The translations under genes and the position numbers were made by a program. The notes beneath the pieces were generated by a model. That model saw only the letters and a program-made list of their open reading frames with translations, had not been told where the DNA came from and searched no databases. DNA of 64,000 nucleotides, from NCBI RefSeq assembly GCF_014841125.1, contig NZ_JACYTQ010000001.1:372001-436000 (forward strand), written 5' to 3'. The stretch comes from Echinicola arenosa. GTDB taxonomy: Bacteria; Bacteroidota; Bacteroidia; Cytophagales; Cyclobacteriaceae. Below, one piece after another: positions 1 to 64,000 of the stretch. Position 1 is the first letter of the stretch. Every line of letters starts with the position of its first letter.

Positions 1-796
1 TCTTGATCTCCAAAGCCTCCACCAATAAGGCCAAAAACTCACTGCCAGTCAACTGAAAACTTATGCTATGAATGGCTGTTTTCATAGCTTGCTTTCCTTT
101 TCTAGCTCCTGAAAAATGCCCTTTAAACCGACTTCTGATATTTAGTGCCTTCCCCACATAAATCACCTTTCCATTGGAATCATGAAAATAATAGACCCCT
201 ATATCCTCTGGAAGCTCCAAAAATTGCTCTTTGGTAATATTGGGAGGCAAAAAAGCTTCTCCAGAGTTTCTTTTTAGCAAAGCCTGAACAACCCCATCAT
301 CATCAGCAGCCACCAACATCCCAAACAACTCAGCAGTGGCCTCTGCATCACCAAAAGCCCTATGCCGAGCTTTGATGGAAATGGCTTTATGTTCACAAAT
401 ACTACCTAAGCTGTAAGATCTCAAACCTGGAAAAATCTTTCTACTTAACCTGACAGTGCACAATTTTGGAACATCAAATCCCATCCCCACTCTCTCAAAT
501 TCAGATTTGATAAACTGATAATCAAAGTTGACATTGTGTGCCACAAAAACCTTGTCCTTCAAAAACTCATACAACACTTCGGCAATATCTTCAAAGAAAG
601 GGGCATCCTCCACCATCTTTTGGTCAATTCCTGTAAGACCAGTAATATAGCCGGGAATTTCACAATCAGGATTGACTAGGGTTTGAAATGATTCTAGCAC
701 CTTTTCTCCATCGTGCACCAATGCCGCCACTTCTGTAATCCTATGCCTTTTTCCATATCCGCCTGTCGTTTCAATATCTACAATGGCATACATCAT
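1..796 (-). CDS. DEDDh exonuclease fused to GIY-YIG nuclease domain (3' end outside window)
   Basis: Partial gene: the start is inside the window (ATG at 796 or 793) and the C-terminus runs off position 1, leaving about 265 codons. The N-terminal part shows the three exonuclease motifs of the DnaQ/PolIII-epsilon family: DIETTGG near residue 7, HNVNFDYQF in the middle, and HRAFGDAEAT, which supplies the His and Asp of motif III. A GIY-YIG module follows, readable as GVYYFHDSNGKVIYVGKA followed by a UvrC-like NIRSRFKGHF stretch. The family pairing suggests 3'-5' trimming plus single-strand incision in DNA repair; the exact role is inferred. The gene is divergent from the DinB-like gene at 953. 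Confidence 0.85.
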   Translation of the reverse strand, partial: MMYAIVDIETTGGYGKRHRITEVAALVHDGEKVLESFQTLVNPDCEIPGYITGLTGIDQKMVEDAPFFEDIAEVLYEFLKDKVFVAHNVNFDYQFIKSEFERVGMGFDVPKLCTVRLSRKIFPGLRSYSLGSICEHKAISIKARHRAFGDAEATAELFGMLVAADDDGVVQALLKRNSGEAFLPPNITKEQFLELPEDIGVYYFHDSNGKVIYVGKALNIRSRFKGHFSGARKGKQAMKTAIHSISFQLTGSEFLALLVEALEIK

Positions 797-872
797 TCTA
801 CTTCAAAGGGTTGTGGGTGTAATTATAAATTTACTTTTCAATTTTAGTAATATGTCAATCATTATAACGATT

Positions 873-905
873 TTTGACCCAAAATGTCCCAAAATTTATA
901 CTTTG
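873..905 (+). promoter_or_regulatory. Candidate promoter of the DinB-like gene
   Basis: TTTG at 873-876 and TATACTTTG at 897-905 are separated by 20 bases, close to the Bacteroidota -33/-7 pattern although the -7 box has one extra base. It would start transcription about 40 bases before the ATG at 953. Confidence 0.4.
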
Positions 906-952
906 CATTTGAGATTAAAGCTTGAAAGACCTGAGACCAAAAGTAAATTCTT

Positions 953-1513
953 ATGGATACAAAAATCAATAACTGGCAAGCTAGCATCGACGAGACTACC
1001 CAGAAATTCCTGAAGAGTTTTGCGGATATTTCTCCTGAAAAACTTTTTAGAAAGCCAAACCCAAATACCTGGAGTATCGCTGAAAATATCCAGCACCTTA
1101 TAGTGATCAATGAAAGCTACTTTCCTATTTTCAAGCAATTGAAAGAAGGTACCTATCAAAAGCCTTTCATTGGGAATATCGGTTTTCTTCACCGGGCAAT
1201 TGGAAACATGATCTTAAAATCAGTTAATCCAGAAAACCAAAAAAAGATCAAAACCATTCCCATTTGGGAACCAAAAAAATACCAGGGTCCTGAAAACGAT
1301 GAACTACTCAAAGATTTTGAGAACCATCAAAAAGCTTTATCAGCGTGGCTTCCAAAGCTTAAACCTTTTTTGGAAAAACACCAAGTTATCAATTCCCCAG
1401 CCAATAAGTTAATCGCTTACTCATTAGAGACTGCCCTTGACATTATTACTGAGCATGAAAAAAGGCATTATGAACAGTCACACAGGCTCTTGATACGATT
1501 AAACAATCAATAA
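953..1513 (+). CDS. DinB-like four-helix metal-binding protein
   Basis: A 186-residue protein with the layout of the DinB / YfiT-like superfamily. There is a conserved-type NTWSIAENIQHL segment with His48, and a C-terminal EHEKRHYEQ segment with His168 and His172. These three histidines match the usual metal triad. Members of this family are often thiol-dependent transferases (bacillithiol, mycothiol) or of unknown activity; nothing here fixes the substrate. There is no signal peptide, so it is cytoplasmic. A second, more distant DinB-like protein lies at 7791-8306. Single gene, followed by bioB on the same strand after about 130 bases. Confidence 0.75.
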   Translation: MDTKINNWQASIDETTQKFLKSFADISPEKLFRKPNPNTWSIAENIQHLIVINESYFPIFKQLKEGTYQKPFIGNIGFLHRAIGNMILKSVNPENQKKIKTIPIWEPKKYQGPENDELLKDFENHQKALSAWLPKLKPFLEKHQVINSPANKLIAYSLETALDIITEHEKRHYEQSHRLLIRLNNQ

Positions 1514-1644
1514 AAGCTCCTTTTCACCTAGATGCTGAAGTGACACAGAAAATACAAACGAAGGAAAATCCTTGAAATTCATTACATACTTGCTAAAAAT
1601 CAATAATTTTAAGGCTTGTAATGATTCATACAAATCCAATTTTG

Positions 1645-2622
1645 ATGACTGAGATTAGAAATAACTGGACAAGAGAAGAAATCAAAACCATTTTTGATTT
1701 ACCAATATTGGAACTCATCTATAAAGCCGCCACCGTTCATAGAGAATTTAATGATCCACAGGAAGTGCAGGTTTGTACCCTGCTATCTGTGAAAACCGGT
1801 GGTTGTCCCGAGGACTGTGCCTATTGCCCTCAGGCGGCAAGGTACCACACTGATGTAAAAGTCCATAAATTATTGGAAGTAGAAGAAGTGCTCCAAAAAG
1901 CAGCCGATGCAAAGTCTGCGGGAAGTACCCGTTTTTGTATGGGAGCAGCCTGGAGAGAAGTCCGAGACAATCGGGACTTTGACAAAGTACTGGACATGGT
2001 CAAAGGAGTAAACACAATGGGCATGGAGGTATGCTGTACACTTGGAATGCTCTCTGAAGAACAAGCTAAAAAGCTGAAAGATGCTGGCTTATACGCCTAT
2101 AACCATAATCTAGACACCAGTGAAGAGCACTATAACGAAATCATCACTACTAGAAACTATGATGATAGGTTGAACACTTTGGACAATGTAAGAAAAGCTG
2201 ACATTTCTGTATGTTCTGGTGGAATTATCGGACTGGGAGAAAACTTGGATGACAGAGTGGGAATGCTCCATACTTTGGCCACGCTACCAAGTCACCCAGA
2301 ATCAGTACCGGTCAATGCTTTGGTACCTGTGGAAGGCACACCATTAGAAGAACAAGAAAAAGTATCCGTATGGGAGATGGTCAGAATGATTGCCACAGCC
2401 AGAATCATCATGCCAAAAGCCATGGTGAGGCTATCAGCAGGTAGGGTAAGAATGAGCACTGAAGAGCAAGCCCTGTGTTTTATGGCCGGAGCAAATTCCA
2501 TTTTTGCTGGAGACAAGCTCTTGACAACGCCGAACCCTGAAGTGGACATGGACAAGCAACTATTCCAAACGCTTAACTTGAAACCAAGGGCAGCCTTTAA
2601 AGATCAAGAAGTTAGTATATAA
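1645..2622 (+). CDS. bioB: Biotin synthase
   Basis: Radical SAM enzyme inserting sulfur into dethiobiotin, the last step of biotin synthesis. The radical SAM cluster motif CPEDCAYC gives Cys54, Cys58 and Cys61 when counted from the ATG at 1645. Also visible are [12 protein letters not shown] and the C-terminal [24 protein letters not shown]-type region, shown here by its first residues SAGRVRMS. The frame is open from an ATG at 1621, but the start at 1645 (MTEIRNNW) aligns with the usual length of about 325 residues and cysteine spacing, so it is preferred. No other bio gene is in the window, so bioB is separated from any bio operon here. It ends at a strong hairpin shared with the convergent fadD. 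Confidence 0.96.
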
Positions 2623-2624
2623 TG

Positions 2625-2659
2625 AAAAAGCTCTCCGTATTTAACGGAGAGCTTTTTTT
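2625..2659. terminator. Bidirectional terminator between bioB and fadD
   Basis: Perfect inverted repeat AAAAAGCTCTCCGT / ACGGAGAGCTTTTT with a 5-base loop; an A-run on one side and a T-run on the other let it serve both convergent genes. Confidence 0.9.
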
Positions 2660-4337
2660 ATGCCGATTGTTTCATGTGGTTTTCCTTGATAATCCTTCGA
2701 AGGATTTTTCCCACATTGGATTTGGGAAGCTCATCCACAAAGTGGACTTCCTTAGGAACCTTATAATTGGTAAGTGATTCCCTGCAATGCTTAATAACTT
2801 CCTCTTCAGTGAGTGATTTATCACCCGGCACCACATAAGCTATCACCCGCTCTGTAGAACGCTCATCCGGCATTCCAATCACTCCAACTTCCAAAACTTT
2901 ATCATTGGTAGCAATGGCATCTTCCACTTCATTGGGGTAAACATTGAAACCTGACACCAAAATCATTTCTTTTTTGCGGTCTACGATTTTCACAAAGCCA
3001 TCATCATCCAGCACCCCAATATCTCCAGTCTTCAACCATGCTCCAAGCATCACATCAGCTGTCTCCTTTGGCCTTTTCCAATATCCTTTCATCACCTGGG
3101 GCCCTTTTATACAAACCTCACCTTTCTCACCATTAGCCAATTCATTTCCTTCATCATCTACAATCTTCACTTCTGTATTGGGCAAGGGCAAGCCAATCGT
3201 ACCTAGTCTCTCTGTACCATCAATGGGATTACAACAAGCCACAGGAGAAGTTTCTGTCAGTCCATATCCTTCTGCCAGTGGCGTCCCGGTGACTTCCTTC
3301 CACTTTTCTGCTACGTACTTTTGTACGGCCATTCCTCCACCCACTGAGATTTTCAAGGAACTAAAGTCCAAATTTCTAAAAGCCTCTTGGTTAAGTAAGC
3401 CATTAAACAGGGTATTCACCCCAGTCAGAACACTAAACTTATGACTGCCAAGATCTTTACAAAAAGCCTTCATATCCCTAGGGTTGGTCACCAATACATT
3501 ATGAGCTCCAATTTTTAGCATTGCCAGACAGTTTACCGTCAATGCAAAAATATGATATAACGGCAAGGCTGTGATGACCACTTCTTCATACTCCACCAGT
3601 TTTGGTTTCATCCAAGCAGATATTTGCTGCATATTGGCCACTATATTTCCATGGGTCAATTCTGCTCCTTTGGAAACTCCAGTTGTTCCACCTGTATACT
3701 GAAGATAAGCTGTATCTTCCAAGGTCATATCTACTGGTGTATGTTTCTTGTTTTTTCCCGCTTTTAAGGCCGAGGTTAGCTTTATAGCCTTTGGAATGTG
3801 ATAAGCGGGCACCATCTTTTTAACATGCTTAACGACCAAGTTCACAATAATGCCTTTAAGCCCTCCTAAAAGATCCCCAATCTCTGTAATGATGATATGT
3901 TTAACTTTTAGATGAGGTAATATTTCCTCAAGGTTCTTGGCAAAGTTGGCAACAATCACCACCGCAGATACTCCAGCATCCTCAAACTGATGCTTCATCT
4001 CATGAGGAGTATAAAGCGGGTTGGTATTCACTACGATCAAGCCAGCTCTCAAAGCCCCAAACATGACAACAGGATACTGAAGGAGATTGGGCATTTGAAT
4101 GGCAATCCTTTCTCCCTTCTTCAGTTTTAGGTCTTCCTGAAGGTAAGCTGCAAAATCCCTGGACAGCTTATCCAATTCATTGAAGCTCATTTGTTTGCCC
4201 ATGCATTCATAAGCCACAGCATCTCCATATTTCTGGATACTTTCCTCAAAAAGCCCAATTACACTGCTATATGCTTCTACATCCACTTCTTTGGGGACGG
4301 ACTTCGGGTAATTTTTAAACCATGGGAAGTCTTTCAT
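2658..4337 (-). CDS. fadD: Long-chain fatty acid--CoA ligase
   Basis: 559-residue AMP-forming acyl-CoA synthetase that activates fatty acids with ATP and CoA for beta-oxidation. The P-loop-like AMP-binding motif YTGGTTGVSKG is at about 214-224, the GYGLTETSP motif at about 357-365, and the hinge region LKTGDIGVLDDDGFVKIVDRKKEM near residue 440 (named here by its start LKTGDIG). The C-terminus carries PKSNVGKILRR with the catalytic-type Lys. No signal peptide. It lies upstream of the acyl-CoA dehydrogenase gene on the same strand by position, about 140 bases apart, which fits a fatty acid degradation pair. Chain-length preference cannot be read from sequence. Confidence 0.93.
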   Translation of the reverse strand: MKDFPWFKNYPKSVPKEVDVEAYSSVIGLFEESIQKYGDAVAYECMGKQMSFNELDKLSRDFAAYLQEDLKLKKGERIAIQMPNLLQYPVVMFGALRAGLIVVNTNPLYTPHEMKHQFEDAGVSAVVIVANFAKNLEEILPHLKVKHIIITEIGDLLGGLKGIIVNLVVKHVKKMVPAYHIPKAIKLTSALKAGKNKKHTPVDMTLEDTAYLQYTGGTTGVSKGAELTHGNIVANMQQISAWMKPKLVEYEEVVITALPLYHIFALTVNCLAMLKIGAHNVLVTNPRDMKAFCKDLGSHKFSVLTGVNTLFNGLLNQEAFRNLDFSSLKISVGGGMAVQKYVAEKWKEVTGTPLAEGYGLTETSPVACCNPIDGTERLGTIGLPLPNTEVKIVDDEGNELANGEKGEVCIKGPQVMKGYWKRPKETADVMLGAWLKTGDIGVLDDDGFVKIVDRKKEMILVSGFNVYPNEVEDAIATNDKVLEVGVIGMPDERSTERVIAYVVPGDKSLTEEEVIKHCRESLTNYKVPKEVHFVDELPKSNVGKILRRIIKENHMKQSA

Positions 4338-4475
4338 TTTGTTATTATTTTGGGTTACAAATTACGTATAGGTGGCTCATATTCTTAGAACAATATAAGT
4401 CATTTATGGATTTTAAAAAAAGCATTAAATCATTCATAAAATATACATTAGGGCACACATACTAACTAACTTCCG

Positions 4476-5633
4476 CTACTTCAACACCTTACGGGCAATT
4501 AATTCTTTCATGATTTCATTGGTACCAGCATAAATACGTTGCACCCTTGCGTCAGCATAAGCTCTGGCCACCGGGTATTCCCACATATAGCCGTAACCTC
4601 CGTGTAGTTGAACACATTCATCTGCTACTTCACACTGTAGCTCCGTCATCAAATACTTAGCTCCAGATGCCATGGCACTGTCTACCTTTTTGTCATTATG
4701 GAGCAAAACCAGTTGATCACAATAAATCCTGGCCTGCTCAATTTTAGCAGCCATTTCAGCCAGTTTGAATCTGGTATTTTGAAATTCAGAAATGGACCGT
4801 CCAAAAGCTTCTCTCCCTTTTACATATTCCACAGTGGACTTGAGCATAAACTCTGCCAAAGCCAGCGCAGCCAGAGCAACAATCAAACGTTCTTGGGCCA
4901 GCTCAGTCATCAAGTACTTAAAGCCCTCTCCTTCCTTCCCCAATAGGTTTTCTTTGGGCACTTTGACATCTTCAAAAAACAGCTCACAGGTATCTTGCGC
5001 ATGAAGCCCAACCTTATCAAATGGAACTCCCTTGGTAAATCCTTCCATCTCCTTGTCAACGACAAAAAGACTGATACCTTTGGCTCCTTGAGTAGGATCT
5101 GTCTTGGCTGCCACTACGACCATATCACACAAATAACCATTGGTGATAAATGTTTTTGTACCGTTGAGAAGATAGTGGTCTCCCATATCCCTTGCCGTGG
5201 CTTTTATGTTTTGTAAATCACTTCCAGCCCCTGGCTCTGTCATGGCTATGGCTCCAATATATTCTCCAGAAATCATTTTTGAGGCATATTTCTCTTGGGC
5301 CAAGTCTGTTCCATAATGCTGCAAATAGGGAAAAACTATATCACTGTGAAGCGGATAGCCAATAGCAGGCCCTGAACAGCCACTAAGCCCCAGTTCCTCC
5401 GTAAAAATAGCATTGAACCTAAAATCAGAAATCCCCAAGCCTCCAAAGGATTCTGGCGCTTGAAGACAAAGGAATCCATTTTCCCCAAGTTTTTTCCAAG
5501 ACTCTCGGGAAACCTGTTTTGCTTTTTCCCATTCAGAATTATTAGGGATGATTTCTTTTTTTACAAATTCTCTAATAGACTGTCGGAACATCTCATGCTC
5601 CTCGGTAAAAATCGTTCTAGGAATCTCAAACAT
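4476..5633 (-). CDS. Acyl-CoA dehydrogenase (long-chain type)
   Basis: 385-residue FAD enzyme performing the first oxidation of beta-oxidation. Recognisable pieces are AMTEPGAGSDLQNIKATA (substrate/FAD region), TFITNGYLCD, the LHGGYGYMWEYPVARAYADAR region and the C-terminal YAGTNEIMKELIAR. This C-terminus resembles the long-chain enzyme, which lacks the Glu of the medium-chain YEGT motif; its catalytic base lies instead in the helix that here reads LAEFMLKSTVEYV. That assignment is from family knowledge. The gene is transcribed toward fadD, separated by about 140 bases. Confidence 0.93.
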   Translation of the reverse strand: MFEIPRTIFTEEHEMFRQSIREFVKKEIIPNNSEWEKAKQVSRESWKKLGENGFLCLQAPESFGGLGISDFRFNAIFTEELGLSGCSGPAIGYPLHSDIVFPYLQHYGTDLAQEKYASKMISGEYIGAIAMTEPGAGSDLQNIKATARDMGDHYLLNGTKTFITNGYLCDMVVVAAKTDPTQGAKGISLFVVDKEMEGFTKGVPFDKVGLHAQDTCELFFEDVKVPKENLLGKEGEGFKYLMTELAQERLIVALAALALAEFMLKSTVEYVKGREAFGRSISEFQNTRFKLAEMAAKIEQARIYCDQLVLLHNDKKVDSAMASGAKYLMTELQCEVADECVQLHGGYGYMWEYPVARAYADARVQRIYAGTNEIMKELIARKVLK

Positions 5634-5854
5634 CTATTTTTGGGTTATATTTCTCAGACTTATCCATCATAAAACCAACCTACCCTTTGCTTTTTCACTT
5701 TTTTCAAAAGCGCGCATAAATCCATCTAGCAGAAGGTAATTTAAGATTTTAGGACATCAATTAAAATAACTAAAGACGAACAGTTTTTTAAATAATAAGG
5801 CCATTTAAGTTACATTCCAAAATTAAATTTAGCTTATGCTTTCAAAACCTTTTC

Positions 5855-5862
5855 TATTTTTG
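5855..5862 (+). promoter_or_regulatory. Candidate -7 box; only signal seen in the 5634-5944 spacer
   Basis: TATTTTTG is a full match to TAnnTTTG, about 80 bases before the chosen ATG of the coiled-coil protein. No clear -33 TTTG is seen at the right distance. The rest of this roughly 310-base divergent spacer holds nothing recognisable. Confidence 0.35.
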
Positions 5863-5944
5863 AAATCTGATATGCATCAAAATGAAATATTGCAATTACA
5901 TTTATGGCACAAATTTCGTACGAGAAATAGAAATTGATTGTTCT

Positions 5945-7156
5945 ATGAAAACTAAAATCTACTTATTAACCATTTCTATAATATTGCTGGCTGCTTTTAA
6001 TGTCCATGCCCAGACAGACTCCATCGCTATCTCCTTGGAGAAATCTTTGAAAAACAGCCTCCTAAAAAGCATTCAGGTCAAAACCGACTCTATGGACAAC
6101 CAGCTTGGCACCAAACTCTCTGACCTGGATCAAAAAATCCAGATGTTGGATGAATCTTTAAACCAAACAAGCAGTGAAACCCAAAAAATTGAAAAACTGA
6201 TTGAAAGGGTCAAATTGATTGAAGACTTCCAGCAGGCTGAGAAGGACGCTGAATTGAATATTTACCAAGGGAACTATCAGTCTGCTATCATCAACTTAGT
6301 GGCCATGGAAAGAGAGCTCAGGCCTTTGATTCTTTTTGGCGCCACAAGAGACTTCTTCCAGACACTAAACTCAGTCGGGAACCCTACTTCTTACCCAGGG
6401 TTCAATGAATGGTACAGCGGATTCAAGAGTTTCGTGGATAAGAACAAAAAAGAAAGCCCAACACTATCTGTAGTAGCAAACCTGATCAGCCTTACCGGAG
6501 ATTTGTCAGCAGGCACGCCCATATTCGGGACTTTCAGTCAAGCGCTTTTTACAGGGATGTCCAGCTATATTGAGAGCATTGGTACAGGAAAAAGAGATAA
6601 AAAATTAAGGGACCAAAGCCAGGAAATGTTTGAATTGGTTGCCGAATTGGGCCAGTTCACCAATGATAAAAACCTGATTGAAACGGAATGGGAAGCCATT
6701 GATACCGAATTGGAAGAGCTCAAGAAACTGTACGAGGAAAACCTCGACAAGAACCTTAAAATACTGGATATTGGCAAAAAAGAGTTCGAGAGAAGGTATA
6801 GTAAAGAGAATGACGCCAACCTCAGATATGAATATTTGAATGAGTTGACCAACATTATTGCCAGAAGAGTCAAACACGAAAAAGAAACCAATCCAAAGAA
6901 CTGGAAGAACACTTTCTACAATGAAATGTCGGAAATCCAATCCTTAAAAATCCGTTTTGGCAGCATCACTTTCCGTATCAGTGAAAATATCAACAAGTAC
7001 AATTCACTCATTGACAAATACAAAGAAGCAAAGCATATTGGACCGAAAATCAATGATTTAGAGTCTAAACTCAACAACTTGAAAAACGCTTTTGACAAAG
7101 CTTTCAACCCATTGGAATACATCAATGCAGCCAACAAAATGTATAAAGTTGACTAA
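5945..7156 (+). CDS. Exported coiled-coil protein of unknown function
   Basis: Not recognised as a named family. From the ATG at 5945 the protein has 403 residues and starts with a clear signal peptide (MKTKIYLLTISIILLAAF, then cleavage near NVHAQ-TD), so it is exported to the periplasm or surface. The frame is open from an ATG at 5882, but that would bury the signal sequence. The mature part is rich in Lys, Glu, Asn and Leu with heptad-like stretches at about 50-100 and 240-330, suggesting long coiled coils. A middle segment (about 130-210) is more hydrophobic and globular. No catalytic motif was seen. Stand-alone gene with its own terminator. Confidence 0.75.
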   Translation: MKTKIYLLTISIILLAAFNVHAQTDSIAISLEKSLKNSLLKSIQVKTDSMDNQLGTKLSDLDQKIQMLDESLNQTSSETQKIEKLIERVKLIEDFQQAEKDAELNIYQGNYQSAIINLVAMERELRPLILFGATRDFFQTLNSVGNPTSYPGFNEWYSGFKSFVDKNKKESPTLSVVANLISLTGDLSAGTPIFGTFSQALFTGMSSYIESIGTGKRDKKLRDQSQEMFELVAELGQFTNDKNLIETEWEAIDTELEELKKLYEENLDKNLKILDIGKKEFERRYSKENDANLRYEYLNELTNIIARRVKHEKETNPKNWKNTFYNEMSEIQSLKIRFGSITFRISENINKYNSLIDKYKEAKHIGPKINDLESKLNNLKNAFDKAFNPLEYINAANKMYKVD

Positions 7157-7178
7157 TGTATTATTAAATATTAATGTA

Positions 7179-7216
7179 AAAAGGGAAGACTGATTGATCA
7201 ATCTTCCCTTTTGTTT
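7179..7216. terminator. Bidirectional terminator
   Basis: AAAAGGGAAGA / TCTTCCCTTTT with a 12-base loop and T-rich flank, between the convergent coiled-coil protein and thioesterase genes. Confidence 0.85.
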
Positions 7217-7232
7217 TACAGCTTATTATCTA

Positions 7233-7748
7233 TTATCCTTCTTTTAACTTCGCCTTTAACTGCTTGACCCGTTCTGCAATAGAATGTTTACTGATGTCAA
7301 AGTCATCGGTGGTAGCTTTCAAAAAATCATTGATTTCACCTGCATGGTCTTTCACCTTTCCATCCTTTAGGCCCACATACTTAAGGGTACTCCAAAGGAC
7401 ATTCTTAAGCTCTTTGTGGGAGTCATCCGTCATATAATACTCGATCAACACCGTATTCTCATTATGCCAAAGAATACGACTTTTAATCCTCACCCATTCG
7501 CCCACCATCGCTGGTCTGACATAAGAGATATTATGGTTATAAACCACCCATGCCGCCTGGTATTTCTTGATCAAATCATACATCTCTACCCCATAAAGTT
7601 TAGGGACTTGATCCTCACGGGCATTGAAATAATAATCAAAATACTTGGCATTGTTTAGGTGCTGAAGAGGATCACAATCTTGGAACCTGATCACCGCCCT
7701 ACTTTCAGTCTCTTTGGGATAGTGTTTATCGGGATTATATTCGAACAT
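7233..7748 (-). CDS. Acyl-CoA thioesterase (hotdog fold, 4HBT type)
   Basis: 171-residue protein with the hotdog-fold thioesterase signature RFQDCDPLQHLNNAKYFDYY near residues 22-41. The Asp in QDCDPLQHLNN is the usual catalytic residue of the YbgC/FadM-like group, which hydrolyses short- to long-chain acyl-CoA. The length is slightly above the family's 130-150 residues because of a Lys-rich C-terminal helix. Cytoplasmic. Its position near fadD and the acyl-CoA dehydrogenase suggests a role in acyl-CoA turnover, but it is not in the same operon. Confidence 0.85.
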   Translation of the reverse strand: MFEYNPDKHYPKETESRAVIRFQDCDPLQHLNNAKYFDYYFNAREDQVPKLYGVEMYDLIKKYQAAWVVYNHNISYVRPAMVGEWVRIKSRILWHNENTVLIEYYMTDDSHKELKNVLWSTLKYVGLKDGKVKDHAGEINDFLKATTDDFDISKHSIAERVKQLKAKLKEG

Positions 7749-7790
7749 GTTTCCTAAGCTAATTTTTAGTAATTATATCGATGCATTCAA

Positions 7791-8306
7791 TCAGTACCTT
7801 TCATGCAATATCTGCATATGATGCCTAAAGTGCCCTGGAATTATATTCAACAAAGCCCTCACACTAATTTCATAGCCATTTGCCGTACCAGTATAAGTCA
7901 ATGCTTCTTCTGGCAAATGGTTCATAAATGACCTGATCACATACCTGGAAAGTTCAAACTCCTCCAAAAGGTTGGCTAAAGGCACATCATTGAAACGGGC
8001 AGCCTTTACATAATCTTCTTGATCCATTCCCGGCAATTCCTGATCATCCTTTCTGGCAAAACACAAAGCACGAAAAAGCATGATCTTTTCAGTATCATTG
8101 ATATGACCTATCACTTCTTTTAGGCTCCATTTTCCGTCTTCATAGGTTTCTCTTGCCTGCTCTTCCGTCATTCCCTCAAAGTAACTTCTGAGTTCTTCTA
8201 CTTGGGAGATCAGCAATTCTTTGATATTCTCTCCCTTAACTTTAGAAACATAGGTCTCGTAAAAAGCCCCATACTCTCCCTTTTCTGGAATCAGTTTGTC
8301 GTTCAT
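7791..8306 (-). CDS. DinB-like metal-binding protein
   Basis: 171 residues with the DinB superfamily pattern: WSLKEVIGHINDTEKI with His68, and a C-terminal GHFRHHMQILHERY with His159 and His163 as the other expected metal ligands. Related proteins bind Ni or Zn and some transfer low-molecular-weight thiols; the substrate is unknown. It precedes the thioesterase on the same strand with 42 bases between them, so co-transcription is possible. It shares fold but little sequence with the protein at 953-1513. Confidence 0.8.
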   Translation of the reverse strand: MNDKLIPEKGEYGAFYETYVSKVKGENIKELLISQVEELRSYFEGMTEEQARETYEDGKWSLKEVIGHINDTEKIMLFRALCFARKDDQELPGMDQEDYVKAARFNDVPLANLLEEFELSRYVIRSFMNHLPEEALTYTGTANGYEISVRALLNIIPGHFRHHMQILHERY

Positions 8307-8374
8307 GTAATACTTTTTTTATTTCTCTTAAGATGATATAAATTTAAAACTATCAAAACCATAAGTTTGACTCC

Positions 8375-9721
8375 ATGAAGAAAATTTTACTACTCATCGT
8401 ATTCTTAACTCCTATATTGGCTTTTTCACAAACCCAAACTATTCATCGAAACAGCGATATTGCTGCAATGGTTCAAGAAATCTCTCCAGATCGTCTTGAG
8501 GAATATATCAATGGATTGGTAAGCTTTGGAACCAGACACTCCCTTAGCAAGGACCAAGAAGACTGTGGAATTGAAGCTGCTCGACAATATGTTCTTTCTC
8601 AATTCAAATCTTTTGAAGCTGAATCCGGCGGTCGTTTAAGTGCTAAAATCGACTATTACACGGTAGAGAAAGATGGAAGAAGAATCCCGGAAGATGTCCG
8701 AATGGGCAATGTCATGGCTATACTGAAAGGAACCAACCCAAACGATGACAGAATATTTGTTGTAAGTGGGCATCTCGACAGCAGGGTCAGTGATGTCATG
8801 AACGCCGAAAGCGATGCTCCAGGAGCCAATGATGATGGGTCTGGAGTTGCTGCATTGATAGAAATGGCCAGGATCATGAGTAAAAGACCCTATTCAGCCA
8901 CTATTATTTTTGTTGCAGTTTCCGGTGAGGAACAAGGACTTAAAGGCGCCACCTATATGGCCCAAAAGGCAAAGGCTGAAGGCTGGAACTTGGCCGCCAT
9001 GATCAACAATGACATGATAGGAAACAGTTCCTCCAGCGGCACCTCAATCAAAGACAATACGCGCGTTAGGGTATTTAGTGAAGGAGTACCACTTTTGGAA
9101 ACAGAAGAAATGGAACAACTACGAAGGTATACCAATGGTGAAAACGACAGTAAATCCCGCCAATTGGCGCGGTACATCAAAGAAATTGGAGAAAGGTATG
9201 TTGACCAACTTGAAGTAAAACTGGTATACAGAAATGACAGATTTCTAAGGGGAGGAGATCATACCCCTTTCTCTAGAGAAGGTTTTACAGCCGTCAGAAT
9301 GTGTGAATTCAATGAAAATTATAACCAACAGCATCAAGACTTAAGAACAGAGAATGGCATTCAATACGGTGACCTTCCCGAACACATAGATTATGAATAC
9401 CTCCGAAAAAATACAGGAGTCAATCTAGCTGTACTAGCCAGCCTTGCTTCAGCCCCTTCTGTTCCCCAAGAGGTAGGAATCGATGTAAGCCAACTCTCTA
9501 ACTCTTCCACCCTCAAATGGAAGGCTCCTGCTACTGGAGACGTAATGGGCTATTATATTTTGATGCGGGAAACCACATCTCCTGTCTGGGAAAAGAAGTT
9601 TTTCACTCAAAATACTAATCTAACATTACCTTATTCCAAAGACAATTACTTCTTTGCAGTCCAATCCGTAGGAGGTGATTTTGTAGAAAGCATGGCGGTA
9701 TTCCCACACCCTATAAGATAA
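8375..9721 (+). CDS. Exported M28 family zinc aminopeptidase
   Basis: 448-residue peptidase with a signal peptide (MKKILLLIVFLTPILAFSQ). Co-catalytic zinc motifs of family M28 are present: SGHLDSR with His133 and Asp135, GANDDGSG with Asp153/Asp154, SGEEQGL with the paired Glu residues, NNDMIGN, and GGDHTPF with the last His ligand. The last 90 or so residues resemble a fibronectin type III-like beta domain (SNSSTLKWKAPATGDVMGYY). It would remove N-terminal residues from peptides outside the inner membrane. A TAAGTTTG box at 8362-8369 lies just before the ATG, suggesting a very short 5' leader. Confidence 0.9.
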   Translation: MKKILLLIVFLTPILAFSQTQTIHRNSDIAAMVQEISPDRLEEYINGLVSFGTRHSLSKDQEDCGIEAARQYVLSQFKSFEAESGGRLSAKIDYYTVEKDGRRIPEDVRMGNVMAILKGTNPNDDRIFVVSGHLDSRVSDVMNAESDAPGANDDGSGVAALIEMARIMSKRPYSATIIFVAVSGEEQGLKGATYMAQKAKAEGWNLAAMINNDMIGNSSSSGTSIKDNTRVRVFSEGVPLLETEEMEQLRRYTNGENDSKSRQLARYIKEIGERYVDQLEVKLVYRNDRFLRGGDHTPFSREGFTAVRMCEFNENYNQQHQDLRTENGIQYGDLPEHIDYEYLRKNTGVNLAVLASLASAPSVPQEVGIDVSQLSNSSTLKWKAPATGDVMGYYILMRETTSPVWEKKFFTQNTNLTLPYSKDNYFFAVQSVGGDFVESMAVFPHPIR

Positions 9722-9893
9722 TTCAAACCTCCTTTTTATTTTTGGGCTTTCAGTTTCAACTTCGATTTTGTTTCTTGGGAGCCCTTAAATACGCCAGGTT
9801 GGTAAATTGGGAATGAGGATTTGGGACAAAAACCATTAACTTTACCGGCCTATTTCCGTACATGCATTGAACTCAAAACAAGAAGACTTTAAT

Positions 9894-11921
9894 ATGAATC
9901 CATTATTGGAAAAATTTAATACGCCATTTGAAACGGCTCCATTTGATAAAATAAAGAATGAACACTTTTTACCTGCTGTCCAGGAGGCCATCCAAGAGGC
10001 CAAGTCTGAAATAGAAAGCATTAAGGCTACCACCTCTCCCAATTTTTCCTCAGTTATAGAAGCATTGGATAGTTCGGGCAAAAAACTGGGCATCATCTCC
10101 AGCATATTCTTCAATTTAAATGCTGCTGAAACCAATGATGAAATCCAAAAATTGGCAAGGGAAATTTCTCCTTTGCTTACTGCTCATGGCAACGACATAT
10201 TGTTGGATAAGGAGCTTTTTGACTTGGTAGACACTGTTTATCAACAAAAAGGAAGCCTTGATCTGAACGAAGAGCAAGAGACATTGTTGGACAAAACATA
10301 TAAATCTTTTGTCAGAAACGGAGCCAAGCTTTCTGAAGAAGATAAAGCCAAGCTCCGTGAAATTGATAAAGATCTTTCCCAAAAAGGGTTGGCCTTTGGT
10401 GAAAATGTGTTGGCTGAAACCAATAAATATGAATTGGTAATAGAAGATGAAGCAAAACTGGCCGGACTTCCTGACTCCATCAAAGAAGCGGCAGCCCAAA
10501 CTGCAATTGAAAAAGGCAAAGAAGGCAAATGGATTTTCACATTGGCATTTCCTAGCTATGTGCCTTTTATGACTTATGCGGATAACCGAGAACTCCGTGA
10601 AGAAATATTTAAAGCTTATAACACCAAATCATGTAAAGGTGATGAACTGGACAACCAGGAAATCATCAAAGAAATATTGGTTTTGAAGAATCAAAGAGCT
10701 ATTCTTTTGGGCTATAAAAGTTATGCTGACTTTGTCCTTGAAGAAAGAATGGCCAAAAGCGCTCCAGAGGTTAGTTCTTTTCTAAAAGACCTTTTGGAAA
10801 AAGCCAAGCCAAAAGCCCAAGAAGAGCTGGAAGAACTGACCAAATTCGCCCAAAGCATTGGTGGCCCAGAGACGCTTCAAAAATGGGATTTTGGCTATTA
10901 CTCCGAAAAACTAAAAAAAGCCAAATTTGAAGTAGATGATGAGCTGACCAAGCCTTACTTTGAACTTGAAAACACCATTCAAGGCGTATTCCTTACAGCT
11001 GGAAAACTGTATGGATTGCAGTTTATCAAAAACGAAGATATCCCTGTCTATCATCCTGAAGTGACTGCCTATGAAGTAAAAGATACCTCTGGAAAACATG
11101 TTGCAGTATTCTATGCTGATTTTTTCCCAAGGGCTGGAAAAAGAAATGGCGCGTGGATGACCGTCTATCAAGGACAATTCAAAGAAGGCAATGTTGATCA
11201 CCGACCTCATATATCTATTGTTTGTAATTTCACCAAACCTACCGCAAGAACTCCTTCCTTACTTACCTTTAATGAAGTGACCACACTATTCCATGAGTTT
11301 GGCCACGCATTGCATGGGATGCTAGCTAATGGAACTTATGAATCGCTTTCCGGCACAAGTGTCTATTGGGATTTTGTAGAGCTCCCCTCTCAAATTTTCG
11401 AAAACTGGTGCTATGAGAAAGAATGCTTGGATTTATTTGCCAAGCATTATCAATCGGGAGAAAAGATCCCTGAAGAGCTAATTGAAAGAATCAAGAAGGC
11501 CGCTAATTTCCACCAAGGCTACCAAACCTTAAGACAGGTAAGTTTTGGTTTACTGGACATGGCATACTACAGTACTAATCCTGCTGAAGTCCAATCTCTA
11601 TTTGATTTTGAAAAAACAGCCATGAGACCTACTGAATTGCTCCCTGCAGTAGAAGGCACCTTAATGTCCACCTCTTTCTCCCATATTTTTCAAGGAGGTT
11701 ATGCTGCTGGGTATTATAGTTACAAATGGGCGGAAGTGTTGGATGCGGATGCTTTCGAAATGTTCTTGGAAAACGGGATTTTTGACCCAGTTACTGCCAA
11801 AGCTTTTAAAGATCATGTACTCTCTTCAGGAGGCAAAGTCCACCCTTCCATTTTATACAAAAGGTTTAGGGGCAGAGAACCCAAACCTGAAGCCCTGCTA
11901 AAGAGGGCTGGATTAATATAA
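9894..11921 (+). CDS. M3 family zinc metallopeptidase (oligopeptidase A / dipeptidyl carboxypeptidase type)
   Basis: From the ATG at 9894 the product has 675 residues, normal for family M3. The HEFGH zinc motif is at 467-471, with the third zinc ligand Glu496 in the FVELPSQ segment, as expected for thimet-type peptidases. The alternative upstream start is a TTG at 9867 and is less likely. No signal peptide or lipobox, so the enzyme is probably cytoplasmic and degrades short peptides. It follows the exported M28 peptidase on the same strand by about 170 bases, giving a small peptide-catabolism pair. Confidence 0.93.
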   Translation: MNPLLEKFNTPFETAPFDKIKNEHFLPAVQEAIQEAKSEIESIKATTSPNFSSVIEALDSSGKKLGIISSIFFNLNAAETNDEIQKLAREISPLLTAHGNDILLDKELFDLVDTVYQQKGSLDLNEEQETLLDKTYKSFVRNGAKLSEEDKAKLREIDKDLSQKGLAFGENVLAETNKYELVIEDEAKLAGLPDSIKEAAAQTAIEKGKEGKWIFTLAFPSYVPFMTYADNRELREEIFKAYNTKSCKGDELDNQEIIKEILVLKNQRAILLGYKSYADFVLEERMAKSAPEVSSFLKDLLEKAKPKAQEELEELTKFAQSIGGPETLQKWDFGYYSEKLKKAKFEVDDELTKPYFELENTIQGVFLTAGKLYGLQFIKNEDIPVYHPEVTAYEVKDTSGKHVAVFYADFFPRAGKRNGAWMTVYQGQFKEGNVDHRPHISIVCNFTKPTARTPSLLTFNEVTTLFHEFGHALHGMLANGTYESLSGTSVYWDFVELPSQIFENWCYEKECLDLFAKHYQSGEKIPEELIERIKKAANFHQGYQTLRQVSFGLLDMAYYSTNPAEVQSLFDFEKTAMRPTELLPAVEGTLMSTSFSHIFQGGYAAGYYSYKWAEVLDADAFEMFLENGIFDPVTAKAFKDHVLSSGGKVHPSILYKRFRGREPKPEALLKRAGLI

Positions 11922-11923
11922 CC

Positions 11924-11950
11924 AAAGGGGGCTTCAAGTCCCCTTTTTTT
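11924..11950 (+). terminator. Terminator of the M3 peptidase gene
   Basis: AAAGGGG / CCCCTTT stem with a 9-base loop followed by a T-run, three bases after the stop codon. Confidence 0.85.
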
Positions 11951-12074
11951 ATTTCATTCAATCTAATTGGAATAGAAACCTTATTTTTAACTTCCAGTTT
12001 ATAATTATCGAATCAATAAATTCAAAGAACATTTATTAACCAATAAATAATTTTTAAATATTTTTGTTATAAAA

Positions 12075-12105
12075 TTTGAATTTCAAAATCATTATATTAG
12101 TTTTA
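12075..12105 (+). promoter_or_regulatory. Promoter of tRNA-like RNA A
   Basis: TTTG at 12075-12078, a 19-base spacer, then TAGTTTTA at 12098-12105 (7 of 8 to TAnnTTTG). The spacing is identical to that of the promoter before RNA B and of the SRP RNA promoter in this window. Confidence 0.65.
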
Positions 12106-12141
12106 TATCAACAAGGGAATCAAATGGGATTTCAAACAAAA

Positions 12142-12230
12142 CTGTAGGATACTAAAAAGTATTCTGGAAGTGTAAAGAATGAGATAAGTTCACTTTTTAC
12201 CAATGAAAGGTTCGAATCCTTTCCCTGCAG
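12142..12230 (+). ncRNA. tRNA-like small RNA A (no normal anticodon)
   Basis: The ends pair like a tRNA acceptor: CTGTAGG (12142-12148) with CCTGCAG (12224-12230), one G-U pair. A perfect T-arm follows the tRNA rule: AAAGG / CCTTT around the loop TTCGAAT (12211-12217). Where the D-arm would be there is a 4-bp hairpin (12150-12161). The anticodon arm is replaced by a longer rod, GTAAAGA (12172-12178) pairing with TTTTTAC (12194-12200) and a TGA/TCA inner pair. No normal anticodon loop is evident. It has its own promoter and terminator and shares its 3' trailer with RNA B. It is not a tmRNA by length (no coding insert). Function unknown. Confidence 0.6.
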
Positions 12231-12270
12231 CAGGTTATTTTGGGTTTATTGTTAATTGACTAAAGCTATG
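12228..12270 (+). repeat. 43-base direct repeat, copy 1 (shared RNA trailer)
   Basis: Identical over 43 bases to 12670-12712. It starts at the last bases of the tRNA-like acceptor and runs into the first arm of the terminator hairpin. Confidence 0.9.
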
Positions 12271-12293
12271 AAATATTGTTTCATAGCTTTTTT
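12262..12293 (+). terminator. Terminator of tRNA-like RNA A
   Basis: AAAGCTATGAAA / TTTCATAGCTTT stem with a 5-base loop and a following T-run. Confidence 0.9.
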
Positions 12294-12438
12294 AATTTCT
12301 ACTCATTTCATATAAAAACCTTCATTAACGATTTGACAATTTCGGAAAGTTTCCAAATAAGTATAAATTATATAATTGACAACAAAATACTATAAATATT
12401 AAAAATAACGTAAACTTTTCATGTTTATGTTGAATTTA

Positions 12439-12469
12439 TTTGAATAACAAAATAAGTTATTTAACTTTG
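12439..12469 (+). promoter_or_regulatory. Promoter of tRNA-like RNA B
   Basis: TTTG at 12439-12442, a 19-base spacer and a full TAACTTTG box at 12462-12469: an exact match to the Bacteroidota vegetative promoter. About 70 bases of leader with two short hairpins (around 12481-12500 and 12505-12520) would precede the RNA body. Confidence 0.75.
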
Positions 12470-12547
12470 AATCATAAACAAAGACAAAAGGTCTTTTTCT
12501 TCAAATCGTACAAACGATGATAAGGATAGAAGATTGTTTATACTACA

Positions 12548-12672
12548 CTGTAGGGTGTTGAAATTGGCAGACAAGCCCTCCTGTCTCGGGGGTGGGGGTC
12601 AATGGAAAAAGCAAACATGGAGCTCGTGTTTTGCCTAACTACCCCGTGGAGGTTCGAGTCCTTCCCCTACAG
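12548..12672 (+). ncRNA. tRNA-like small RNA B with a very long variable arm
   Basis: Folds as a class II tRNA: acceptor CTGTAGGG / CCCTACAG (8 bp, or 7 bp with G as base 73), T8-G9, D-arm TTG/CAA with a GG-containing loop, anticodon arm CCCTC / GGGGG around CTGTCTC (12581-12587), T-arm GGAGG / CCTTC with loop TTCGAGT. Position 33 is T and the anticodon would read GTC. The variable region is about 55 bases: an outer stem GGGGT / ACCCC (12595-12599 with 12641-12645) and an inner 9-bp hairpin (12611-12634). The D-arm resembles tRNA-Leu, but the anticodon triplet is that of Asp and base 37 is T, so no amino acid is assigned. No CCA is encoded. Confidence 0.65.
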
Positions 12673-12712
12673 CAGGTTATTTTGGGTTTATTGTTAATTG
12701 ACTAAAGCTATG
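12670..12712 (+). repeat. 43-base direct repeat, copy 2 (shared RNA trailer)
   Basis: Exact second copy of 12228-12270. Identity stops inside the acceptor on the left and inside the terminator loop on the right, so the repeat marks the 3' trailer of both RNAs. Confidence 0.9.
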
Positions 12713-12736
12713 GGATTTTGTTTCATGGCTTTTTTT
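12704..12736 (+). terminator. Terminator of tRNA-like RNA B
   Basis: AAAGCTATG / CATGGCTTT (one G-U pair) with an 11-base loop and a T-run; the second-arm change keeps pairing with the conserved first arm. Confidence 0.85.
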
Positions 12737-12816
12737 ATACTTAAAATTCAGCTTTTTTAATTCTAGAGTCTGGAAGTTTGATTTTTATTAACTTGTGTTT
12801 TTAAAAAGCTTCCTGA

Positions 12817-15570
12817 ATGAACAATTTTTACTGGCCTTGCTCCCAAAGAAGCAAAGGCATCAAGTTACTTCTATTTTTGGTCCTTAGCCTTTTGGCAAAC
12901 AACGTCCAGGCACAAAGCCCCATTATTGAATCCACCAATGCTTTGGCTGAAAAAGTTTACCTCCAGCTTGACAGTAAAATCTACACGCATGACCAAACAA
13001 TATGGTTTAAGGCAATCGTAGTTAATGCCGCCAGTAACCAACCTACCCTGCTCAGTGGAGTCCTTCACACAGAAATAATAGGCAGCGACCTCCAAGTAAA
13101 GGAAGAAAAGTTAATCAAACTCCAAAACGGCATCGGGGAAGGTTTCTTTGACCTAAACCGTAACTATCTACCCGGCCGCTATTTGATCAGGGCTTACACC
13201 CAGTGGGACAACAATTTTGGTTCGGATTATATTTTCAAGGCCTATATCGACGTATTTCCTTCGTCCAAAGAAGCTATAGCTTCCCCAATCAACCAAATTT
13301 CTCTTTTGGAAAAATCATCCGGGAAATTTTGGCTTAACGCAAACTTTAACCCTTTGCAGATAGACAGCCTTCATCAAAAGAAACTAAGTATCTCCCTCAA
13401 TCTGGATGGCAAAAAAGACTCTCTCTCTCTGAAAAAAAATAAAGAAGGTCTATATGCCATTAATTATCAGATTCCAGAAAACAGCAGATTGGTAACACTG
13501 AAAATGGAAACTGAAAACGGGATCCAGTACTCTAAGACGCTAGCCCTGGACGAAGAGACTTTGGATTTTCAGTTTTTTCCAGAAAGCGGAGAGCTTGTCC
13601 ATGGGGTGACATCAAGGGTAGGTTTTAAGGCTTTGGATTACCTTGGCTCAGGAAAACAAATACAAGGTAAGATAATCGATGGAAGTGGAAAGCAAATCAC
13701 CACTTTAAAAAGCAATGATTTAGGTATAGGTTCCTTTATCATTTCAGCGGATAGTTCCCATCAATATTATACTGAAATAAATTTTTCTGGAGATTCTACT
13801 GTAACCTACCAATACCCACTTCCTACGGTACAACCTAAAGGTTACAACTTGGCTGTATTTAAGGCGGGAAATGACATTCGGTTAATTCAATCCGCCATAC
13901 CAGCACATAATGACAGCATCTTCATTAAAGTCACCAGCAGAGGTATTCCTTATTACTGGATAAAAGGAAGGCTGAAACAAGGAAAAGCACTCACCATGCT
14001 ACCGACTAACAGCTTGCCGGAAGGCATCATTTCTTTTACCCTATTAGACCATCACCAGCAGCCTGTTGCAGAGAGACTTTTCTTCAATGAACGCCTAGAA
14101 AACAGGCTTACAATAGAAGCCTCTTCCAATCAATCATTATATACTCAAAGAGAAAAAACAAACGTCAACATCCAAATCAAAGATTCGAACGGCACCCCTG
14201 TAGAAGCGAATATTTCAGTTTTGGCCATCAATGGAGACTTAATGGGGAAAACCCAAGAAACCAGGACAAATATTTTATCTTCATTATTATTGAGCGGCGA
14301 CCTAAAAGGGCACATCGAAAAACCGGGGTATTATTTTCAATATGATCGCCCTAACCGCTACAACGACTTGGACGCCTTGATGATCACACAGGCTTGGCGA
14401 AATTATCACTATCACCAGAAATTGGACTCATTGGCCTACCCTGCTGAACCCTCGCTCCATGTTTCAGGATCGGTAGGTGGAGTGTTTTCATCTAAGAAGA
14501 AAAAAGAAGATGTAGCGCTCACGTTGATGACCTTTGGTGAAAAAGCCTCCTTTCAGACCCAATCTACAGACAGTCTTGGCCGTTTTAGCTTTTATTTAGT
14601 AGATGCTTATGGAGAAAAAATCGATGTATTAATTCAAAGTGCCAACAAATCTGGAAAAAAGAAGAATTACACTTTTTCACTGGACAAGAAATTCACCCCA
14701 GAAATCAAATTTGATCAAAAGCAAAAAATCGAACGTCTGGACAGTTTTAGTTATGCTTTGGTGGAGAAGCATCAAGAAAAGAGTGCCGCTGAGGCTGCTT
14801 TCAAACTTTCAACTGATATAATGGAACTTGAAACATTTACTGTGGAGGATTACCTCCTCACCCCTGAGAGGGAGAAAGTCATGAAACGCTTTGGCAAGCC
14901 GGATAGGGTAATTGAAGGGCAAGATATTCAAGAGAAAGAAGAAAAATGGTCTTATGGCCTATACAGCATCCTGCTTTTCAACTATCCAGAGGATGTTAAA
15001 ATTGACCGGGTAAATGGGCCAGGTGGTTACCTGAGAGCATCGGTTCTTTCAGCTGAAATGACCCTTGTAGTCATAGATGGCATTCCGGTCATGAACTATA
15101 ATTATGACCTTATCCCAAGCATCCCTCCTTCAGAGGTAAAAAGTGTAGAGCTAATCAAGTTTGCCAAAAACTTCACCTCACTCTTTATGGAGGTATACCC
15201 TCAGGCCAGCCCTTTGGAAGCTCCAATGACCGGAAGTGTAATTGCTATTTACACCCACGCAGGAAAAGGGATTTTCGGGGTTCAAAAACCAGACGGACTA
15301 CTTCAGGCCACTGTACCTGTCTTTTCCCAGACAAGGGAATTTTACCGTCCCAACTATGAAAACCTAAGTGCTCAGGATTGGGTAAAGCCAGACTTAAGAT
15401 CAGTCATTCATTGGCAAGCCCAGGTCAAAACTGATTCTACTGGACAAGCCAAAGTCAATTATTATAATGCAGACACTCCAGGTCAGATTATGGTGATCAT
15501 AGAAGCTGTTGCCCCGGATGGTAAAATCGGCTACCAAGAGCTGACATATGAAGTAGAAGAGAGAAAGTAA
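12817..15570 (+). CDS. Exported macroglobulin-domain / TonB plug-like surface protein
   Basis: 917 residues with a signal peptide ending near NNVQAQ. The N-terminal third (EKVYLQLDSKIYTHDQTIWF, then LPGRYLIRAYTQW) looks like an alpha-2-macroglobulin MG2-type domain. A carboxypeptidase-regulatory-like beta domain (about 560-620) and a C-terminal segment similar to a TonB receptor plug (VVIDGIPV, then SVELIK, then IAIYTHAGKG) follow. Such proteins are common in Bacteroidota and usually annotated as hypothetical or plug-domain proteins. The barrel of a real TonB receptor is absent, so transport is unlikely; a binding or envelope role is inferred. Single gene between the tRNA-like RNAs and a bidirectional terminator. 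Confidence 0.75.
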   Translation: MNNFYWPCSQRSKGIKLLLFLVLSLLANNVQAQSPIIESTNALAEKVYLQLDSKIYTHDQTIWFKAIVVNAASNQPTLLSGVLHTEIIGSDLQVKEEKLIKLQNGIGEGFFDLNRNYLPGRYLIRAYTQWDNNFGSDYIFKAYIDVFPSSKEAIASPINQISLLEKSSGKFWLNANFNPLQIDSLHQKKLSISLNLDGKKDSLSLKKNKEGLYAINYQIPENSRLVTLKMETENGIQYSKTLALDEETLDFQFFPESGELVHGVTSRVGFKALDYLGSGKQIQGKIIDGSGKQITTLKSNDLGIGSFIISADSSHQYYTEINFSGDSTVTYQYPLPTVQPKGYNLAVFKAGNDIRLIQSAIPAHNDSIFIKVTSRGIPYYWIKGRLKQGKALTMLPTNSLPEGIISFTLLDHHQQPVAERLFFNERLENRLTIEASSNQSLYTQREKTNVNIQIKDSNGTPVEANISVLAINGDLMGKTQETRTNILSSLLLSGDLKGHIEKPGYYFQYDRPNRYNDLDALMITQAWRNYHYHQKLDSLAYPAEPSLHVSGSVGGVFSSKKKKEDVALTLMTFGEKASFQTQSTDSLGRFSFYLVDAYGEKIDVLIQSANKSGKKKNYTFSLDKKFTPEIKFDQKQKIERLDSFSYALVEKHQEKSAAEAAFKLSTDIMELETFTVEDYLLTPEREKVMKRFGKPDRVIEGQDIQEKEEKWSYGLYSILLFNYPEDVKIDRVNGPGGYLRASVLSAEMTLVVIDGIPVMNYNYDLIPSIPPSEVKSVELIKFAKNFTSLFMEVYPQASPLEAPMTGSVIAIYTHAGKGIFGVQKPDGLLQATVPVFSQTREFYRPNYENLSAQDWVKPDLRSVIHWQAQVKTDSTGQAKVNYYNADTPGQIMVIIEAVAPDGKIGYQELTYEVEERK

Positions 15571-15586
15571 AACAGGCCTATACACG

Positions 15587-15628
15587 AAAAGGGCTATTCC
15601 TGAATTCTAACTCAGCAATAGCCCTTTT
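15587..15628. terminator. Bidirectional terminator
   Basis: AAAAGGGCTATT / AATAGCCCTTTT, perfect 12-bp stem with an 18-base loop between convergent genes. Confidence 0.88.
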
Positions 15629-15651
15629 AAACATTTAAATAAACATTGCTA

Positions 15652-16464
15652 CTATTCTACCGTATCCTCAATGGAAGTCACTGAGAAAGCAGCGAAATAC
15701 CCTAAAGCAGTATCTCCGAAATTGGACAAAGGATTGGAGGGGGCCACTCCACCTCCATCAATTACTTCTACCAAGGTCCTGTAATAATCATAGGTACTTC
15801 GATCCAAGTGCCTTAACTCCACATACATTTCATCCCCAACCTCCAAAGTGTGAGGAAAATCATAATCTTGGGCATTACCATTGGTGTATTTATCATCACC
15901 AAGCCAAAAGTTATCGTCTTCAATCAACTCCCCATCAAAGTCAAACACATACACTTCACCATTGACGTAAACATTGAAACTATAGTAATCACCCAATTCT
16001 GGAGGGTCTTCAAAATAAGCTCGAAAGTAATATCCTTCTTTGTAAAGCAATGATTCTTCTTCAAACCTAAAACCCAATGAATCTATTTCTACCAACTCCT
16101 CAGGCATTGTACTTTCTGCGGTATAGGTTTCTCCATCCAATTGTACTTCTATCGTATAGGTCACTCCTCTTTGCCCTTGAAGGATGGTAGTCTGATACAC
16201 TCCATCTCCCAATTCTTCCAACACATCTACATTTCCCTCATCATCAGAAATCTCTATATAAGCACCTTCGATCCCAGGAAAAACATTATCCTCATAAAAA
16301 CCCACTGATTCTGAAATAGTAACAGTATAAGGACCAGGCTGATCTGTGATGATACCTTCTATCACTACTCTTGGCTCAGCATTATCCAGGTCTATGATAA
16401 TAACCTCTTCACACCCAGTAAAAGCAAGCGCTATGGTAAAGACTATATATAAATATCTTCTCAT
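15652..16464 (-). CDS. DUF4249 surface lipoprotein, TonB-receptor partner
   Basis: 270 residues with a lipoprotein signal: a hydrophobic run followed by FTGCEE, whose Cys at about residue 18 would be lipidated. The body is acidic and beta-rich with the DUF4249 opening pattern EPRVVIEGIITDQPGPYTVT. The gene starts 2 bases after the stop of the TonB receptor at 16467, so the two are one operon. DUF4249 proteins are regularly paired with such receptors in Bacteroidota and probably sit on the outer membrane as the receptor's lipoprotein partner; the ligand is unknown. Confidence 0.88.
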   Translation of the reverse strand: MRRYLYIVFTIALAFTGCEEVIIIDLDNAEPRVVIEGIITDQPGPYTVTISESVGFYEDNVFPGIEGAYIEISDDEGNVDVLEELGDGVYQTTILQGQRGVTYTIEVQLDGETYTAESTMPEELVEIDSLGFRFEEESLLYKEGYYFRAYFEDPPELGDYYSFNVYVNGEVYVFDFDGELIEDDNFWLGDDKYTNGNAQDYDFPHTLEVGDEMYVELRHLDRSTYDYYRTLVEVIDGGGVAPSNPLSNFGDTALGYFAAFSVTSIEDTVE

Positions 16465-16466
16465 GA

Positions 16467-18842
16467 TTATTTGAATCTAAAGTTATAGGTAACTGATGGC
16501 AAGATGCTGAACAGCGAAAACTTCACCGCTTCTGTTTTGGTAGGATCATCGCGATCTTCTCTGAAAGTAACCATAAAGGCATTCTTTCGAGCATAAGCGT
16601 TGTAAACAGAGAAATTCAAATCCGATTCAAACTTCTCGTTGCTTTTAAGTTTTAGGGTTGCTCCTAAGTCTAATCTATGGTATTCAGGGAGACGGTTATT
16701 GTTTCTCTTATCATACATATTGATCACTTCTCCTTTCACCTCGTATTTTCCCACTGGATAGGTCACTGCATCGCCAGAGCGATAGACAAATGAGGCAGAC
16801 AAATTCCACCTTTTGTTTAATTGATAAATCCCTACAATCGACAAATCATGTGGCCTGTCCCAACTTGCAGGATATACTTCTCCATAATCTACCCCGTCAA
16901 ATTGGCGTTCAGTTTTTGAAAGGGTGTAGCTGATCCAACCTGTCAAGTCACCTTTGTTTTTTCTCACAAAAAACTCAGCACCGTAGGACCAACCGTCACC
17001 AAAGAGCAATTGCGATTCTACATTCTCATTAAAAACCAACTCCGCACCCGTACGGTAATCTACCTGGTTTTTCATATCCTTGTAATACACCTCTACAGAA
17101 CTTTCAAATGCATTATCATTGAAATTTCGGAAATAACCTAAAGCGATCTGATCCGCTATTTGAGGACGAACATTATTACTGGATGGAATCCATAAATCGA
17201 TCGGGGTACCAGCATTACTATTGGATACCAAATGCAAATATTGGCGATTCCTACCATATGAAGCCTTCACAGACACTTCGTCATTCAAGAGGTATGTTAA
17301 GCCAAGTCTAGGCTCTAAACCGCCATAGGACTTTACTATTTCTCCATCATCGTAAGTTTCAGTATCGATTACATCCCCGTCTTCATCATAAGTATAAATT
17401 TCTCCTGGACCAATCTGTGCGAACCAAGAATACCTCAGACCCGCATTTACGTTGAACCTCGGCGAAAACTCGATATCCTCTGATATATAGGCTGCTGTTT
17501 CCCAAGCGTATTTACGTTGCAACTTCTGTTCATTGATATAAGAGTCACCTTGTGGAATAATCTCTCCTGGCACAAAATTATGTCGAATAGCACTTGCGCC
17601 GAATTTCAAGGTATTTTGAGGATTAATATAATATTCGAAATCCTCTTTGATGCTAAAGTCCCTTATGGCTGAAGTCACCTTAAATCCATTATTCTCATTT
17701 TCTTCCTCCTCAGCCATTATTTCCACTTCATAATTGTAATCCGAAAACATGGCCGTAGAATTCAAGAACAATCGATCATTAAAAAGATGGTTCCAGCGTA
17801 CAGTTGCTGTGGTGTTTCCCCAATCAAATCCAAACAGATCACCATAACCAAAGTTATCCCTTCCAAAATAACCTGATACAAAAATCCGGTCTTTATCACC
17901 CAGTTTATAGTTAGCTTTAGCATTCAAGTCATAGAAATAGAGAATGGAATTTTTGACCTCTTCATCATTAGACAATTTCAGAAACAAGTCTACATAGGTC
18001 CTTCTCCCAGAAACCACAAATGACCCTTTATCTTTTACAATCGGTGCCTCAATTGTGGCTCTGCTCGAAATCAAACCAATACCTCCCTGTGCCGCAAACT
18101 TCTTGTTATTTCCTTCTTTCATTTTGATATCAAGGACAGAAGAGGCTCTTCCGCCATATTCCGAAGGAATATGGCCCTTATAAATTGTAAGGTCTTTGAT
18201 CGCATCTGAATTAAAGACAGAGAAAAAGCCCAATAAATGTGACGCATTATATACCGGAGCCTCGTCCAACAGGATCAAGTTTTGATCTGCACTCCCCCCA
18301 CGGACAAAAAAACCTCCTCCGCCTTCACTGGCTTTTATACCAGGAAGTAATTGTATGGTCTTGATGATATCCTTTTCACCAAAAATAACAGGGATAGCTT
18401 CCACTTCTCGCATATCCAGTTTATTCACACTCATTTGCGTGGACCGGACATTAGAATCCTCAGGCTCAGCATTGACTACTACCTCCTCCAATTCTGTTGC
18501 CCCTGACCCTAACTCCACATCAATTGTTTGATCTTTGTCCAAGGTTATGGCTTTTGTAATTGACTCATATCCCACAAAACTATACACCAAGGTATAATCC
18601 CCTGCAGGAACTGTTAGGGAATAAAAGCCATAGACGTTACTTGTCCCTCCTGTACTTAATTCCTTGATAAAAACTGTGGCTCCTATCAGACCTTCTCCAC
18701 TGTTTGCATCTTCAATATTACCCCTGATGGTAAATTTCTCTTGGGCGTAAAGACTGGCAGTGGCTAAACAACTGGTCAAAAAGAGCAGCAAAAATTTTCC
18801 TTGAAAACTTATCGAACGACAAGTCCTTTTTCTTCTTTTCAT
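16467..18842 (-). CDS. TonB-dependent outer membrane receptor
   Basis: 791 residues. Signal peptide ends near SLYAQ. Residues of about 35-125 form a carboxypeptidase-regulatory-like domain (FTIRGNIEDANSGEGLIGAT). The plug follows with FFVRGGSADQNLILLDEAPVY and the rest is a beta-barrel ending in the aromatic C-terminal residue expected for outer membrane insertion (TYNFRFK). It takes up an unknown ligand with TonB energy. First gene of an operon with the DUF4249 lipoprotein. A CAAAACTA at 18865-18872 (TAGTTTTG on this strand) is a plausible -7 box close to the start. Confidence 0.92.
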   Translation of the reverse strand: MKRRKRTCRSISFQGKFLLLFLTSCLATASLYAQEKFTIRGNIEDANSGEGLIGATVFIKELSTGGTSNVYGFYSLTVPAGDYTLVYSFVGYESITKAITLDKDQTIDVELGSGATELEEVVVNAEPEDSNVRSTQMSVNKLDMREVEAIPVIFGEKDIIKTIQLLPGIKASEGGGGFFVRGGSADQNLILLDEAPVYNASHLLGFFSVFNSDAIKDLTIYKGHIPSEYGGRASSVLDIKMKEGNNKKFAAQGGIGLISSRATIEAPIVKDKGSFVVSGRRTYVDLFLKLSNDEEVKNSILYFYDLNAKANYKLGDKDRIFVSGYFGRDNFGYGDLFGFDWGNTTATVRWNHLFNDRLFLNSTAMFSDYNYEVEIMAEEEENENNGFKVTSAIRDFSIKEDFEYYINPQNTLKFGASAIRHNFVPGEIIPQGDSYINEQKLQRKYAWETAAYISEDIEFSPRFNVNAGLRYSWFAQIGPGEIYTYDEDGDVIDTETYDDGEIVKSYGGLEPRLGLTYLLNDEVSVKASYGRNRQYLHLVSNSNAGTPIDLWIPSSNNVRPQIADQIALGYFRNFNDNAFESSVEVYYKDMKNQVDYRTGAELVFNENVESQLLFGDGWSYGAEFFVRKNKGDLTGWISYTLSKTERQFDGVDYGEVYPASWDRPHDLSIVGIYQLNKRWNLSASFVYRSGDAVTYPVGKYEVKGEVINMYDKRNNNRLPEYHRLDLGATLKLKSNEKFESDLNFSVYNAYARKNAFMVTFREDRDDPTKTEAVKFSLFSILPSVTYNFRFK

Positions 18843-19105
18843 CTGTTTTTGTTTTTCAAAAAGGCAAAACTAACAAAGTAGCCCTTAAAATTTGAGCTTT
18901 TTAACAACATTGACACTTGCCCAACTTCGATTCAGGTTATTTTGTTTTGGGTAAATTTTAAAAACTATTTCTCTATCAACGAAAATAGTTTCTTGGGGTT
19001 AGAAAATAAACTTTAACAAATTGAGAAAATTCCTCCCCTAATTGATAGACACTTTTAAGGGAAATTACCCTGAGGCATCAATTAGTATTTTCAAAAAATA
19101 TTTAA

Positions 19106-20086
19106 TTAAGATAGCACAGTTTCTTTATTGTACTTATTTCTATACTCAATTGGTGTAAGTCCGGTTATTTTTTTGAAGACATTGCGAAAAGCTTTGGTAT
19201 CAGTGTATCCAACATCAAACATGACTTCTGAAATATTTTTTCTTGTGCACTCAAAACTTCTTTTTGCCGCTTCTATTTTCACTCTCTGCAAGTATTCTAT
19301 GACGGTGTTTCCTGTCATTTGCTTGAAACGCCTTTCAAAACTCCTTCTACTTATGGCAACCATTCCTGCCAAATCATCTACATTGAGCTTCTCATCGTAG
19401 TGGTTTTCTATAAACTCCTGAGCCTTTTTTATCTCCTCGTCAGGATGATCTTTTTGCCCATTGAAGATGGCAAATGCTGATTGGCTTTCCCGGTCAATGT
19501 CTATGGCAAAGTATTTGGCTGCCAAAATAGCTGTGCCCCTATCGGTATATTTTTCCAACAAGTACAACAATAAGTTCCAATAAGAATTAGCTCCCCCACT
19601 AGAGTAAACCCTGTTTTCCTCGGTAATAATACTCCCATCAACGACCTCTACATTGGGAAAAGTCTCTCTGAACTCATTATAATAGGCCCAATGCGTTGAA
19701 CATTTTTTCCCATCCAACAAGCCTGTAGCTGCCAACAAAAAAGCTCCTACACATAAGGAAGCTATCTCAGCTCCTTTTCTATATTGATCCAAAATCCAAG
19801 GAATAAATGCTTCATTTAGTTCAACCGCTTGTTTCATATTCCCAAAAAGCGCAGGAATGATAATTAAATTAGTTTCATCCACATCGCTAAAAAGTTTGTC
19901 AGGATGTACAGAAAACACGCCTTCCGCAAGCTTCACCTCTCTTTGCCCCCCAACCAACTGCACCTCAAACAAAGGAACTTTACCTGAAGAAATCAAAAAT
20001 TGATTGGCTGCGGTAAACATATACCGGGGATCAGCAATGGCTTCCATCACTGAAGATTCCGGCACAAGTATGGATACTTTTTTCAT
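19106..20086 (-). CDS. GlxA-like AraC-family transcriptional regulator
   Basis: 326 residues. The N-terminal 190 residues form a DJ-1/PfpI-like domain with the nucleophile-elbow type sequence ASLCVGAFLLAATGLLDGK, followed by STHWAY. The C-terminal 100 residues hold two AraC helix-turn-helix motifs (VDDLAGMVAISRRSFERRFK and the second ending in GLTPIEYRNKY). The GlxA group senses small molecules of unknown identity and activates adjacent genes. It is divergent from the VOC and SRPBCC genes at 20209 and 20659, which are the natural candidates for control. The 18843-19105 spacer behind it shows no further feature. Confidence 0.9.
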   Translation of the reverse strand: MKKVSILVPESSVMEAIADPRYMFTAANQFLISSGKVPLFEVQLVGGQREVKLAEGVFSVHPDKLFSDVDETNLIIIPALFGNMKQAVELNEAFIPWILDQYRKGAEIASLCVGAFLLAATGLLDGKKCSTHWAYYNEFRETFPNVEVVDGSIITEENRVYSSGGANSYWNLLLYLLEKYTDRGTAILAAKYFAIDIDRESQSAFAIFNGQKDHPDEEIKKAQEFIENHYDEKLNVDDLAGMVAISRRSFERRFKQMTGNTVIEYLQRVKIEAAKRSFECTRKNISEVMFDVGYTDTKAFRNVFKKITGLTPIEYRNKYNKETVLS

Positions 20087-20208
20087 GATTAAAGATAATT
20101 AGAAAGCTTGTCGCAATCAACCCTCAAATCCGTCGTCTTCACACCGTTGTAAAGGTCTATTTATTTCTGAACTTTACCAGTACTATTCACTCCATTCATT
20201 TCAATGTT

Positions 20209-20616
20209 ATGAATCAAATCATTAGCTACCTTACATTTAATGGAAACTGTAGAGAAGCCATGTCATTCTATCAAAACTGTTTTGGAGGAACCTTGAGCTT
20301 ACAAACGGTAGGAGAATCTCCCCACTCAAATAAACTTCCTGAAAATTATAAGGGAAAAATTGTTCACGCTATCTTAAAAAATAAAAAGCTGACCATCATA
20401 GGAACTGACTTGGTAGACGAAGTTGGACTTCAAAAAGGAAATTCCATCTCTCTCCTTATCGACACCAAAGAAGAAGAAGAACTGTTTAAATACTATGATA
20501 AATTAGCTGCTGGTGCAAAATCATTCCATCCTATTCAAACAAATTTTTGGGGTGTTCTTTTTGGTGGACTTACCGATAAATTCGGACATCATTGGCTATT
20601 CCAATGTAGAAAATAA
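20209..20616 (+). CDS. VOC family protein (PhnB-like, glyoxalase fold)
   Basis: 135 residues with the PhnB-like start YLTFNGNCREAMSFYQNCFGG and a second half ending in FGGLTDKFGHHWLFQ, the usual pattern of the vicinal oxygen chelate fold. The metal ligands and substrate cannot be assigned. Proteins of this group often accompany SRPBCC proteins and AraC-type regulators in Bacteroidota, as here; detoxification or a stress-related role is a guess from context. The SRPBCC gene follows after 42 bases, probably in the same transcript. Confidence 0.85.
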   Translation: MNQIISYLTFNGNCREAMSFYQNCFGGTLSLQTVGESPHSNKLPENYKGKIVHAILKNKKLTIIGTDLVDEVGLQKGNSISLLIDTKEEEELFKYYDKLAAGAKSFHPIQTNFWGVLFGGLTDKFGHHWLFQCRK

Positions 20617-20658
20617 ACTAAAATACTGGTAAATTGAATATTCTAAACCTTAGTAGAC

Positions 20659-21096
20659 ATGGAAAAATTAACTTTCACAATTCAAATCAACACTTCACCT
20701 GAAAAAGTATGGGAAACACTATGGGATGACAAGTCTTACCAAGCATGGACTGCTGTTTTCAGTGAAGGTTCCCGAGCTGAAACAGACTGGAAAGAAGGTA
20801 GTAAAGTGTTATTTCTGGACGGAAATGGACAAGGAATGGTCAGTAGAATTGCCAAAACTATTCCTAATAAATACATGTCCATAGAACATTTAGGGTTTTA
20901 TGACAATGGAAAAGAAGACCTAGAAAGTGAAAAGGTAAAGAGCTGGGCAGGGGTCCATGAAAACTATACACTCAAAAATATCGACGGAAATACGGAACTG
21001 TTAGTTGAAATGGATACTGTTGAGGAGTACAAAGAATACTTTAACGATACATGGCCCAAAGCACTACTCAAACTAAAATCAATTGCTGAAGACTAG
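20659..21096 (+). CDS. SRPBCC (AHSA1-like) ligand-binding protein
   Basis: 145 residues. Starts MEKLTFTIQINTSPEKVWETLWD, the first strand and helix typical of the START/Bet v1-like SRPBCC fold, and ends with a long C-terminal helix (FNDTWPKALLKLKSIAE). The fold makes a hydrophobic pocket for an unknown ligand. No catalytic residues can be named. Second gene of a likely VOC-SRPBCC unit under the divergent GlxA-type regulator; it ends in an unusually long perfect hairpin. Confidence 0.85.
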   Translation: MEKLTFTIQINTSPEKVWETLWDDKSYQAWTAVFSEGSRAETDWKEGSKVLFLDGNGQGMVSRIAKTIPNKYMSIEHLGFYDNGKEDLESEKVKSWAGVHENYTLKNIDGNTELLVEMDTVEEYKEYFNDTWPKALLKLKSIAED

Positions 21097-21140
21097 AAAA
21101 TAAAAGCGGTGCAATGAATATTGCACCGCTTTTATTTTCT
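21095..21140 (+). terminator. Long perfect terminator hairpin
   Basis: A 21-bp perfect stem (arms 21095-21115 and 21120-21140) with the tetraloop GAAT; A-rich and T-rich outer ends let it act in both directions. It overlaps the stop codon of the SRPBCC gene. Confidence 0.9.
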
Positions 21141-21214
21141 TCAAAAATTTGATCCATTTAAAAAAACATTAGCTGCATGGTACGCAGAAACAGTAATAGC
21201 TCTCTTTCTTCTGA

Positions 21215-21301
21215 CTACAAAACAATAATTAAAATGACTATTGCCAACCAAACAAAAGCAGACGCAGTCAGGAACACTTTAAACTTTTTTTCATCGCTCA
21301 T
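21215..21301 (-). CDS. Candidate 28-residue single-span membrane protein
   Basis: A short open frame starting ATG at 21301, too short for routine gene callers. The product begins MSDEKKFKVF, then has a hydrophobic run of about 17 residues (LTASAFVWLAIVILIIVL) and ends at TAG. A charged cytoplasmic start followed by one membrane helix is the typical layout of a small membrane protein. No Shine-Dalgarno is seen, which is normal for this group. It sits alone in the 21141-21442 spacer, antisense to the preceding VOC-SRPBCC genes; the rest of that spacer shows nothing else. It could still be a chance frame. Confidence 0.4.
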   Translation of the reverse strand: MSDEKKFKVFLTASAFVWLAIVILIIVL

Positions 21302-21442
21302 GCTTTAAGTTAAGAAACTTAGCTTAAATATCCAAAAACCAAAACAAAACCAAAACACTTAAAATCAAATATTTACAGGAATTTATAAGGAAACCAAAAC
21401 CTACAACAAAAGCTTTTAACCCTATTAAAGCAAATAACAAAA

Positions 21443-22459
21443 TCACATAAACTTTCCCCCTCTAATATTTTCGCTTAACTCATGATAGTGCTTTTGATTT
21501 TGGGACATATTATTCACGTTCCAATTTATCTTTTGCGATTTGGGATACTTTCTGACAGGGCAGTCTTTCACTTGACAATAATGACAGCATTTCTCCGGCA
21601 AACAAGGGTCAGCATGAACAAAAATCTCAACATTTCCCAACATATTTTTCTCCAATACTTCCTCCACCCGTTCCACTTCCTCATGGACCTCCCTCAGTTC
21701 AAAGTAATACGGTAAAGTCAAATGCAGGTCAATATGTTTATCTGCACCATATTGCTGGGCCCTCATGTTATGGATGTCGATCCAGTTATTCTTTCGATGC
21801 TTGTTCAGCACCTTGACCATTGCTATCATTGAGGTTGGGTTTCTTTCATCCATTAATCCAGCCACAGACTTTCTAACTAAACCATAACCATTGTAAATGA
21901 TATAAAGTGCAAATAGAATTGAAAACACACCATCAAGCACATCTAAACCTGTGTAATAGATTATACCCACACCGATGATAAGGACAAAGCTACTAAAAGC
22001 ATCTGTCAGAATATGCCTTCCATCAGCCTCCAAGGTAAGACTATTATGCTCTTTTCCTTTCTTGAAAAGCATGTAGCCTAAAAAACCATTAATAGCTCCT
22101 GAAAAACCTACCAAAGCCATCCCATATGGCAAAGATCTTAATACAGATGGAAAAATAAATCCAATAATAGATTGGTAAATAATAAAAAAGCCCGCAAGAA
22201 TAATCAGAACCCCTTCAATTCCAGCACTAAAAAACTCGATTTTCCCGTGACCATATGGGTGGTTTTGATCGCGAGGCATAGAGCTCAGATGGATACTATA
22301 AAAGGCGAAGCCCGAAGCCACCACATTGACAATACTTTCCAAAGCATCTGTCAATATCGCATTTGACCGTGTCAAATAATAAGAATAAAATTTAAGTATA
22401 AGCAACAGGACACTGATGACAAAAGAGGCAATAATCCAATGCTTTCTAGGATTGTTCAC
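21443..22459 (-). CDS. Cation diffusion facilitator (CDF) transporter with Cys/His-rich tail
   Basis: 338 residues, GTG start at 22459. Six membrane helices in the first 200 residues, with the CDF signature HPYGHGKIEFFSAGIEG. It exports Zn, Fe, Mn or similar divalent metals by proton antiport. After the cytoplasmic domain (IDLHLTLPYYFELREVHEEVE) comes an extra tail with HADPCLPEKCCHYCQVKDC, whose five Cys and neighbouring His could form a metal-binding knuckle, followed by about 40 polar residues. This tail is not part of the minimal family. The ArsC-like gene lies 34 bases upstream on the same strand. Confidence 0.9.
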   Translation of the reverse strand: MNNPRKHWIIASFVISVLLLILKFYSYYLTRSNAILTDALESIVNVVASGFAFYSIHLSSMPRDQNHPYGHGKIEFFSAGIEGVLIILAGFFIIYQSIIGFIFPSVLRSLPYGMALVGFSGAINGFLGYMLFKKGKEHNSLTLEADGRHILTDAFSSFVLIIGVGIIYYTGLDVLDGVFSILFALYIIYNGYGLVRKSVAGLMDERNPTSMIAMVKVLNKHRKNNWIDIHNMRAQQYGADKHIDLHLTLPYYFELREVHEEVERVEEVLEKNMLGNVEIFVHADPCLPEKCCHYCQVKDCPVRKYPKSQKINWNVNNMSQNQKHYHELSENIRGGKFM

Positions 22460-22493
22460 AAGTGGTTCTCTTTAACGCAAATGGAAAGACAAT

Positions 22494-22847
22494 TTATAAA
22501 ATCTCCAATATATTTTCCGGTGGTCTTCCGATAACTGCCTTACGCTCTTTGATTACTATAGGACGCTCAATTAGAATGGGATTATCCACCATAATATCAA
22601 TCAGTTCATCCTCCCCATACGATTTACCTTTGAAATTTTCCTTCCATACATTTTCATTCTTACGAATCAATTGATCTGCTGAAATCCCTAACATTTGAAC
22701 TACAGCCTTAAGCTCGGTCTTTGAAGGAGGAGTCTCCAGGTATTTAATGATCTCTATTTGTTCCCCTGGCATTTTCTCCTGAAGCAATTTCAGTGAATTC
22801 CTGCTTTTACCGCATCTTGGGTTATGAAAAATCTTTACTTTACTCAT
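22494..22847 (-). CDS. ArsC-family thioredoxin-fold protein (arsenate reductase-like)
   Basis: 117 residues with the ArsC active-site layout FHNPRCGKSRNSL (single Cys at about residue 12) and the C-terminal ERPIVIKERKAVIGRPPENI, where the Arg-rich part binds the oxyanion. This is the glutaredoxin-coupled ArsC/YffB type. It may reduce arsenate, but YffB/Spx-like relatives with the same motif have other roles. No other ars gene is nearby. It precedes the CDF transporter, so a metal/metalloid stress unit is possible. Confidence 0.88.
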   Translation of the reverse strand: MSKVKIFHNPRCGKSRNSLKLLQEKMPGEQIEIIKYLETPPSKTELKAVVQMLGISADQLIRKNENVWKENFKGKSYGEDELIDIMVDNPILIERPIVIKERKAVIGRPPENILEIL

Positions 22848-23113
22848 TTCACTTTTTTATTAAGAATTCAAAATTAATTATTCAATGTAGAAAATAAAAT
22901 CATGAAAGTTCCCCCTGCCTTCTATCCAAAACAAAGAAAACCATACATATTTTGTATCGGTACTTAAATTATAATAGAACCTCATCATATATACCCTTCA
23001 GCTCACTGATTTGTTTTGAGGTACTTCACCATACTTCAAAACAGCTTTATTTGTAATTTAAATAAAAAGCTTTCATTAACTTTACTTGCCCAATAGAATA
23101 CCTTAACAGCACC

Positions 23114-24061
23114 ATGAACAAGCTTCATTCTTTACATCAATTATTATTTTCTTTATCCCTAATTATCATCTTTCTTTTTTCCTGTGACTCCTTAGAAGAC
23201 AAAAAAGGCAGGTTCCTTTTGAAAGGAAACAATAAAATGTTGGAAAACGATTACGAAGGAGCCATAGATTTTTACAATGAGGCCATTGACTTGGATCCAG
23301 AGTTTGTTGATGCTTTTTACAATAGAGGTATTTCAAACCTTAGGATGGCCAAACTGGACCAAGCCATCAATGACTTTTCAAAAGCACTTGAAATCGACCA
23401 AGCGAATTATGATGCCCGATACCAGAGAGCCCTAACTTATCTTGACAATGGAGAAAACTACAAATCGCTAGCTGATGCAGATCGGCTTATTGCGAACGCG
23501 CCCCAAAATTATAAAGGCTATTTCATAAGAGGCTTAGCTCAAGAAGCACTTACCAATTACTCACAAGCCTTGACTGCCTTTAACAATGCAATTGAACTAG
23601 ACAGTAAAATAACGGATCTTTATGTCAACAGGGCTACCATATACTATTACTTGGAAGACTATCAAATGGCAGAAGAAGACCTAAAAACCGCTGAAAAAAC
23701 CAACCCTAACGAAGCCAATATTTACAACTTAAGGTCATTGATCGCTTTTGAAAACAGTGAGTATAGTACAGCACTAAACTGGGTTCAAAAAGCCATCGAC
23801 CTCAATTCTGGTCAAGCTTACTTTTACAATAACCGCGGACTGTATTATCTCTTTCATGGAGACTTGGAAAAAGGAATAGAAGACATCAACTTCAGCCTTA
23901 AGCAAAACAGTAAAAACCTATACGCTCTCAGAAATAAGGGCATCTATTATTATTTTAAAAAAGACAAAGCGCTTGCCCAAAAATATTTATCAGAAGTCCA
24001 TCAAAAAGCCCCATCAATCAAGCTAACTCAAAAGTACCTCGAACTGACTCAGACTTTATGA
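23114..24061 (+). CDS. TPR-repeat lipoprotein
   Basis: 315 residues. Signal with lipobox LFSCD, so the mature protein is lipid-anchored at about Cys24. The rest consists of tandem tetratricopeptide repeats (for example AIDFYNEAIDLDPEFVDAFY and AINDFSKALEIDQANYDARY), about seven copies to the C-terminus. TPR arrays hold protein partners; no enzyme domain is present. It is convergent with the histidine kinase gene and overlaps its 3' end by 13 bases. The spacer 22848-23113 before it contains no other recognisable signal. Confidence 0.88.
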   Translation: MNKLHSLHQLLFSLSLIIIFLFSCDSLEDKKGRFLLKGNNKMLENDYEGAIDFYNEAIDLDPEFVDAFYNRGISNLRMAKLDQAINDFSKALEIDQANYDARYQRALTYLDNGENYKSLADADRLIANAPQNYKGYFIRGLAQEALTNYSQALTAFNNAIELDSKITDLYVNRATIYYYLEDYQMAEEDLKTAEKTNPNEANIYNLRSLIAFENSEYSTALNWVQKAIDLNSGQAYFYNNRGLYYLFHGDLEKGIEDINFSLKQNSKNLYALRNKGIYYYFKKDKALAQKYLSEVHQKAPSIKLTQKYLELTQTL

Positions 24062-25932
24062 GCCTTTATCAGTTCTTTGATCCTTCCCTGTAATTCTAGT
24101 GCATCTATTGGCTTGGAGATAAAGCTATCCATTAGCCTGTCCTCCATTCTATTTTGAAGCTCGCTTTTTGAAGCAGCTGTCAAGGCTATAATAGGTATCG
24201 ATGTCTTTTCTTTTATTAGCCTTGCAGCCTCATAACCATCCATCACAGGCATTTGAAGATCCATCAAGATGATGTCATACCTTTTTATGTCAACAGCTCT
24301 CAGTGCCTCCTCTCCATTACAAACCCTTTCACATTCAAAGCCCCACCTTCTTATGATCTTCATAATGACAATGGCATTCACTTCGTTGTCCTCAGCAAGT
24401 AGGACACGGGGCTTCTCCAATGGAGTCTCTGTCTCTGCTATAGATGGCTTAAGCACCTCAATACTATTCTCAGCAAAAGACTTATCAAAGGTAATTTCAA
24501 AGAAAAAAGTACTCCCAACACCTACTTCTGATTCCAGTTGGATCTGGCTCCCCATGTTTTCCAATAACCTTTTGGTAATCGGCATTCCCAGGCCAGTTCC
24601 ACCATATTTTACATCAAAACTATGACTTACCTGATCGAATTCATTGAACACTTTTTTGAAGTCCTCCCTAGCAATACCGATACCTGTATCTTTCACCTCA
24701 AAATAAACCCTAACTTGATTCTCTGTGTCTTGCACTAAAGTAGCTGTTAAATTCACCCTTCCCTCATTGGTAAACTTCAGTGCATTAGTCATAAGGTTAT
24801 TTAACACTTGAGACAACCTTACCTTATCTCCCAAAACGTTAACATCCAACCTATCGGACACAATCAGGTTGACTTGATTTTTGGATTCATGGGCTTGGTA
24901 CTTCAAGCCATTCACCACTTGTCCCAAGAGTTGCTTAACATTAAAAGGCTTGTGCTCAATGGACATTTTACCTGACTCTATCTTTTGGAAATCCAATAAG
25001 TCATTGATCATAATAATCAGGTTATCCACTGCAAAATTGATTGTATTTAACGGCCCTTCTTGAAGCTTACTGTGCTCTTCTCCAAAAAGTGAATAGACTG
25101 AACCAGAGATTGCATTCAAAGGAGTCCTGATCTCATGGGTAATCATAGAAATAAAATCAGATTTGGTCCTGCTGGATTCCTCTGCAACCTTTTTAGCAGC
25201 TTCCAACTCTAATTCCCTTTCCTTAATGTCTGTAATATCAATTATGCTTCCATACCAATTAATTCCTGAAGGTAAACTTTCAGGGGAAGCCACACCAATT
25301 ACCCATCGAGGCCCCTCTTCAGGATTGATAATTATCCGGAATTCACATCTCCAGTGCGCCATGGATCTGGTGCTATAAACGATAGTCTTCAAAACCATCC
25401 CAATATCATCTGGATGAACCCTACTCAGTAAAAAATCTATGCTTTTAAAATGATCCTTGTCTTTTCCAGCCATATCAAACATTCCCTTCCGACTCTCACT
25501 GAAATATTTGAAGCTCATCTTGCCTCTATCATCCATGACCATTTGAAAAAGTGCGGTGGGTATTTTGTCAAGTAAATTCTTGAAAAAAAAATCTTCAGCC
25601 TTTACCTGCTTATTAAAGATATCCAAAGATACTTCACTATCCTGCAAAGAGATCTTGCTACCTTTTTGAAACAGGTAATAGTCTCCACCTATTTGATCAT
25701 TCTCAACAAAAAATGAATAAAAATCATTGTTATAGTGTATAATATTCTCCTCTTGAAATAACAGGGTATTAATATCTAACCCCAAACCTCTTAGACTTTC
25801 ATCAGAAAGTAACTTACCTATTTCATTTTCAAAAGCCTTGTTCCCATACACAATAGCATATGGAAAAACCTTTTCAACAATAAAAACCATCTCAGAAGAT
25901 TGGTCTGTTATAGTCCTAAAGAGATTATTCAA
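24049..25932 (-). CDS. Hybrid histidine kinase (PAS, HisKA, HATPase, receiver)
   Basis: 627 residues, no signal peptide and no clear membrane span, so probably soluble. Two PAS-like regions occupy about 1-235 (the second ends in SIIDITDIKEREL). The HisKA box ISMITHEIRTPLNA has the phosphorylated His266. The ATPase shows Asn383 (NNLMTNALKF), DTGIGI and GTGLGM. The C-terminal receiver has LLAEDNEVNA and the phospho-acceptor Asp558 in ILMDLQMPVMDG. It would pass phosphate from His to its own receiver. No response regulator or output gene is adjacent, so its targets are unknown. Confidence 0.93.
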   Translation of the reverse strand: MNNLFRTITDQSSEMVFIVEKVFPYAIVYGNKAFENEIGKLLSDESLRGLGLDINTLLFQEENIIHYNNDFYSFFVENDQIGGDYYLFQKGSKISLQDSEVSLDIFNKQVKAEDFFFKNLLDKIPTALFQMVMDDRGKMSFKYFSESRKGMFDMAGKDKDHFKSIDFLLSRVHPDDIGMVLKTIVYSTRSMAHWRCEFRIIINPEEGPRWVIGVASPESLPSGINWYGSIIDITDIKERELELEAAKKVAEESSRTKSDFISMITHEIRTPLNAISGSVYSLFGEEHSKLQEGPLNTINFAVDNLIIMINDLLDFQKIESGKMSIEHKPFNVKQLLGQVVNGLKYQAHESKNQVNLIVSDRLDVNVLGDKVRLSQVLNNLMTNALKFTNEGRVNLTATLVQDTENQVRVYFEVKDTGIGIAREDFKKVFNEFDQVSHSFDVKYGGTGLGMPITKRLLENMGSQIQLESEVGVGSTFFFEITFDKSFAENSIEVLKPSIAETETPLEKPRVLLAEDNEVNAIVIMKIIRRWGFECERVCNGEEALRAVDIKRYDIILMDLQMPVMDGYEAARLIKEKTSIPIIALTAASKSELQNRMEDRLMDSFISKPIDALELQGRIKELIKAHKV

Positions 25933-26110
25933 ATTCCTATCTTTTATGCAATTACAAAAAACCGCTTTAAAATAGACGAAACTTTGGAATAAATCAAAAC
26001 TAATACTGAAATTTATAATATTATATAATTAATCAAACATTTAATTTAAAAATAACAATTCATCTAGAACTTATAATCATCGATATAGTGAAAGCTAAAT
26101 CGATTAACAT

Positions 26111-26143
26111 AAAAAAAAGCTTACCGAACAAATCGGCAAGCTT
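26111..26143 (-). terminator. Terminator of the aconitase gene
   Basis: On the minus strand AAGCTTGCCGA pairs with TCGGTAAGCTT (one G-U), followed by a run of T. The rest of the 25933-26167 spacer is AT-rich and featureless. Confidence 0.88.
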
Positions 26144-26167
26144 CTAACTTTTAATCAATAAAATCAA

Positions 26168-28435
26168 TTAACTTTTTTGTTGTGCTTTGATCAAGTTCAA
26201 CGCCGAACCAGCCTTAAACCAACCAATCTGGGCATCGTTGTAACTATGGTTAGCAACAATCACATCTTTGGAACCATCCGCATGGACAAATTCCAAATTA
26301 AGCGGCTTATCGGGAGCAAACTGATCAAGATCCAAGAAGTTGATGGTATCATCTTCTTTTACCTTATCATAGTCGGTCTCATTGGCAAATGTCAATGCCA
26401 ACATACCTTGCTTTTTCAAGTTGGTTTCGTGAATTCTAGCAAATGACTTCACCAATACCGCTTTCACGCCAAGGTGTCTTGGTTCCATGGCAGCATGCTC
26501 TCTGGAAGAGCCTTCACCATAGTTATGGTCACCTACTACGATAGTTGGCACACCTGCTGCTTTGTAAGCTCTTTGAATTGCAGGAACCGGACCATATTCG
26601 CCTGTCAATTGGCTCTTCACACTGTTGGTTTCTTCATTGAATGCATTCACGGCACCAATCAAGCAGTTATCAGAAATATTATCCAAATGACCTCTAAACC
26701 TCAACCATGGACCAGCCATTGAGATGTGGTCAGTAGTACACTTCCCAAAAGCCTTGATCAAAAGTTTTGCACACGTGATGTTCTGCCCATTCCAAGGAGC
26801 AAAAGGCTCCAACAACTGAAGTCTCTTGGAGTCAGGATTTACAATAACCTCTACACCACTACCATCTTCCGCAGGAGCTTGATAGCCATTATCTTCTACA
26901 GCAAATCCTTTCTCTGGAAGCTCATCACCTTTTGGTGGGTCTAAAGTCACTTCCTCACCATCAGCATTAACCAACTTGTCTGTAAGTGGATTGAAACCTA
27001 AATCACCAGAGATGGCAATCGCAGCAACCATTTCAGGAGAAGTCACAAAAGCATGGGTATTAGGGTTACCATCTGCACGCTTAGAGAAGTTTCTGTTAAA
27101 AGAGTGAACAATGGTGTTTTTTTCTTGCTTGTCCGCACCAGTTCTGGCCCATTGACCGATACAAGGCCCACAAGCATTGGTAAAGATAGTTGCATCAAGA
27201 TCTTCGAAAATCTTTAATAAACCATCTCTATCGGCAGTAAATCTTACTTGCTCGGAACCTGGGTTAATTCCAAAATCAGCTTTGGTTTTCAATTTTTTAT
27301 CCACAGCTTGCTGAGCAATGGAAGATGCTCTTGACAAATCTTCATAAGAAGAATTGGTACATGAACCGATGAGACCCCACTCTACTTTGGTTGGCCATCC
27401 ATTTTTCTCTGCTTCAGCTCTAATTTGAGAAACTGGAGTAGCTCTATCTGGAGTAAATGGCCCATTGATATGTGGCTCAAGGGTAGAAAGGTCAATTTCA
27501 ATTACCTGATCAAAATATTGCCCCGGATTCGCATAAACTTCATCATCACCTGTCAAATGCTCTTTAACCTCATTGGCCAAATCAGCAACATCTGCACGGT
27601 CAGTAGCTCTCAGATAACGTGCCATTGATTCATCGTAACCAAAAGTGGAAGTTGTAGCTCCAATTTCAGCCCCCATGTTACAAATAGTACCTTTACCAGT
27701 TGCTGAAAGTGACTGGGCACCTTCACCAAAATATTCAACGATGCAACCAGTACCACCTTTTACGGTAAGGATTCCAGCTACTTTCAAAATCACATCTTTG
27801 GCAGAAGTCCAACCGTTCATTTTACCGGTCAGCTTCACTCCAATCAATTTAGGGAATTTCAATTCCCAAGCCATTCCGGCCATTACATCTACGGCATCCG
27901 CCCCACCTACACCAATAGCAACCATACCTAGACCGCCGGCATTTACGGTGTGGGAATCTGTCCCGATCATCATCCCTCCAGGAAAAGCATAATTTTCCAA
28001 AACCACTTGGTGAATAATACCTGCTCCAGGTTTCCAGAAACCAATACCATATTTATTGGAAACTGATTCCAAAAAGTTAAATACTTCACCACTGGCAGTA
28101 AGCGAGCTCTTCAAATCTTCTTTCGCTCCATTTTGTGCCAAAATTAAGTGGTCACAATGAGCTGTAGAAGGTACTGCGACTTTTTCCTTTCCAGCCTGCA
28201 TAAACTGCAATAAGGCCATCTGGGCAGTAGCATCTTGCATTGCCACTCTATCAGGAGCAAAATCTACGTAAGACTTCCCTCTTTCAAAGCTTTGTGTAGC
28301 GTTTCCTTCCCAAAGGTGTGCGTAAAGGATTTTCTCTGCTAAAGTAAGTGGTTTACCCACCACCTTCCTGGCAGCTGCAATACGCTCAGGATACTTCGCA
28401 TACACTGCCTTGATCATTTCTATATCAAATGCCAT
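26168..28435 (-). CDS. acn: Aconitate hydratase
   Basis: 755-residue TCA-cycle enzyme converting citrate to isocitrate. The three Cys that hold the 4Fe-4S cluster are in GSCTNSS and ACGPCIGQW. Other signatures are [14 protein letters not shown] near residue 160 and the C-terminal swivel domain with [16 protein letters not shown]. The length and sequence style match the mitochondrial-type aconitase used by Bacteroidota rather than the 890-residue bacterial AcnA. Single gene with its own terminator and a TATCTTTG -7 box upstream. Confidence 0.95.
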
Positions 28436-28483
28436 TTGAAATGAATTATTTTAGTGATAACTTGATTTCGATTAAATCGTTGG

Positions 28484-28491
28484 CAAAGATA
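28484..28491 (-). promoter_or_regulatory. Candidate -7 box of the aconitase gene
   Basis: TATCTTTG on the minus strand, a full match to TAnnTTTG, about 50 bases before the ATG. A TTTG lies further upstream than usual (about 23 bases), so the -33 box is uncertain. Confidence 0.45.
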
Positions 28492-28603
28492 CAGTTTTAG
28501 GCGAAAAAGAGAAGCAAAAGCTAAGTATTGTCACTTATTTATAAGGGTTTAAAATAACCCTTTAATAGTTCCTAGAAGGGTTTTTGACAGAATTACCCTC
28601 TTA

Positions 28604-29908
28604 TCAAAAAGCCAAGAACACCCCCAATCCAAATACAACTCCCCCTACCAAAAAAAAATAAATGGTATATTTCAACAGGTCCTTTGGCGCTATCCCTGTA
28701 ATCGCCAATAAAGGTAAGGCCCAAAAAGGCTGAAGCATATTAGTCAGTTGGTCCCCATAAGCCATCGCCATGACCATTTCATGAGCGGGCAAACCCATTT
28801 TTATCGCAGCCTCCACAATCACTGGCCCTTGCACAGCCCATTGGCCGCCTCCAGAAGGAACAAACACATTTACTATAGCTGCGCTCATAAAGGTCATAAA
28901 AGGAAAAATATCGGGGGATGAAAGCTTCACGAAATAACTTGAGATCAACAGTAACAAGCCCGAATATTTCAACACTCCCAAGATTCCGCCATAAAAGGGA
29001 AACTGCAAGATAATCCCTGTAGCACCTTTCAGGGCATTTTGGATAGCTTTGGTATAATTTGTTAAGCTTTTATGTGTCACCATCCCAAAGCCAAGTAATA
29101 AAAAATTGACATAATTAAGATCTATAAAACCAAAAGCATTATCTCCATTTTCAAAAAAACTTCCAAAACCCAAAAGACAAATAAATCCTCCCACTATCGA
29201 TCCCAAATAACCTTTTCCTTCAACTACTTCTAAAAAATCTTCTCCCACTTCTACAGGAGTGAATCCCACCTTCTTTCGAGAAAGTAGCCAGAGGGTTATC
29301 AGGATTGCGAAAAAAAGGAAACTATTAATCAGGATATTTTCCTTGCTCAAGATAGTTTCTGAAACTGGAATGGATCCAATTTCAGATACCAAAAAATGAT
29401 TGGGTTCGGCCACTTTTAAAGGCGCTGAACCAGAAAACCCACCATGCCACACCATCATCCCCAAGTAACCAGATGCTGCTACTAATGGATAATTAATTGG
29501 AATCCCCTGCTGTACAGCATGATTCCCTATCCTCTTCGCCAATACAGCTCCTAAAATCAACCCAAAGCCCCAATTGAAATAACCGGCTATCATGGTGACC
29601 GCCCCGGTCAGTAAAACAGCGTGAACATTGGACTTCACTAATGAGGAAACCTTACCTAACAAGCTGGACACAGGTTTGGAAATGGCCAATGCATGCCCAA
29701 AAACCAAAATCAAAACCATTTGCAAAGTAAACTCCAGCAATCCCCAGAAACCTTTCCTCCAAAAACCTAAGATCTCCCACATGTAATAATAAGTCGATAT
29801 TTTATCCGACTTAGTCATCACAATCGCCCCAACTATACAAGTTACAGACAGCAGAAGGGCCAAGCCGAAAGGGGTTGGAAAGGAAAAAGTCTTTGCTCTA
29901 TTGTTCAA
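28604..29908 (-). CDS. Short-chain fatty acid transporter, AtoE family
   Basis: 434 residues with about 10-12 hydrophobic segments. Regions such as GYFNWGFGLILGAVLAKRIG, MVWHGGFSGSAPLKVAEP and FVPSGGGQWAVQGPVIVEAA are characteristic of the AtoE/TIGR00366-like transporters that carry short-chain fatty acids such as acetoacetate or butyrate. The frame begins with a TTG at 29908; no better ATG precedes the first membrane segment, so that start is kept with caution. About 85 bases downstream of the LuxC-like gene on the same strand; co-transcription is possible and would link acyl uptake with acyl-CoA reduction. Confidence 0.85.
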   Translation of the reverse strand: MNNRAKTFSFPTPFGLALLLSVTCIVGAIVMTKSDKISTYYYMWEILGFWRKGFWGLLEFTLQMVLILVFGHALAISKPVSSLLGKVSSLVKSNVHAVLLTGAVTMIAGYFNWGFGLILGAVLAKRIGNHAVQQGIPINYPLVAASGYLGMMVWHGGFSGSAPLKVAEPNHFLVSEIGSIPVSETILSKENILINSFLFFAILITLWLLSRKKVGFTPVEVGEDFLEVVEGKGYLGSIVGGFICLLGFGSFFENGDNAFGFIDLNYVNFLLLGFGMVTHKSLTNYTKAIQNALKGATGIILQFPFYGGILGVLKYSGLLLLISSYFVKLSSPDIFPFMTFMSAAIVNVFVPSGGGQWAVQGPVIVEAAIKMGLPAHEMVMAMAYGDQLTNMLQPFWALPLLAITGIAPKDLLKYTIYFFLVGGVVFGLGVFLAF

Positions 29909-29994
29909 ATTGGATTCGGATTAATTCTGGGAGCACTATTAGCCACATAATATAATGGCTTTCTCCAAAACATCCACCATATATCAACCCTGAA

Positions 29995-31011
29995 TCAAGA
30001 AAGGTCCTGCAAGAAAGCCACCGTGTCTACATGGTCTGCGTAATCTTCCACAGAAGGTCTTTGCGCTTCACCAAACTCAAAACTGCCTGGATACCATGCT
30101 CCTCTACTCACAATACATTGGATTTTATCTTCCTTTTCTTTTATTTCTTCCATCAACTGTTCTATCTCATCATAAACTTCATAATAAAGAACCGCAACTG
30201 GAGAAACCAACTCCTCACTTGGCTTACAGAGTAAAAAGCCATTATCCAAATGAACATCACAATTTATAAGGTAAATGGATTTATTATAATCGTAATTATT
30301 AAGGTACTTATGATGGCTTAACACAAAATGATAACCCTCAATGGCTTTCAGAAAAGCCTTTATTTGTGATTCGCTTTTCAGGTAAAGTTTGGAAACATTT
30401 CTACAGCCAAGACCAAAATACTGAAAAATATCTTTGGCCAATTCTCTATAATCCAAGGCTGATTCAGAACCATCTAAGACCGCAATCGAAGTCCTGTTTT
30501 TTCTAATAATACTTGGAAATTTCCCAAAATAATATTCAAAATATCGAGCCGAATTATCACTTCCTGTGGCTATGTAAGCATCTTTCCCTTTTAACATATC
30601 CTCAAAAAACACCCTATCACCAAAATAAGGCGCCAATTCCACCAATTCCTGCACCAACCATTTAAGCAGTACTTGATCAGTCGAACTGAGCTTGACATGA
30701 GCGATATGCCCTGTCAACAAAACTGCCATTAAATCATGAAATCCAACCGCAGGTACATTCCCAGCCATCATTACCCCAACCGTTCTAGCCTCTGGCTGGT
30801 CTTTTACCTGATATTTTGCCATCCAACTATTCAAGGCCTCTTCATCCAAGAGCTGTACCAAGCCCTGAAGTGCTAGTTTCACTTGGTCAGGAGTAAACCA
30901 ATTGTTATTATTCTCAGCCCTAAAAGCCAATTCATCAATTTCATAATCGGGCAAAGATGATAGCTTCTTTCCTAAAGCAGCAAAAGCATTGATTCTCTCC
31001 TGAAGGGTCAT
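29995..31011 (-). CDS. LuxC-family acyl-CoA reductase
   Basis: 338 residues from the ATG at 31011; the frame is open from a TTG ten codons earlier. Family features are the MAGNVPAVGFHDLMAVLLTG segment, IATGSDNSARYFEYYFG, and FGLGCRNVSKLYL, where the Cys is the predicted acylation nucleophile of the aldehyde dehydrogenase-like fold. It would reduce acyl-CoA to aldehyde with NAD(P)H. The luxD and luxE partners of bioluminescence are absent, so light production is not implied. It is divergent from the ferredoxin gene. Confidence 0.85.
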   Translation of the reverse strand: MTLQERINAFAALGKKLSSLPDYEIDELAFRAENNNNWFTPDQVKLALQGLVQLLDEEALNSWMAKYQVKDQPEARTVGVMMAGNVPAVGFHDLMAVLLTGHIAHVKLSSTDQVLLKWLVQELVELAPYFGDRVFFEDMLKGKDAYIATGSDNSARYFEYYFGKFPSIIRKNRTSIAVLDGSESALDYRELAKDIFQYFGLGCRNVSKLYLKSESQIKAFLKAIEGYHFVLSHHKYLNNYDYNKSIYLINCDVHLDNGFLLCKPSEELVSPVAVLYYEVYDEIEQLMEEIKEKEDKIQCIVSRGAWYPGSFEFGEAQRPSVEDYADHVDTVAFLQDLS

Positions 31012-31124
31012 TTCGTTGTCATTTTTTGTATAAGACCACAAAGATATTTATTTGTCATTAAAAAGTGAATTTTGGAATTCTAAGCTAGATTCATTATAAA
31101 TTATTTAGCGTATCAATATTTGTA

Positions 31125-31155
31125 TTGGTATATTGTTATATGCTTATTAATTTTG
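31125..31155 (+). promoter_or_regulatory. Candidate promoter of the ferredoxin gene
   Basis: TTGG at 31125-31128 (weak -33), a 19-base spacer, then a full TAATTTTG box at 31148-31155. The transcript would begin just before the ribosome binding site. Confidence 0.5.
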
Positions 31156-31170
31156 AATTCGAAATTAAAA

Positions 31171-31176
31171 AAGGAG
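31171..31176 (+). promoter_or_regulatory. Strong Shine-Dalgarno site of the ferredoxin gene
   Basis: AAGGAG lies seven bases before the ATG at 31183. Such a perfect site is unusual in this window, where most genes have none, and it decides the start against the longer TTG-initiated frame from 31120. Confidence 0.75.
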
Positions 31177-31182
31177 ATTATA

Positions 31183-31530
31183 ATGGCAATAATGATAACC
31201 GACGAATGCATCAATTGCGGTGCATGCGAACCTGAATGCCCTAACACTGCGATCTATGAAGGTGGCATCGAATGGACATGGGGCGGTGGAACTGAACTCA
31301 AAGAGGTAAAGCTGGCAGACGGTACAGTGATTGACGCTGATGAACCTCAGGAGCCTGTTTCTGATGAATTTTACTATATCGTTACTGAGAAATGTACAGA
31401 GTGTACAGGATTTCACGAGGAGCCTCAGTGTGCCGCTGTTTGCCCTGTGGATTGTTGCGTTGACGATCCTGACAACCCTGAGTCAGAAGAAGAACTTTTA
31501 GCGAAGAAAGAATATTTACACGCAGAATAA
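31183..31530 (+). CDS. 2x[4Fe-4S] ferredoxin
   Basis: 115 residues. The first cluster motif reads [12 protein letters not shown] and the second CTECTGF then [10 protein letters not shown] with an insertion typical of the Allochromatium/Azotobacter-like ferredoxins. Between the clusters lies an acidic insert of about 45 residues. It is a low-potential electron carrier in the cytoplasm; its redox partner is not identifiable from the neighbours, although the divergent LuxC-like reductase is adjacent. The excellent ribosome binding site points to high expression. Confidence 0.92.
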
Positions 31531-31533
31531 CAT

Positions 31534-31562
31534 AAAGGAGCGATAAACATCGCTCCTTTTTC
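31534..31562 (+). terminator. Terminator of the ferredoxin gene
   Basis: AAAGGAGCGAT / ATCGCTCCTTT with a 4-base loop and a T-run. Confidence 0.9.
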
Positions 31563-31729
31563 TTTTTACCAGTTTCCCAAAAAAACACCTGACTTTTAAA
31601 GCTTTATACAAAAAACAGCACCCTTCTCAAAAAAAAAACCTACCAAGACCTTGAATTTAAATCCCGAATTGATTTAACTTGTCATTCGTATTATAAATCC
31701 TTGATATAAGTAATTAAAAATTTTGGAAA

Positions 31730-32068
31730 GTGGAAGAGCATAAAGGAAACGACAGAGAGGAGATTTTCTCAAGAAAAGTAAAAGCAGGAAAAAGAACTTA
31801 CTTTTTTGATGTAAAGTCTACGAGATCAAACGATTATTACCTTACCATCACTGAAAGCAAACGAAAAGTTAGAGATGACAATTTCGTTTATGAAAAGCAC
31901 AAAATCTTTCTTTATAAAGAAGACTTTGCCAAGTTCGTTGATGCATTACAAGACACTGTAGATCACGTCAAAAATGAATTAATGGCTGATTTTGACTTCT
32001 CTCAATACGAGGCTGAAGCTGAAACCAGTTCCGAAGATAATTTCGGAGAAGATCTGAAGTGGGATTAA
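31730..32068 (+). CDS. DUF3276 family protein (PUR-alpha-like nucleic-acid binder)
   Basis: 112 residues, GTG start. The sequence EEIFSRKVKAGKRTYFFDVK then YYLTITESKRK then FLYKEDFAKFVDALQDTVDH matches the single PUR-repeat fold of DUF3276, found almost only in Bacteroidota and close relatives. The fold binds single-stranded DNA or RNA. An acidic tail of about 25 residues follows. The biological target is unknown. Single gene; the downstream spacer carries a structured element. Confidence 0.85.
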   Translation: MEEHKGNDREEIFSRKVKAGKRTYFFDVKSTRSNDYYLTITESKRKVRDDNFVYEKHKIFLYKEDFAKFVDALQDTVDHVKNELMADFDFSQYEAEAETSSEDNFGEDLKWD

Positions 32069-32084
32069 TTCCCATCTGAAAACA

Positions 32085-32182
32085 AAAGAGACTGCATCAT
32101 TAAATTTAGCCCGATCTGCAGAGGTTAAAGTCCGTGAGTTAAAAATTCTTTTTACTCAATGTGGAAATGGTACAGTCTCTTT
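32085..32182 (+). other. Structured leader element before the AI-2E-type permease gene
   Basis: Two perfectly complementary 10-base arms, AAAGAGACTG (32085-32094) and CAGTCTCTTT (32173-32182), enclose 78 bases. Inside is a second hairpin TGAGT-T-AAAAA / TTTTTACTCA (32135-32158). The closing stem ends 15 bases before the ATG at 32197. It may be a 5' leader structure of that gene or a small RNA with a weak 3' T-run; no known riboswitch class was recognised. Confidence 0.4.
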
Positions 32183-32196
32183 GCTATTTTTATAAT

Positions 32197-33282
32197 ATGC
32201 AGAAATTTATACTTTCGGTGCTGGCGTTTCTGCTAGCTGTGCTCTTATTAGGCTGGTATTTTTCCAACATTGCTTTCTATTTTATCATTTCCTTGGTCAT
32301 AGCTGCTGCCTTGCGGCCCATGACCAACAGAATTAACAGCATCCATGTATTTGGGCAACACATTCCACGTTGGTTAGCAATCTTATTCTCTTTTGCCACA
32401 ATTGGATTGATCATTTTCTCCATCATTCTACTCTTCATACCCCTGATTATTGCCCAAGTTGAAATCATCCAAAATCTGGATGTTGAATTTCTCTACGAAC
32501 AGATCCAAAGACCTGTCAACCGGATAGAAGCTGTTTTGATCAATTTGAATTTACTGAGCGACCATCCCGGTAATCTTTTTGAGCAAGTCAAAAACACCAT
32601 GCTATCCAGCCTAAGTGAAATCAACATCCAAGGCTTTCTCAATGGATTGATTAATGCAACTAGCTCTGTACTGATTACTGTCTTAGCAATTGTATTTATC
32701 TCATTCTTCCTGCTTTTGGAAAACGGGCTTCTCAGGAGAAATTTTATCAATTTGGTACCCAATCAGTATTTTGAACTTTCTGTCGCCACTTTTCATAAAG
32801 TAGAAAGGCTACTCTCCAACTATCTATTGGGACTACTTATTCAGATGAGTGCTATTTTCACCATAGCTTCATTTGGTCTTTCCATAGTAGGAGTAGAATA
32901 TGCACTTACCATAGGAATATTTGCTGCTGTAGCCAACCTCATCCCATATGCAGGGCCTATTTTAGGGGCTACTTTTGGCGTTTTGGTAGGGTTATCCACC
33001 GGAGACTTCCTAGGTACCCAAGAGATGACCTTATTAATTGTGAAAATTTTATCTGTTTTTTCCATTGTTCAGCTTACAGACAACCTTTTTCTTCAGCCAC
33101 TAATTTTCTCTAAATCGGTAAAAGCACATCCACTTGAAATATTTGTTATTATCTTTGCAGCGGCAAAAGTCGGCGGAGTACTTGGGATGATATTTGCCAT
33201 CCCTGTTTATACCATAATAAGAGTCTCAGTACAAGAGTTTTACAAAGGGTATAAAGAATACCGCATATTTAGAATCAAATAG
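32197..33282 (+). CDS. AI-2E family (PerM-like) membrane permease
   Basis: 361 residues from the ATG at 32197; a GTG 12 codons upstream is in frame but falls inside the structured leader. Seven to eight membrane spans with the family signature region ANLIPYAGPILGATFGVLVG and the C-terminal IFAAAKVGGVLGMIFAIP. Members have been linked to autoinducer-2 export, sodium-proton exchange or unknown transport, so the substrate is left open. ychF follows 10 bases downstream, suggesting co-transcription. Confidence 0.88.
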   Translation: MQKFILSVLAFLLAVLLLGWYFSNIAFYFIISLVIAAALRPMTNRINSIHVFGQHIPRWLAILFSFATIGLIIFSIILLFIPLIIAQVEIIQNLDVEFLYEQIQRPVNRIEAVLINLNLLSDHPGNLFEQVKNTMLSSLSEINIQGFLNGLINATSSVLITVLAIVFISFFLLLENGLLRRNFINLVPNQYFELSVATFHKVERLLSNYLLGLLIQMSAIFTIASFGLSIVGVEYALTIGIFAAVANLIPYAGPILGATFGVLVGLSTGDFLGTQEMTLLIVKILSVFSIVQLTDNLFLQPLIFSKSVKAHPLEIFVIIFAAAKVGGVLGMIFAIPVYTIIRVSVQEFYKGYKEYRIFRIK

Positions 33283-33292
33283 TAAAAGATAA

Positions 33293-34390
33293 ATGGCTTT
33301 ACAGTGTGGCATCGTTGGGCTTCCCAACGTTGGAAAATCAACCTTATTTAATGCGCTTTCAAGCGCAAAAGCAGAAGCGGCAAACTTCCCTTTCTGTACC
33401 ATTGAACCCAATGTAGGAGTGGTGACAGTCCCAGACAGCAGACTTCAGATTCTAGAAAAATTGGTCAATCCACAAAGGGTAATGCCTACTGTGATAGAAT
33501 TCGTGGACATTGCAGGGCTGGTCAAAGGAGCCAGTAAAGGTGAAGGACTTGGCAACAAGTTTCTAGCAAATATCCGTGAAGTTGACGCTATCGTTCACGT
33601 CATACGATGCTTTAATGATGACAATGTAGTTCACGTAGCAGGAAATGTAGATCCCATCTTCGACAAAGAGGTAATTGACACAGAACTTCAACTTAAAGAC
33701 CTGGAGTCAGTGGAAAAAAAGATTGCCAGAATCGAAAAAATCGCAAAATCAGGCGACGCAAAAGCAAAAAAAGACTTAGAAATTCTTAAATTGTTTAAAA
33801 GCGGTTTAGAGGCGGGTAAAAACGCCAGAGCCATAGATGTAGAAAAAGAAGATTTAGAAGCAATTCGAGACATTCACCTTCTCACCATCAAGCCAGTGCT
33901 TTATGTAGCCAACGTAGATGAATCGAGTATCCTTACTGGCAATGAGCATGTAAATAAGCTCAAGGAAAATGTCAAAGATGAAAATGCGGAAGTCATCATG
34001 CTTTGCGCAGCGATCGAATCACAAATTGCAGAATTTGACGACCCTGAAGAAAAGGAAATGTTCCTAGGGGAATATGGACTTGAAGAAAGTGGTTTGAACA
34101 GGTTGATCAGAGCGGCATACTCTTTGCTTAATCTTATCACTTACTTTACTGCAGGGGTACAAGAAGTGCGTGCCTGGACCATTCAAAAAGGATGGAAAGC
34201 TCCAGCTGCTGCAGGAGTTATCCATACTGACTTTGAAAGAGGATTTATCAAATCTGAAGTAATCAAATTGGCTGACTACGAGAAATATAAATCTGAAGCA
34301 GCTTGTCGTGAAAATGGAAAAATCGCCATTGAAGGCAAGGAGTATATTGTTCAAGATGGTGACATTATGCATTTTAGGTTTAATGTTTAA
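33293..34390 (+). CDS. ychF: Ribosome-binding ATPase YchF
   Basis: 365 residues, normal for the family. The G1 motif [14 protein letters not shown] is at about residues 8-21, followed by [14 protein letters not shown], and [17 protein letters not shown] is the G3 region. YchF is an Obg-related P-loop protein that prefers ATP, because the usual NKxD motif is replaced; here the position reads NVDES. The C-terminal TGS-like domain ends in [11 protein letters not shown]. It acts at the ribosome in translation and stress responses. Near-universal gene, second in a pair with the permease. Confidence 0.97.
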
Positions 34391-34410
34391 CATAATTCAG
34401 AATTTTATCG

Positions 34411-34418
34411 TAGTTTTG
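34411..34418 (+). promoter_or_regulatory. Candidate -7 box of the Cas6-like gene
   Basis: TAGTTTTG, a full match to TAnnTTTG, with no clear -33 box. It would give a 5' leader of about 70 bases that contains the hairpin at 34432-34453. Confidence 0.4.
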
Positions 34419-34431
34419 CGAACAAATTGAA

Positions 34432-34453
34432 TACTACAGCGTTGACAGTAGTA
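34432..34453 (+). other. Hairpin in the 5' leader of the Cas6-like gene
   Basis: TACTAC / GTAGTA, a perfect 6-bp stem with a 10-base loop, about 43 bases before the GTG start. Size is in the range of CRISPR repeat hairpins, but there is no repeat array. Confidence 0.35.
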
Positions 34454-34495
34454 AAGATTAAAATAATCATTGTTTAACTTTTCATTTTTAATGCC

Positions 34496-35356
34496 GTGAG
34501 AATAAGATTAATATTTTCGTTAAAAAACAAAGGCGCTTATTTACCCTTTCACCATCAGTACATTTTGGCCCAATTCCTTAAAGGTCTAATTGTAAAAGGT
34601 GGCCGTGAAGAGTTTTTCAACTACAATTACTTCAACTTCTCTGGTCTTAAAGGACAGACCAAAGTAAGTAGAAGCGGCTTACATTATTACTCAAGCTTAG
34701 TTACCCTAGTGCTTTCATCACCCAATGAAGACTTCCTTGACTATTTGCTAGAGCAAGTGTTTAAAACGCCCAAAATTGAGTTGGGAAATCTCATCATTTC
34801 ACCTGAGTACACTGAAAAGGAATCGGAACCAGAATTGGAACCATCAAACAAATTTGTTTGTATTTCCCCATTGGTACTGTTAACCCCTACGTTTAACGAC
34901 GACTCTGGAAAGAGATTTATCAATCCGGATACGGATGAGTTCTCTGACCTTCTATACGAGTCTACCTTAACTAGGATGGAGCGTTCTGGATGGTACAACC
35001 AAGAGCAAATGGAATCTTTCTATAAGTTCCAGGTAGTGCCGGACATGAACTATGTAAATAAGCTGAAAGAACAGCAAAAGAAATTTGCTAGAATTTATTC
35101 CGTGTACGACATGGATGTAAAATACGAAGTAAGGGGATACACCCTTCCGTTTACTTTGTATGCAGCTCCTGAAGTACAGGACTTCGTTTTCAAGTGTGGA
35201 TTGGGAGCCTTTACACACAAAGGTTTTGGCATGTTAGATCTTGCCAATAACTCTCCTAGCCAACGCACTGAACCTTATAAATTCAAAAGAGAAGGTTTTG
35301 TTCCTTACAAATCCAGACAAGACCAAGCTTCTAAAGAAGAGGAAAGCGAAGATTAA
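34496..35356 (+). CDS. Stand-alone Cas6-like RNA endonuclease
   Basis: 286 residues, GTG start. The N-terminus (MRIRLIFSLKNKGAYLPFHHQYILAQFLKGLI) has the first ferredoxin-like fold pattern of Cas6, shown here as LPFHHQYILAQFLKG. The middle has HYYSSLVTLVLSSPNEDFL and the C-terminus the glycine-rich loop GLGAFTHKGFGMLDL at 235-249, the hallmark of the RAMP/Cas6 superfamily. His19/His20 and His63 are candidate catalytic residues. No other cas gene or CRISPR array is in the window; the gene sits between ychF and a T9SS gene, so it is probably a chromosomal RNA-processing enzyme. The C-terminal 25 residues are charged and disordered-looking. Confidence 0.75.
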   Translation: MRIRLIFSLKNKGAYLPFHHQYILAQFLKGLIVKGGREEFFNYNYFNFSGLKGQTKVSRSGLHYYSSLVTLVLSSPNEDFLDYLLEQVFKTPKIELGNLIISPEYTEKESEPELEPSNKFVCISPLVLLTPTFNDDSGKRFINPDTDEFSDLLYESTLTRMERSGWYNQEQMESFYKFQVVPDMNYVNKLKEQQKKFARIYSVYDMDVKYEVRGYTLPFTLYAAPEVQDFVFKCGLGAFTHKGFGMLDLANNSPSQRTEPYKFKREGFVPYKSRQDQASKEEESED

Positions 35357-35364
35357 AAAATTAG

Positions 35365-35393
35365 AACCCTGAGGATGATTTCTCAGGGTTTTT
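35365..35393. terminator. Bidirectional terminator
   Basis: AACCCTGAG / CTCAGGGTT with an 8-base loop and T-run, between the convergent Cas6-like and DUF5103 genes. Confidence 0.88.
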
Positions 35394-35416
35394 CTCTACT
35401 GATTGCCTGCCTTTAA

Positions 35417-36682
35417 TCAAAACCGCTTGTTATTGGCATTAATAGTGATGTAACCCAATAGCTCATCATAGCGGCTTCCAAAATCCCTGTAGTAAACCAA
35501 AATATCATATTCATTTTCTGTCTGAAAATGACTCCCCTCCATTGAAAGTGTGTCCCAATCCAACCCCTCTTTCACAGCTACCTGAAAATCATACCATCCT
35601 TGCTTTAATAAAATAGATGTCTGGTATTGATTAGAAATCCCAACTTGGTCCATTTTAGCAGCAGCTGACTCTCCCCAATTACTAAGCGAGCCAAAAATAT
35701 AAGGTTTTCCCTCTATTTCTTTCATGTCCACCTTAAAGGTGACCAACACATATTCACTTTCCAATTTGGCATTTCCACGCTCTAGGTTCTCAATAATATA
35801 TTGTCCATTTAAGTCCAAATATTCTATATAGCTCAAATCAGCGCGGGGTTGACTAACAGTGGTCTCTGCATAAGCTACATCAGACTCCAATTTCATTGTT
35901 GTGATATTTCTTCCAGTGGTCCTGACATACCGCAAGTCAATAAAACGAAATTCATTGCCCGCATCGAAAATATTTTCACTATTGAAAAAACGGTATTCCA
36001 AAAGGCTTCTTTCTTCTCTAATAAAAGTGGGTTGCTGACCTATTCTTGCATTGTCCCACCGTTGGTTTTGCCTCACAATCACCTTAACATTTTTACCTGG
36101 ATCCCTGATCTCTCTATTTGCATAATTTACCTGTATATCAATTTGCTGCCCAGTCATTCTTTCAGAAGTCTGTGTAGGAGGAATCAAGGAAGCCCCAACT
36201 TTCAATTGGCCATCATACACCATAAAACGCTTGGTAAGAATCAGTGCTTCTTCATCCCTCCCTCTATAGACCTTTAACAGGTAATTACCAGACTTACTTA
36301 CAGAGGGAATCTCAAATGTATAATGGATATAGGGCACTCTTGTATTGATGGAGTAATCGTAGGTATTCACATTGAACTCATTAAACTGACTGAGGTAATC
36401 AGCCGGCTTTAAACCTGAAGGAGTCCAATCAGCATTACAATGTACCAAAGAGGCAGAATATCTGTCTGGCTCGAAAGCCAAATCATCAAACTCCAAAACC
36501 AAACCCGATGAACCCAAGGGAATTACAGGAGCATTCATTTGAGCACCTAACCCCAACCCATTTCGGTAAAGCTGTACCGTTTGGATATTTTCCTCAAACA
36601 CTTTGTCTACCAATACGGATTGGGAAAATAGCATCTTGGGAAAGATTAAAAATAAAATGAAAGTAATTTTCAAATTCTCCAT
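35417..36682 (-). CDS. Type IX secretion system plug protein (DUF5103)
   Basis: 421 residues with a signal peptide (LFLIFPKMLFSQ). The mature protein opens with VQLYRNGLGLGAQMNAPVIP and contains the DUF5103 markers LVLEFDDLAFEPDRYSASLVHCNADW and FNVNTYDYS; it is all-beta. In the established T9SS model a protein of this family closes the periplasmic side of the SprA translocon, which fits a gliding or protein-secreting Bacteroidota. The match is by overall pattern. Single gene; the ABC-F gene lies downstream on the same strand by position order, separated by a terminator. Confidence 0.85.
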   Translation of the reverse strand: MENLKITFILFLIFPKMLFSQSVLVDKVFEENIQTVQLYRNGLGLGAQMNAPVIPLGSSGLVLEFDDLAFEPDRYSASLVHCNADWTPSGLKPADYLSQFNEFNVNTYDYSINTRVPYIHYTFEIPSVSKSGNYLLKVYRGRDEEALILTKRFMVYDGQLKVGASLIPPTQTSERMTGQQIDIQVNYANREIRDPGKNVKVIVRQNQRWDNARIGQQPTFIREERSLLEYRFFNSENIFDAGNEFRFIDLRYVRTTGRNITTMKLESDVAYAETTVSQPRADLSYIEYLDLNGQYIIENLERGNAKLESEYVLVTFKVDMKEIEGKPYIFGSLSNWGESAAAKMDQVGISNQYQTSILLKQGWYDFQVAVKEGLDWDTLSMEGSHFQTENEYDILVYYRDFGSRYDELLGYITINANNKRF

Positions 36683-36710
36683 AACATTTCTCTATCAAAC
36701 AAGCTCTCAA

Positions 36711-36757
36711 TATAAAAAATAATGCCAACCTTCACTTCTTCAAAGCTAGGTTGGCAT
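36711..36757 (-). terminator. Terminator of the ABC-F gene
   Basis: On the minus strand ATGCCAACC pairs with GGTTGGCAT around an 18-base loop and is followed by a T-rich run. Confidence 0.75.
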
Positions 36758-36797
36758 GATATAAATTTTAACCAAATTATAGGAAAAACAATGACGA

Positions 36798-38720
36798 TTA
36801 AGAAACAACCTCCTGTAAACTTTCTATCTCTTCAGCTATCCTCTCCCAAATATTATTCAATTGGGCTTCTTCCTGTTTAAGCTTTTCATATGCTTGATTT
36901 ACCTTGGCTGCTTCACTTTCATTTTGAAAAATGGCGGGATCAGCTAATTGCTGTTCAAGTGATTCTTTTCTCTCTTCTAAGGCCATTATCTTTGACTCCA
37001 CCTCTTCAAGCTCTCTCTCTTTTTTTTTCAAGTCTTTCTTGGCTTGGCTGATCTCACTGTCATTCCTGACCTCTTTTGGCTTCTGCACCTTCTCCTTTTT
37101 AGCTACTGGTGCAGCATCTACCTCTACTTGTTGTGAACGCCAATAATTGTATTCATCATAACTCCCCAAGTACTCCTTGATCTCATGATCCTCTATGTAC
37201 CAAATCTTATTGGCTACTCCCTTGATGAAATGTCTGTCGTGAGAAACAGTGATAAAAGTACCCTCATATTGCTGTAAGGCTTGAATCAGAATATTTACCG
37301 ATTGCATATCCAAGTGGTTGGTCGGTTCGTCCAATAATAGGAAATTGGCTTCTGAAATCAAGGTCTTGGCCAATGCTACCCTTGACTTTTCACCACCGGA
37401 AAGTACTTTGATCTTTTTGAACACATCGTCATTGGTAAACAAAAAACAGCCAAGAACATTCCTGAGCTCTGTCTCTGTCTTGTCGCTTCCAGCCTGAACC
37501 ATTTCCTGAATGATCTCATTATTGACATTCAAGGCTTCTAATTGGTGCTGCGCAAAAAAGGACTTGACGACATTATACCCTTCGCTTCTTTCTCCTTTGA
37601 TTGGCTCTGTTCCATCAATTATCCTTAACAGGGTCGATTTACCCTTTCCATTGGCACCAATCAAGGCTATTTTATCACCTCGCTCAATCCTCGCGGTACT
37701 GTTTTTTAGGATCTGAATATCCCCATAAGCCTTGGAAACATGATCCAAAGTCACCACATCCCTTCCTGATTGTTTGGAAAATTTAAACTTAAAGTTGACC
37801 GAGATATTATCACTAACTACTTCATTCACCTTCTCCAGTCTCTCAAGCGCCTTGACACGTGACTGAACTTGATTGGACTTGGAGGCTTTGGCGCGGAATC
37901 GCTCAATAAATCTTTCCGTGTCTTTGATCATCTTTTGTTGATTCTCATAGGCATTTTGCTGAATCTCTTCACGCTCTACCTTCTCTTCTTTATAGAAAGA
38001 GTAATTGCCTGCATAGATGGTCAATGATTGACGGGAAACCTCCACGGTGGTTTCGATGCAGTTGTCCAAAAAAGTCTGATCATGGGAAACCACAATTACT
38101 GCCCCTTCATAGGTTTTCAAGTAATTCTCCACCCACTGAATGGATGGTAAATCCAAGTGGTTAGTAGGCTCATCAAGCATCAATAAAGAAGGCTTTTCCA
38201 ATAGCAGCTTTGCCAACATCACACGCATTCTCCATCCTCCTGAAAATGTTTTTAGTGGTCGTTTTAAATCTGATGTGGAAAACCCAATTCCCTCCAAGAC
38301 TTCTTCCGCCTTGGCCTTGATCGTATAGCCTTCATTAGCTTCAAAGCGCTCTTGAAGATGGGCCAATTTATTGATAATCTCCTCTGAGTAATCGGTCTCC
38401 ATCTGCTTCAAAACAGCATCTATCTCATCTTGGAGCTTCAAGGTGTCCTTGAATGCTTCCAAAGCAACTTCTAGTATACTGTCTTCAGATTGATAAGAAA
38501 GCAAATCCTGATTCAAAAAACCGATTGTACAATCTTTTGCTTTTTGAATTTCCCCTTTGCTCGGCTGATAGTCACCATTGATAATCTTCAACAGTGTAGA
38601 CTTACCTGTACCGTTAAGGCCCACCAGGCCCATCTTATCCTTAGGTTTGATGTGTAGCGATGCATTCTCATATAATGCCCTTCCGCCGATATAGTATGAT
38701 AAATTATTGATGGATAACAT
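36798..38720 (-). CDS. ABC-F family ATPase (ribosome-associated)
   Basis: 640 residues from the ATG at 38720; the frame is open from a TTG 19 codons upstream, but MLSINNLSYYIGG is the normal ABC-F start. Two ATP-binding cassettes are present: GLNGTGKSTLL then LKTFSGGWRMRVMLA then MLDEPTNHLD, and GANGKGKSTLL then LSGGEKSRVALA then LLDEPTNHLD. The linker between them carries the charged helical P-site-tRNA interaction motif region, and a C-terminal coiled coil (about 560-640) follows. There are no membrane spans. Closest in layout to YheS/Uup-type factors that rescue or adjust translating ribosomes. Confidence 0.92.
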   Translation of the reverse strand: MLSINNLSYYIGGRALYENASLHIKPKDKMGLVGLNGTGKSTLLKIINGDYQPSKGEIQKAKDCTIGFLNQDLLSYQSEDSILEVALEAFKDTLKLQDEIDAVLKQMETDYSEEIINKLAHLQERFEANEGYTIKAKAEEVLEGIGFSTSDLKRPLKTFSGGWRMRVMLAKLLLEKPSLLMLDEPTNHLDLPSIQWVENYLKTYEGAVIVVSHDQTFLDNCIETTVEVSRQSLTIYAGNYSFYKEEKVEREEIQQNAYENQQKMIKDTERFIERFRAKASKSNQVQSRVKALERLEKVNEVVSDNISVNFKFKFSKQSGRDVVTLDHVSKAYGDIQILKNSTARIERGDKIALIGANGKGKSTLLRIIDGTEPIKGERSEGYNVVKSFFAQHQLEALNVNNEIIQEMVQAGSDKTETELRNVLGCFLFTNDDVFKKIKVLSGGEKSRVALAKTLISEANFLLLDEPTNHLDMQSVNILIQALQQYEGTFITVSHDRHFIKGVANKIWYIEDHEIKEYLGSYDEYNYWRSQQVEVDAAPVAKKEKVQKPKEVRNDSEISQAKKDLKKKERELEEVESKIMALEERKESLEQQLADPAIFQNESEAAKVNQAYEKLKQEEAQLNNIWERIAEEIESLQEVVS

Positions 38721-38820
38721 GCTGCAAAAATAAGGATTCTCCCGTTTATAAATCATTCTAATGAAAAAATTCGCCAAATTGTTAAATTGAAGAATTGTTG
38801 AACAAACATAACCCTATTCT

Positions 38821-40011
38821 ATGAACTATACCAAAACCTTATTTGGCGCAGCAATGTTAAGTCTCATGCTTGTTTCATGCGCTCATGATGAAGAAAAAAA
38901 ACTTCAACCTATAGATGCCATTGAAGGAGAAAACCGGGTTGATATCACTTCAGACTCTGCAGAGGTTAAACTGGAGACCATACAGTTACCGGCCAATTTC
39001 TCCATTGATGTATGGGCCGCCAATGTCCCTAATGCTCGATCCATGGCAGCAACTGAGGAAGGAATTGTTTTCGTTGGAAATCGGGACGAAAAAAATGTAT
39101 ATGCCCTGATTGACTCAGACGGAGATGGCAAGGCCAATTTCCGCTACACCTTAGCCGCAGACCTGAGGTCTCCAAATGGTGTTGCTTATAAAGATGGCGA
39201 CCTCTATGTAGCTGAAATCAGTAGAATCTTAAAATTCCCAGACATCAAAAATCACTTGGCTGACCCTACTTTTGAAGTTGTATATGATGGTTACCCTACA
39301 GAAGGTCACCATGGTTGGAAATTTATAGATTTTGGTCCTGACGGGATGCTTTATGTTCCTGTAGGGGCTCCATGTAACATCTGTGAACCTGAAGAAGAAA
39401 TCTTTGCCTCCATTACACGAATAGATGTGAATGCGGAAAACATTGAACCGGAAATTGTAGCACATGGTGTTAGAAATTCTGTAGGGTTTGACTGGCACCC
39501 TGACACCAAAAACCTCTGGTTTACGGATAATGGTCGTGACCAAATGGGTGATGATGTTCCTGAATGTGAGCTGAATGAAATCACTGAGGTTGGTCAGCAT
39601 TTTGGTTACCCTTATTGGCATGAAGGGACTGTCAAAGATCCCGAATTTGGAGACAATGGAGAAGATCAATCTGCTTATGAAATGCCCAAATCAAAAATGG
39701 GACCCCACGTGGCACCATTGGGAATGCGCTTTTATGCAGGCGAGATGTTCCCCGACGAATATAACAAATCCATCTTTGTAGCAAAACATGGTTCTTGGAA
39801 CCGCAGCAAGAAAAGCGGCTATGTGGTCAGTAATGTCAGCCTCAATGGTAGTGAAGTGACGGAGGAAACGGTATTTGCATCGGGCTGGTTGGATGATGCT
39901 AGTCAGGAAGTGTGGGGAAGACCAGTTGACGTCCAAGAATTACCTGATGGCAGCCTATTGGTATCAGATGATATGGCAGGATGTATTTATAGAATAAGTT
40001 ACTCTGAATAA
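38821..40011 (+). CDS. PQQ-dependent sugar dehydrogenase-like lipoprotein
   Basis: 396 residues with a lipobox LVSCAH, so the mature protein is lipid-anchored. The sequence shows beta-propeller features of the glucose/sorbosone dehydrogenase family: FVGNRDEKNVYALIDSDGDG, LRSPNGVAYKDGDLYVAEI, HGWKFIDFGPDGMLYVPVG and HGVRNSVGFDWHPDTKNLWF, then FVAKHGSWNRS. Such enzymes oxidise sugars or alcohols with PQQ in the periplasm or on the surface; the substrate is not readable and some relatives lack activity. Single gene between the divergent ABC-F gene and a bidirectional terminator. Confidence 0.88.
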   Translation: MNYTKTLFGAAMLSLMLVSCAHDEEKKLQPIDAIEGENRVDITSDSAEVKLETIQLPANFSIDVWAANVPNARSMAATEEGIVFVGNRDEKNVYALIDSDGDGKANFRYTLAADLRSPNGVAYKDGDLYVAEISRILKFPDIKNHLADPTFEVVYDGYPTEGHHGWKFIDFGPDGMLYVPVGAPCNICEPEEEIFASITRIDVNAENIEPEIVAHGVRNSVGFDWHPDTKNLWFTDNGRDQMGDDVPECELNEITEVGQHFGYPYWHEGTVKDPEFGDNGEDQSAYEMPKSKMGPHVAPLGMRFYAGEMFPDEYNKSIFVAKHGSWNRSKKSGYVVSNVSLNGSEVTEETVFASGWLDDASQEVWGRPVDVQELPDGSLLVSDDMAGCIYRISYSE

Positions 40012-40030
40012 AACTAAAAGCCTTTATTTC

Positions 40031-40068
40031 AAAAATGGCCAGACCAAGTGTAGGACTGGCCATTTTTC
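40031..40068. terminator. Bidirectional terminator
   Basis: AAAAATGGCCAG / CTGGCCATTTTT, perfect 12-bp stem, loop of 14 bases; the right arm touches the stop codon of the UbiB-type kinase gene. Confidence 0.9.
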
Positions 40069-41386
40069 ATACCAACCACTTGGGCTTAGTTGTATTTACT
40101 TTAGCTTGAAGCTGATTTAGCAGGCTGTACAAACCAAAATAGGTCCTATTGACATAAAGTCCATGCCTAGACCCTCTGGCCTGTCTGGATTTTTTAAACA
40201 TTTTATCATTGGACACCCGGTCACTCAGCTCAAAAATCTGATCAAAGTAACTGTCATCAGCAAAATCAAAACTGTCTTGATGAAATGGTCTTCCGATTAA
40301 GGAAATCATTTCCTTAAAAATAGCTTTAAAGAACTGTTTTTCTTCTTGACTGTCTTTATCAGAAATAAACTCCAAATCATAAAAAATCTTATCCAACTCT
40401 TCTTTATTCGCTACCAGGTCCCTTTTGATCAAGCTAAAATAGCCCTGATAAAAACCCTCTGGAATCACCTTAACACAACCAAAATCAATAATTCCTAAAT
40501 CACCACTGTCCAGTATAATAAAATTCCCAGGGTGGGGATCAGCATGTACCTGCTTTAATTCATGGACTTGATGATGATAAAAATCCCATAAAGCCTGGCC
40601 TATTTTATTCCTTTCTTTTTGTGATGGATTAAGCAACAACCACTCTTTGATGTGATTACCTGATAGCCAATCCATAGTAATGACTCTCTCACTACTCAAA
40701 TCCTCATAATACTTAGGGAAAGCTAAATGAGGGATATGTGAGCATTCAGCAGAAATTTCCTTGGACCTTTTTACTTCCAACTCATAATCCGTCTCCTCCA
40801 CTAAACGTTCTTCCACTTCAGCAAGGTAATGACTCAACTCTTTGTCACTGATATTTAACAGTCTCAAAGCAAAAGGCCTTACCAGTTTCAAATCAGAACT
40901 GATACTGTCTGCCACCCCTGGATATTGGATTTTTACGGCCAATTTCTTTCCATCAAGTTTTGCTTGATGTACTTGTCCAATGGATGCTGCATTAACTGCC
41001 GATCTGGTAAATTGGTCAAAAATAGATTCAGGAGATTTTCCAAAATACTTTTGAAATGTCTTCACCACCAAGGGGTAGGACAATGGCGGCGCACTATATT
41101 GAGCCATTGAAAATTTTTCTTGGTAGGCTCTAGGCAGCAAATTTTTGTCCATTGACATCATCTGAGCCACTTTCAATGCACTTCCTTTGAGCTCGCTCAA
41201 TGAAGTATAAATGTCCGTAGCATTGTTATTATCCAATTCTTCCCTAGATATTTTAGGATCAGCGATTCTCTTTGCATAATGCTTCACATAATTCCCTCCA
41301 ACCTTAGCTCCGGTCTTAATGAACTTTGCCGCTCTTTGTACTTTTCCAACGGGAATTTGCCCTTGTTCTTTTCTTTCCACGGTCAT
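40067..41386 (-). CDS. ABC1/AarF/UbiB-type atypical kinase
   Basis: 439 residues with UbiB family markers: the N-terminal KxGQ-like region reading LKGSALKVAQMMSMD, then AASIGQVHQAKLDGKKLAVKIQYPG (ATP site), and the catalytic part VHADPHPGNFIIL with LGIIDFGCVK. Members are ATPases/kinases that support isoprenoid-lipid metabolism such as menaquinone synthesis or export. No membrane span is evident in this protein. Its start lies six bases after the stop of the TetR-like regulator, so the two genes form one operon. Confidence 0.9.
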   Translation of the reverse strand: MTVERKEQGQIPVGKVQRAAKFIKTGAKVGGNYVKHYAKRIADPKISREELDNNNATDIYTSLSELKGSALKVAQMMSMDKNLLPRAYQEKFSMAQYSAPPLSYPLVVKTFQKYFGKSPESIFDQFTRSAVNAASIGQVHQAKLDGKKLAVKIQYPGVADSISSDLKLVRPFALRLLNISDKELSHYLAEVEERLVEETDYELEVKRSKEISAECSHIPHLAFPKYYEDLSSERVITMDWLSGNHIKEWLLLNPSQKERNKIGQALWDFYHHQVHELKQVHADPHPGNFIILDSGDLGIIDFGCVKVIPEGFYQGYFSLIKRDLVANKEELDKIFYDLEFISDKDSQEEKQFFKAIFKEMISLIGRPFHQDSFDFADDSYFDQIFELSDRVSNDKMFKKSRQARGSRHGLYVNRTYFGLYSLLNQLQAKVNTTKPKWLV

Positions 41387-41392
41387 CTCCTC

Positions 41393-42064
41393 TTATTTGG
41401 ACTGATACAAAAATTTCGCAAAATCGACAAAAGTGTCCAATGCACTTTTCCCCATAAGGTCGAAGGCAAGGTTGACTGACTTCTCTATAGCCGCATCTGT
41501 TTTTTCAAAACCTTCAGAATGGTCATTTACCCAAAACCGAAAAACAAACAGCACTTGCAACCATATTGCCTCATCATATTTCTCGCTGATATAGGGTCTT
41601 GAAGCAATCTCTTCCTGCTCCTCACCTTGTTGTATTATTGTTTTAGCAAACTCCTTAAAGTCCTGTCTAAAACCTCCCAATTCTCTTGGGAGAGAGCCCT
41701 TTGGTAATTTAACTGCCCCATAAAGAGCCAAAAAGTAACTCCTATTTTTTTTCAATTCTTCAATCCAAGTGTAGAAGAAAGCCAAAAGCTTTTCCCTGGC
41801 ACTATAGTCTTGATAGACATCCTGCCCGTTTAAAATGGTAACTGTATCTTCAAAAACAGATTGCCAAATGGCTCTTTTCACCCCAACGAAACTGGAAAAA
41901 AAGGCATAAAAATCAACCTCTTTCAGCTTGATACTTTGTGTGAACTTAAAAACAGAAACTGGCTCTTTGCCATGTTCCAGAAGGTAAGTTTTGTAGCTCT
42001 CAATGATTTTGGCTCGTTTATCAACTTTGGTAGTTCTCTTTGCTGCTGTTTTTTCCATGGTCAT
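41393..42064 (-). CDS. TetR-like transcriptional regulator
   Basis: 223 residues; the ATG at 42064 or the one at 42058 may be used. The N-terminal segment (KIIESYKTYLLEHGKEPVSV, then FTQSIKLKEVDFYAFFSS) has the spacing of a TetR helix-turn-helix but with a divergent recognition helix, so DNA binding is probable rather than certain. The long helical C-terminal half suits a ligand pocket or dimer domain. It is co-transcribed with and upstream of the UbiB-type kinase, which may be its target or partner. The spacer up to the divergent S41 gene is about 150 bases. Confidence 0.7.
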   Translation of the reverse strand: MTMEKTAAKRTTKVDKRAKIIESYKTYLLEHGKEPVSVFKFTQSIKLKEVDFYAFFSSFVGVKRAIWQSVFEDTVTILNGQDVYQDYSAREKLLAFFYTWIEELKKNRSYFLALYGAVKLPKGSLPRELGGFRQDFKEFAKTIIQQGEEQEEIASRPYISEKYDEAIWLQVLFVFRFWVNDHSEGFEKTDAAIEKSVNLAFDLMGKSALDTFVDFAKFLYQSK

Positions 42065-42215
42065 ATTTGGTTAACTCCTTTATTAACAAGCAAAAGCCAA
42101 AGTAGGTTTTACCTTTCCTTGTTTATTCTAAAAATTCATCAATTTTTCGCTATTTCCATAAAATCAAACTAACTAATGGTAGATTTACGTTTATAAAAGA
42201 ACTTGATTCGACAAT

Positions 42216-43550
42216 ATGAAAAACACAGTCTTCAACTTAAAACCATTTCTTCTTTTAGTGGCCGTCTTCGGCATGGTCACTTTTTCCTGTCAGGATGATC
42301 CAGACACCCCATCTGAGATAGCCTATCAGGTCAAGACTGGAATTTTTGCCAGTATGCACGAATGGTATTTTTGGAACGACGAACTACCTGAAGGAATTGA
42401 TTTTAATTCATACAGCTCTTACGAGGACCTATTGGAAGCTTTAAAGTACCAACCTTTGGACAGGTGGTCATATATAACCACCCGAGAGGATTTTGATAAA
42501 GCTTTTACAGGGCAAAATAGCGGTCATGGTTTTGGATGGGCAATTGATGCGAATGATAACTTGTACCTTGCTTTTGTGTATGATGATTCTCCAGCTGGAA
42601 AAGACGGATGGCAAAGAGGCTGGAAAGTTTTGGAGATTAATGGCAAACCAGTTTCCGACTATAAAACAACAAGTGGATACAGCATTTCCTTAGGCCCTTC
42701 AGAAACGGGAATCAGCAACACTTTTAAATTTGAACTACCTGATGGAAGCACCACAACTCGGACAAACACAAAAGATGAATATCAATCCAATTCGGTTTTG
42801 TACAAAAATGTTTTTGACATTGATAGTAAAAATGTAGGCTATTGGGTGTACAATAGTTTCAAAGCTACCGCAGGTATCAGCCCAACCAAAAGCGTAGAGG
42901 TGGATGAAACACTTAATTACTTTGAGAATGAAAATATCGACGAATTGATTATCGACCTTCGATACAATGGTGGCGGATCTGTGGCTGTGGCAGAACAAAT
43001 TATGAACAGACTAGTACCTGCAGCTGGCAATGGTAAAATCATGTATACCAACAAGCACAATTCCAATAAAACAGAGTTTGATGAAGCCACCAATTTCACT
43101 AAAAGTGGTAATATCCAATTGGACAGAATTTTCTTTATTACAGCAGGAGGTTCCGCATCAGCTAGTGAACTGACCATCAACTGCCTAACCCCCTACATGG
43201 AAGTTATTTTAGTAGGTTCAAATACCTATGGAAAACCAGTAGGGGCATTTCCGCTTTCCTCTTACAATAAAGTACTCAAAGAAAACAATATAGAATTAGT
43301 TCCTATTACTTTTTCCACTGCCAATGCCAATGGAACTGCAGATTACTATAATGGGTTCCCAGTGAATTATCAGGCATCAGATGGGATTTCAAAAAACTGG
43401 GGAGACGTAGAAGAACCAAGATTAAAAGCAGCATTGAACTATATTTCCACCGGAAGCTTCCCTGTAGGAGAACGAACAATAGTCAATGAGCCCTCATGGA
43501 ATATGATCGATGACTTTGAGGGCTTGCAAAAAGAGTTTCCTGTGTATTAA
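42216..43550 (+). CDS. S41 family peptidase lipoprotein (tail-specific protease type)
   Basis: 444 residues. Lipobox FSCQDD anchors it in the membrane. A helical N-terminal domain (MHEWYFWNDELPEGIDFNSY) is followed by a PDZ-like region (SPAGKDGWQRGWKVLEINGKP), then the S41 catalytic part with LIIDLRYNGGGSVAVAEQI and the nucleophile Ser in ITAGGSASASELT; the supporting Lys/Glu would be in the following 30 residues. It would cleave proteins at their C-termini in the periplasm or outside. Single gene with a weak hairpin at its end. Confidence 0.9.
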   Translation: MKNTVFNLKPFLLLVAVFGMVTFSCQDDPDTPSEIAYQVKTGIFASMHEWYFWNDELPEGIDFNSYSSYEDLLEALKYQPLDRWSYITTREDFDKAFTGQNSGHGFGWAIDANDNLYLAFVYDDSPAGKDGWQRGWKVLEINGKPVSDYKTTSGYSISLGPSETGISNTFKFELPDGSTTTRTNTKDEYQSNSVLYKNVFDIDSKNVGYWVYNSFKATAGISPTKSVEVDETLNYFENENIDELIIDLRYNGGGSVAVAEQIMNRLVPAAGNGKIMYTNKHNSNKTEFDEATNFTKSGNIQLDRIFFITAGGSASASELTINCLTPYMEVILVGSNTYGKPVGAFPLSSYNKVLKENNIELVPITFSTANANGTADYYNGFPVNYQASDGISKNWGDVEEPRLKAALNYISTGSFPVGERTIVNEPSWNMIDDFEGLQKEFPVY

Positions 43551-43555
43551 AGAGC

Positions 43556-43593
43556 ATGCCTCGTGTAAAGTCACCAACAAAACCACGAGGCAT
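43556..43593. terminator. Hairpin between S41 gene and hisIE
   Basis: ATGCCTCGTG / CACGAGGCAT, a 10-bp stem with an 18-base loop; the T-run is weak, so termination is only likely. Confidence 0.65.
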
Positions 43594-43624
43594 TCTTCTA
43601 CTATTACCTGTAAATGTCTTCTGT

Positions 43625-44230
43625 TTATTCTTTATGTCTTTCGATAAGCACCTCCATTACTTCATCCAATTCGTAACTTTTCGCTTCTAAAAGCACCAAA
43701 TAGTGGAACAATAAGTCAGCTGCTTCCCCCATAAATAATTCCTTATTGTCATCTTTGGCTTCAATGACAATTTCCACCGCTTCTTCTCCTACTTTTTGGG
43801 CTACTTTGTTGATCCCTTTAGCAAACAAAGAAGCAGTATAGGATTGGTCTGATGGATTGTTTTTACGGTCTTTGATAATACTTCTTAGATGATCAATAAA
43901 GGCCGTTTTTGATTTATTATCTTCTTTAAAGCAAGTATCAGCTCCAGTATGACACACAGGACCAACAGGTTCCACCTTGATCAATAAAGTGTCCTGATCG
44001 CAATCCAATAAAATATCTATTACAATCAAAAAATTACCTGAAGTTTCCCCTTTGGTCCACAACCTTTGTTTAGTACGGCTAAAAAAAGTCACCTTTCCCG
44101 TATTTTGAGTTTGCTTCAATGCCTCTTCATTCATATACCCGAGCATCAGCACTTTATTGGTGTTGGCGTCCTGGATGATGGCCGGAACCAAACCATTTAC
44201 CTTTTCAAAATCTATCTTTAACTCTTCCAT
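43625..44230 (-). CDS. hisIE: Bifunctional phosphoribosyl-AMP cyclohydrolase / phosphoribosyl-ATP pyrophosphatase
   Basis: 201 residues joining two steps of histidine synthesis (steps 2 and 3). Residues 1-105 form the HisI cyclohydrolase with LMLGYMNEEAL, TFFSRTKQRLWTKGETSG and the metal-binding CDQDTLL ... CHTGADTCF. Residues of about 110-201 form the HisE pyrophosphatase with GINKVAQKVGEEAVEIVIEAK and ADLLFHYLVLL. Last gene of the hisH-hisA-hisF-hisIE run; 49 bases after hisF. Confidence 0.96.
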   Translation of the reverse strand: MEELKIDFEKVNGLVPAIIQDANTNKVLMLGYMNEEALKQTQNTGKVTFFSRTKQRLWTKGETSGNFLIVIDILLDCDQDTLLIKVEPVGPVCHTGADTCFKEDNKSKTAFIDHLRSIIKDRKNNPSDQSYTASLFAKGINKVAQKVGEEAVEIVIEAKDDNKELFMGEAADLLFHYLVLLEAKSYELDEVMEVLIERHKE

Positions 44231-44279
44231 TATTCATTACCTGTCCTAACGTGCACAGATCTTTTTTTACGGTTCAAAA

Positions 44280-45035
44280 CTATATTCTTGTACTAACTCC
44301 CTCTTTGGCCAAATACTTTTTCAAATCAGGTATGCCTATTTCTTTAAAGTGAAAAATACTGGCGGCAAGTGCCGCTTCTGCCTTTCCAGCAGTAAACACA
44401 TCTTTAAAATGCTGCATGTTTCCTGCTCCACCTGAGGCAATCACCGGAATGCTCAAAGATGACGATATTTCACTGGTAAGATCATTGGCAAAACCTGCCT
44501 TGGTCCCATCATGATCCATGCTGGTCAGCAGGATTTCGCCAGCTCCTCTTTCCGCCACTTCCTTGGCCCATTCCTGCGTTTTTAATAGAGTCGGCTTTCT
44601 TCCCCCATGCGTATGTACAAAGTCAATTCCATCAATACTTCTGGTGTCGATCGCTACGACTATACATTGACTCCCAAACTCAGCAGCCATCTCATTGATC
44701 ACTTCAGGCCTTTTAACAGCAGCGGAATTGATACTGATTTTATCAGCTCCAGCGTTTAAAAGCACCTTTACATCTTCCACTGTAGAAATCCCTCCTCCAA
44801 CGGTAAAAGGAATATTGATCGCCTTGGCCACCCTGGCAACAAGCTCGGCCAAAGTTTTTCGTTTATCTACCGTCGCGGTAATATCCAAAAACACTAATTC
44901 ATCCGCTCCTTCATCTGAGTAAATCTTGGCCAACTTCACCGGATCTCCTGCATCTCTCAAATCCACAAAGTTAACCCCTTTGACAGTTCTGCCCTCCTTG
45001 ATATCCAGACACGGTATAATTCTCTTTGTCAACAT
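44280..45035 (-). CDS. hisF: Imidazole glycerol phosphate synthase, cyclase subunit
   Basis: 251 residues from the ATG at 45035; a GTG two codons earlier is in frame but would touch the hisA stop. It is a TIM barrel with [17 protein letters not shown] (catalytic Asp about residue 9-11) and [11 protein letters not shown] (second catalytic Asp near 130). It closes the imidazole ring using ammonia from HisH. Phosphate-binding loops TVGGGIS and IASGGAGN are present. The gene is separated from hisA by only six bases. Confidence 0.97.
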
Positions 45036-45041
45036 AAGCAC

Positions 45042-45761
45042 TTAATTCACAAATTCAGCAAGTTGTTCCAATGTAATTCTTCCTTCATAGTACGCCTTGC
45101 CTACTATGGTACCGTACACTCCTATTTTCTGCAACTCCTCCAAATCTTTCACCTCGGAAACCCCTCCACTGGCTATCAGTTGAATTTCTGGAATTTCTTG
45201 AAGGATCTCTTTGTATAAATCCACCGAGGGACCTTGAAGTAATCCGTCTTTGGCCACGTCCGTACAAATCACATATTTAACACCTTTGGCATGATAGTTC
45301 TTGATAAACTCTATCACATCTGCCTCAGTAGTTTCCTCCCAACCACTAATGGCTACTTTACGGTCTTTTGCATCAGCGCCTAAGATTATTCTCTCTGAGC
45401 CAAAGCTTTTTAGCCAACTCTCAAATAAAGCTGAATTCTTAATAGCTATGCTTCCCCCTGTTACTTGTGAAGCACCTGCATCAAAAGCCATTTTGATTGT
45501 TTCGTCAGATTGAACGCCTCCACCAAAATCCACTTTCAAGGATGTGTTAGTAGTAATTTTTTCCAATACAGATCTATTGACAATAGTCTTGGCTTTTGCT
45601 CCATCCAAGTCTACCAAGTGTAATCTCCTAATGCCCGCGCCCTCAAACTTTTTGGCAATTTCTAAAGGGTTGTCAGCATATTCTTTTTTCTGTCCATAAT
45701 CACCTTGGGTCAAACGGACACATTTACCCCCAATAATATCAATAGCTGGAATAATTTCCAT
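45042..45761 (-). CDS. hisA: Phosphoribosylformimino-5-aminoimidazole carboxamide ribotide isomerase
   Basis: 239-residue TIM barrel isomerase, step 4 of histidine synthesis. [19 protein letters not shown] holds the first catalytic Asp (residue 8), VDFGGGVQ and [15 protein letters not shown] are phosphate loops, and [14 protein letters not shown] the second catalytic Asp region. It is internally repeated like HisF. Two bases separate it from hisH, consistent with translational coupling. Confidence 0.97.
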
Positions 45762-45763
45762 GA

Positions 45764-46348
45764 TTATAAATTCAAGAAGTTGGTTAATATTTTTTGACCG
45801 GAAAGGCTGCTCTTCTCCGGATGGGCCTGCATTGCATAATAATTATCCTTATGCAACAAGGCACTAAAGTCCTCCAAATAATGGGTGCTGGCTATGGTAT
45901 ATTCAGGATGGATTTCAGCAAAGTAACTATGGACATAATACACATAGTCAGTTTCATCTAATCCATTTAGCAGAGGACTTTTTAGTTCTTGGAGATTGTT
46001 CCACCCCACATGGGGCACCTTGTCCAAGGGTGGAAATTTCTTTACTTTGATGGGAAAAACCCCCAAACAGGTAGTGTCATTTTCTTCTGAATACTCACAG
46101 AGCAGCTGCTGCCCCAAGCAGATCCCGAAAAAGGGTTGCTTAAGTTCTTTGATCAATTGATCTAATTTTCTTTCCCTAAGGTATTTCATGGCAGAACTGG
46201 CCTCTCCCTGTCCGGGAAAAATCACTTTATCCGCCTTTTTGATTTCTTCCACATCATCGGTCAATTTTGCGTTGACCCCCAAACGTTCCATCGCATATAA
46301 CACCGACTGCACGTTTCCGGAATTATATTTTATAATGGCTACATCCAT
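45764..46348 (-). CDS. hisH: Imidazole glycerol phosphate synthase, glutaminase subunit
   Basis: 194-residue class I glutamine amidotransferase that delivers ammonia to HisF. The nucleophile Cys is in [14 protein letters not shown] and the His-Glu pair in [21 protein letters not shown] corresponds to the oxyanion strand region. It is the first his gene of this run; hisG, hisD, hisC and hisB, which usually precede it, are not in the window. It follows phhA after a 246-base spacer containing a hairpin. Confidence 0.97.
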
Positions 46349-46370
46349 TTAATTTCTATAAGCTAAAAAG

Positions 46371-46466
46371 CTAAATAGACCTCAAAGTCCCAAAGGATAC
46401 TTCGAGGTCTATTGCTTTGGTTTGTAATTTTTTGATCTGCTCTTTGAAAGCTTTTCTATCTCCCAT
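46371..46466 (-). CDS. Candidate 31-residue small ORF between phhA and hisH
   Basis: Starts ATG at 46466 (MGDRKAFKEQIKKLQ), about 12 bases after a full TAATTTTG box at 46478-46485 (minus strand), and stops TAG at 46371. A longer form starts at 46490 but overlaps the -7 box. The predicted peptide is a charged helix followed by a short hydrophobic end, encoded across the hairpin at 46374-46413. It has no His, so it is not a histidine attenuator. It could be a small protein, a decayed fragment or chance. Confidence 0.25.
   Translation of the reverse strand: MGDRKAFKEQIKKLQTKAIDLEVSFGTLRSI
46374..46413 (-). terminator. Hairpin upstream of hisH (terminator of phhA or regulatory)
   Basis: AATAGACCTC / GAGGTCTATT, perfect 10 bp, with an extra inner AAGT/ACTT pairing, followed on the minus strand by TTTAGCTTTTTAG. 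It separates phhA from the his genes. Confidence 0.6.
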
Positions 46467-46594
46467 TTTCAGAATACCAAAATTAAACATTATTCCCTAT
46501 TTATGAAGGTATTCTTGAGGCTATTTGGCAAAGGAGAAATTTTTCAAAATTTCAATGAAACCATTTCAAAATTGATCTCCTTACCAAGACCTCC

Positions 46595-47377
46595 CTAAGC
46601 CACTGAGGAATTGGCCAATTCCTCTTCCAAAACCTTCTCGATTTCAGGAATCGACTGGTACAATTGCTCATAACTTTCAATCACAAAATATTTATCCTGG
46701 AATTTATCTTTCCAGTAAGCTGTCTGCATGATTTTTCTGACATCATACTCAATATGGGCAGGCTCATCAGAAAGGCTAAACTTGGTTTCCCCAGCAGAAC
46801 TAAGTATTCCGGCACCATAAATTTTCAACATCCCATTTTCCCGGATCAGACCAAATTCAATGGTAAACCAATAAATTCTTGACAGTAAATGGATGGCCCA
46901 TTTATTATCAATATACTTCAAGGCAATTCCACTCAAATCTTCCAAAAAATCAACATAAGGCTGGTTGGTGAGCAAAGGCATATGAGCAAAAGCATCATGA
47001 AACATGTCTGGTTCTTCCAGATAGTCCAACTGTTCCATCTTTCTCAGCCAAGTGGAAGATGGAAAACGCCTATTTCTCAATAGGCCAAAGAATAGGTCAT
47101 CATCGATTAGCCCAGGTACCACCTGCACACTCCAACCGGTCGTTCCTCTAAGCTTTTCATTTACTTCTGCAAAATTGGCAATCCTGCCCGACCCAAAGTT
47201 AACGGCTTCTATTCCATCCAAATACGCTTGAGAAGCTGCTTTGGGAAGATTGACAATCTGTCTTTCGTAAAGGATTTTCCAAACTTTAAAGTCCTCTGAA
47301 GTGTAGGCATCATAATCTTGATGCATTTCCTGTAACCGGGGGTCCTGAAACACCCAATTTGCTGATTTTCCTGTCAT
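46595..47377 (-). CDS. phhA: Phenylalanine 4-monooxygenase
   Basis: 260-residue pterin-dependent enzyme converting phenylalanine to tyrosine. The iron ligands are His127 and His132 (MFHDAFAHMPLL) and Glu174 (WFTIEFGLI). VQVVPGLIDDDLFFGLL and RRFPSSTWLRKMEQLDYLEEPD are typical of the bacterial form, which has no regulatory ACT domain. A Tyr-rich leader peptide and attenuator lie directly upstream, so expression probably responds to tyrosine supply. No pterin-recycling gene is adjacent. Confidence 0.96.
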   Translation of the reverse strand: MTGKSANWVFQDPRLQEMHQDYDAYTSEDFKVWKILYERQIVNLPKAASQAYLDGIEAVNFGSGRIANFAEVNEKLRGTTGWSVQVVPGLIDDDLFFGLLRNRRFPSSTWLRKMEQLDYLEEPDMFHDAFAHMPLLTNQPYVDFLEDLSGIALKYIDNKWAIHLLSRIYWFTIEFGLIRENGMLKIYGAGILSSAGETKFSLSDEPAHIEYDVRKIMQTAYWKDKFQDKYFVIESYEQLYQSIPEIEKVLEEELANSSVA

Positions 47378-47437
47378 CTTATATCTGGGTTTGTTCTTAC
47401 TAAATTTACGTTAAATATTTTGTCTGGTTATGAAAGC

Positions 47438-47470
47438 AAAAAGGCCTAATCCAAAATTGGATTAGGCCTT
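47438..47470 (-). terminator. Attenuator terminator before phhA
   Basis: On the minus strand AAGGCCTAATCCAA pairs perfectly (14 bp) with TTGGATTAGGCCTT across a 2-base central loop, followed by TTTTTGC. It stands 61 bases before the phhA ATG and also ends transcripts from the trp operon. Its first arm contains CCTAATCC, which can alternatively pair with GGATTAGG at the end of the leader ORF (47505-47512). Confidence 0.85.
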
Positions 47471-47505
47471 AAATATTCCTTATTGTAATGCACACAGCGT
47501 TACAC

Positions 47506-47568
47506 CTAATCCTTGAAGGGAAGGAAATGGTAATAGTAGCTATGATATTTTACTGTTGATTGCTTCAT
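47506..47568 (-). CDS. Tyr/Phe-rich leader peptide of the phhA attenuator
   Basis: 20-codon ORF, ATG at 47568, TAG ending at 47506. The peptide starts MKQSTVKYHS and continues with three consecutive Tyr (residues 11-13), then Phe15 and Phe18. Tyr8 also precedes. The last codons AAG GAT TAG carry GGATTAGG, which is complementary to the first arm of the terminator. A ribosome stalled on the Tyr run would leave this region free to form the antiterminator; a ribosome at the stop codon would cover it and allow termination. The TATATTTG promoter box ends 9 bases before the ATG. Confidence 0.75.
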   Translation of the reverse strand: MKQSTVKYHSYYYHFLPFKD

Positions 47569-47577
47569 TATGAGTGA

Positions 47578-47607
47578 CAAATATAAGTATTCCCTTTTTA
47601 AAACCAA
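47578..47607 (-). promoter_or_regulatory. Promoter of the phhA leader
   Basis: TTGG at 47607-47604 and TATATTTG at 47585-47578, 18 bases apart on the minus strand. It starts five bases after the aroF stop codon, so phhA has its own transcript. Confidence 0.6.
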
Positions 47608-47611
47608 TAAT

Positions 47612-48631
47612 TTACAATAAATCAAAGGTTTTTCTCATCGCAAATGTTTGTCGAATTTGACTTGTCAATTGGGCACTTTGTGCGAAATTCAAGGTTTGTT
47701 GACCATCAGAGTAGGCTTTTTCTGGAATTTCATGCGCTTCGTAAATAATACCATCAGCCCCTGCCATCACGCCAGCCAAAGCCATTTGATGCACAAATTT
47801 CCTGATGCCTATTCCATGAGAAGGATCTACTACCACTGGCAAATGAGACTTATCCTTCAAGATGGGAACAGCATTGAGGTCAAGGGTATTCCTACTGGCT
47901 TTTTCATAAGTTCTAATTCCCCTTTCACACAAAATCAATTTCTCATTCCCACCAGAAAACACATATTCTGCTGACTGAAGTAACTCCTCAATAGTTCCTG
48001 AAATCCCTCTTTTGATCATTACTGGTTTATCTACCTTACCCAATTCATCTAGTAGATTAAAGTTTTGGGTATTCCGGGCACCTACCTGAAAAACATCCAC
48101 ATAATCCAGCATTTCTTCAATTTGGGAAACCTGCATTACTTCAGTAATGATTTTGATCCCTGCTTCACTGGCCAATTTATGCCATAACTTTAAGCCATCA
48201 ATTCCCAATCCTCGAAAGGCATAAGGGCTACTTCTTGGCTTATAAACCCCGCCTCGCATTATTTTGATATTATTTTCTTTCAAGTGGTCAATAACCTTAA
48301 CAATCTGCTCCTCACTCTCTATCGAGCAAGGCCCAGCCATTACAGCCATATCTCCTTCTTTGATAAACACCCCATCACCAAGATCAATGGAAGTTGGTTT
48401 TACTTTCCACTTTTTTGAAACCAATTTGTAGGCATCAGAAACAATATGGATATCTTGGATTCCTTCATGGTGACCAAATTTCCTAATGTCAAATTCAGAA
48501 CTACCAATTCCCACGAGGTAAGTTCCTTCTTGGGTATTCACCTCTGTGATTTTGTAACCTATTTGATTGATTTCATTGATCAAACTTTCTTTTTGATTTT
48601 CAGAAATATCCCGTTTTACTTGTATAATCAT
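47612..48631 (-). CDS. aroF: 3-deoxy-7-phosphoheptulonate synthase
   Basis: 339 residues, first enzyme of the shikimate pathway (PEP plus erythrose 4-phosphate). An N-terminal domain of about 75 residues (IIQVKRDISENQKESLINEI) resembles the regulatory ferredoxin-like/ACT-type domain of Thermotoga-like DAHP synthases. The catalytic barrel has MAGPCSIESEEQIVKV, GGVYKPRSSPYAFRGLG, VQVGARNTQNFNLL, and VVVDPSHGIGIR with a metal-binding His. It lies last in the trp operon, three bases after trpA, which couples precursor supply to tryptophan synthesis. Confidence 0.94.
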   Translation of the reverse strand: MIIQVKRDISENQKESLINEINQIGYKITEVNTQEGTYLVGIGSSEFDIRKFGHHEGIQDIHIVSDAYKLVSKKWKVKPTSIDLGDGVFIKEGDMAVMAGPCSIESEEQIVKVIDHLKENNIKIMRGGVYKPRSSPYAFRGLGIDGLKLWHKLASEAGIKIITEVMQVSQIEEMLDYVDVFQVGARNTQNFNLLDELGKVDKPVMIKRGISGTIEELLQSAEYVFSGGNEKLILCERGIRTYEKASRNTLDLNAVPILKDKSHLPVVVDPSHGIGIRKFVHQMALAGVMAGADGIIYEAHEIPEKAYSDGQQTLNFAQSAQLTSQIRQTFAMRKTFDLL

Positions 48632-48634
48632 GGC

Positions 48635-49411
48635 TTAAGCTTGTTTTACTCCCTGAATAAAAGTTTTTATATCTTGTTTGAGGTTCTTGGCATCTCTAAG
48701 CACTTTTATAAAAGCACTTCCAATGATCGCCCCATTACTATAAGAAGATGCTGTCATAAAGGTAGCATGGTCTGAAATACCGAAACCTATCAATCTAGGG
48801 TTTGCCAATTCCATAGCTTTCACTCCTTCGAAATAGGCGATTTGTTCCTCACTGATACCTGACTTGGCGCCAGTAATGCTATGGGAAGAAACCATATAAA
48901 TGAACCCATCCGACTGCTTGTCAATTTCCCTGATTCGAGTCTCACTGGTCTGAGGTGAAATCAGAAAAGTATTTCTCAAGTCATATTGATCAAACAATTC
49001 CTTATAATCTTCCTGATACTGTTGAATTGGTAGGTCAGGGACTATCAGTCCATCTACTCCCACTTCCTTGCATTTTTGGCAAAAAGCCTCCACTCCATAT
49101 TGCATAATGGGATTCAAATAGCCCATCAATACCACAGGAATAGAAATTTTATCGCGCATGCTTTCAAGCTGGCTAAACATTTTTTTCATGCTCATTCCAT
49201 TTTCCAACGCCACTTTATTGCTTTCCTGTATGGTTGGTCCATCGGCAACAGGATCGGAGTATGGCATGCCAATTTCTATAATATCCGCACCGGCTTCTTC
49301 AATTCCCTCCATTACCATGATGGTATCTTCCAGTTTTGGAAAACCTGCTGTAAAATAGATGGAGAGTATATTTTCTTTTTTCGTTTGAAATAAATTATCT
49401 ATTCGATTCAT
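48635..49411 (-). CDS. trpA: Tryptophan synthase alpha subunit
   Basis: 258-residue TIM barrel that splits indole-3-glycerol phosphate. The catalytic Glu lies in IIEIGMPYSDPVADGPTIQ and the catalytic Asp in GVDGLIVPDLPIQQ; phosphate-binding residues follow in GFGISD. It is separated from trpB by 79 bases, longer than most spacers in this operon, and abuts aroF. Confidence 0.97.
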   Translation of the reverse strand: MNRIDNLFQTKKENILSIYFTAGFPKLEDTIMVMEGIEEAGADIIEIGMPYSDPVADGPTIQESNKVALENGMSMKKMFSQLESMRDKISIPVVLMGYLNPIMQYGVEAFCQKCKEVGVDGLIVPDLPIQQYQEDYKELFDQYDLRNTFLISPQTSETRIREIDKQSDGFIYMVSSHSITGAKSGISEEQIAYFEGVKAMELANPRLIGFGISDHATFMTASSYSNGAIIGSAFIKVLRDAKNLKQDIKTFIQGVKQA

Positions 49412-49490
49412 GATCTCTGTTTGGTTAAAGGTGATTAGTAATTAAGCCAACTGCGGCCTTTACTGATTGCCCAGTATTTTCACGGTCATA

Positions 49491-50669
49491 CTAATAACCT
49501 CCCCACTTAATATAGGTATCCAAGTCTTTATCTCCCCTTCCTGATAGATTCACAACAATTATATCTGAGGAATTAAACCTTACCTGCTTCAAAGCGGACA
49601 AGGCATGAGCAGATTCAATGGCCGGAATGATCCCTTCCAGTCGGCTCAACTCAACCCCAGCTTTCATTGCGTCTTCGTCTTCTACCGCATAAAACTCTCC
49701 CCTACCTGAATCAAATAAATGAGCATGTACTGGCCCAATACCTGGATAATCCAAGCCAGCAGAAATAGAATGAGGTTCTATTACCTGACCATCTTCCGTT
49801 TGCATCAACAAGGTTTTACTGCCATGTAAAACCCCTGAAGTACCCAAAGCTGTTGTTGCTGCAGATTTACCCGAAGAAACGCCCAGGCCAGCAGCTTCTA
49901 CAGCCACCAATCTTACTTCTGGAGTATTGTAATAGTGATAAAAGGCTCCAGCAGCATTGCTTCCACCACCCACACAGGCAATCACCAAATCAGGATTTTC
50001 CCGATCTTCCTTCTCCTTTAATTGGTATTTGATTTCCTCACTGATGACAGATTGAAACCTGGCCACCATTTCTGGGTAAGGGTGTGGACCAACTACTGAG
50101 CCAATGATATAGTGGGTATCCACAGGGTTATTGATCCACTGCCGCAAGGCCTCATTGGTTGCATCTTTGAGCGTCTTGCTACCAGAAGTCGCCGGAACTA
50201 CTTTTGCGCCAAGGATTCTCATTCTTTCTACATTGGGCTTTTGACGCTCCATGTCTATCTCACCCATGTAAACCGTGCAATCCATTCCCATAAGGGCACA
50301 AACCGTAGCGGTGGCCACTCCATGCTGACCAGCGCCAGTCTCAGCTATGATTCGCTTCTTCCCTAGCTTCTTGGCCAAAATTATTTGACCAATAGTATTG
50401 TTGACTTTATGGGCTCCTGTATGACATAAGTCCTCCCTTTTCAGGTAAATCTTAGCACCATATTTTTCAGAGAGCCTTTCCGCAAAATACAAAGGCGTTG
50501 GCCGCCCTACATAATCCCTCAATAGGTGATGAAACTCCTTTTTGAATTCATCAGATTGAGTAATCTGCTCATAATTATTTTTGAGTTCTTCTACATTGGG
50601 GTAAAGCATCTCGGGGATATAAGCTCCTCCAAACTTACCATAGAACCCTTTTTCATCGACTTTTATCAT
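49491..50669 (-). CDS. trpB: Tryptophan synthase beta subunit
   Basis: 392 residues from the ATG at 50669; a TTG nine codons upstream is in frame but less likely. PLP enzyme joining indole to serine. The PLP Lys is in [15 protein letters not shown] ([12 protein letters not shown]), the serine/phosphate region in GGGSNAAG, and [16 protein letters not shown], the substrate loop, is intact. Normal length for TrpB1. Confidence 0.97.
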
Positions 50670-50705
50670 AATATTTGCGATTATGCCCTCAGGCAAATAT
50701 TTTTT

Positions 50706-51335
50706 CTAGTGACCGCTTCGGAGTTCGGTCACAAATGTTTTAATTTTTATAATGTCCTTTAAGGCCGGTTCAATTTCAAACTTTGAATTGATATCAACCC
50801 CTGCCATTTTTGGTACTTTCTTTTGCAGCTCCAATAGCGATAAGGCACTCTTGTCATCGATCCCCCCACTAAGCAAAAACGGCTTTTCCAAAGGATATTC
50901 TTCCAAAACTGACCAGTCAAACTTCTTACCTGAGCCACCAAATTTTTTTGTTTGGGTATCAAACAAAAAGTATTTCACATAAGGTTGATAGGGCTGAAGA
51001 GCTTCCCATTCAATACCAGCTTCCACCCTAAAAACTTTGATGATACCTGCTTGGGACCTTTCTGACAAAGTCTTTACAAAACCAAACTCTTCATCGCCAT
51101 GTAGCTGAATATAGGATAAACCATAGGTTGCCTCCATCTCCAAAATCGTCTCTATATTAGTGTTGACAAAGACTCCCACCTTTTTAACCTTTGACTGGCT
51201 AATCATCTGGTTTTCTTCTTTAACATACCTAGAAGATTTTGGGTAGAAAATCATCCCCATCAAGTCCGGAACCACCTCCTCCACCAATTCCTTCACATTT
51301 TCCGGATCCCGCATCCCACAAACTTTGATCAACAT
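50706..51335 (-). CDS. trpF: Phosphoribosylanthranilate isomerase
   Basis: 209 residues. IKVCGMRDPENV at the N-terminus includes the catalytic Cys, VQLHG-like YIQLHGDEE is present and the catalytic Asp is in YFLFDTQTKKFGGSGKKFDW. It is a separate protein rather than a TrpC-TrpF fusion. Two bases after trpC. Confidence 0.95.
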   Translation of the reverse strand: MLIKVCGMRDPENVKELVEEVVPDLMGMIFYPKSSRYVKEENQMISQSKVKKVGVFVNTNIETILEMEATYGLSYIQLHGDEEFGFVKTLSERSQAGIIKVFRVEAGIEWEALQPYQPYVKYFLFDTQTKKFGGSGKKFDWSVLEEYPLEKPFLLSGGIDDKSALSLLELQKKVPKMAGVDINSKFEIEPALKDIIKIKTFVTELRSGH

Positions 51336-51337
51336 CT

Positions 51338-52156
51338 TTATACTACTTGCGTATTGAAATCTGGACTTAGGTCCTTGAACTTGCTCATAAAATTGTAGGC
51401 GGCTTGGTGAGGCCTAATGGATTTCATAAAATTCTCACCAATGAGAAAACCATCAAATCCTGCCTCTTTTAACTCTACCAAGGTTTTAGGATCTGAAATA
51501 CCACTCTCTGAGATCTTCACAAAATCAGAAGGGATTTTACTTACCAGGCTAAAAGAAGTGTCTAATGAAACGTCAAAGGTCTTCAAACTTCTATTGTTCA
51601 CTCCTATCAAATCCAAATGTTCATTGATAGAGCGGTCAAGCTCCTCCTCATCATGCACTTCCATCAATACTTCCAACCCAAGTGAATGGGCAAAGGAAGC
51701 CAATTCAGACAATCTGCTTGGCGTTAATGCTGCCGCAATCAAGAGGATACAATCTGCGCCTATAGATTTTGCTTCAACGATCTGGTACTCATCCACCACA
51801 AAGTCCTTCCTTAGAATAGGACAAAAATTAAACTTTCTTGCTGTGGTCAAGTCTTCATTTGAGCCACCAAAAAACTCCTTATCGGTTAAAACGGATAAGG
51901 CTGAGGCTCCAGCCTGCATATAACCAATACTGGTCTTTTCCACAGAGGCAGAACTGTTGATCATTCCTTTTGAAGGAGACTTTCTTTTAAACTCAGCTAT
52001 GATGCCCGTTTTATCAGGGCGTGTCACATACTTCTTCATGGACACCCCTTTGCTTTCAAAGAAAATACTTCTTTCTAACAACTTTACCGGGACCAAACTT
52101 TTTCGCTCAGCTACCTCTTCCCTTTTATGGGCAATTATTTTATCTAAAATATTCAT
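51338..52156 (-). CDS. trpC: Indole-3-glycerol phosphate synthase
   Basis: 272 residues; KIIAHKREEVAERKS is the typical N-terminus, IIAEFKRKSPSKGMIN carries the catalytic Lys-Arg-SPS region, and LRKDFVVDEYQI, DCILLIAAAL and LIGVNNRSLKTFDV are the other conserved blocks. It closes the indole ring from carboxyphenylaminodeoxyribulose phosphate. Nine bases after trpD. Confidence 0.97.
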   Translation of the reverse strand: MNILDKIIAHKREEVAERKSLVPVKLLERSIFFESKGVSMKKYVTRPDKTGIIAEFKRKSPSKGMINSSASVEKTSIGYMQAGASALSVLTDKEFFGGSNEDLTTARKFNFCPILRKDFVVDEYQIVEAKSIGADCILLIAAALTPSRLSELASFAHSLGLEVLMEVHDEEELDRSINEHLDLIGVNNRSLKTFDVSLDTSFSLVSKIPSDFVKISESGISDPKTLVELKEAGFDGFLIGENFMKSIRPHQAAYNFMSKFKDLSPDFNTQVV

Positions 52157-52165
52157 GATTAGAAA

Positions 52166-53176
52166 TTAGGCTAATGAAATAGATTTTTTAGGACTCACCA
52201 AGGCTTTAAACTTCTCCAATGCCTTGCCACTTTTCAGTGACTCTTCTGCCTCGGCAATAGCTTCTTCAAAACTGAGGTTTTGGTCTGCTGTACATAATGC
52301 GGCCGAAGAATTGGCAATGACTACTGCATTCTGTTCTTTGGATCCCTTTCCGGTCAGGATATTCTGGAAAATCTTAGCAGAGTCTTCGATGGTTTTTCCT
52401 CCCTCGATTGACTTTGCTGAGATTTTGGGCAAACCGATAGATTCAGGAGAAATCAATCGCTCTCCTTGATTGGAAATCATTTTAAAATCTCCAGTCAATG
52501 AAATCTCGTCATACCCATCCAACGCATGAAGAATACTAAAGTTGACATTATTATTTTGATACAGATAGCCATAGAGTCTCGCCAACTCTAAGCTAAACAC
52601 GCCCACCAGTTGTTTTTTGGGAAAACTAGGATTCACCATTGGCCCCAGCATATTGAAAAATGTCTTCACACCCAACTCCTTACGAATAGGCCCTACATTT
52701 TTCATGGCAGGGTGAAAAAGCGGAGCATGTAAAAAACAAATCCCAGCTTCATCCAAGTTTTTTCTGATCACATCCAAGTCATTAGTAAAACTATAACCAA
52801 ATTGTGCTAACAAATTGGACGAACCACATACTGATGAAACACCGTTATTTCCATGTTTTGCCACATTCTGCCCTGCACCTGCTACTACAAAAGAAGACAA
52901 AGTCGAAATATTAAAAGTATCCTTGCCATCACCGCCAGTTCCACATAAATCCATCGCATCATACTCAGCTATCTCAACAGGAATACATAATTCCAGCATG
53001 GCTTCCCTAAATCCTTCAAGCTCTTCCACCGTTATGCTTCTCATCATGTACACCGTCATGAAAGCAGCCATTTGGCTCTGATTGTATTGGCCAGAAGTGA
53101 TCTTTTTTAAGATTTCCTTGGCCTCAGACTTATTGAGCGTTTGGTGCTCTATAAGGTGATTTAAGATTTCTTTCAT
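52166..53176 (-). CDS. trpD: Anthranilate phosphoribosyltransferase
   Basis: 336 residues. The PRPP-binding motif CGTGGDGKDTFNISTLSS is at about residues 79-96, followed by KHGNNGVSSVCGSSNLL. The N-terminal helical bundle (LNHLIEHQTLNKSEAKEIL) is complete. It joins anthranilate to PRPP. It follows trpG after 94 bases. Confidence 0.97.
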   Translation of the reverse strand: MKEILNHLIEHQTLNKSEAKEILKKITSGQYNQSQMAAFMTVYMMRSITVEELEGFREAMLELCIPVEIAEYDAMDLCGTGGDGKDTFNISTLSSFVVAGAGQNVAKHGNNGVSSVCGSSNLLAQFGYSFTNDLDVIRKNLDEAGICFLHAPLFHPAMKNVGPIRKELGVKTFFNMLGPMVNPSFPKKQLVGVFSLELARLYGYLYQNNNVNFSILHALDGYDEISLTGDFKMISNQGERLISPESIGLPKISAKSIEGGKTIEDSAKIFQNILTGKGSKEQNAVVIANSSAALCTADQNLSFEEAIAEAEESLKSGKALEKFKALVSPKKSISLA

Positions 53177-53270
53177 AATCTATTCATTTACTTAGAAGCA
53201 TCATACTTCTATATATTTACTATGGTTGTTGCCGTTTAATAAGGTAAGTTAATGATTAACAGAGAAAAGA

Positions 53271-53837
53271 TCATCCTTTAATCCAATTCAAAACAATCTG
53301 CTTTCCATGCTCTGTCAAAACACTTTCGGGATGAAACTGCACACCTCTTACTTTAAACGCTTTGTGCCTTACTGCCATGATCTGGCCATCCGGGGTTTTG
53401 GCAGTAACTTCAAGTTCTTCCGGAAGCGTTCCTTCATCTATCACCCAACTATGGTACCTTCCTATTTTGAAGGAATTGGGAATCCCTTCAAAAAGAAGGT
53501 CTGGCTGAACCTTTACTTCAGAAGCAACACCATGCACTACCTCTGTCAAGTTATTCAAACCACTCCCAAAGGCTTCACCTATGGCCTGATGCCCTAAACA
53601 CACTCCCAGAATATCCTTTTTGCTGGCATAACGCTTAAGTAGCTCAGGCATAATACCTGCGTCTGCTGGTACCCCAGGACCTGGGGAAAGTAGAATTTTA
53701 TCATAGGCAGCCACATCCTCCACTTTGATTTTATCATTTCTAAAAATGTCCATCTGGCCCCCATAACCTAATTCCCTGATGATATACACCAAGTTATAGG
53801 TAAAAGAATCATAATTATCTAGTACTAGTATTTTCAT
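53271..53837 (-). CDS. trpG: Anthranilate synthase, glutamine amidotransferase subunit
   Basis: 188 residues, type I glutaminase. LLSPGPGVPADAGI, the nucleophile motif GVCLGHQAIGEAFG and the His-Glu pair in GVQFHPESVLTEHG are intact. It feeds ammonia to TrpE. It is not fused to trpD or trpE. 117 bases follow trpE before its start. Confidence 0.96.
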   Translation of the reverse strand: MKILVLDNYDSFTYNLVYIIRELGYGGQMDIFRNDKIKVEDVAAYDKILLSPGPGVPADAGIMPELLKRYASKKDILGVCLGHQAIGEAFGSGLNNLTEVVHGVASEVKVQPDLLFEGIPNSFKIGRYHSWVIDEGTLPEELEVTAKTPDGQIMAVRHKAFKVRGVQFHPESVLTEHGKQIVLNWIKG

Positions 53838-53954
53838 ATTTTGTATCTGAAAGTTTGAAGGTATCCATCAAAACGAGTGTCCCAACGGATTCCTTCAAAA
53901 TTATTTCACTTTTTCTACACTATTTATTTCTCATTTGTCAAGAGATATATCTAT

Positions 53955-55367
53955 TTATACTTCTTCAGCAGCCTTAAGCGCTACTCTGAGTGCTTCCAAC
54001 TTATTGGCCACTTCCTGTAGTTCACTTTCTATGGATGACTTAGCAACCACACCTGCTCCGGCTTGGAACCTTAACTTGTTATTCTGAGAGACAAATGATC
54101 GAATCAAAATGGCATGATTGAAATCACCATTAAAACCCAAAAAGCCAATAGCTCCCCCGTAAAATGTCCTACTGGTACTTTCCAGTTCATCGATCAATTC
54201 CATAGCTCTGTACTTTGGCGCTCCAGAAAGTGTCCCCGCTGGAAAAGTATCAGCTACCAGTTGAAGTGGATTGGCAGACGCAGGCAGAACACCAGTCACT
54301 TTAGAAACCAAGTGGATCACATGAGAATAATATTGTATTTCTTTGAACACCTCTACTTCTACTTTCTCAGAAGAGCGACTCAGGTCATTTCTGGCCAAAT
54401 CCACCAACATCACATGTTCTGAGTTTTCCTTAGGGTCATCATAAAGCTTGGTCGCTAACTCTGCATCAGCTTGATCATTCCCCGTTCTTTTAAATGTCCC
54501 TGCAATAGGATAAATCGTTGCCTTTCTTCCTTTTACCACTATCTGGGCTTCTGGAGAGCTACCGAAAACTTTGTAAGATCCGTAATCAAAGTAGAACAAG
54601 TAAGGCGAAGGGTTGACAGACCTCAAAGCTCTATAAACGTTGAATTCATCTCCTTTAAACCCAGTGGTAAATGATCTTGATAGGACAATTTGAAACACAT
54701 CCCCTTTGAAGCAATGCTCCCTTCCTTGGCGAAGGATATCCAAAAACTCATTATCTGTATAATTTGAAGTTTCCTCTCCGTCCAATTTAAAAGAATAAGT
54801 AGGTATATTTTTGTTGTTAAGTAGGGTTTCAATTTGTTTGATGCTCCCATCTCCTTCACCGTTGATATGATGATCAAAAATATGTAACTCATTTTTGAAA
54901 TGGTCCACCACGATCACATTCTTATATACCGCGTAGAAAGCCTGAGGTACACCTGACTCCTTGGTATTCTGCAACTTGATATCTTCAAAACTTCCCACAG
55001 TATCATATTGCATATAACCAAAAAGTCCATTGGAGATAAATTTAAAATTGGTCTTTTCTTCATCAAATCTACTTGAAAAAGCCCTCAATCTGTCCACCAA
55101 CTTTTCACCTGCTTCAAGCTGATATGCTTCTTTGGATCCTTCTGGAAAAGTCTCCTTGACTTCATTACCGTTAAATGAAAAAGTAGCCAAAGGATTAAAA
55201 CAGATATAAGAATAACTGTTCTCATGGCCATGGTAATCAGAACTTTCCAACAAGATAGGATTCTTGAACTTATCCCTTACCTGAAGGTAAATACTCACAG
55301 GCGTAATCGTATCTGCAAGTAGTTTTTTGTACCTGGTTTTGATTTTAAAATTTTGTTTTGTGTCCAT
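53955..55367 (-). CDS. trpE: Anthranilate synthase component I
   Basis: 470 residues from the ATG at 55367 (MDTKQNFKIK). The frame stays open 37 codons further upstream, but this stretch is the attenuator and is not coding. Chorismate-binding markers are VLSRSF, FYFDYGSYKVFGSSPEAQI, YPIAGTFKRTGNDQADAEL, AGTLSGAPKYRAMELIDELE and YGGAIGFLGFNGD. The N-terminal part holds the LLESS element (ILLESSDYHGHENSYSY) of the tryptophan feedback site. First structural gene of the operon. Confidence 0.97.
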   Translation of the reverse strand: MDTKQNFKIKTRYKKLLADTITPVSIYLQVRDKFKNPILLESSDYHGHENSYSYICFNPLATFSFNGNEVKETFPEGSKEAYQLEAGEKLVDRLRAFSSRFDEEKTNFKFISNGLFGYMQYDTVGSFEDIKLQNTKESGVPQAFYAVYKNVIVVDHFKNELHIFDHHINGEGDGSIKQIETLLNNKNIPTYSFKLDGEETSNYTDNEFLDILRQGREHCFKGDVFQIVLSRSFTTGFKGDEFNVYRALRSVNPSPYLFYFDYGSYKVFGSSPEAQIVVKGRKATIYPIAGTFKRTGNDQADAELATKLYDDPKENSEHVMLVDLARNDLSRSSEKVEVEVFKEIQYYSHVIHLVSKVTGVLPASANPLQLVADTFPAGTLSGAPKYRAMELIDELESTSRTFYGGAIGFLGFNGDFNHAILIRSFVSQNNKLRFQAGAGVVAKSSIESELQEVANKLEALRVALKAAEEV

Positions 55368-55382
55368 GGTTAATATTGAAAT

Positions 55383-55420
55383 AAAATAAAAAAGGCTTAC
55401 CGGGGAAATCCAGCAAGCCT
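55383..55420 (-). terminator. trp attenuator terminator
   Basis: On the minus strand AGGCTTGCTGG pairs with CCGGTAAGCCT (11 bp, two G-U pairs) around a 6-base loop, followed by TTTTTTATTTT. It lies between the leader peptide and trpE. Confidence 0.88.
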
Positions 55421-55446
55421 CATTATGTATGTTTTCGTACTCAGTT

Positions 55447-55524
55447 TTAGGCAATAGCAAGCTGTTCTTCCCGATCAAGAAGTCCTGTATGCCACCACCA
55501 ATATTGAGTATGATTTTGTTTCAT
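55447..55524 (-). CDS. trpL: trp operon leader peptide
   Basis: 25-codon ORF, ATG at 55524, TAA at 55447. The peptide begins MKQNHTQY and then has three consecutive Trp codons (55492-55500 on the minus strand, residues 9-11), followed by HTGLLDREEQLAIA. Three adjacent Trp codons before a terminator upstream of trpE is the standard design of ribosome-mediated attenuation. GCC at the last sense codon plus the T of the stop (GCCT) can pair with AGGC at the start of the terminator; the GGCA after the Trp codons can pair with TGCC at the leader end, giving possible 1:2 and 2:3 hairpins. Confidence 0.85.
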   Translation of the reverse strand: MKQNHTQYWWWHTGLLDREEQLAIA

Positions 55525-55539
55525 GTTTTTCACGTTAGG

Positions 55540-55568
55540 CAAATATATAAAGGCATTTTATTTACAAA
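55540..55568 (-). promoter_or_regulatory. Promoter of the trp operon
   Basis: TTTG at 55568-55565 and TATATTTG at 55547-55540 on the minus strand, spacer 17. The transcript would begin about ten bases before the trpL ATG. Confidence 0.65.
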
Positions 55569-55739
55569 AAATATTTATGATAAAAATTTCAGGCAAGTCC
55601 AAACAAAACCTATTCCAGAAGCTGTAAGTATAAATTAAACATCATGACTGGGCTTATTTCGGAATATTTTCGCTAAGTACAATTTTGATCTTGTAGATAA
55701 AAAAACAATTATCTTTGTAGTAAAACACACCTCATCCCT

Positions 55740-55967
55740 ATGACTGCAGTAGCAAAATACTTTAAGAGGACTTTCGATGATTATAAAGTCCTTGTTCAGG
55801 TAAACCCAGAAGACTTTACGGGCATAGAATTAATCATTCATCCTTCCGGAAAAATAGAAAAGACCACCATGGAATTCGATGAAGAAATCTATGATGATCT
55901 TGAAGTTGATGAATTTGAGCCTTGCAGCCCATTGGAGTTTAATCTTTATCTTAAAGGCCTCGGTTAA
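55740..55967 (+). CDS. Small hypothetical protein
   Basis: 75 residues, not recognised. The sequence AKYFKRTFDDYKVLVQVNPED then ELIIHPSGKIEKTTMEFDEEIYDDL is acidic in its second half with beta-strand-like segments, no signal peptide, no membrane span and no cysteines except one near the end. Length and composition suggest a compact cytoplasmic domain. Divergent from trpL and convergent with the lipoprotein at 55980; single gene. Confidence 0.7.
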   Translation: MTAVAKYFKRTFDDYKVLVQVNPEDFTGIELIIHPSGKIEKTTMEFDEEIYDDLEVDEFEPCSPLEFNLYLKGLG

Positions 55968-55979
55968 CCACAATGTAAT

Positions 55980-56273
55980 CTATTGCATTTCACTTTCATC
56001 AGGCTCCTTTTTCTGGTGCCAGTAAGTTGGCAACTCTTTTTCCTCCAACTTCACCAATCGGCTATTCTCAAAAGTCACCAAAATATAAAAACGGTCATCC
56101 CTAACTACTCGGTAAGTTTTCTGTCCATCCTCCAACTTACTGATAACTGCATCATTGTGCCTTTTTAGGAAATCGCTTTCTTCCATTCCTATTTCATATT
56201 GAGTAGATTTTTGGAAACTGGCACATCCACCGAGTATTAGTCCAAAACCGATTATCATAAGTAATCTCTTCAT
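55980..56273 (-). CDS. Small lipoprotein of unknown function
   Basis: 97 residues with a clear lipobox LGGCASF; Cys at about residue 17 would be lipidated. The mature part (YEIGMEESDFLKRHNDAVISK, then TYRVVRDDRFYILVTFENSRLVKLEE) resembles the small SmpA/BamE-like beta-hairpin fold in pattern, but this is only a resemblance. It ends in an acidic tail. Its 3' end faces the 75-residue protein, 12 bases away. Confidence 0.75.
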   Translation of the reverse strand: MKRLLMIIGFGLILGGCASFQKSTQYEIGMEESDFLKRHNDAVISKLEDGQKTYRVVRDDRFYILVTFENSRLVKLEEKELPTYWHQKKEPDESEMQ

Positions 56274-56378
56274 AATTTCATTTTCTAGTACATGATAAGT
56301 AAATCAAGAATATTGCCAATTATTTCTTTTTGATTCCTAAGCTATTACCCAAAATCCAAAGATATTTTTGGTGCTGGC

Positions 56379-56409
56379 TTTGCAAAGGTAAGTTTTTGAA
56401 GTACCTTTG
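56379..56409 (+). promoter_or_regulatory. Promoter of the SRP RNA
   Basis: TTTG at 56379-56382, exactly 19 bases, then TACCTTTG at 56402-56409: a perfect match to the Bacteroidota consensus, ending just before the RNA. Confidence 0.85.
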
Positions 56410-56412
56410 TAC

Positions 56413-56497
56413 TCAAGCGGCACGACCAGCTCCTGTCAAATCCCCCAGGTCCGGAAGGAAGCAAGGGTAGACGGTTGTAGCGGTGCGATGCCGCTTC
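56413..56497 (+). ncRNA. ffs: Signal recognition particle RNA (4.5S type)
   Basis: The terminal arms AAGCGGCA (56415-56422) and TGCCGCTT (56489-56496) pair, and the core holds the universal domain IV hairpin with CCAGGTCCGGAAGGAAGCA, which includes the GGAA tetraloop and the Ffh-binding symmetric loop. It works with Ffh in targeting proteins to the membrane. A T-run follows. The length of about 85 bases is the small bacterial form. Confidence 0.93.
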
Positions 56498-56613
56498 TTT
56501 TTTACCTTCTTTAATAAATGTCATGATTACATTTATTATTTTTGATCAAGTTTCAAAATAATCGCCTAACTTTACAATCCATATTCATTCGAAACCAAAA
56601 AACCGTTTTAAAA

Positions 56614-57273
56614 ATGAAATTCTTTATTGACACAGCCAACCTTGATGAAATCAAAGAAGCATATGATTTAGGGGTATTGGACGGTGTAACCACCAATCCG
56701 TCACTGATGGCCAAAGAAGGCATCACCGGTGATGAAAATGTTAAAGCTCACTACAAGGCTATCTGTGACATTGTGGACGACAAGGTAAGCGCAGAGGTAA
56801 TTTCTACTGACTTTGAAGGAATGATCAAAGAAGGTAAAGAGCTTGCAAAAATTGACGATAAGATCGTAGTGAAAGTTCCTATGATCAAAGATGGTGTAAA
56901 GGCCATTAAATATTTCAGCAATGAAGGTATCAGAACCAACTGTACCTTGGTATTCTCTCCAGGTCAAGCCATCTTGGCTGCTAAAGCCGGGGCTACTTAT
57001 CTTTCTCCTTTCATCGGAAGATTGGATGATATCGCTTTTGATGGCTTGGATTTGATCGAACAAATCGTTCATATCTACCAAAATTATGGCTATGACACCC
57101 AAGTGTTAGCCGCTTCAGTAAGACACACCATGCACTTAATCAAATGTGCAGAAATTGGCGCTGATGTGGTAACTTGCCCATTGAATGTAATCACAGGCTT
57201 ATTGAACCACCCTTTGACTGATGCTGGTTTGGCTAAATTCTTGGCTGACCATGCAAAAGCCGCTGGTAAATAA
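56614..57273 (+). CDS. fsa: Transaldolase / fructose-6-phosphate aldolase-like
   Basis: 219 residues from the ATG at 56614; the TTG at 56542 only extends the frame upstream. [20 protein letters not shown] and [12 protein letters not shown] are typical of the small transaldolase/FSA group; the Schiff-base Lys87 is in [11 protein letters not shown]. The remaining blocks are [19 protein letters not shown] and [21 protein letters not shown]. It acts in the non-oxidative pentose phosphate pathway or cleaves fructose 6-phosphate; which activity dominates cannot be told. Single gene with a strong terminator. Confidence 0.93.
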
Positions 57274-57295
57274 ACCAATCAAATATTATATTTTT

Positions 57296-57344
57296 CCACC
57301 AACCTGTTTCCTCTTTGGAGGTGTTTAAGGTTGGTGGTTTTTTT
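57296..57344 (+). terminator. Terminator of the transaldolase gene
   Basis: CCACCAACCT / AGGTTGGTGG, 10 bp, with an inner CCTC/GAGG hairpin and a run of seven T. Confidence 0.9.
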
Positions 57345-57463
57345 ATGGCCTGTTGTTTGCAATTTCACAAATTAGGATTTTACGCTTTTCTTAATAGAAT
57401 ATTTTTTTCTGAATACGTTATAATTTAAATTTCGCTTTCTTTTATTCATCTTAAAATTCATGT

Positions 57464-57667
57464 ATGTATATCATTAAGGTCAAAGGCAAGGCTAAAATCC
57501 CTGATTATATTCAGATTAGAGACGAAAACTTTGTTCTGGTCGCCTATTTTAGGGCTGATCGTCCCCTTAAAAACCTTGAAAAGTTTGGTTTGGAAGGCAA
57601 GAAAGATGAAATGGAAACTTTGATCAAAGAACTTCCTTTTGGTAAATTACAAAAGCTAGAATTATAA
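57464..57667 (+). CDS. Small protein preceding ftsE
   Basis: 67 residues, not recognised by name. MYIIKVKGKAKIPDYIQIRDENFVLVAYFR suggests a compact beta-sheet start, then a Lys/Glu-rich helix (LEKFGLEGKKDEMETLIKEL). It lies 5 bases before ftsE in the same direction, so it is very probably co-transcribed and may work with FtsE. No signal peptide. Confidence 0.7.
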   Translation: MYIIKVKGKAKIPDYIQIRDENFVLVAYFRADRPLKNLEKFGLEGKKDEMETLIKELPFGKLQKLEL

Positions 57668-57672
57668 AATAT

Positions 57673-58371
57673 ATGGTATTCTCCAATGACCCGGTGGTCC
57701 GTTTACATAAAGCCTGCATCTTCCAAGGAATTACAGCCATATTGCAAGATGTTACTTTTCAAATTGAGAAAGATGAATTTGTATTTTTGATCGGAAGAAC
57801 TGGAAGCGGAAAAAGCTCCCTGCTAAAAACGCTTTATGCTGACTTGCCTTTAAAAATGGGCCAAGGCAACATCGTAGGATACAACCTGACTGATGTTAAA
57901 ACCAAAGAAATCCCTTACCTAAGAAGAAAACTTGGTATTGTTTTTCAAGACTTTCAGCTTTTTACCGACCGTACTGTAGCAGAAAACCTTTACTTTGTCA
58001 TGAAGGCTACTGGATGGAAAGACCGATCCAAAATGAAAACCAGAATGGTTGAAGTCCTGATGAGAGTGGGACTTGGAGGTTCTGCCACTAAAATGCCACA
58101 TCAGTTGTCAGGAGGAGAACAGCAGCGGGTGGTCATTGCCAGGGCCCTTTTGAATGAGCCTTCCATTTTATTGGCTGATGAGCCAACAGGAAATCTTGAT
58201 CCGGAGGTAGCAGATGGTATTTTCAAGCTTTTTCAGGAAATCAATAAACAAGGCACGGCAGTATTAATGGCCACTCATAACCATGAACTCCTAAAAAAAT
58301 ACCCTTATAGGATTCTAAAATGTGAAAAAGGAAGACTTTTGGATTCCAAGACTTCTGACGTTTTAGAATAA
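57673..58371 (+). CDS. ftsE: Cell division ATP-binding protein FtsE
   Basis: 232-residue ABC ATPase. Walker [12 protein letters not shown] at about residue 38, Q-loop VFQDFQLF, signature [15 protein letters not shown] and Walker [12 protein letters not shown], with the H-loop His in MATHNHEL. The length and the tandem SGGEQQR / [11 protein letters not shown] pattern match FtsE rather than a general exporter. ftsX, its membrane partner, is not adjacent here, which is common in this phylum. It helps control peptidoglycan hydrolysis at the septum. Confidence 0.88.
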
Positions 58372-58389
58372 GCAGACTTTAATCAATAC

Positions 58390-59283
58390 TCAATAATGTT
58401 GGAGCAATACTTTCCACGCCTCCTCAGTCTTACCTTCTTGGAGTAGCTCTCGGGCGTATTCGTGTAAGTGGAAAATTAGGCTTTCCTCATCATTTTGAAA
58501 ACGGATACGTATCTCCTCCATTTCACTCAATTCCCCATATAAATTGACTTCTTCTTCAGAAGGCAGCACTTCTACATTTCCCAATTTACCCAAATCATTA
58601 CCTGTCAGCACTACACTGTACCTGATCTTATCAGGTATCTGATCAACGCCTATCCCCCTGTTTTTGACAGGTTTTTCTATTTCAAAAAGCGAAGCACCAT
58701 TTGCTCTGCAATACCAATTCCCACCCATTCTTGCCACCGCATCTAGCTTAAAAGGGTCTATCTTTCCTTTCTCATCCAAAATCAGTTCATCGAAATGTGC
58801 CAAAACAATTTCGCAAACCACCAAATTGGCTGCCCCGCCTTCCTCTCCCATGGAAATCACTTCCTTTACCTTGCATTCAAACGCCACTGGCGCTTCCTTT
58901 ACCCTTGGAGGAGCTACCAACTGGGATGTTACCTCTGTAAACCCAGCCTTTTGAAATTCATTGACCCCCTTTTCATATTCCGTACTAGCCAGAGACATCT
59001 GTTCAACCATGGCATAATTCACAATATTGATGACTACCTCTGGTACTTCTAACACATTCTCTAAACTATGTTTGATGGTATTGTCCCTCACCCTTCTCGA
59101 TGGAGAAAACACTACAAGCGGAGGGTTCGAACCAAAGGCATTAAAAAAACTAAATGGACTCAAGTTGACATTCCCTTCCAAATCGACTGTACTTACAAAG
59201 GCTATTGGACGAGGCACAATGGCCCCCAGCATAAAAGCATGAAAATCTCCTACTGAAACTTCACCGGGTTCAACTGTTTTCAT
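58390..59283 (-). CDS. Flavin reductase-like FMN-binding protein
   Basis: 297 residues. The start VSVGDFHAFMLGAIVPRPIAFVST then NLSPFSFFNAFGSNPPLVVFSP is the FMN-binding split barrel of the flavin reductase family. The remaining part (VKNRGIGVDQIPDKIR and an acidic C-terminal helical region) is longer than the minimal 150-200 residues of the domain. The substrate is unknown. Convergent with ftsE, 18 bases apart. Confidence 0.88.
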   Translation of the reverse strand: MKTVEPGEVSVGDFHAFMLGAIVPRPIAFVSTVDLEGNVNLSPFSFFNAFGSNPPLVVFSPSRRVRDNTIKHSLENVLEVPEVVINIVNYAMVEQMSLASTEYEKGVNEFQKAGFTEVTSQLVAPPRVKEAPVAFECKVKEVISMGEEGGAANLVVCEIVLAHFDELILDEKGKIDPFKLDAVARMGGNWYCRANGASLFEIEKPVKNRGIGVDQIPDKIRYSVVLTGNDLGKLGNVEVLPSEEEVNLYGELSEMEEIRIRFQNDEESLIFHLHEYARELLQEGKTEEAWKVLLQHY

Positions 59284-59438
59284 ATACTAAGGCGTTTACA
59301 TTTAACTCACTTCTCAAAAAGAGCGTATTAAAAAAACAAAGCGTTGCATAAATATTTAACTTTGACCGTCTTTTTCCAACAAATAGTAATTATTTTACTT
59401 ATGCTGGAATCTTTCAACAACCCTATTCTCCCAAAATA

Positions 59439-61328
59439 ATGACAAAGAAGCTGATTTTTTCCATTTCGATTTTATTCTTGTTTGGAATACTCTCCACTTC
59501 CCTTGCTCAGCGGATATCGGGAAGCTCTACACTTAAGATAGATGACAATTTGGATGAAAGAATCTTCTCTATTTCACAATTGGAATTTTTCGAGGACACC
59601 ACCAACAACCTTGGTTTTGAAGACATTATCCGACCAAGATTTCAGGGGAATTTTAAGATCAGACCAGACTTTTCAAAAAACGATTTTGATATTGAACACA
59701 CTTATTGGGTTAAGCTCTCCATTGATAAAACTCCAGAAAGCGAAAAAAAATGGCTGATGGAATTCTATGATCAAACCATGGATTTTGTGGAAGTCTTTGC
59801 ACCCAGTAAAAATGGCTCTTACCAGAATATCTTAATGGGAGATGCTCTTCCCTTTCAAACCAGAAACTTCAGACACAAGAATTTTGAGCTGATATTGGAC
59901 AATAACAATTCCGGAATATCGAATTACTATGTGAAGATCAGATCAAGTCAAAAAGCGGATATTCGGATTGCCATCCGCTCTGTCAACCGATTCATATACT
60001 ATGCCCTGAATGAGTATTTCGTATATGGTATCTTCTATGGAATGATTGCCATCATCGGCCTTTACAATTTATTGGTTTATACAGCTGTTAGGGAAACCAA
60101 ATACCTATATTATACTTTTTATTTGGTCAGTGTGGGAATATATGCCATGTGTGTGGATGGAATTGCCTTCCAATACCTGTGGGCCAATTTCCCCAAATGG
60201 AACCAAATAGCCAATGGAGTATTTAGTTATTCAATTGTGCTATGGGCCATTTTGTTTTCTATCAAATTCCTCAATACAAAATACCGATCCCCTAAAATCC
60301 ATTTGGCCCTTCATGCTATTCTGATTGCTAAATCCATACTGTTTCTGGTTGCTCTCTTTTGGGACCACAAGCTGTTTGAGATCAAGTATTATGACATCAT
60401 TCCGTTCTTCTTTATCTTTTTTGCTAGTATCTACATTTGGTCAAGAGGTTATAAAGTGGCTCGTTTCTTTGTAATTGCCTATGGAGTACTTTTTGTTGGT
60501 GTGGTAGTAAAAGTATTGGTCAATGCAGCCATTATCCCTCACGCTACCCTAATTTATTACAGCTTGCACCTGGCTTTCCTATTGGAAATGCTTCTGTTGA
60601 CATTTGCATTGGGGGACAGAATCCGTATCCTTAAAAACAATAGGGATCGAGCACTAAAAAGATCGATTAAGCAGATCGAAATCAACTATGCCCTGAAAGA
60701 AAAGGTCAACCGAGAACTTGAGATTAAAGTCCAAGAAAGAACCCAGGAGCTGGCCCGAAAGAATAAGCTTTTAGAAGATTATAATCATCAGCTGATGGAA
60801 AAAGATGAAGAAATCAAAAGGATCAATTCACTTCTTGACAAGGACAATTGGAAATTAAAAAGCAGTATCAAGGCTTCTTTTCAGGCTAGACTAAACAACA
60901 AATTGCTTTCATATGATGAGTTCAAAAAAATCTTTCCCGACCAATCGGCATGCTATCGCTATTTAGAAGAATACAAATGGGGCAAAGGTTTCTCATGCAG
61001 GCATTGCAACAACACTAAAAGCTCTAAAGGTCCCAAACTTTTTACAAGGAGGTGTACTAAGTGCGGCCACATCGATTCTGTTACTGCAGGAACTATATTC
61101 CATGGTGTGAAATTCCCTTTGGAAAAAGCGTTTTATATCGCATATGATCTAATTGCAAATACCGAAAAACAAACCTTAGACCAACTTTCGGAACTTTTAG
61201 ATCTTAGGAAAAATACTGTTTGGAATTTTAGAAAGAAAACTAAACTCCATATTGAAGCCAGTGACGTGCAAAATCCCCATTGGCATGACATTTTGATGAT
61301 GGAGGACGAAAAGGATAAAGCAAAGTAA
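59439..61328 (+). CDS. 7TM-DISM membrane sensor fused to IS1595-type zinc ribbon/HTH
   Basis: 629 residues. Signal peptide ends near STSLAQ. Residues of about 60-190 resemble the extracellular 7TMR-DISMED2 sensing domain (HTYWVKLSIDKTPESEKKW), then seven membrane helices (about 190-395), then a long coiled coil (about 400-480: ELEIKVQERTQELARKNKLL). The C-terminal 120 residues are unexpected: a zinc ribbon with Cys520-x2-Cys523 and Cys539-x2-Cys542, then SVTAGTIFHGVKFPLEKAFY and a helix-turn-helix-like TLDQLSELLDLRKNTVWNFR. These match the N-terminal DNA-binding part of IS1595-family transposases; the DDE core is absent. It may bind DNA while membrane-bound. susC lies directly downstream. Confidence 0.85.
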   Translation: MTKKLIFSISILFLFGILSTSLAQRISGSSTLKIDDNLDERIFSISQLEFFEDTTNNLGFEDIIRPRFQGNFKIRPDFSKNDFDIEHTYWVKLSIDKTPESEKKWLMEFYDQTMDFVEVFAPSKNGSYQNILMGDALPFQTRNFRHKNFELILDNNNSGISNYYVKIRSSQKADIRIAIRSVNRFIYYALNEYFVYGIFYGMIAIIGLYNLLVYTAVRETKYLYYTFYLVSVGIYAMCVDGIAFQYLWANFPKWNQIANGVFSYSIVLWAILFSIKFLNTKYRSPKIHLALHAILIAKSILFLVALFWDHKLFEIKYYDIIPFFFIFFASIYIWSRGYKVARFFVIAYGVLFVGVVVKVLVNAAIIPHATLIYYSLHLAFLLEMLLLTFALGDRIRILKNNRDRALKRSIKQIEINYALKEKVNRELEIKVQERTQELARKNKLLEDYNHQLMEKDEEIKRINSLLDKDNWKLKSSIKASFQARLNNKLLSYDEFKKIFPDQSACYRYLEEYKWGKGFSCRHCNNTKSSKGPKLFTRRCTKCGHIDSVTAGTIFHGVKFPLEKAFYIAYDLIANTEKQTLDQLSELLDLRKNTVWNFRKKTKLHIEASDVQNPHWHDILMMEDEKDKAK

Positions 61329-61380
61329 TCCTCTAAAAAAATGTTCCAAACTTAAAAACACACCTATTCACTTACTACCA

Positions 61381-61450
61381 GTATTTTTGTGTGATACTCA
61401 CCTTAAAAATCGGCCATAATTGCTTATAAACGTATTTTTTATTGATACTC
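61381..61450 (+). repeat. 19-base direct repeat pair upstream of susC
   Basis: GTATTTTTGTGTGATACTC at 61381-61399 and GTATTTTTTATTGATACTC at 61432-61450, 16 of 19 bases identical, with start points 51 bases apart (about five DNA turns). Likely protein-binding sites in the spacer. Confidence 0.6.
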
Positions 61451-61451
61451 T

Positions 61452-61467
61452 TATGGGAATTCCCATA
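61452..61467. promoter_or_regulatory. 16-bp perfect palindrome upstream of susC
   Basis: TATGGGAATTCCCATA starts two bases after the second direct repeat. It touches a second dyad, AGTGT-TTTG-ACACT (61467-61480). A dimeric regulator site is likely; the protein is unknown. Confidence 0.55.
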
Positions 61468-61572
61468 GTGTTTTGACACTCTAAATTGTCCATAAATGGG
61501 CATGATTTTCATTTTTTTTACACTTCATTTTTTTCTTTACCCTACCTTTTCAACATCAAACGCGCAAAATTG

Positions 61573-61582
61573 CAAACGTTTG
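61573..61582. promoter_or_regulatory. LacI-like operator candidate upstream of susC
   Basis: CAAACGTTTG is a perfect 10-bp palindrome with the central CG typical of LacI-family operators, 35 bases before the susC ATG. No LacI-type gene is in the window. Confidence 0.4.
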
Positions 61583-61617
61583 AAAAACGAATAATTAAAA
61601 CCCAAAACCAAACACTT

Positions 61618-64000
61618 ATGATCAGGTCTTTACGCATAAGTAAGGAGTCATGGAAACCCAAAATCCCTTATTTAGGAAAATTATCCATGGTATTGCTAGT
61701 GGCATTAATGGCCATAGTCAGTACAACGACAGCCCAACAAACCAACGTCACAGGACAGGTACTTGACCGGCAAGGGGAACCCATCCCCGGAGTGAACATT
61801 TTGGAGCAAGGCACCAATAATGGAACCGTAACTGACCTCGATGGTAACTTTGAGATATCAGTAAGCTCCTCCAATGCCGTGCTGAATTTTTCCTTTATCG
61901 GCTTTGAGTCTCAATCAGTCGAACTCAATGGAAGATCCCGTCTTGACATCACATTACAAGAGGAACTTACCGGACTGGATGAAGTAGTAGTCATCGGTTA
62001 TGGTGCGCAGAAAGAGAAGGAAATGACTTCTGCTATTACCACCTTGAAAACAGAAGACTTGGTCAAAACCCCCAGTTCCAATGCCATGCAGTCCCTTCAA
62101 GGAAAAGTGGCTGGTGTTCAGATTGTCAGTAAAGGTGCACCGGGAGCTTCGCCAACAGTAAGGGTAAGAGGTATTGGTTCATTCGAAGGCGGAGGAGCTC
62201 CATTATACGTGGTGGATGGAATGTTCTTTGACAACATTGATTTCCTAAACTCCAATGACATCAAAACCCTCTCAGTACTAAAAGATGCCTCAGCCTCGGC
62301 CATTTATGGTGCTCGGGCATCCAATGGTGTCGTACTCATCGAGACCAAATCAGGTGAATACGAACAAGAAGCGGAGATTGTCTATGACGGATATTATGGA
62401 ATTCAAAACCCACAGAATGTACTAAAAATGGCCAATAGCCAGCAATTTGTTCAGTACGTGAACGAAACTGGATCTGCCCCTGATATGGAGTTTGTAGACA
62501 ATGCCATGCAAGCCTATGGAAGGAGCCGGATAGACCCTAACATTCCGGCTGTAAATACAGACTGGTATAATGAGATTATGAGCCCTGCTCCAATTCAAAA
62601 CCATACCTTGACTTTCTCTGGTGGTAGTGCCAAAACACGCTACTCTATTGGTGGTAGCTATTTTAGCCAAGATGGACTACTCAATGAAACTAGAAATGAA
62701 TATGAAAGAGTAAACATCCGCGCCAATATCGACTCAAAAGTCAAAGAATGGATCACTGTGGGCGGTAACTTCACTTTCAGTACTGCCAAACAATATGTAG
62801 GTTCAGACGCTGCTTGGTTTAATGCATATTTTGCTGTGCCTATTTTACCTAAATACGATGAAGATTTTGGGACATCACCAGTTCCACTATCCAATGCACA
62901 ACGACTTGGGTACAGGGGAAGACAAAACCCGTTCTATCCACTAATTTACAACGACAGCAGAAACAAGATAAATAAGATTAATGGGAACTTACATGCGGAG
63001 CTAACTTTCATTCCTGAAAAATTGACTTTCAGGACTGCTTACAACTATAAGTTGGACATGATCAATGCTAGGAATGTAAACTTCACCTATAACGATGGAG
63101 TCCTTAACCCATTGTCCAGTCTTTCCAGGGAAAACCGTACTTATTTTGACCAAATATTAGATAATTACCTTACCTACAAAGACTATTTTGGTGACCATGG
63201 AATCACGGCTACTTTGGGACAATCTTTCAGGAGTGAAACCTACGAAGTACTTAGTGGAGACCGAAATGATTTGGATCCAAACCCTACATTTGGAAACGAA
63301 GAACTATGGTACTTAAACAATGGGCAGGCCAATGACATCAACACCGTATCAGATGGTGGGAGCCGAATATTTTACCTTTCCTTCTTTGGTAGGTTAGCTT
63401 ATAACTACAAAGAAAAATACCTGCTTTATGCTACATATCGTCAAGACAACTACAACAAATTCCAGGTTGATAGTGAAGACTTTTTTACGCTTGGTGCTGG
63501 CTGGGTAGCCACTGAGGAGGAATTTTTCAATGTGAAAGGCATCGATTTCCTTAAGCTAAGAGCCTCTTGGGGACAGTTAGGAAACGACGGCATTAGTCCC
63601 TCCGTAGGTCAACCAACCTTACAAGGAACCAATAACGCTTTCGACGACGTGCGTGTACCCGGATTTAGACTAGACCCAACTTACGATCTCATCGATAAGA
63701 TAGAGACTACAGAAGAAACTAACTTCGGATTGACAGCTAGGTTCTTTCAAAACAGGTTGTCTTTAGAAGCTGACTATTATATCAGAAACACACAAAGCCT
63801 AGCTGTTACGGTTTTGCAGCCTTTGTTTAGAGGTTCAGTAAGAAGAAGTGTTGGCGAAATTAGAAACCAAGGTCTAGAGCTGTCCCTTAATTGGGAAAAT
63901 CAAGTTTCTGAAGATTTCTCCTACTATATCGGCGGTAACTTTGCCACCCTAAAAAATACAGTCCGAGGACTTGGAGGCCCTGAATACCTCAATGCAGGTC
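61618..64000 (+). CDS. susC: SusC/RagA-type TonB-dependent outer membrane transporter (C-terminus outside window)
   Basis: Open to the window end: about 794 codons visible, while complete SusC proteins have about 1000 residues. A hydrophobic signal segment (LSMVLLVALMAIVSTTTAQQ) starts about residue 23. The carboxypeptidase-regulatory-like domain VTGQVLDRQGEPIPGVNILE is followed by the SusC TonB-box-like signature LDEVVVIGYG and a plug with AMQSLQGKVAGVQIVSKGAP, RGIGSFEGGGAPLYVVDG and YGARASNGVVLIETKSG. It imports glycans or peptides with a SusD lipoprotein, expected just beyond the window. Possible control by the upstream sensor is inferred from order and sites. Confidence 0.93.
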   Translation, partial: MIRSLRISKESWKPKIPYLGKLSMVLLVALMAIVSTTTAQQTNVTGQVLDRQGEPIPGVNILEQGTNNGTVTDLDGNFEISVSSSNAVLNFSFIGFESQSVELNGRSRLDITLQEELTGLDEVVVIGYGAQKEKEMTSAITTLKTEDLVKTPSSNAMQSLQGKVAGVQIVSKGAPGASPTVRVRGIGSFEGGGAPLYVVDGMFFDNIDFLNSNDIKTLSVLKDASASAIYGARASNGVVLIETKSGEYEQEAEIVYDGYYGIQNPQNVLKMANSQQFVQYVNETGSAPDMEFVDNAMQAYGRSRIDPNIPAVNTDWYNEIMSPAPIQNHTLTFSGGSAKTRYSIGGSYFSQDGLLNETRNEYERVNIRANIDSKVKEWITVGGNFTFSTAKQYVGSDAAWFNAYFAVPILPKYDEDFGTSPVPLSNAQRLGYRGRQNPFYPLIYNDSRNKINKINGNLHAELTFIPEKLTFRTAYNYKLDMINARNVNFTYNDGVLNPLSSLSRENRTYFDQILDNYLTYKDYFGDHGITATLGQSFRSETYEVLSGDRNDLDPNPTFGNEELWYLNNGQANDINTVSDGGSRIFYLSFFGRLAYNYKEKYLLYATYRQDNYNKFQVDSEDFFTLGAGWVATEEEFFNVKGIDFLKLRASWGQLGNDGISPSVGQPTLQGTNNAFDDVRVPGFRLDPTYDLIDKIETTEETNFGLTARFFQNRLSLEADYYIRNTQSLAVTVLQPLFRGSVRRSVGEIRNQGLELSLNWENQVSEDFSYYIGGNFATLKNTVRGLGGPEYLNAG

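Follow-up and report, generated by a model that had tools for sequence, protein, structure and literature searches.

Leader-peptide attenuation is a textbook mechanism. The trp, pheA and pheST attenuators of Escherichia coli make use of a protector, an antiterminator and a terminator, and their control codons lie upstream of the antiterminator arm. In the open-licence literature, leader-peptide attenuation is described for Trp, Phe, His and other amino acids. The aroR leader of Corynebacterium glutamicum lies in front of aroF; according to a review, stalling occurs under Phe limitation and the operon is unaffected by tyrosine availability (PMC11802643). The Bacteroid-trp RNA (RF01692) is listed in another paper (PMC2864571), and an article from 2010 knew of such systems in both Proteobacteria and Actinobacteria, in addition to the authors' own case from the Firmicutes (PMC2965389). 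In Echinicola vietnamensis, phenylalanine hydroxylase (PAH, Echvi_2513) is important in some defined media, and the authors of GapMind propose that it makes tyrosine in this organism, with both routes to tyrosine in use (PMC7311316).

We analyzed the region upstream of the phenylalanine hydroxylase gene phhA in a stretch of 64,000 nucleotides from Echinicola arenosa (hereafter the window), together with the corresponding regions of its relatives. This region very probably contains a ribosome-mediated transcription attenuator, at which ribosomes would stall on a run of Tyr and His codons.

The phhA leader of the window

The phhA gene (46595-47377, minus strand) encodes a phenylalanine 4-monooxygenase of 260 aa that scores above both curated cut-offs (NF008877, 268.8 bits for a cut-off of 247; TIGR01267, 265.8 bits for a cut-off of 264.75). 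The genes of the window are arranged in the order trpA, DAHP synthase, leader, phhA, hisH, hisA, hisF. The next gene after phhA, about which the first-pass annotation of the window was silent, is hisH (45764-46348, minus strand; TIGR01855, 200.1 bits), which begins 246 nt further on and is followed by hisA (45042-45761) and hisF (44280-45041), both over their cut-offs. The gap between phhA and hisH (46349-46594) contains a TAnnTTTG box, as it does in every one of the 11 Echinicola loci. There is also a strong hairpin (about 46413-46374), which our scan called in six of the 11. No His-rich leader ORF was found between phhA and hisH in the Echinicola loci, and the gap possibly holds a separate control element for hisH.

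On the minus strand, between the end of the DAHP synthase gene (47612) and the start of phhA (47377), a promoter box, a leader ORF, a set of repeated words and a T-run follow one another in order. The putative -7 promoter box, TATATTTG (47585-47578), is of the TAnnTTTG type, which we take to be the consensus of Bacteroidota, and a TTG at 47605-47607 is a possible -33 element; the predicted transcription start lies slightly upstream of the leader ATG, at a distance of a few bases. Of the 81 leaders found by the scan, 44 have a TAnnTT(T/A)G box no more than 30 nt upstream of their start, versus 25 of 486 control windows. The leader ORF (47568-47506, minus strand) has 20 codons and a stop codon and encodes MKQSTVKYHSYYYHFLPFKD, with Tyr at residues 8, 11, 12 and 13, His at 9 and 14, and Phe at 15 and 18. 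This short ORF thus holds several codons for the product amino acid (YYY and Tyr8), as do the Tyr/His clusters of the relatives. We propose Tyr8, Tyr11-13, His9 and His14 as its control codons; the two His codons had previously gone unremarked.

An intrinsic terminator is predicted between the leader and the first gene, at 47470-47438, with a stem of 13 bp (47470-47458 with 47453-47441), rather than the 14 bp given in the first-pass annotation, a loop ATTT and five T at 47442-47438. Word 2, GGATTAGG (47512-47505), lies across the leader stop codon and would be the 5' arm of the antiterminator (complementarity p=0.017). It is repeated as word 4, GGATTAGG (47452-47445), within the terminator stem, and the sequence between them contains word 3, CCTAATCC (47466-47459), a possible partner of word 2 in the antiterminator or of word 4 in the terminator. 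A single GGATTAGG word is not rare, as the 5.4 Mb genome has 62 copies on the forward strand and 75 on the reverse; in the leader region, three copies (two direct and one inverted) lie within 68 bases, beside the Tyr run. The promoter box, the 20-codon leader with Tyr11-13, Tyr8, Phe15 and Phe18, the terminator ahead of phhA, and the repeated word with its shared partner had all been reported before, and each was found again where it had been placed.

The claim that terminator and antiterminator are mutually exclusive was supported by folds in which the bases covered by the ribosome were masked (front edge placed 12 nt past the first base of the codon in the A-site), and by complementary words kept in diverged lineages. 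With word 4 absent and the A-site at Tyr11, Tyr13, His14 or Phe15, words 2 and 3 paired with a mean P of 1.00, in an antiterminator of -15.4 kcal/mol that contains a nested hairpin; when Phe18 or the stop codon occupied the A-site, P was 0.00. In these in silico folds, a ribosome stalled at the control codons therefore allows the antiterminator that excludes the terminator to form, and a ribosome at the stop codon blocks it. Phe was rejected as a third control amino acid, Phe18 being too close to word 2 and Phe15 borderline in the masked folds. The unmasked RNA is predicted to form a protector structure (47553-47485), also absent from the earlier description, in which word 2 is hidden in the absence of a ribosome; before word 4 is made, the mean P of word 2 with word 3 was then 0.04, word 2 being held by upstream sequence. 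As soon as word 4 has been made, full-length equilibrium folds give the terminator a P of 1.00 (word 3 with word 4) in every state, so control would have to be kinetic and the antiterminator would have to form first, which is the usual assumption for attenuators.

According to this model, when Tyr-tRNA (and His-tRNA) is ample, the ribosome would reach the leader stop codon and cover word 2, and word 3 would pair with word 4, leading to termination ahead of phhA. Under a shortage of charged Tyr-tRNA (or His-tRNA), the ribosome would stall on the Tyr/His run and leave word 2 free to pair with word 3, so that phhA would be transcribed and PhhA would convert phenylalanine to tyrosine. If no ribosome is present, upstream sequence would hide word 2 and the terminator would form. 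The first-pass annotation had proposed that low tyrosine stalls ribosomes at the Tyr run and frees the first copy of the word, and the masked folds, the conserved words and the Tyr runs all point in this direction.

Leaders and complementary words in relatives

We scanned about 480 nt upstream of phhA in 11 Echinicola genomes, 80 named contigs, 80 of 204 order-level genomes and 20 of 84 phylum-level genomes (those with a match), for an ORF of 14-45 codons with a terminator after it; the ORF had to start with ATG or GTG and to have at least four Tyr or His, at least one of them a Tyr, within ten residues. Such a Tyr/His-rich ORF with its terminator was present in 81 of the 191 upstream regions, whereas the scan gave no match in the 191 reverse complements and a single one in 573 dinucleotide shuffles. 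The matches came from 10/11 Echinicola regions (controls: 0/11 reverse complements and 0/33 shuffles), 44/80 named contigs, 25/80 order-level regions and 2/20 phylum-level regions, the last two (L246 and L248) belonging to the same class but lying outside the order. These counts include four genomes matched twice (L012/L020, L014/L021, L019/L048 and L100/L023), some leaderless genomes also belonging to two sets, and one match that is probably due to chance (L156); the leaders of L071 and L091 are visible in the sequence but were missed by the scan. The scan gave no leader at the loci of Belliella, Cecembia and Mongoliibacter or at many more, including 55 of the 80 order-level and 18 of the 20 phylum-level regions, and the device is therefore patchy. 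The only Echinicola locus without a leader (L018, genome G001) still has a terminator-like hairpin ahead of phhA.

The complementary words were compared in 32 hand-picked leaders representing 22 genus states. In each, we took the sequence downstream of the Tyr/His run that best complements the terminator arm, and set it against dinucleotide shuffles. Complementarity between words 2 and 3 reached p<0.05 in 22 of the 32 leaders, with a combined p of 1.6e-19, relatives not being independent; it did not do so in the other 10, among which L128, L159, L102 and the Litoribacter leader L023 were at or near the null. Measured from the first base of the last Tyr/His codon, the complement begins 7-19 nt downstream in 30 of 32 leaders (28 nt in L128 and 50 nt in L159). 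The words themselves differ between lineages: GGATTAGG/CCTAATCC/GGATTAGG in Echinicola, commonly GGAATAGG/CCTATTCC in Algoriphagus, with fourth words resembling GGAATAGG, and GCGATTTAGG versus CCTCAATCGC in Imperialibacter. MAFFT placed word 2 out of register between Echinicola and Algoriphagus and split it with a gap within Algoriphagus, and to count pairs we therefore used words without gaps, positioned relative to the stop codon. In 38 Algoriphagus-type leaders, each of the 8 core pairs can form in 35-38 of the 38. Over 11 positions, 358 pairs were observed in these 38 loci, slightly more than the mean of 352.1 obtained when word 3 and its loop were re-dealt among them (p=0.009). The signal is weak, as there is hardly any variation in word 3 and the loci are related. 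Both the Tyr codons and the complementary words are thus conserved in relatives, the absence of which had been named beforehand as grounds for abandoning the proposal.

The Algoriphagus-type leaders (38 loci, 37 distinct ORFs) have Pro3, Thr4, Pro5, Arg6, Thr7, His10, His11 and Ser12 fixed in 38/38 while the codons vary, and Tyr8 is replaced by Phe in 15/38. The peptide NPTPRT(Y/F)(V/I)HHS (at L065:2832-2885, for example) is fixed or nearly so at its non-control residues as well, which suggests selection on the leader peptide itself. Conserved control codons fit attenuation, but a conserved PTPRT goes beyond what attenuation requires; together with Ser12, it would fit a contribution of the nascent peptide to the stall.

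Tyr and His codons and the downstream genes

The amino-acid content of the leaders varies with the gene that follows phhA. Order-level leaders without hisH after phhA (neighborhoods of several kilobases) have runs of 4-7 Tyr codons in 10 of 14 cases; these include three YYYYYYY leaders (G227, G260 and G254), and the runs are broken in G023, G256, G135 and G054, which are also unlinked to hisH. In the 10 leaders inspected at codon level, the Tyr runs mix TAT and TAC codons. Both leaders from outside the order (YYYY and YYYYY) were unlinked to hisH too, their linkage having been checked only after the test. The Y7 leaders of G227 and G260 stand in front of phhA, which is followed by an aminotransferase-family gene and a gene for prephenate dehydrogenase (NF006307, 370.8 and 368.2 bits, cut-off 295). 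Loci L181 and L182, in which a Y7 leader precedes these three genes, have the appearance of a joint tyrosine operon with two alternative routes.

The clusters linked to hisH contain His in all cases but one, and include YHYHYYY, HHHYYYYY and YYYHYYH (all genus g6), HYYAHYHIY (G026), YVHHSYH (Algoriphagus), HHHH (Anditalea, whose leader has a single Tyr besides) and YHSYYYH (window); the Echinicola clusters have 4-5 Tyr and 1-2 His. Within one genus (g24), an unlinked genome (G014) has YYYY, versus YHYAYYH in a linked one (G062). The mean His share exceeds 0.2 in 9 of the 10 genus states with hisH linkage, versus 1 of the 12 without it (Fisher p=0.0002, Mann-Whitney p=0.0005). One genome (G318) was first taken as unlinked, which was then confirmed on a wider stretch; without its genus, these values are p=0.0006 and 0.0003. 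The mere presence of any His in the cluster was not significantly associated with hisH linkage (9/10 vs 7/12, p=0.12). The exceptions are G033, linked but without His, which has a TAnnTTTG box between phhA and hisH, and G054, unlinked but with two His. The length of the phhA-hisH gap was not correlated with His share (60 linked loci, rho -0.12, p=0.34); loci with a TAnnTTTG box in the gap have a lower His share (14 loci, mean 0.28, vs 46 loci, mean 0.59; p=1.9e-6), an effect that is mostly one of Echinicola versus Algoriphagus.

A device serving mainly as a histidine attenuator of a phhA-hisHAF operon, with the Tyr codons incidental or secondary, would account for the fact that 77 of 88 loci (Echinicola and named-contig sets) have an hisH start motif no further than 1350 nt from the start of phhA, for His10 and His11 being invariant in 38/38 Algoriphagus-type leaders while Tyr8 is Phe in 15, and for the HHHH of Anditalea with its single Tyr. 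It seems unlikely, however, given the Tyr-rich leaders with no his gene after phhA (the 10/14 with runs of 4-7 Tyr, including those before phhA-aminotransferase-tyrA), the excess of Tyr over His in the Echinicola clusters, and the fact that the phhA-hisH gap has a TAnnTTTG box of its own in 11/11 Echinicola loci. Tyr and His codons, both NAY, are read by tRNAs whose GUN anticodons carry queuosine, and the leader might instead sense the queuosine status of tRNA, slow decoding by under-modified tRNA inducing phhA. Asn and Asp codons are queuosine codons too, but the 81 clusters contain 22 Asn and 1 Asp among their 810 residues, versus 275 Tyr and 186 His (a biased comparison, as the clusters were chosen for Tyr and His), and such sensing would leave unexplained why the His share tracks hisH; we consider it extremely improbable.

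The other two alternatives concern the hairpin. The DAHP synthase gene ends just upstream, at 47612, and the hairpin could merely be the terminator of the upstream trp/DAHP-synthase genes, the short ORF having arisen by chance. This has very little probability, as leader and terminator persist under different upstream neighbors, whether divergent ORFs (G248, G119 and G163) or an unrelated gene (G254), as the pattern is not recovered from shuffled or reverse-complemented sequence, and as silent codon changes have occurred while Tyr and His remain. Regulation might also act on translation initiation or on the stability of the leader transcript rather than on transcription termination, consistent with the terminator always being present in the full-length equilibrium fold, but a strong hairpin with an immediate T-run about 60 nt before phhA, the start of which lies outside the alternative structures, makes this highly unlikely.

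The best reading is thus an attenuator for Tyr that acquires His codons once the operon comes to include his genes: its leader is mostly Tyr where phhA is not joined to his genes, with His codons added where hisH follows. The description 'tyrosine-responsive' in the first-pass annotation is by itself too narrow for the family, as the his-linked leaders combine Tyr and His. We see about an even chance that the attenuator is re-programmable between two amino acids, its codon run having been rewritten by evolution to follow the operon, so that a shortage of either product would open a joint Tyr/His operon. If so, Tyr would predominate in the run where the operon is phhA alone or phhA-tyrA, Tyr and His would be combined where hisHAF is attached, and the run would be almost all His in Anditalea. 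The shift of codon content with operon content constitutes a natural experiment on the change of attenuator specificity.

The genome of the window also has a prephenate dehydrogenase gene adjoining those for an aminotransferase and prephenate dehydratase, elsewhere in the genome (L183). A link between the absence of TyrA and the possession of a leader was considered and rejected: no TyrA (PF02153) match was found in 12 of the 24 order-level genomes that have a leader (not counting L156), versus 19 of 55 leaderless genomes (p=0.22), and the window's genome has TyrA. In the leader genomes without a PF02153 match, PhhA would be the sole evident route to tyrosine. The leader would provide regulatory evidence, separate from fitness data, for a role of PhhA in tyrosine synthesis in the Cytophagales. 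By eye, the gene after phhA resembles a pterin carbinolamine dehydratase gene (phhB type) in L260 (G318) and L194 (G280), and a second aromatic-amino-acid-hydroxylase-like gene follows phhA in tandem in L193 (G265).

Comparison with other leaders

Leader peptides look like a habit of the window's organism, because the same genome has a WWW leader before a trpE-like gene and an HHFHH leader before hisG. The Trp leader, MKQNHTQYWWWHTGLLDREEQLAIA (55524-55447, minus strand), has a TATATTTG box (55547-55540) and a terminator at about 55420-55385, and the gene after it is trpE-like (TIGR00564, 412 bits, below the cut-off of 517.7). It matches Bacteroid-trp weakly (19.8 bits vs a gathering threshold of 49, E 8.4). 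Its start, MKQ...Y-WWW-H, resembles that of the phhA leader, MKQ...YHS-YYY-H. The His-rich leader, MSSNQKYILSHLLFAVKHTVTVHHFHHSS (L180:1289-1378), lies upstream of hisG. Six consecutive Tyr codons occur somewhere in 47 of 148 genomes, the reversed pattern also being common; poly-Tyr as a general leader elsewhere was rejected, no ATG-started short ORF before a gene having been seen among the 30 loci listed.

A known Rfam family for the phhA leader was sought, with nothing above threshold: there was no match to the families of the E. coli trp, pheA and pheST leaders, none to RF01692 at E<=10 (gathering 49), and none at gathering among the Phe, His, Trp, Thr and Leu leaders and the T-box, just Thr_leader at 15.8 bits (gathering 55, E=1.0). 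No tyrosine-specific attenuator, and none in front of phhA, was found in the open-licence literature, and a paper in a subscription journal may exist. The first-pass annotation had likewise remarked that attenuation of a pterin-dependent hydroxylase by its product is not known as a textbook case.

The phhA leader shares the logic of leader-peptide attenuation with the E. coli trp, pheA (pheL) and pheST leaders (PMC11802643), but those leaders sense Trp or Phe, and belong to other genes and another phylum. Like the Bacteroid-trp RNA, according to the Rfam description of the latter, it would be a peptide-leader RNA of Bacteroidota for an aromatic amino acid, which for Bacteroid-trp is Trp. With the His leader peptides of Proteobacteria and those of hisS/hisZ in Bacilli (PMC2965389), it shares a short ORF with His codons followed by a terminator; unlike in those leaders, His is here mixed with Tyr, and its share follows the phhA-hisH linkage. 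A further parallel is C. glutamicum aroR, a leader peptide (there with Phe-Tyr-Phe) before an aromatic-pathway gene, at which stalling raises transcription, as is proposed here; aroR differs in its target, DAHP synthase, and in its phylum, whereas here Tyr runs precede a phenylalanine hydroxylase gene. Even this nearest leader with a Tyr codon is reportedly unresponsive to tyrosine (PMC11802643). The design of the phhA leader is thus classic, and tyrosine as the amino acid measured and phhA as the target seem to be new.
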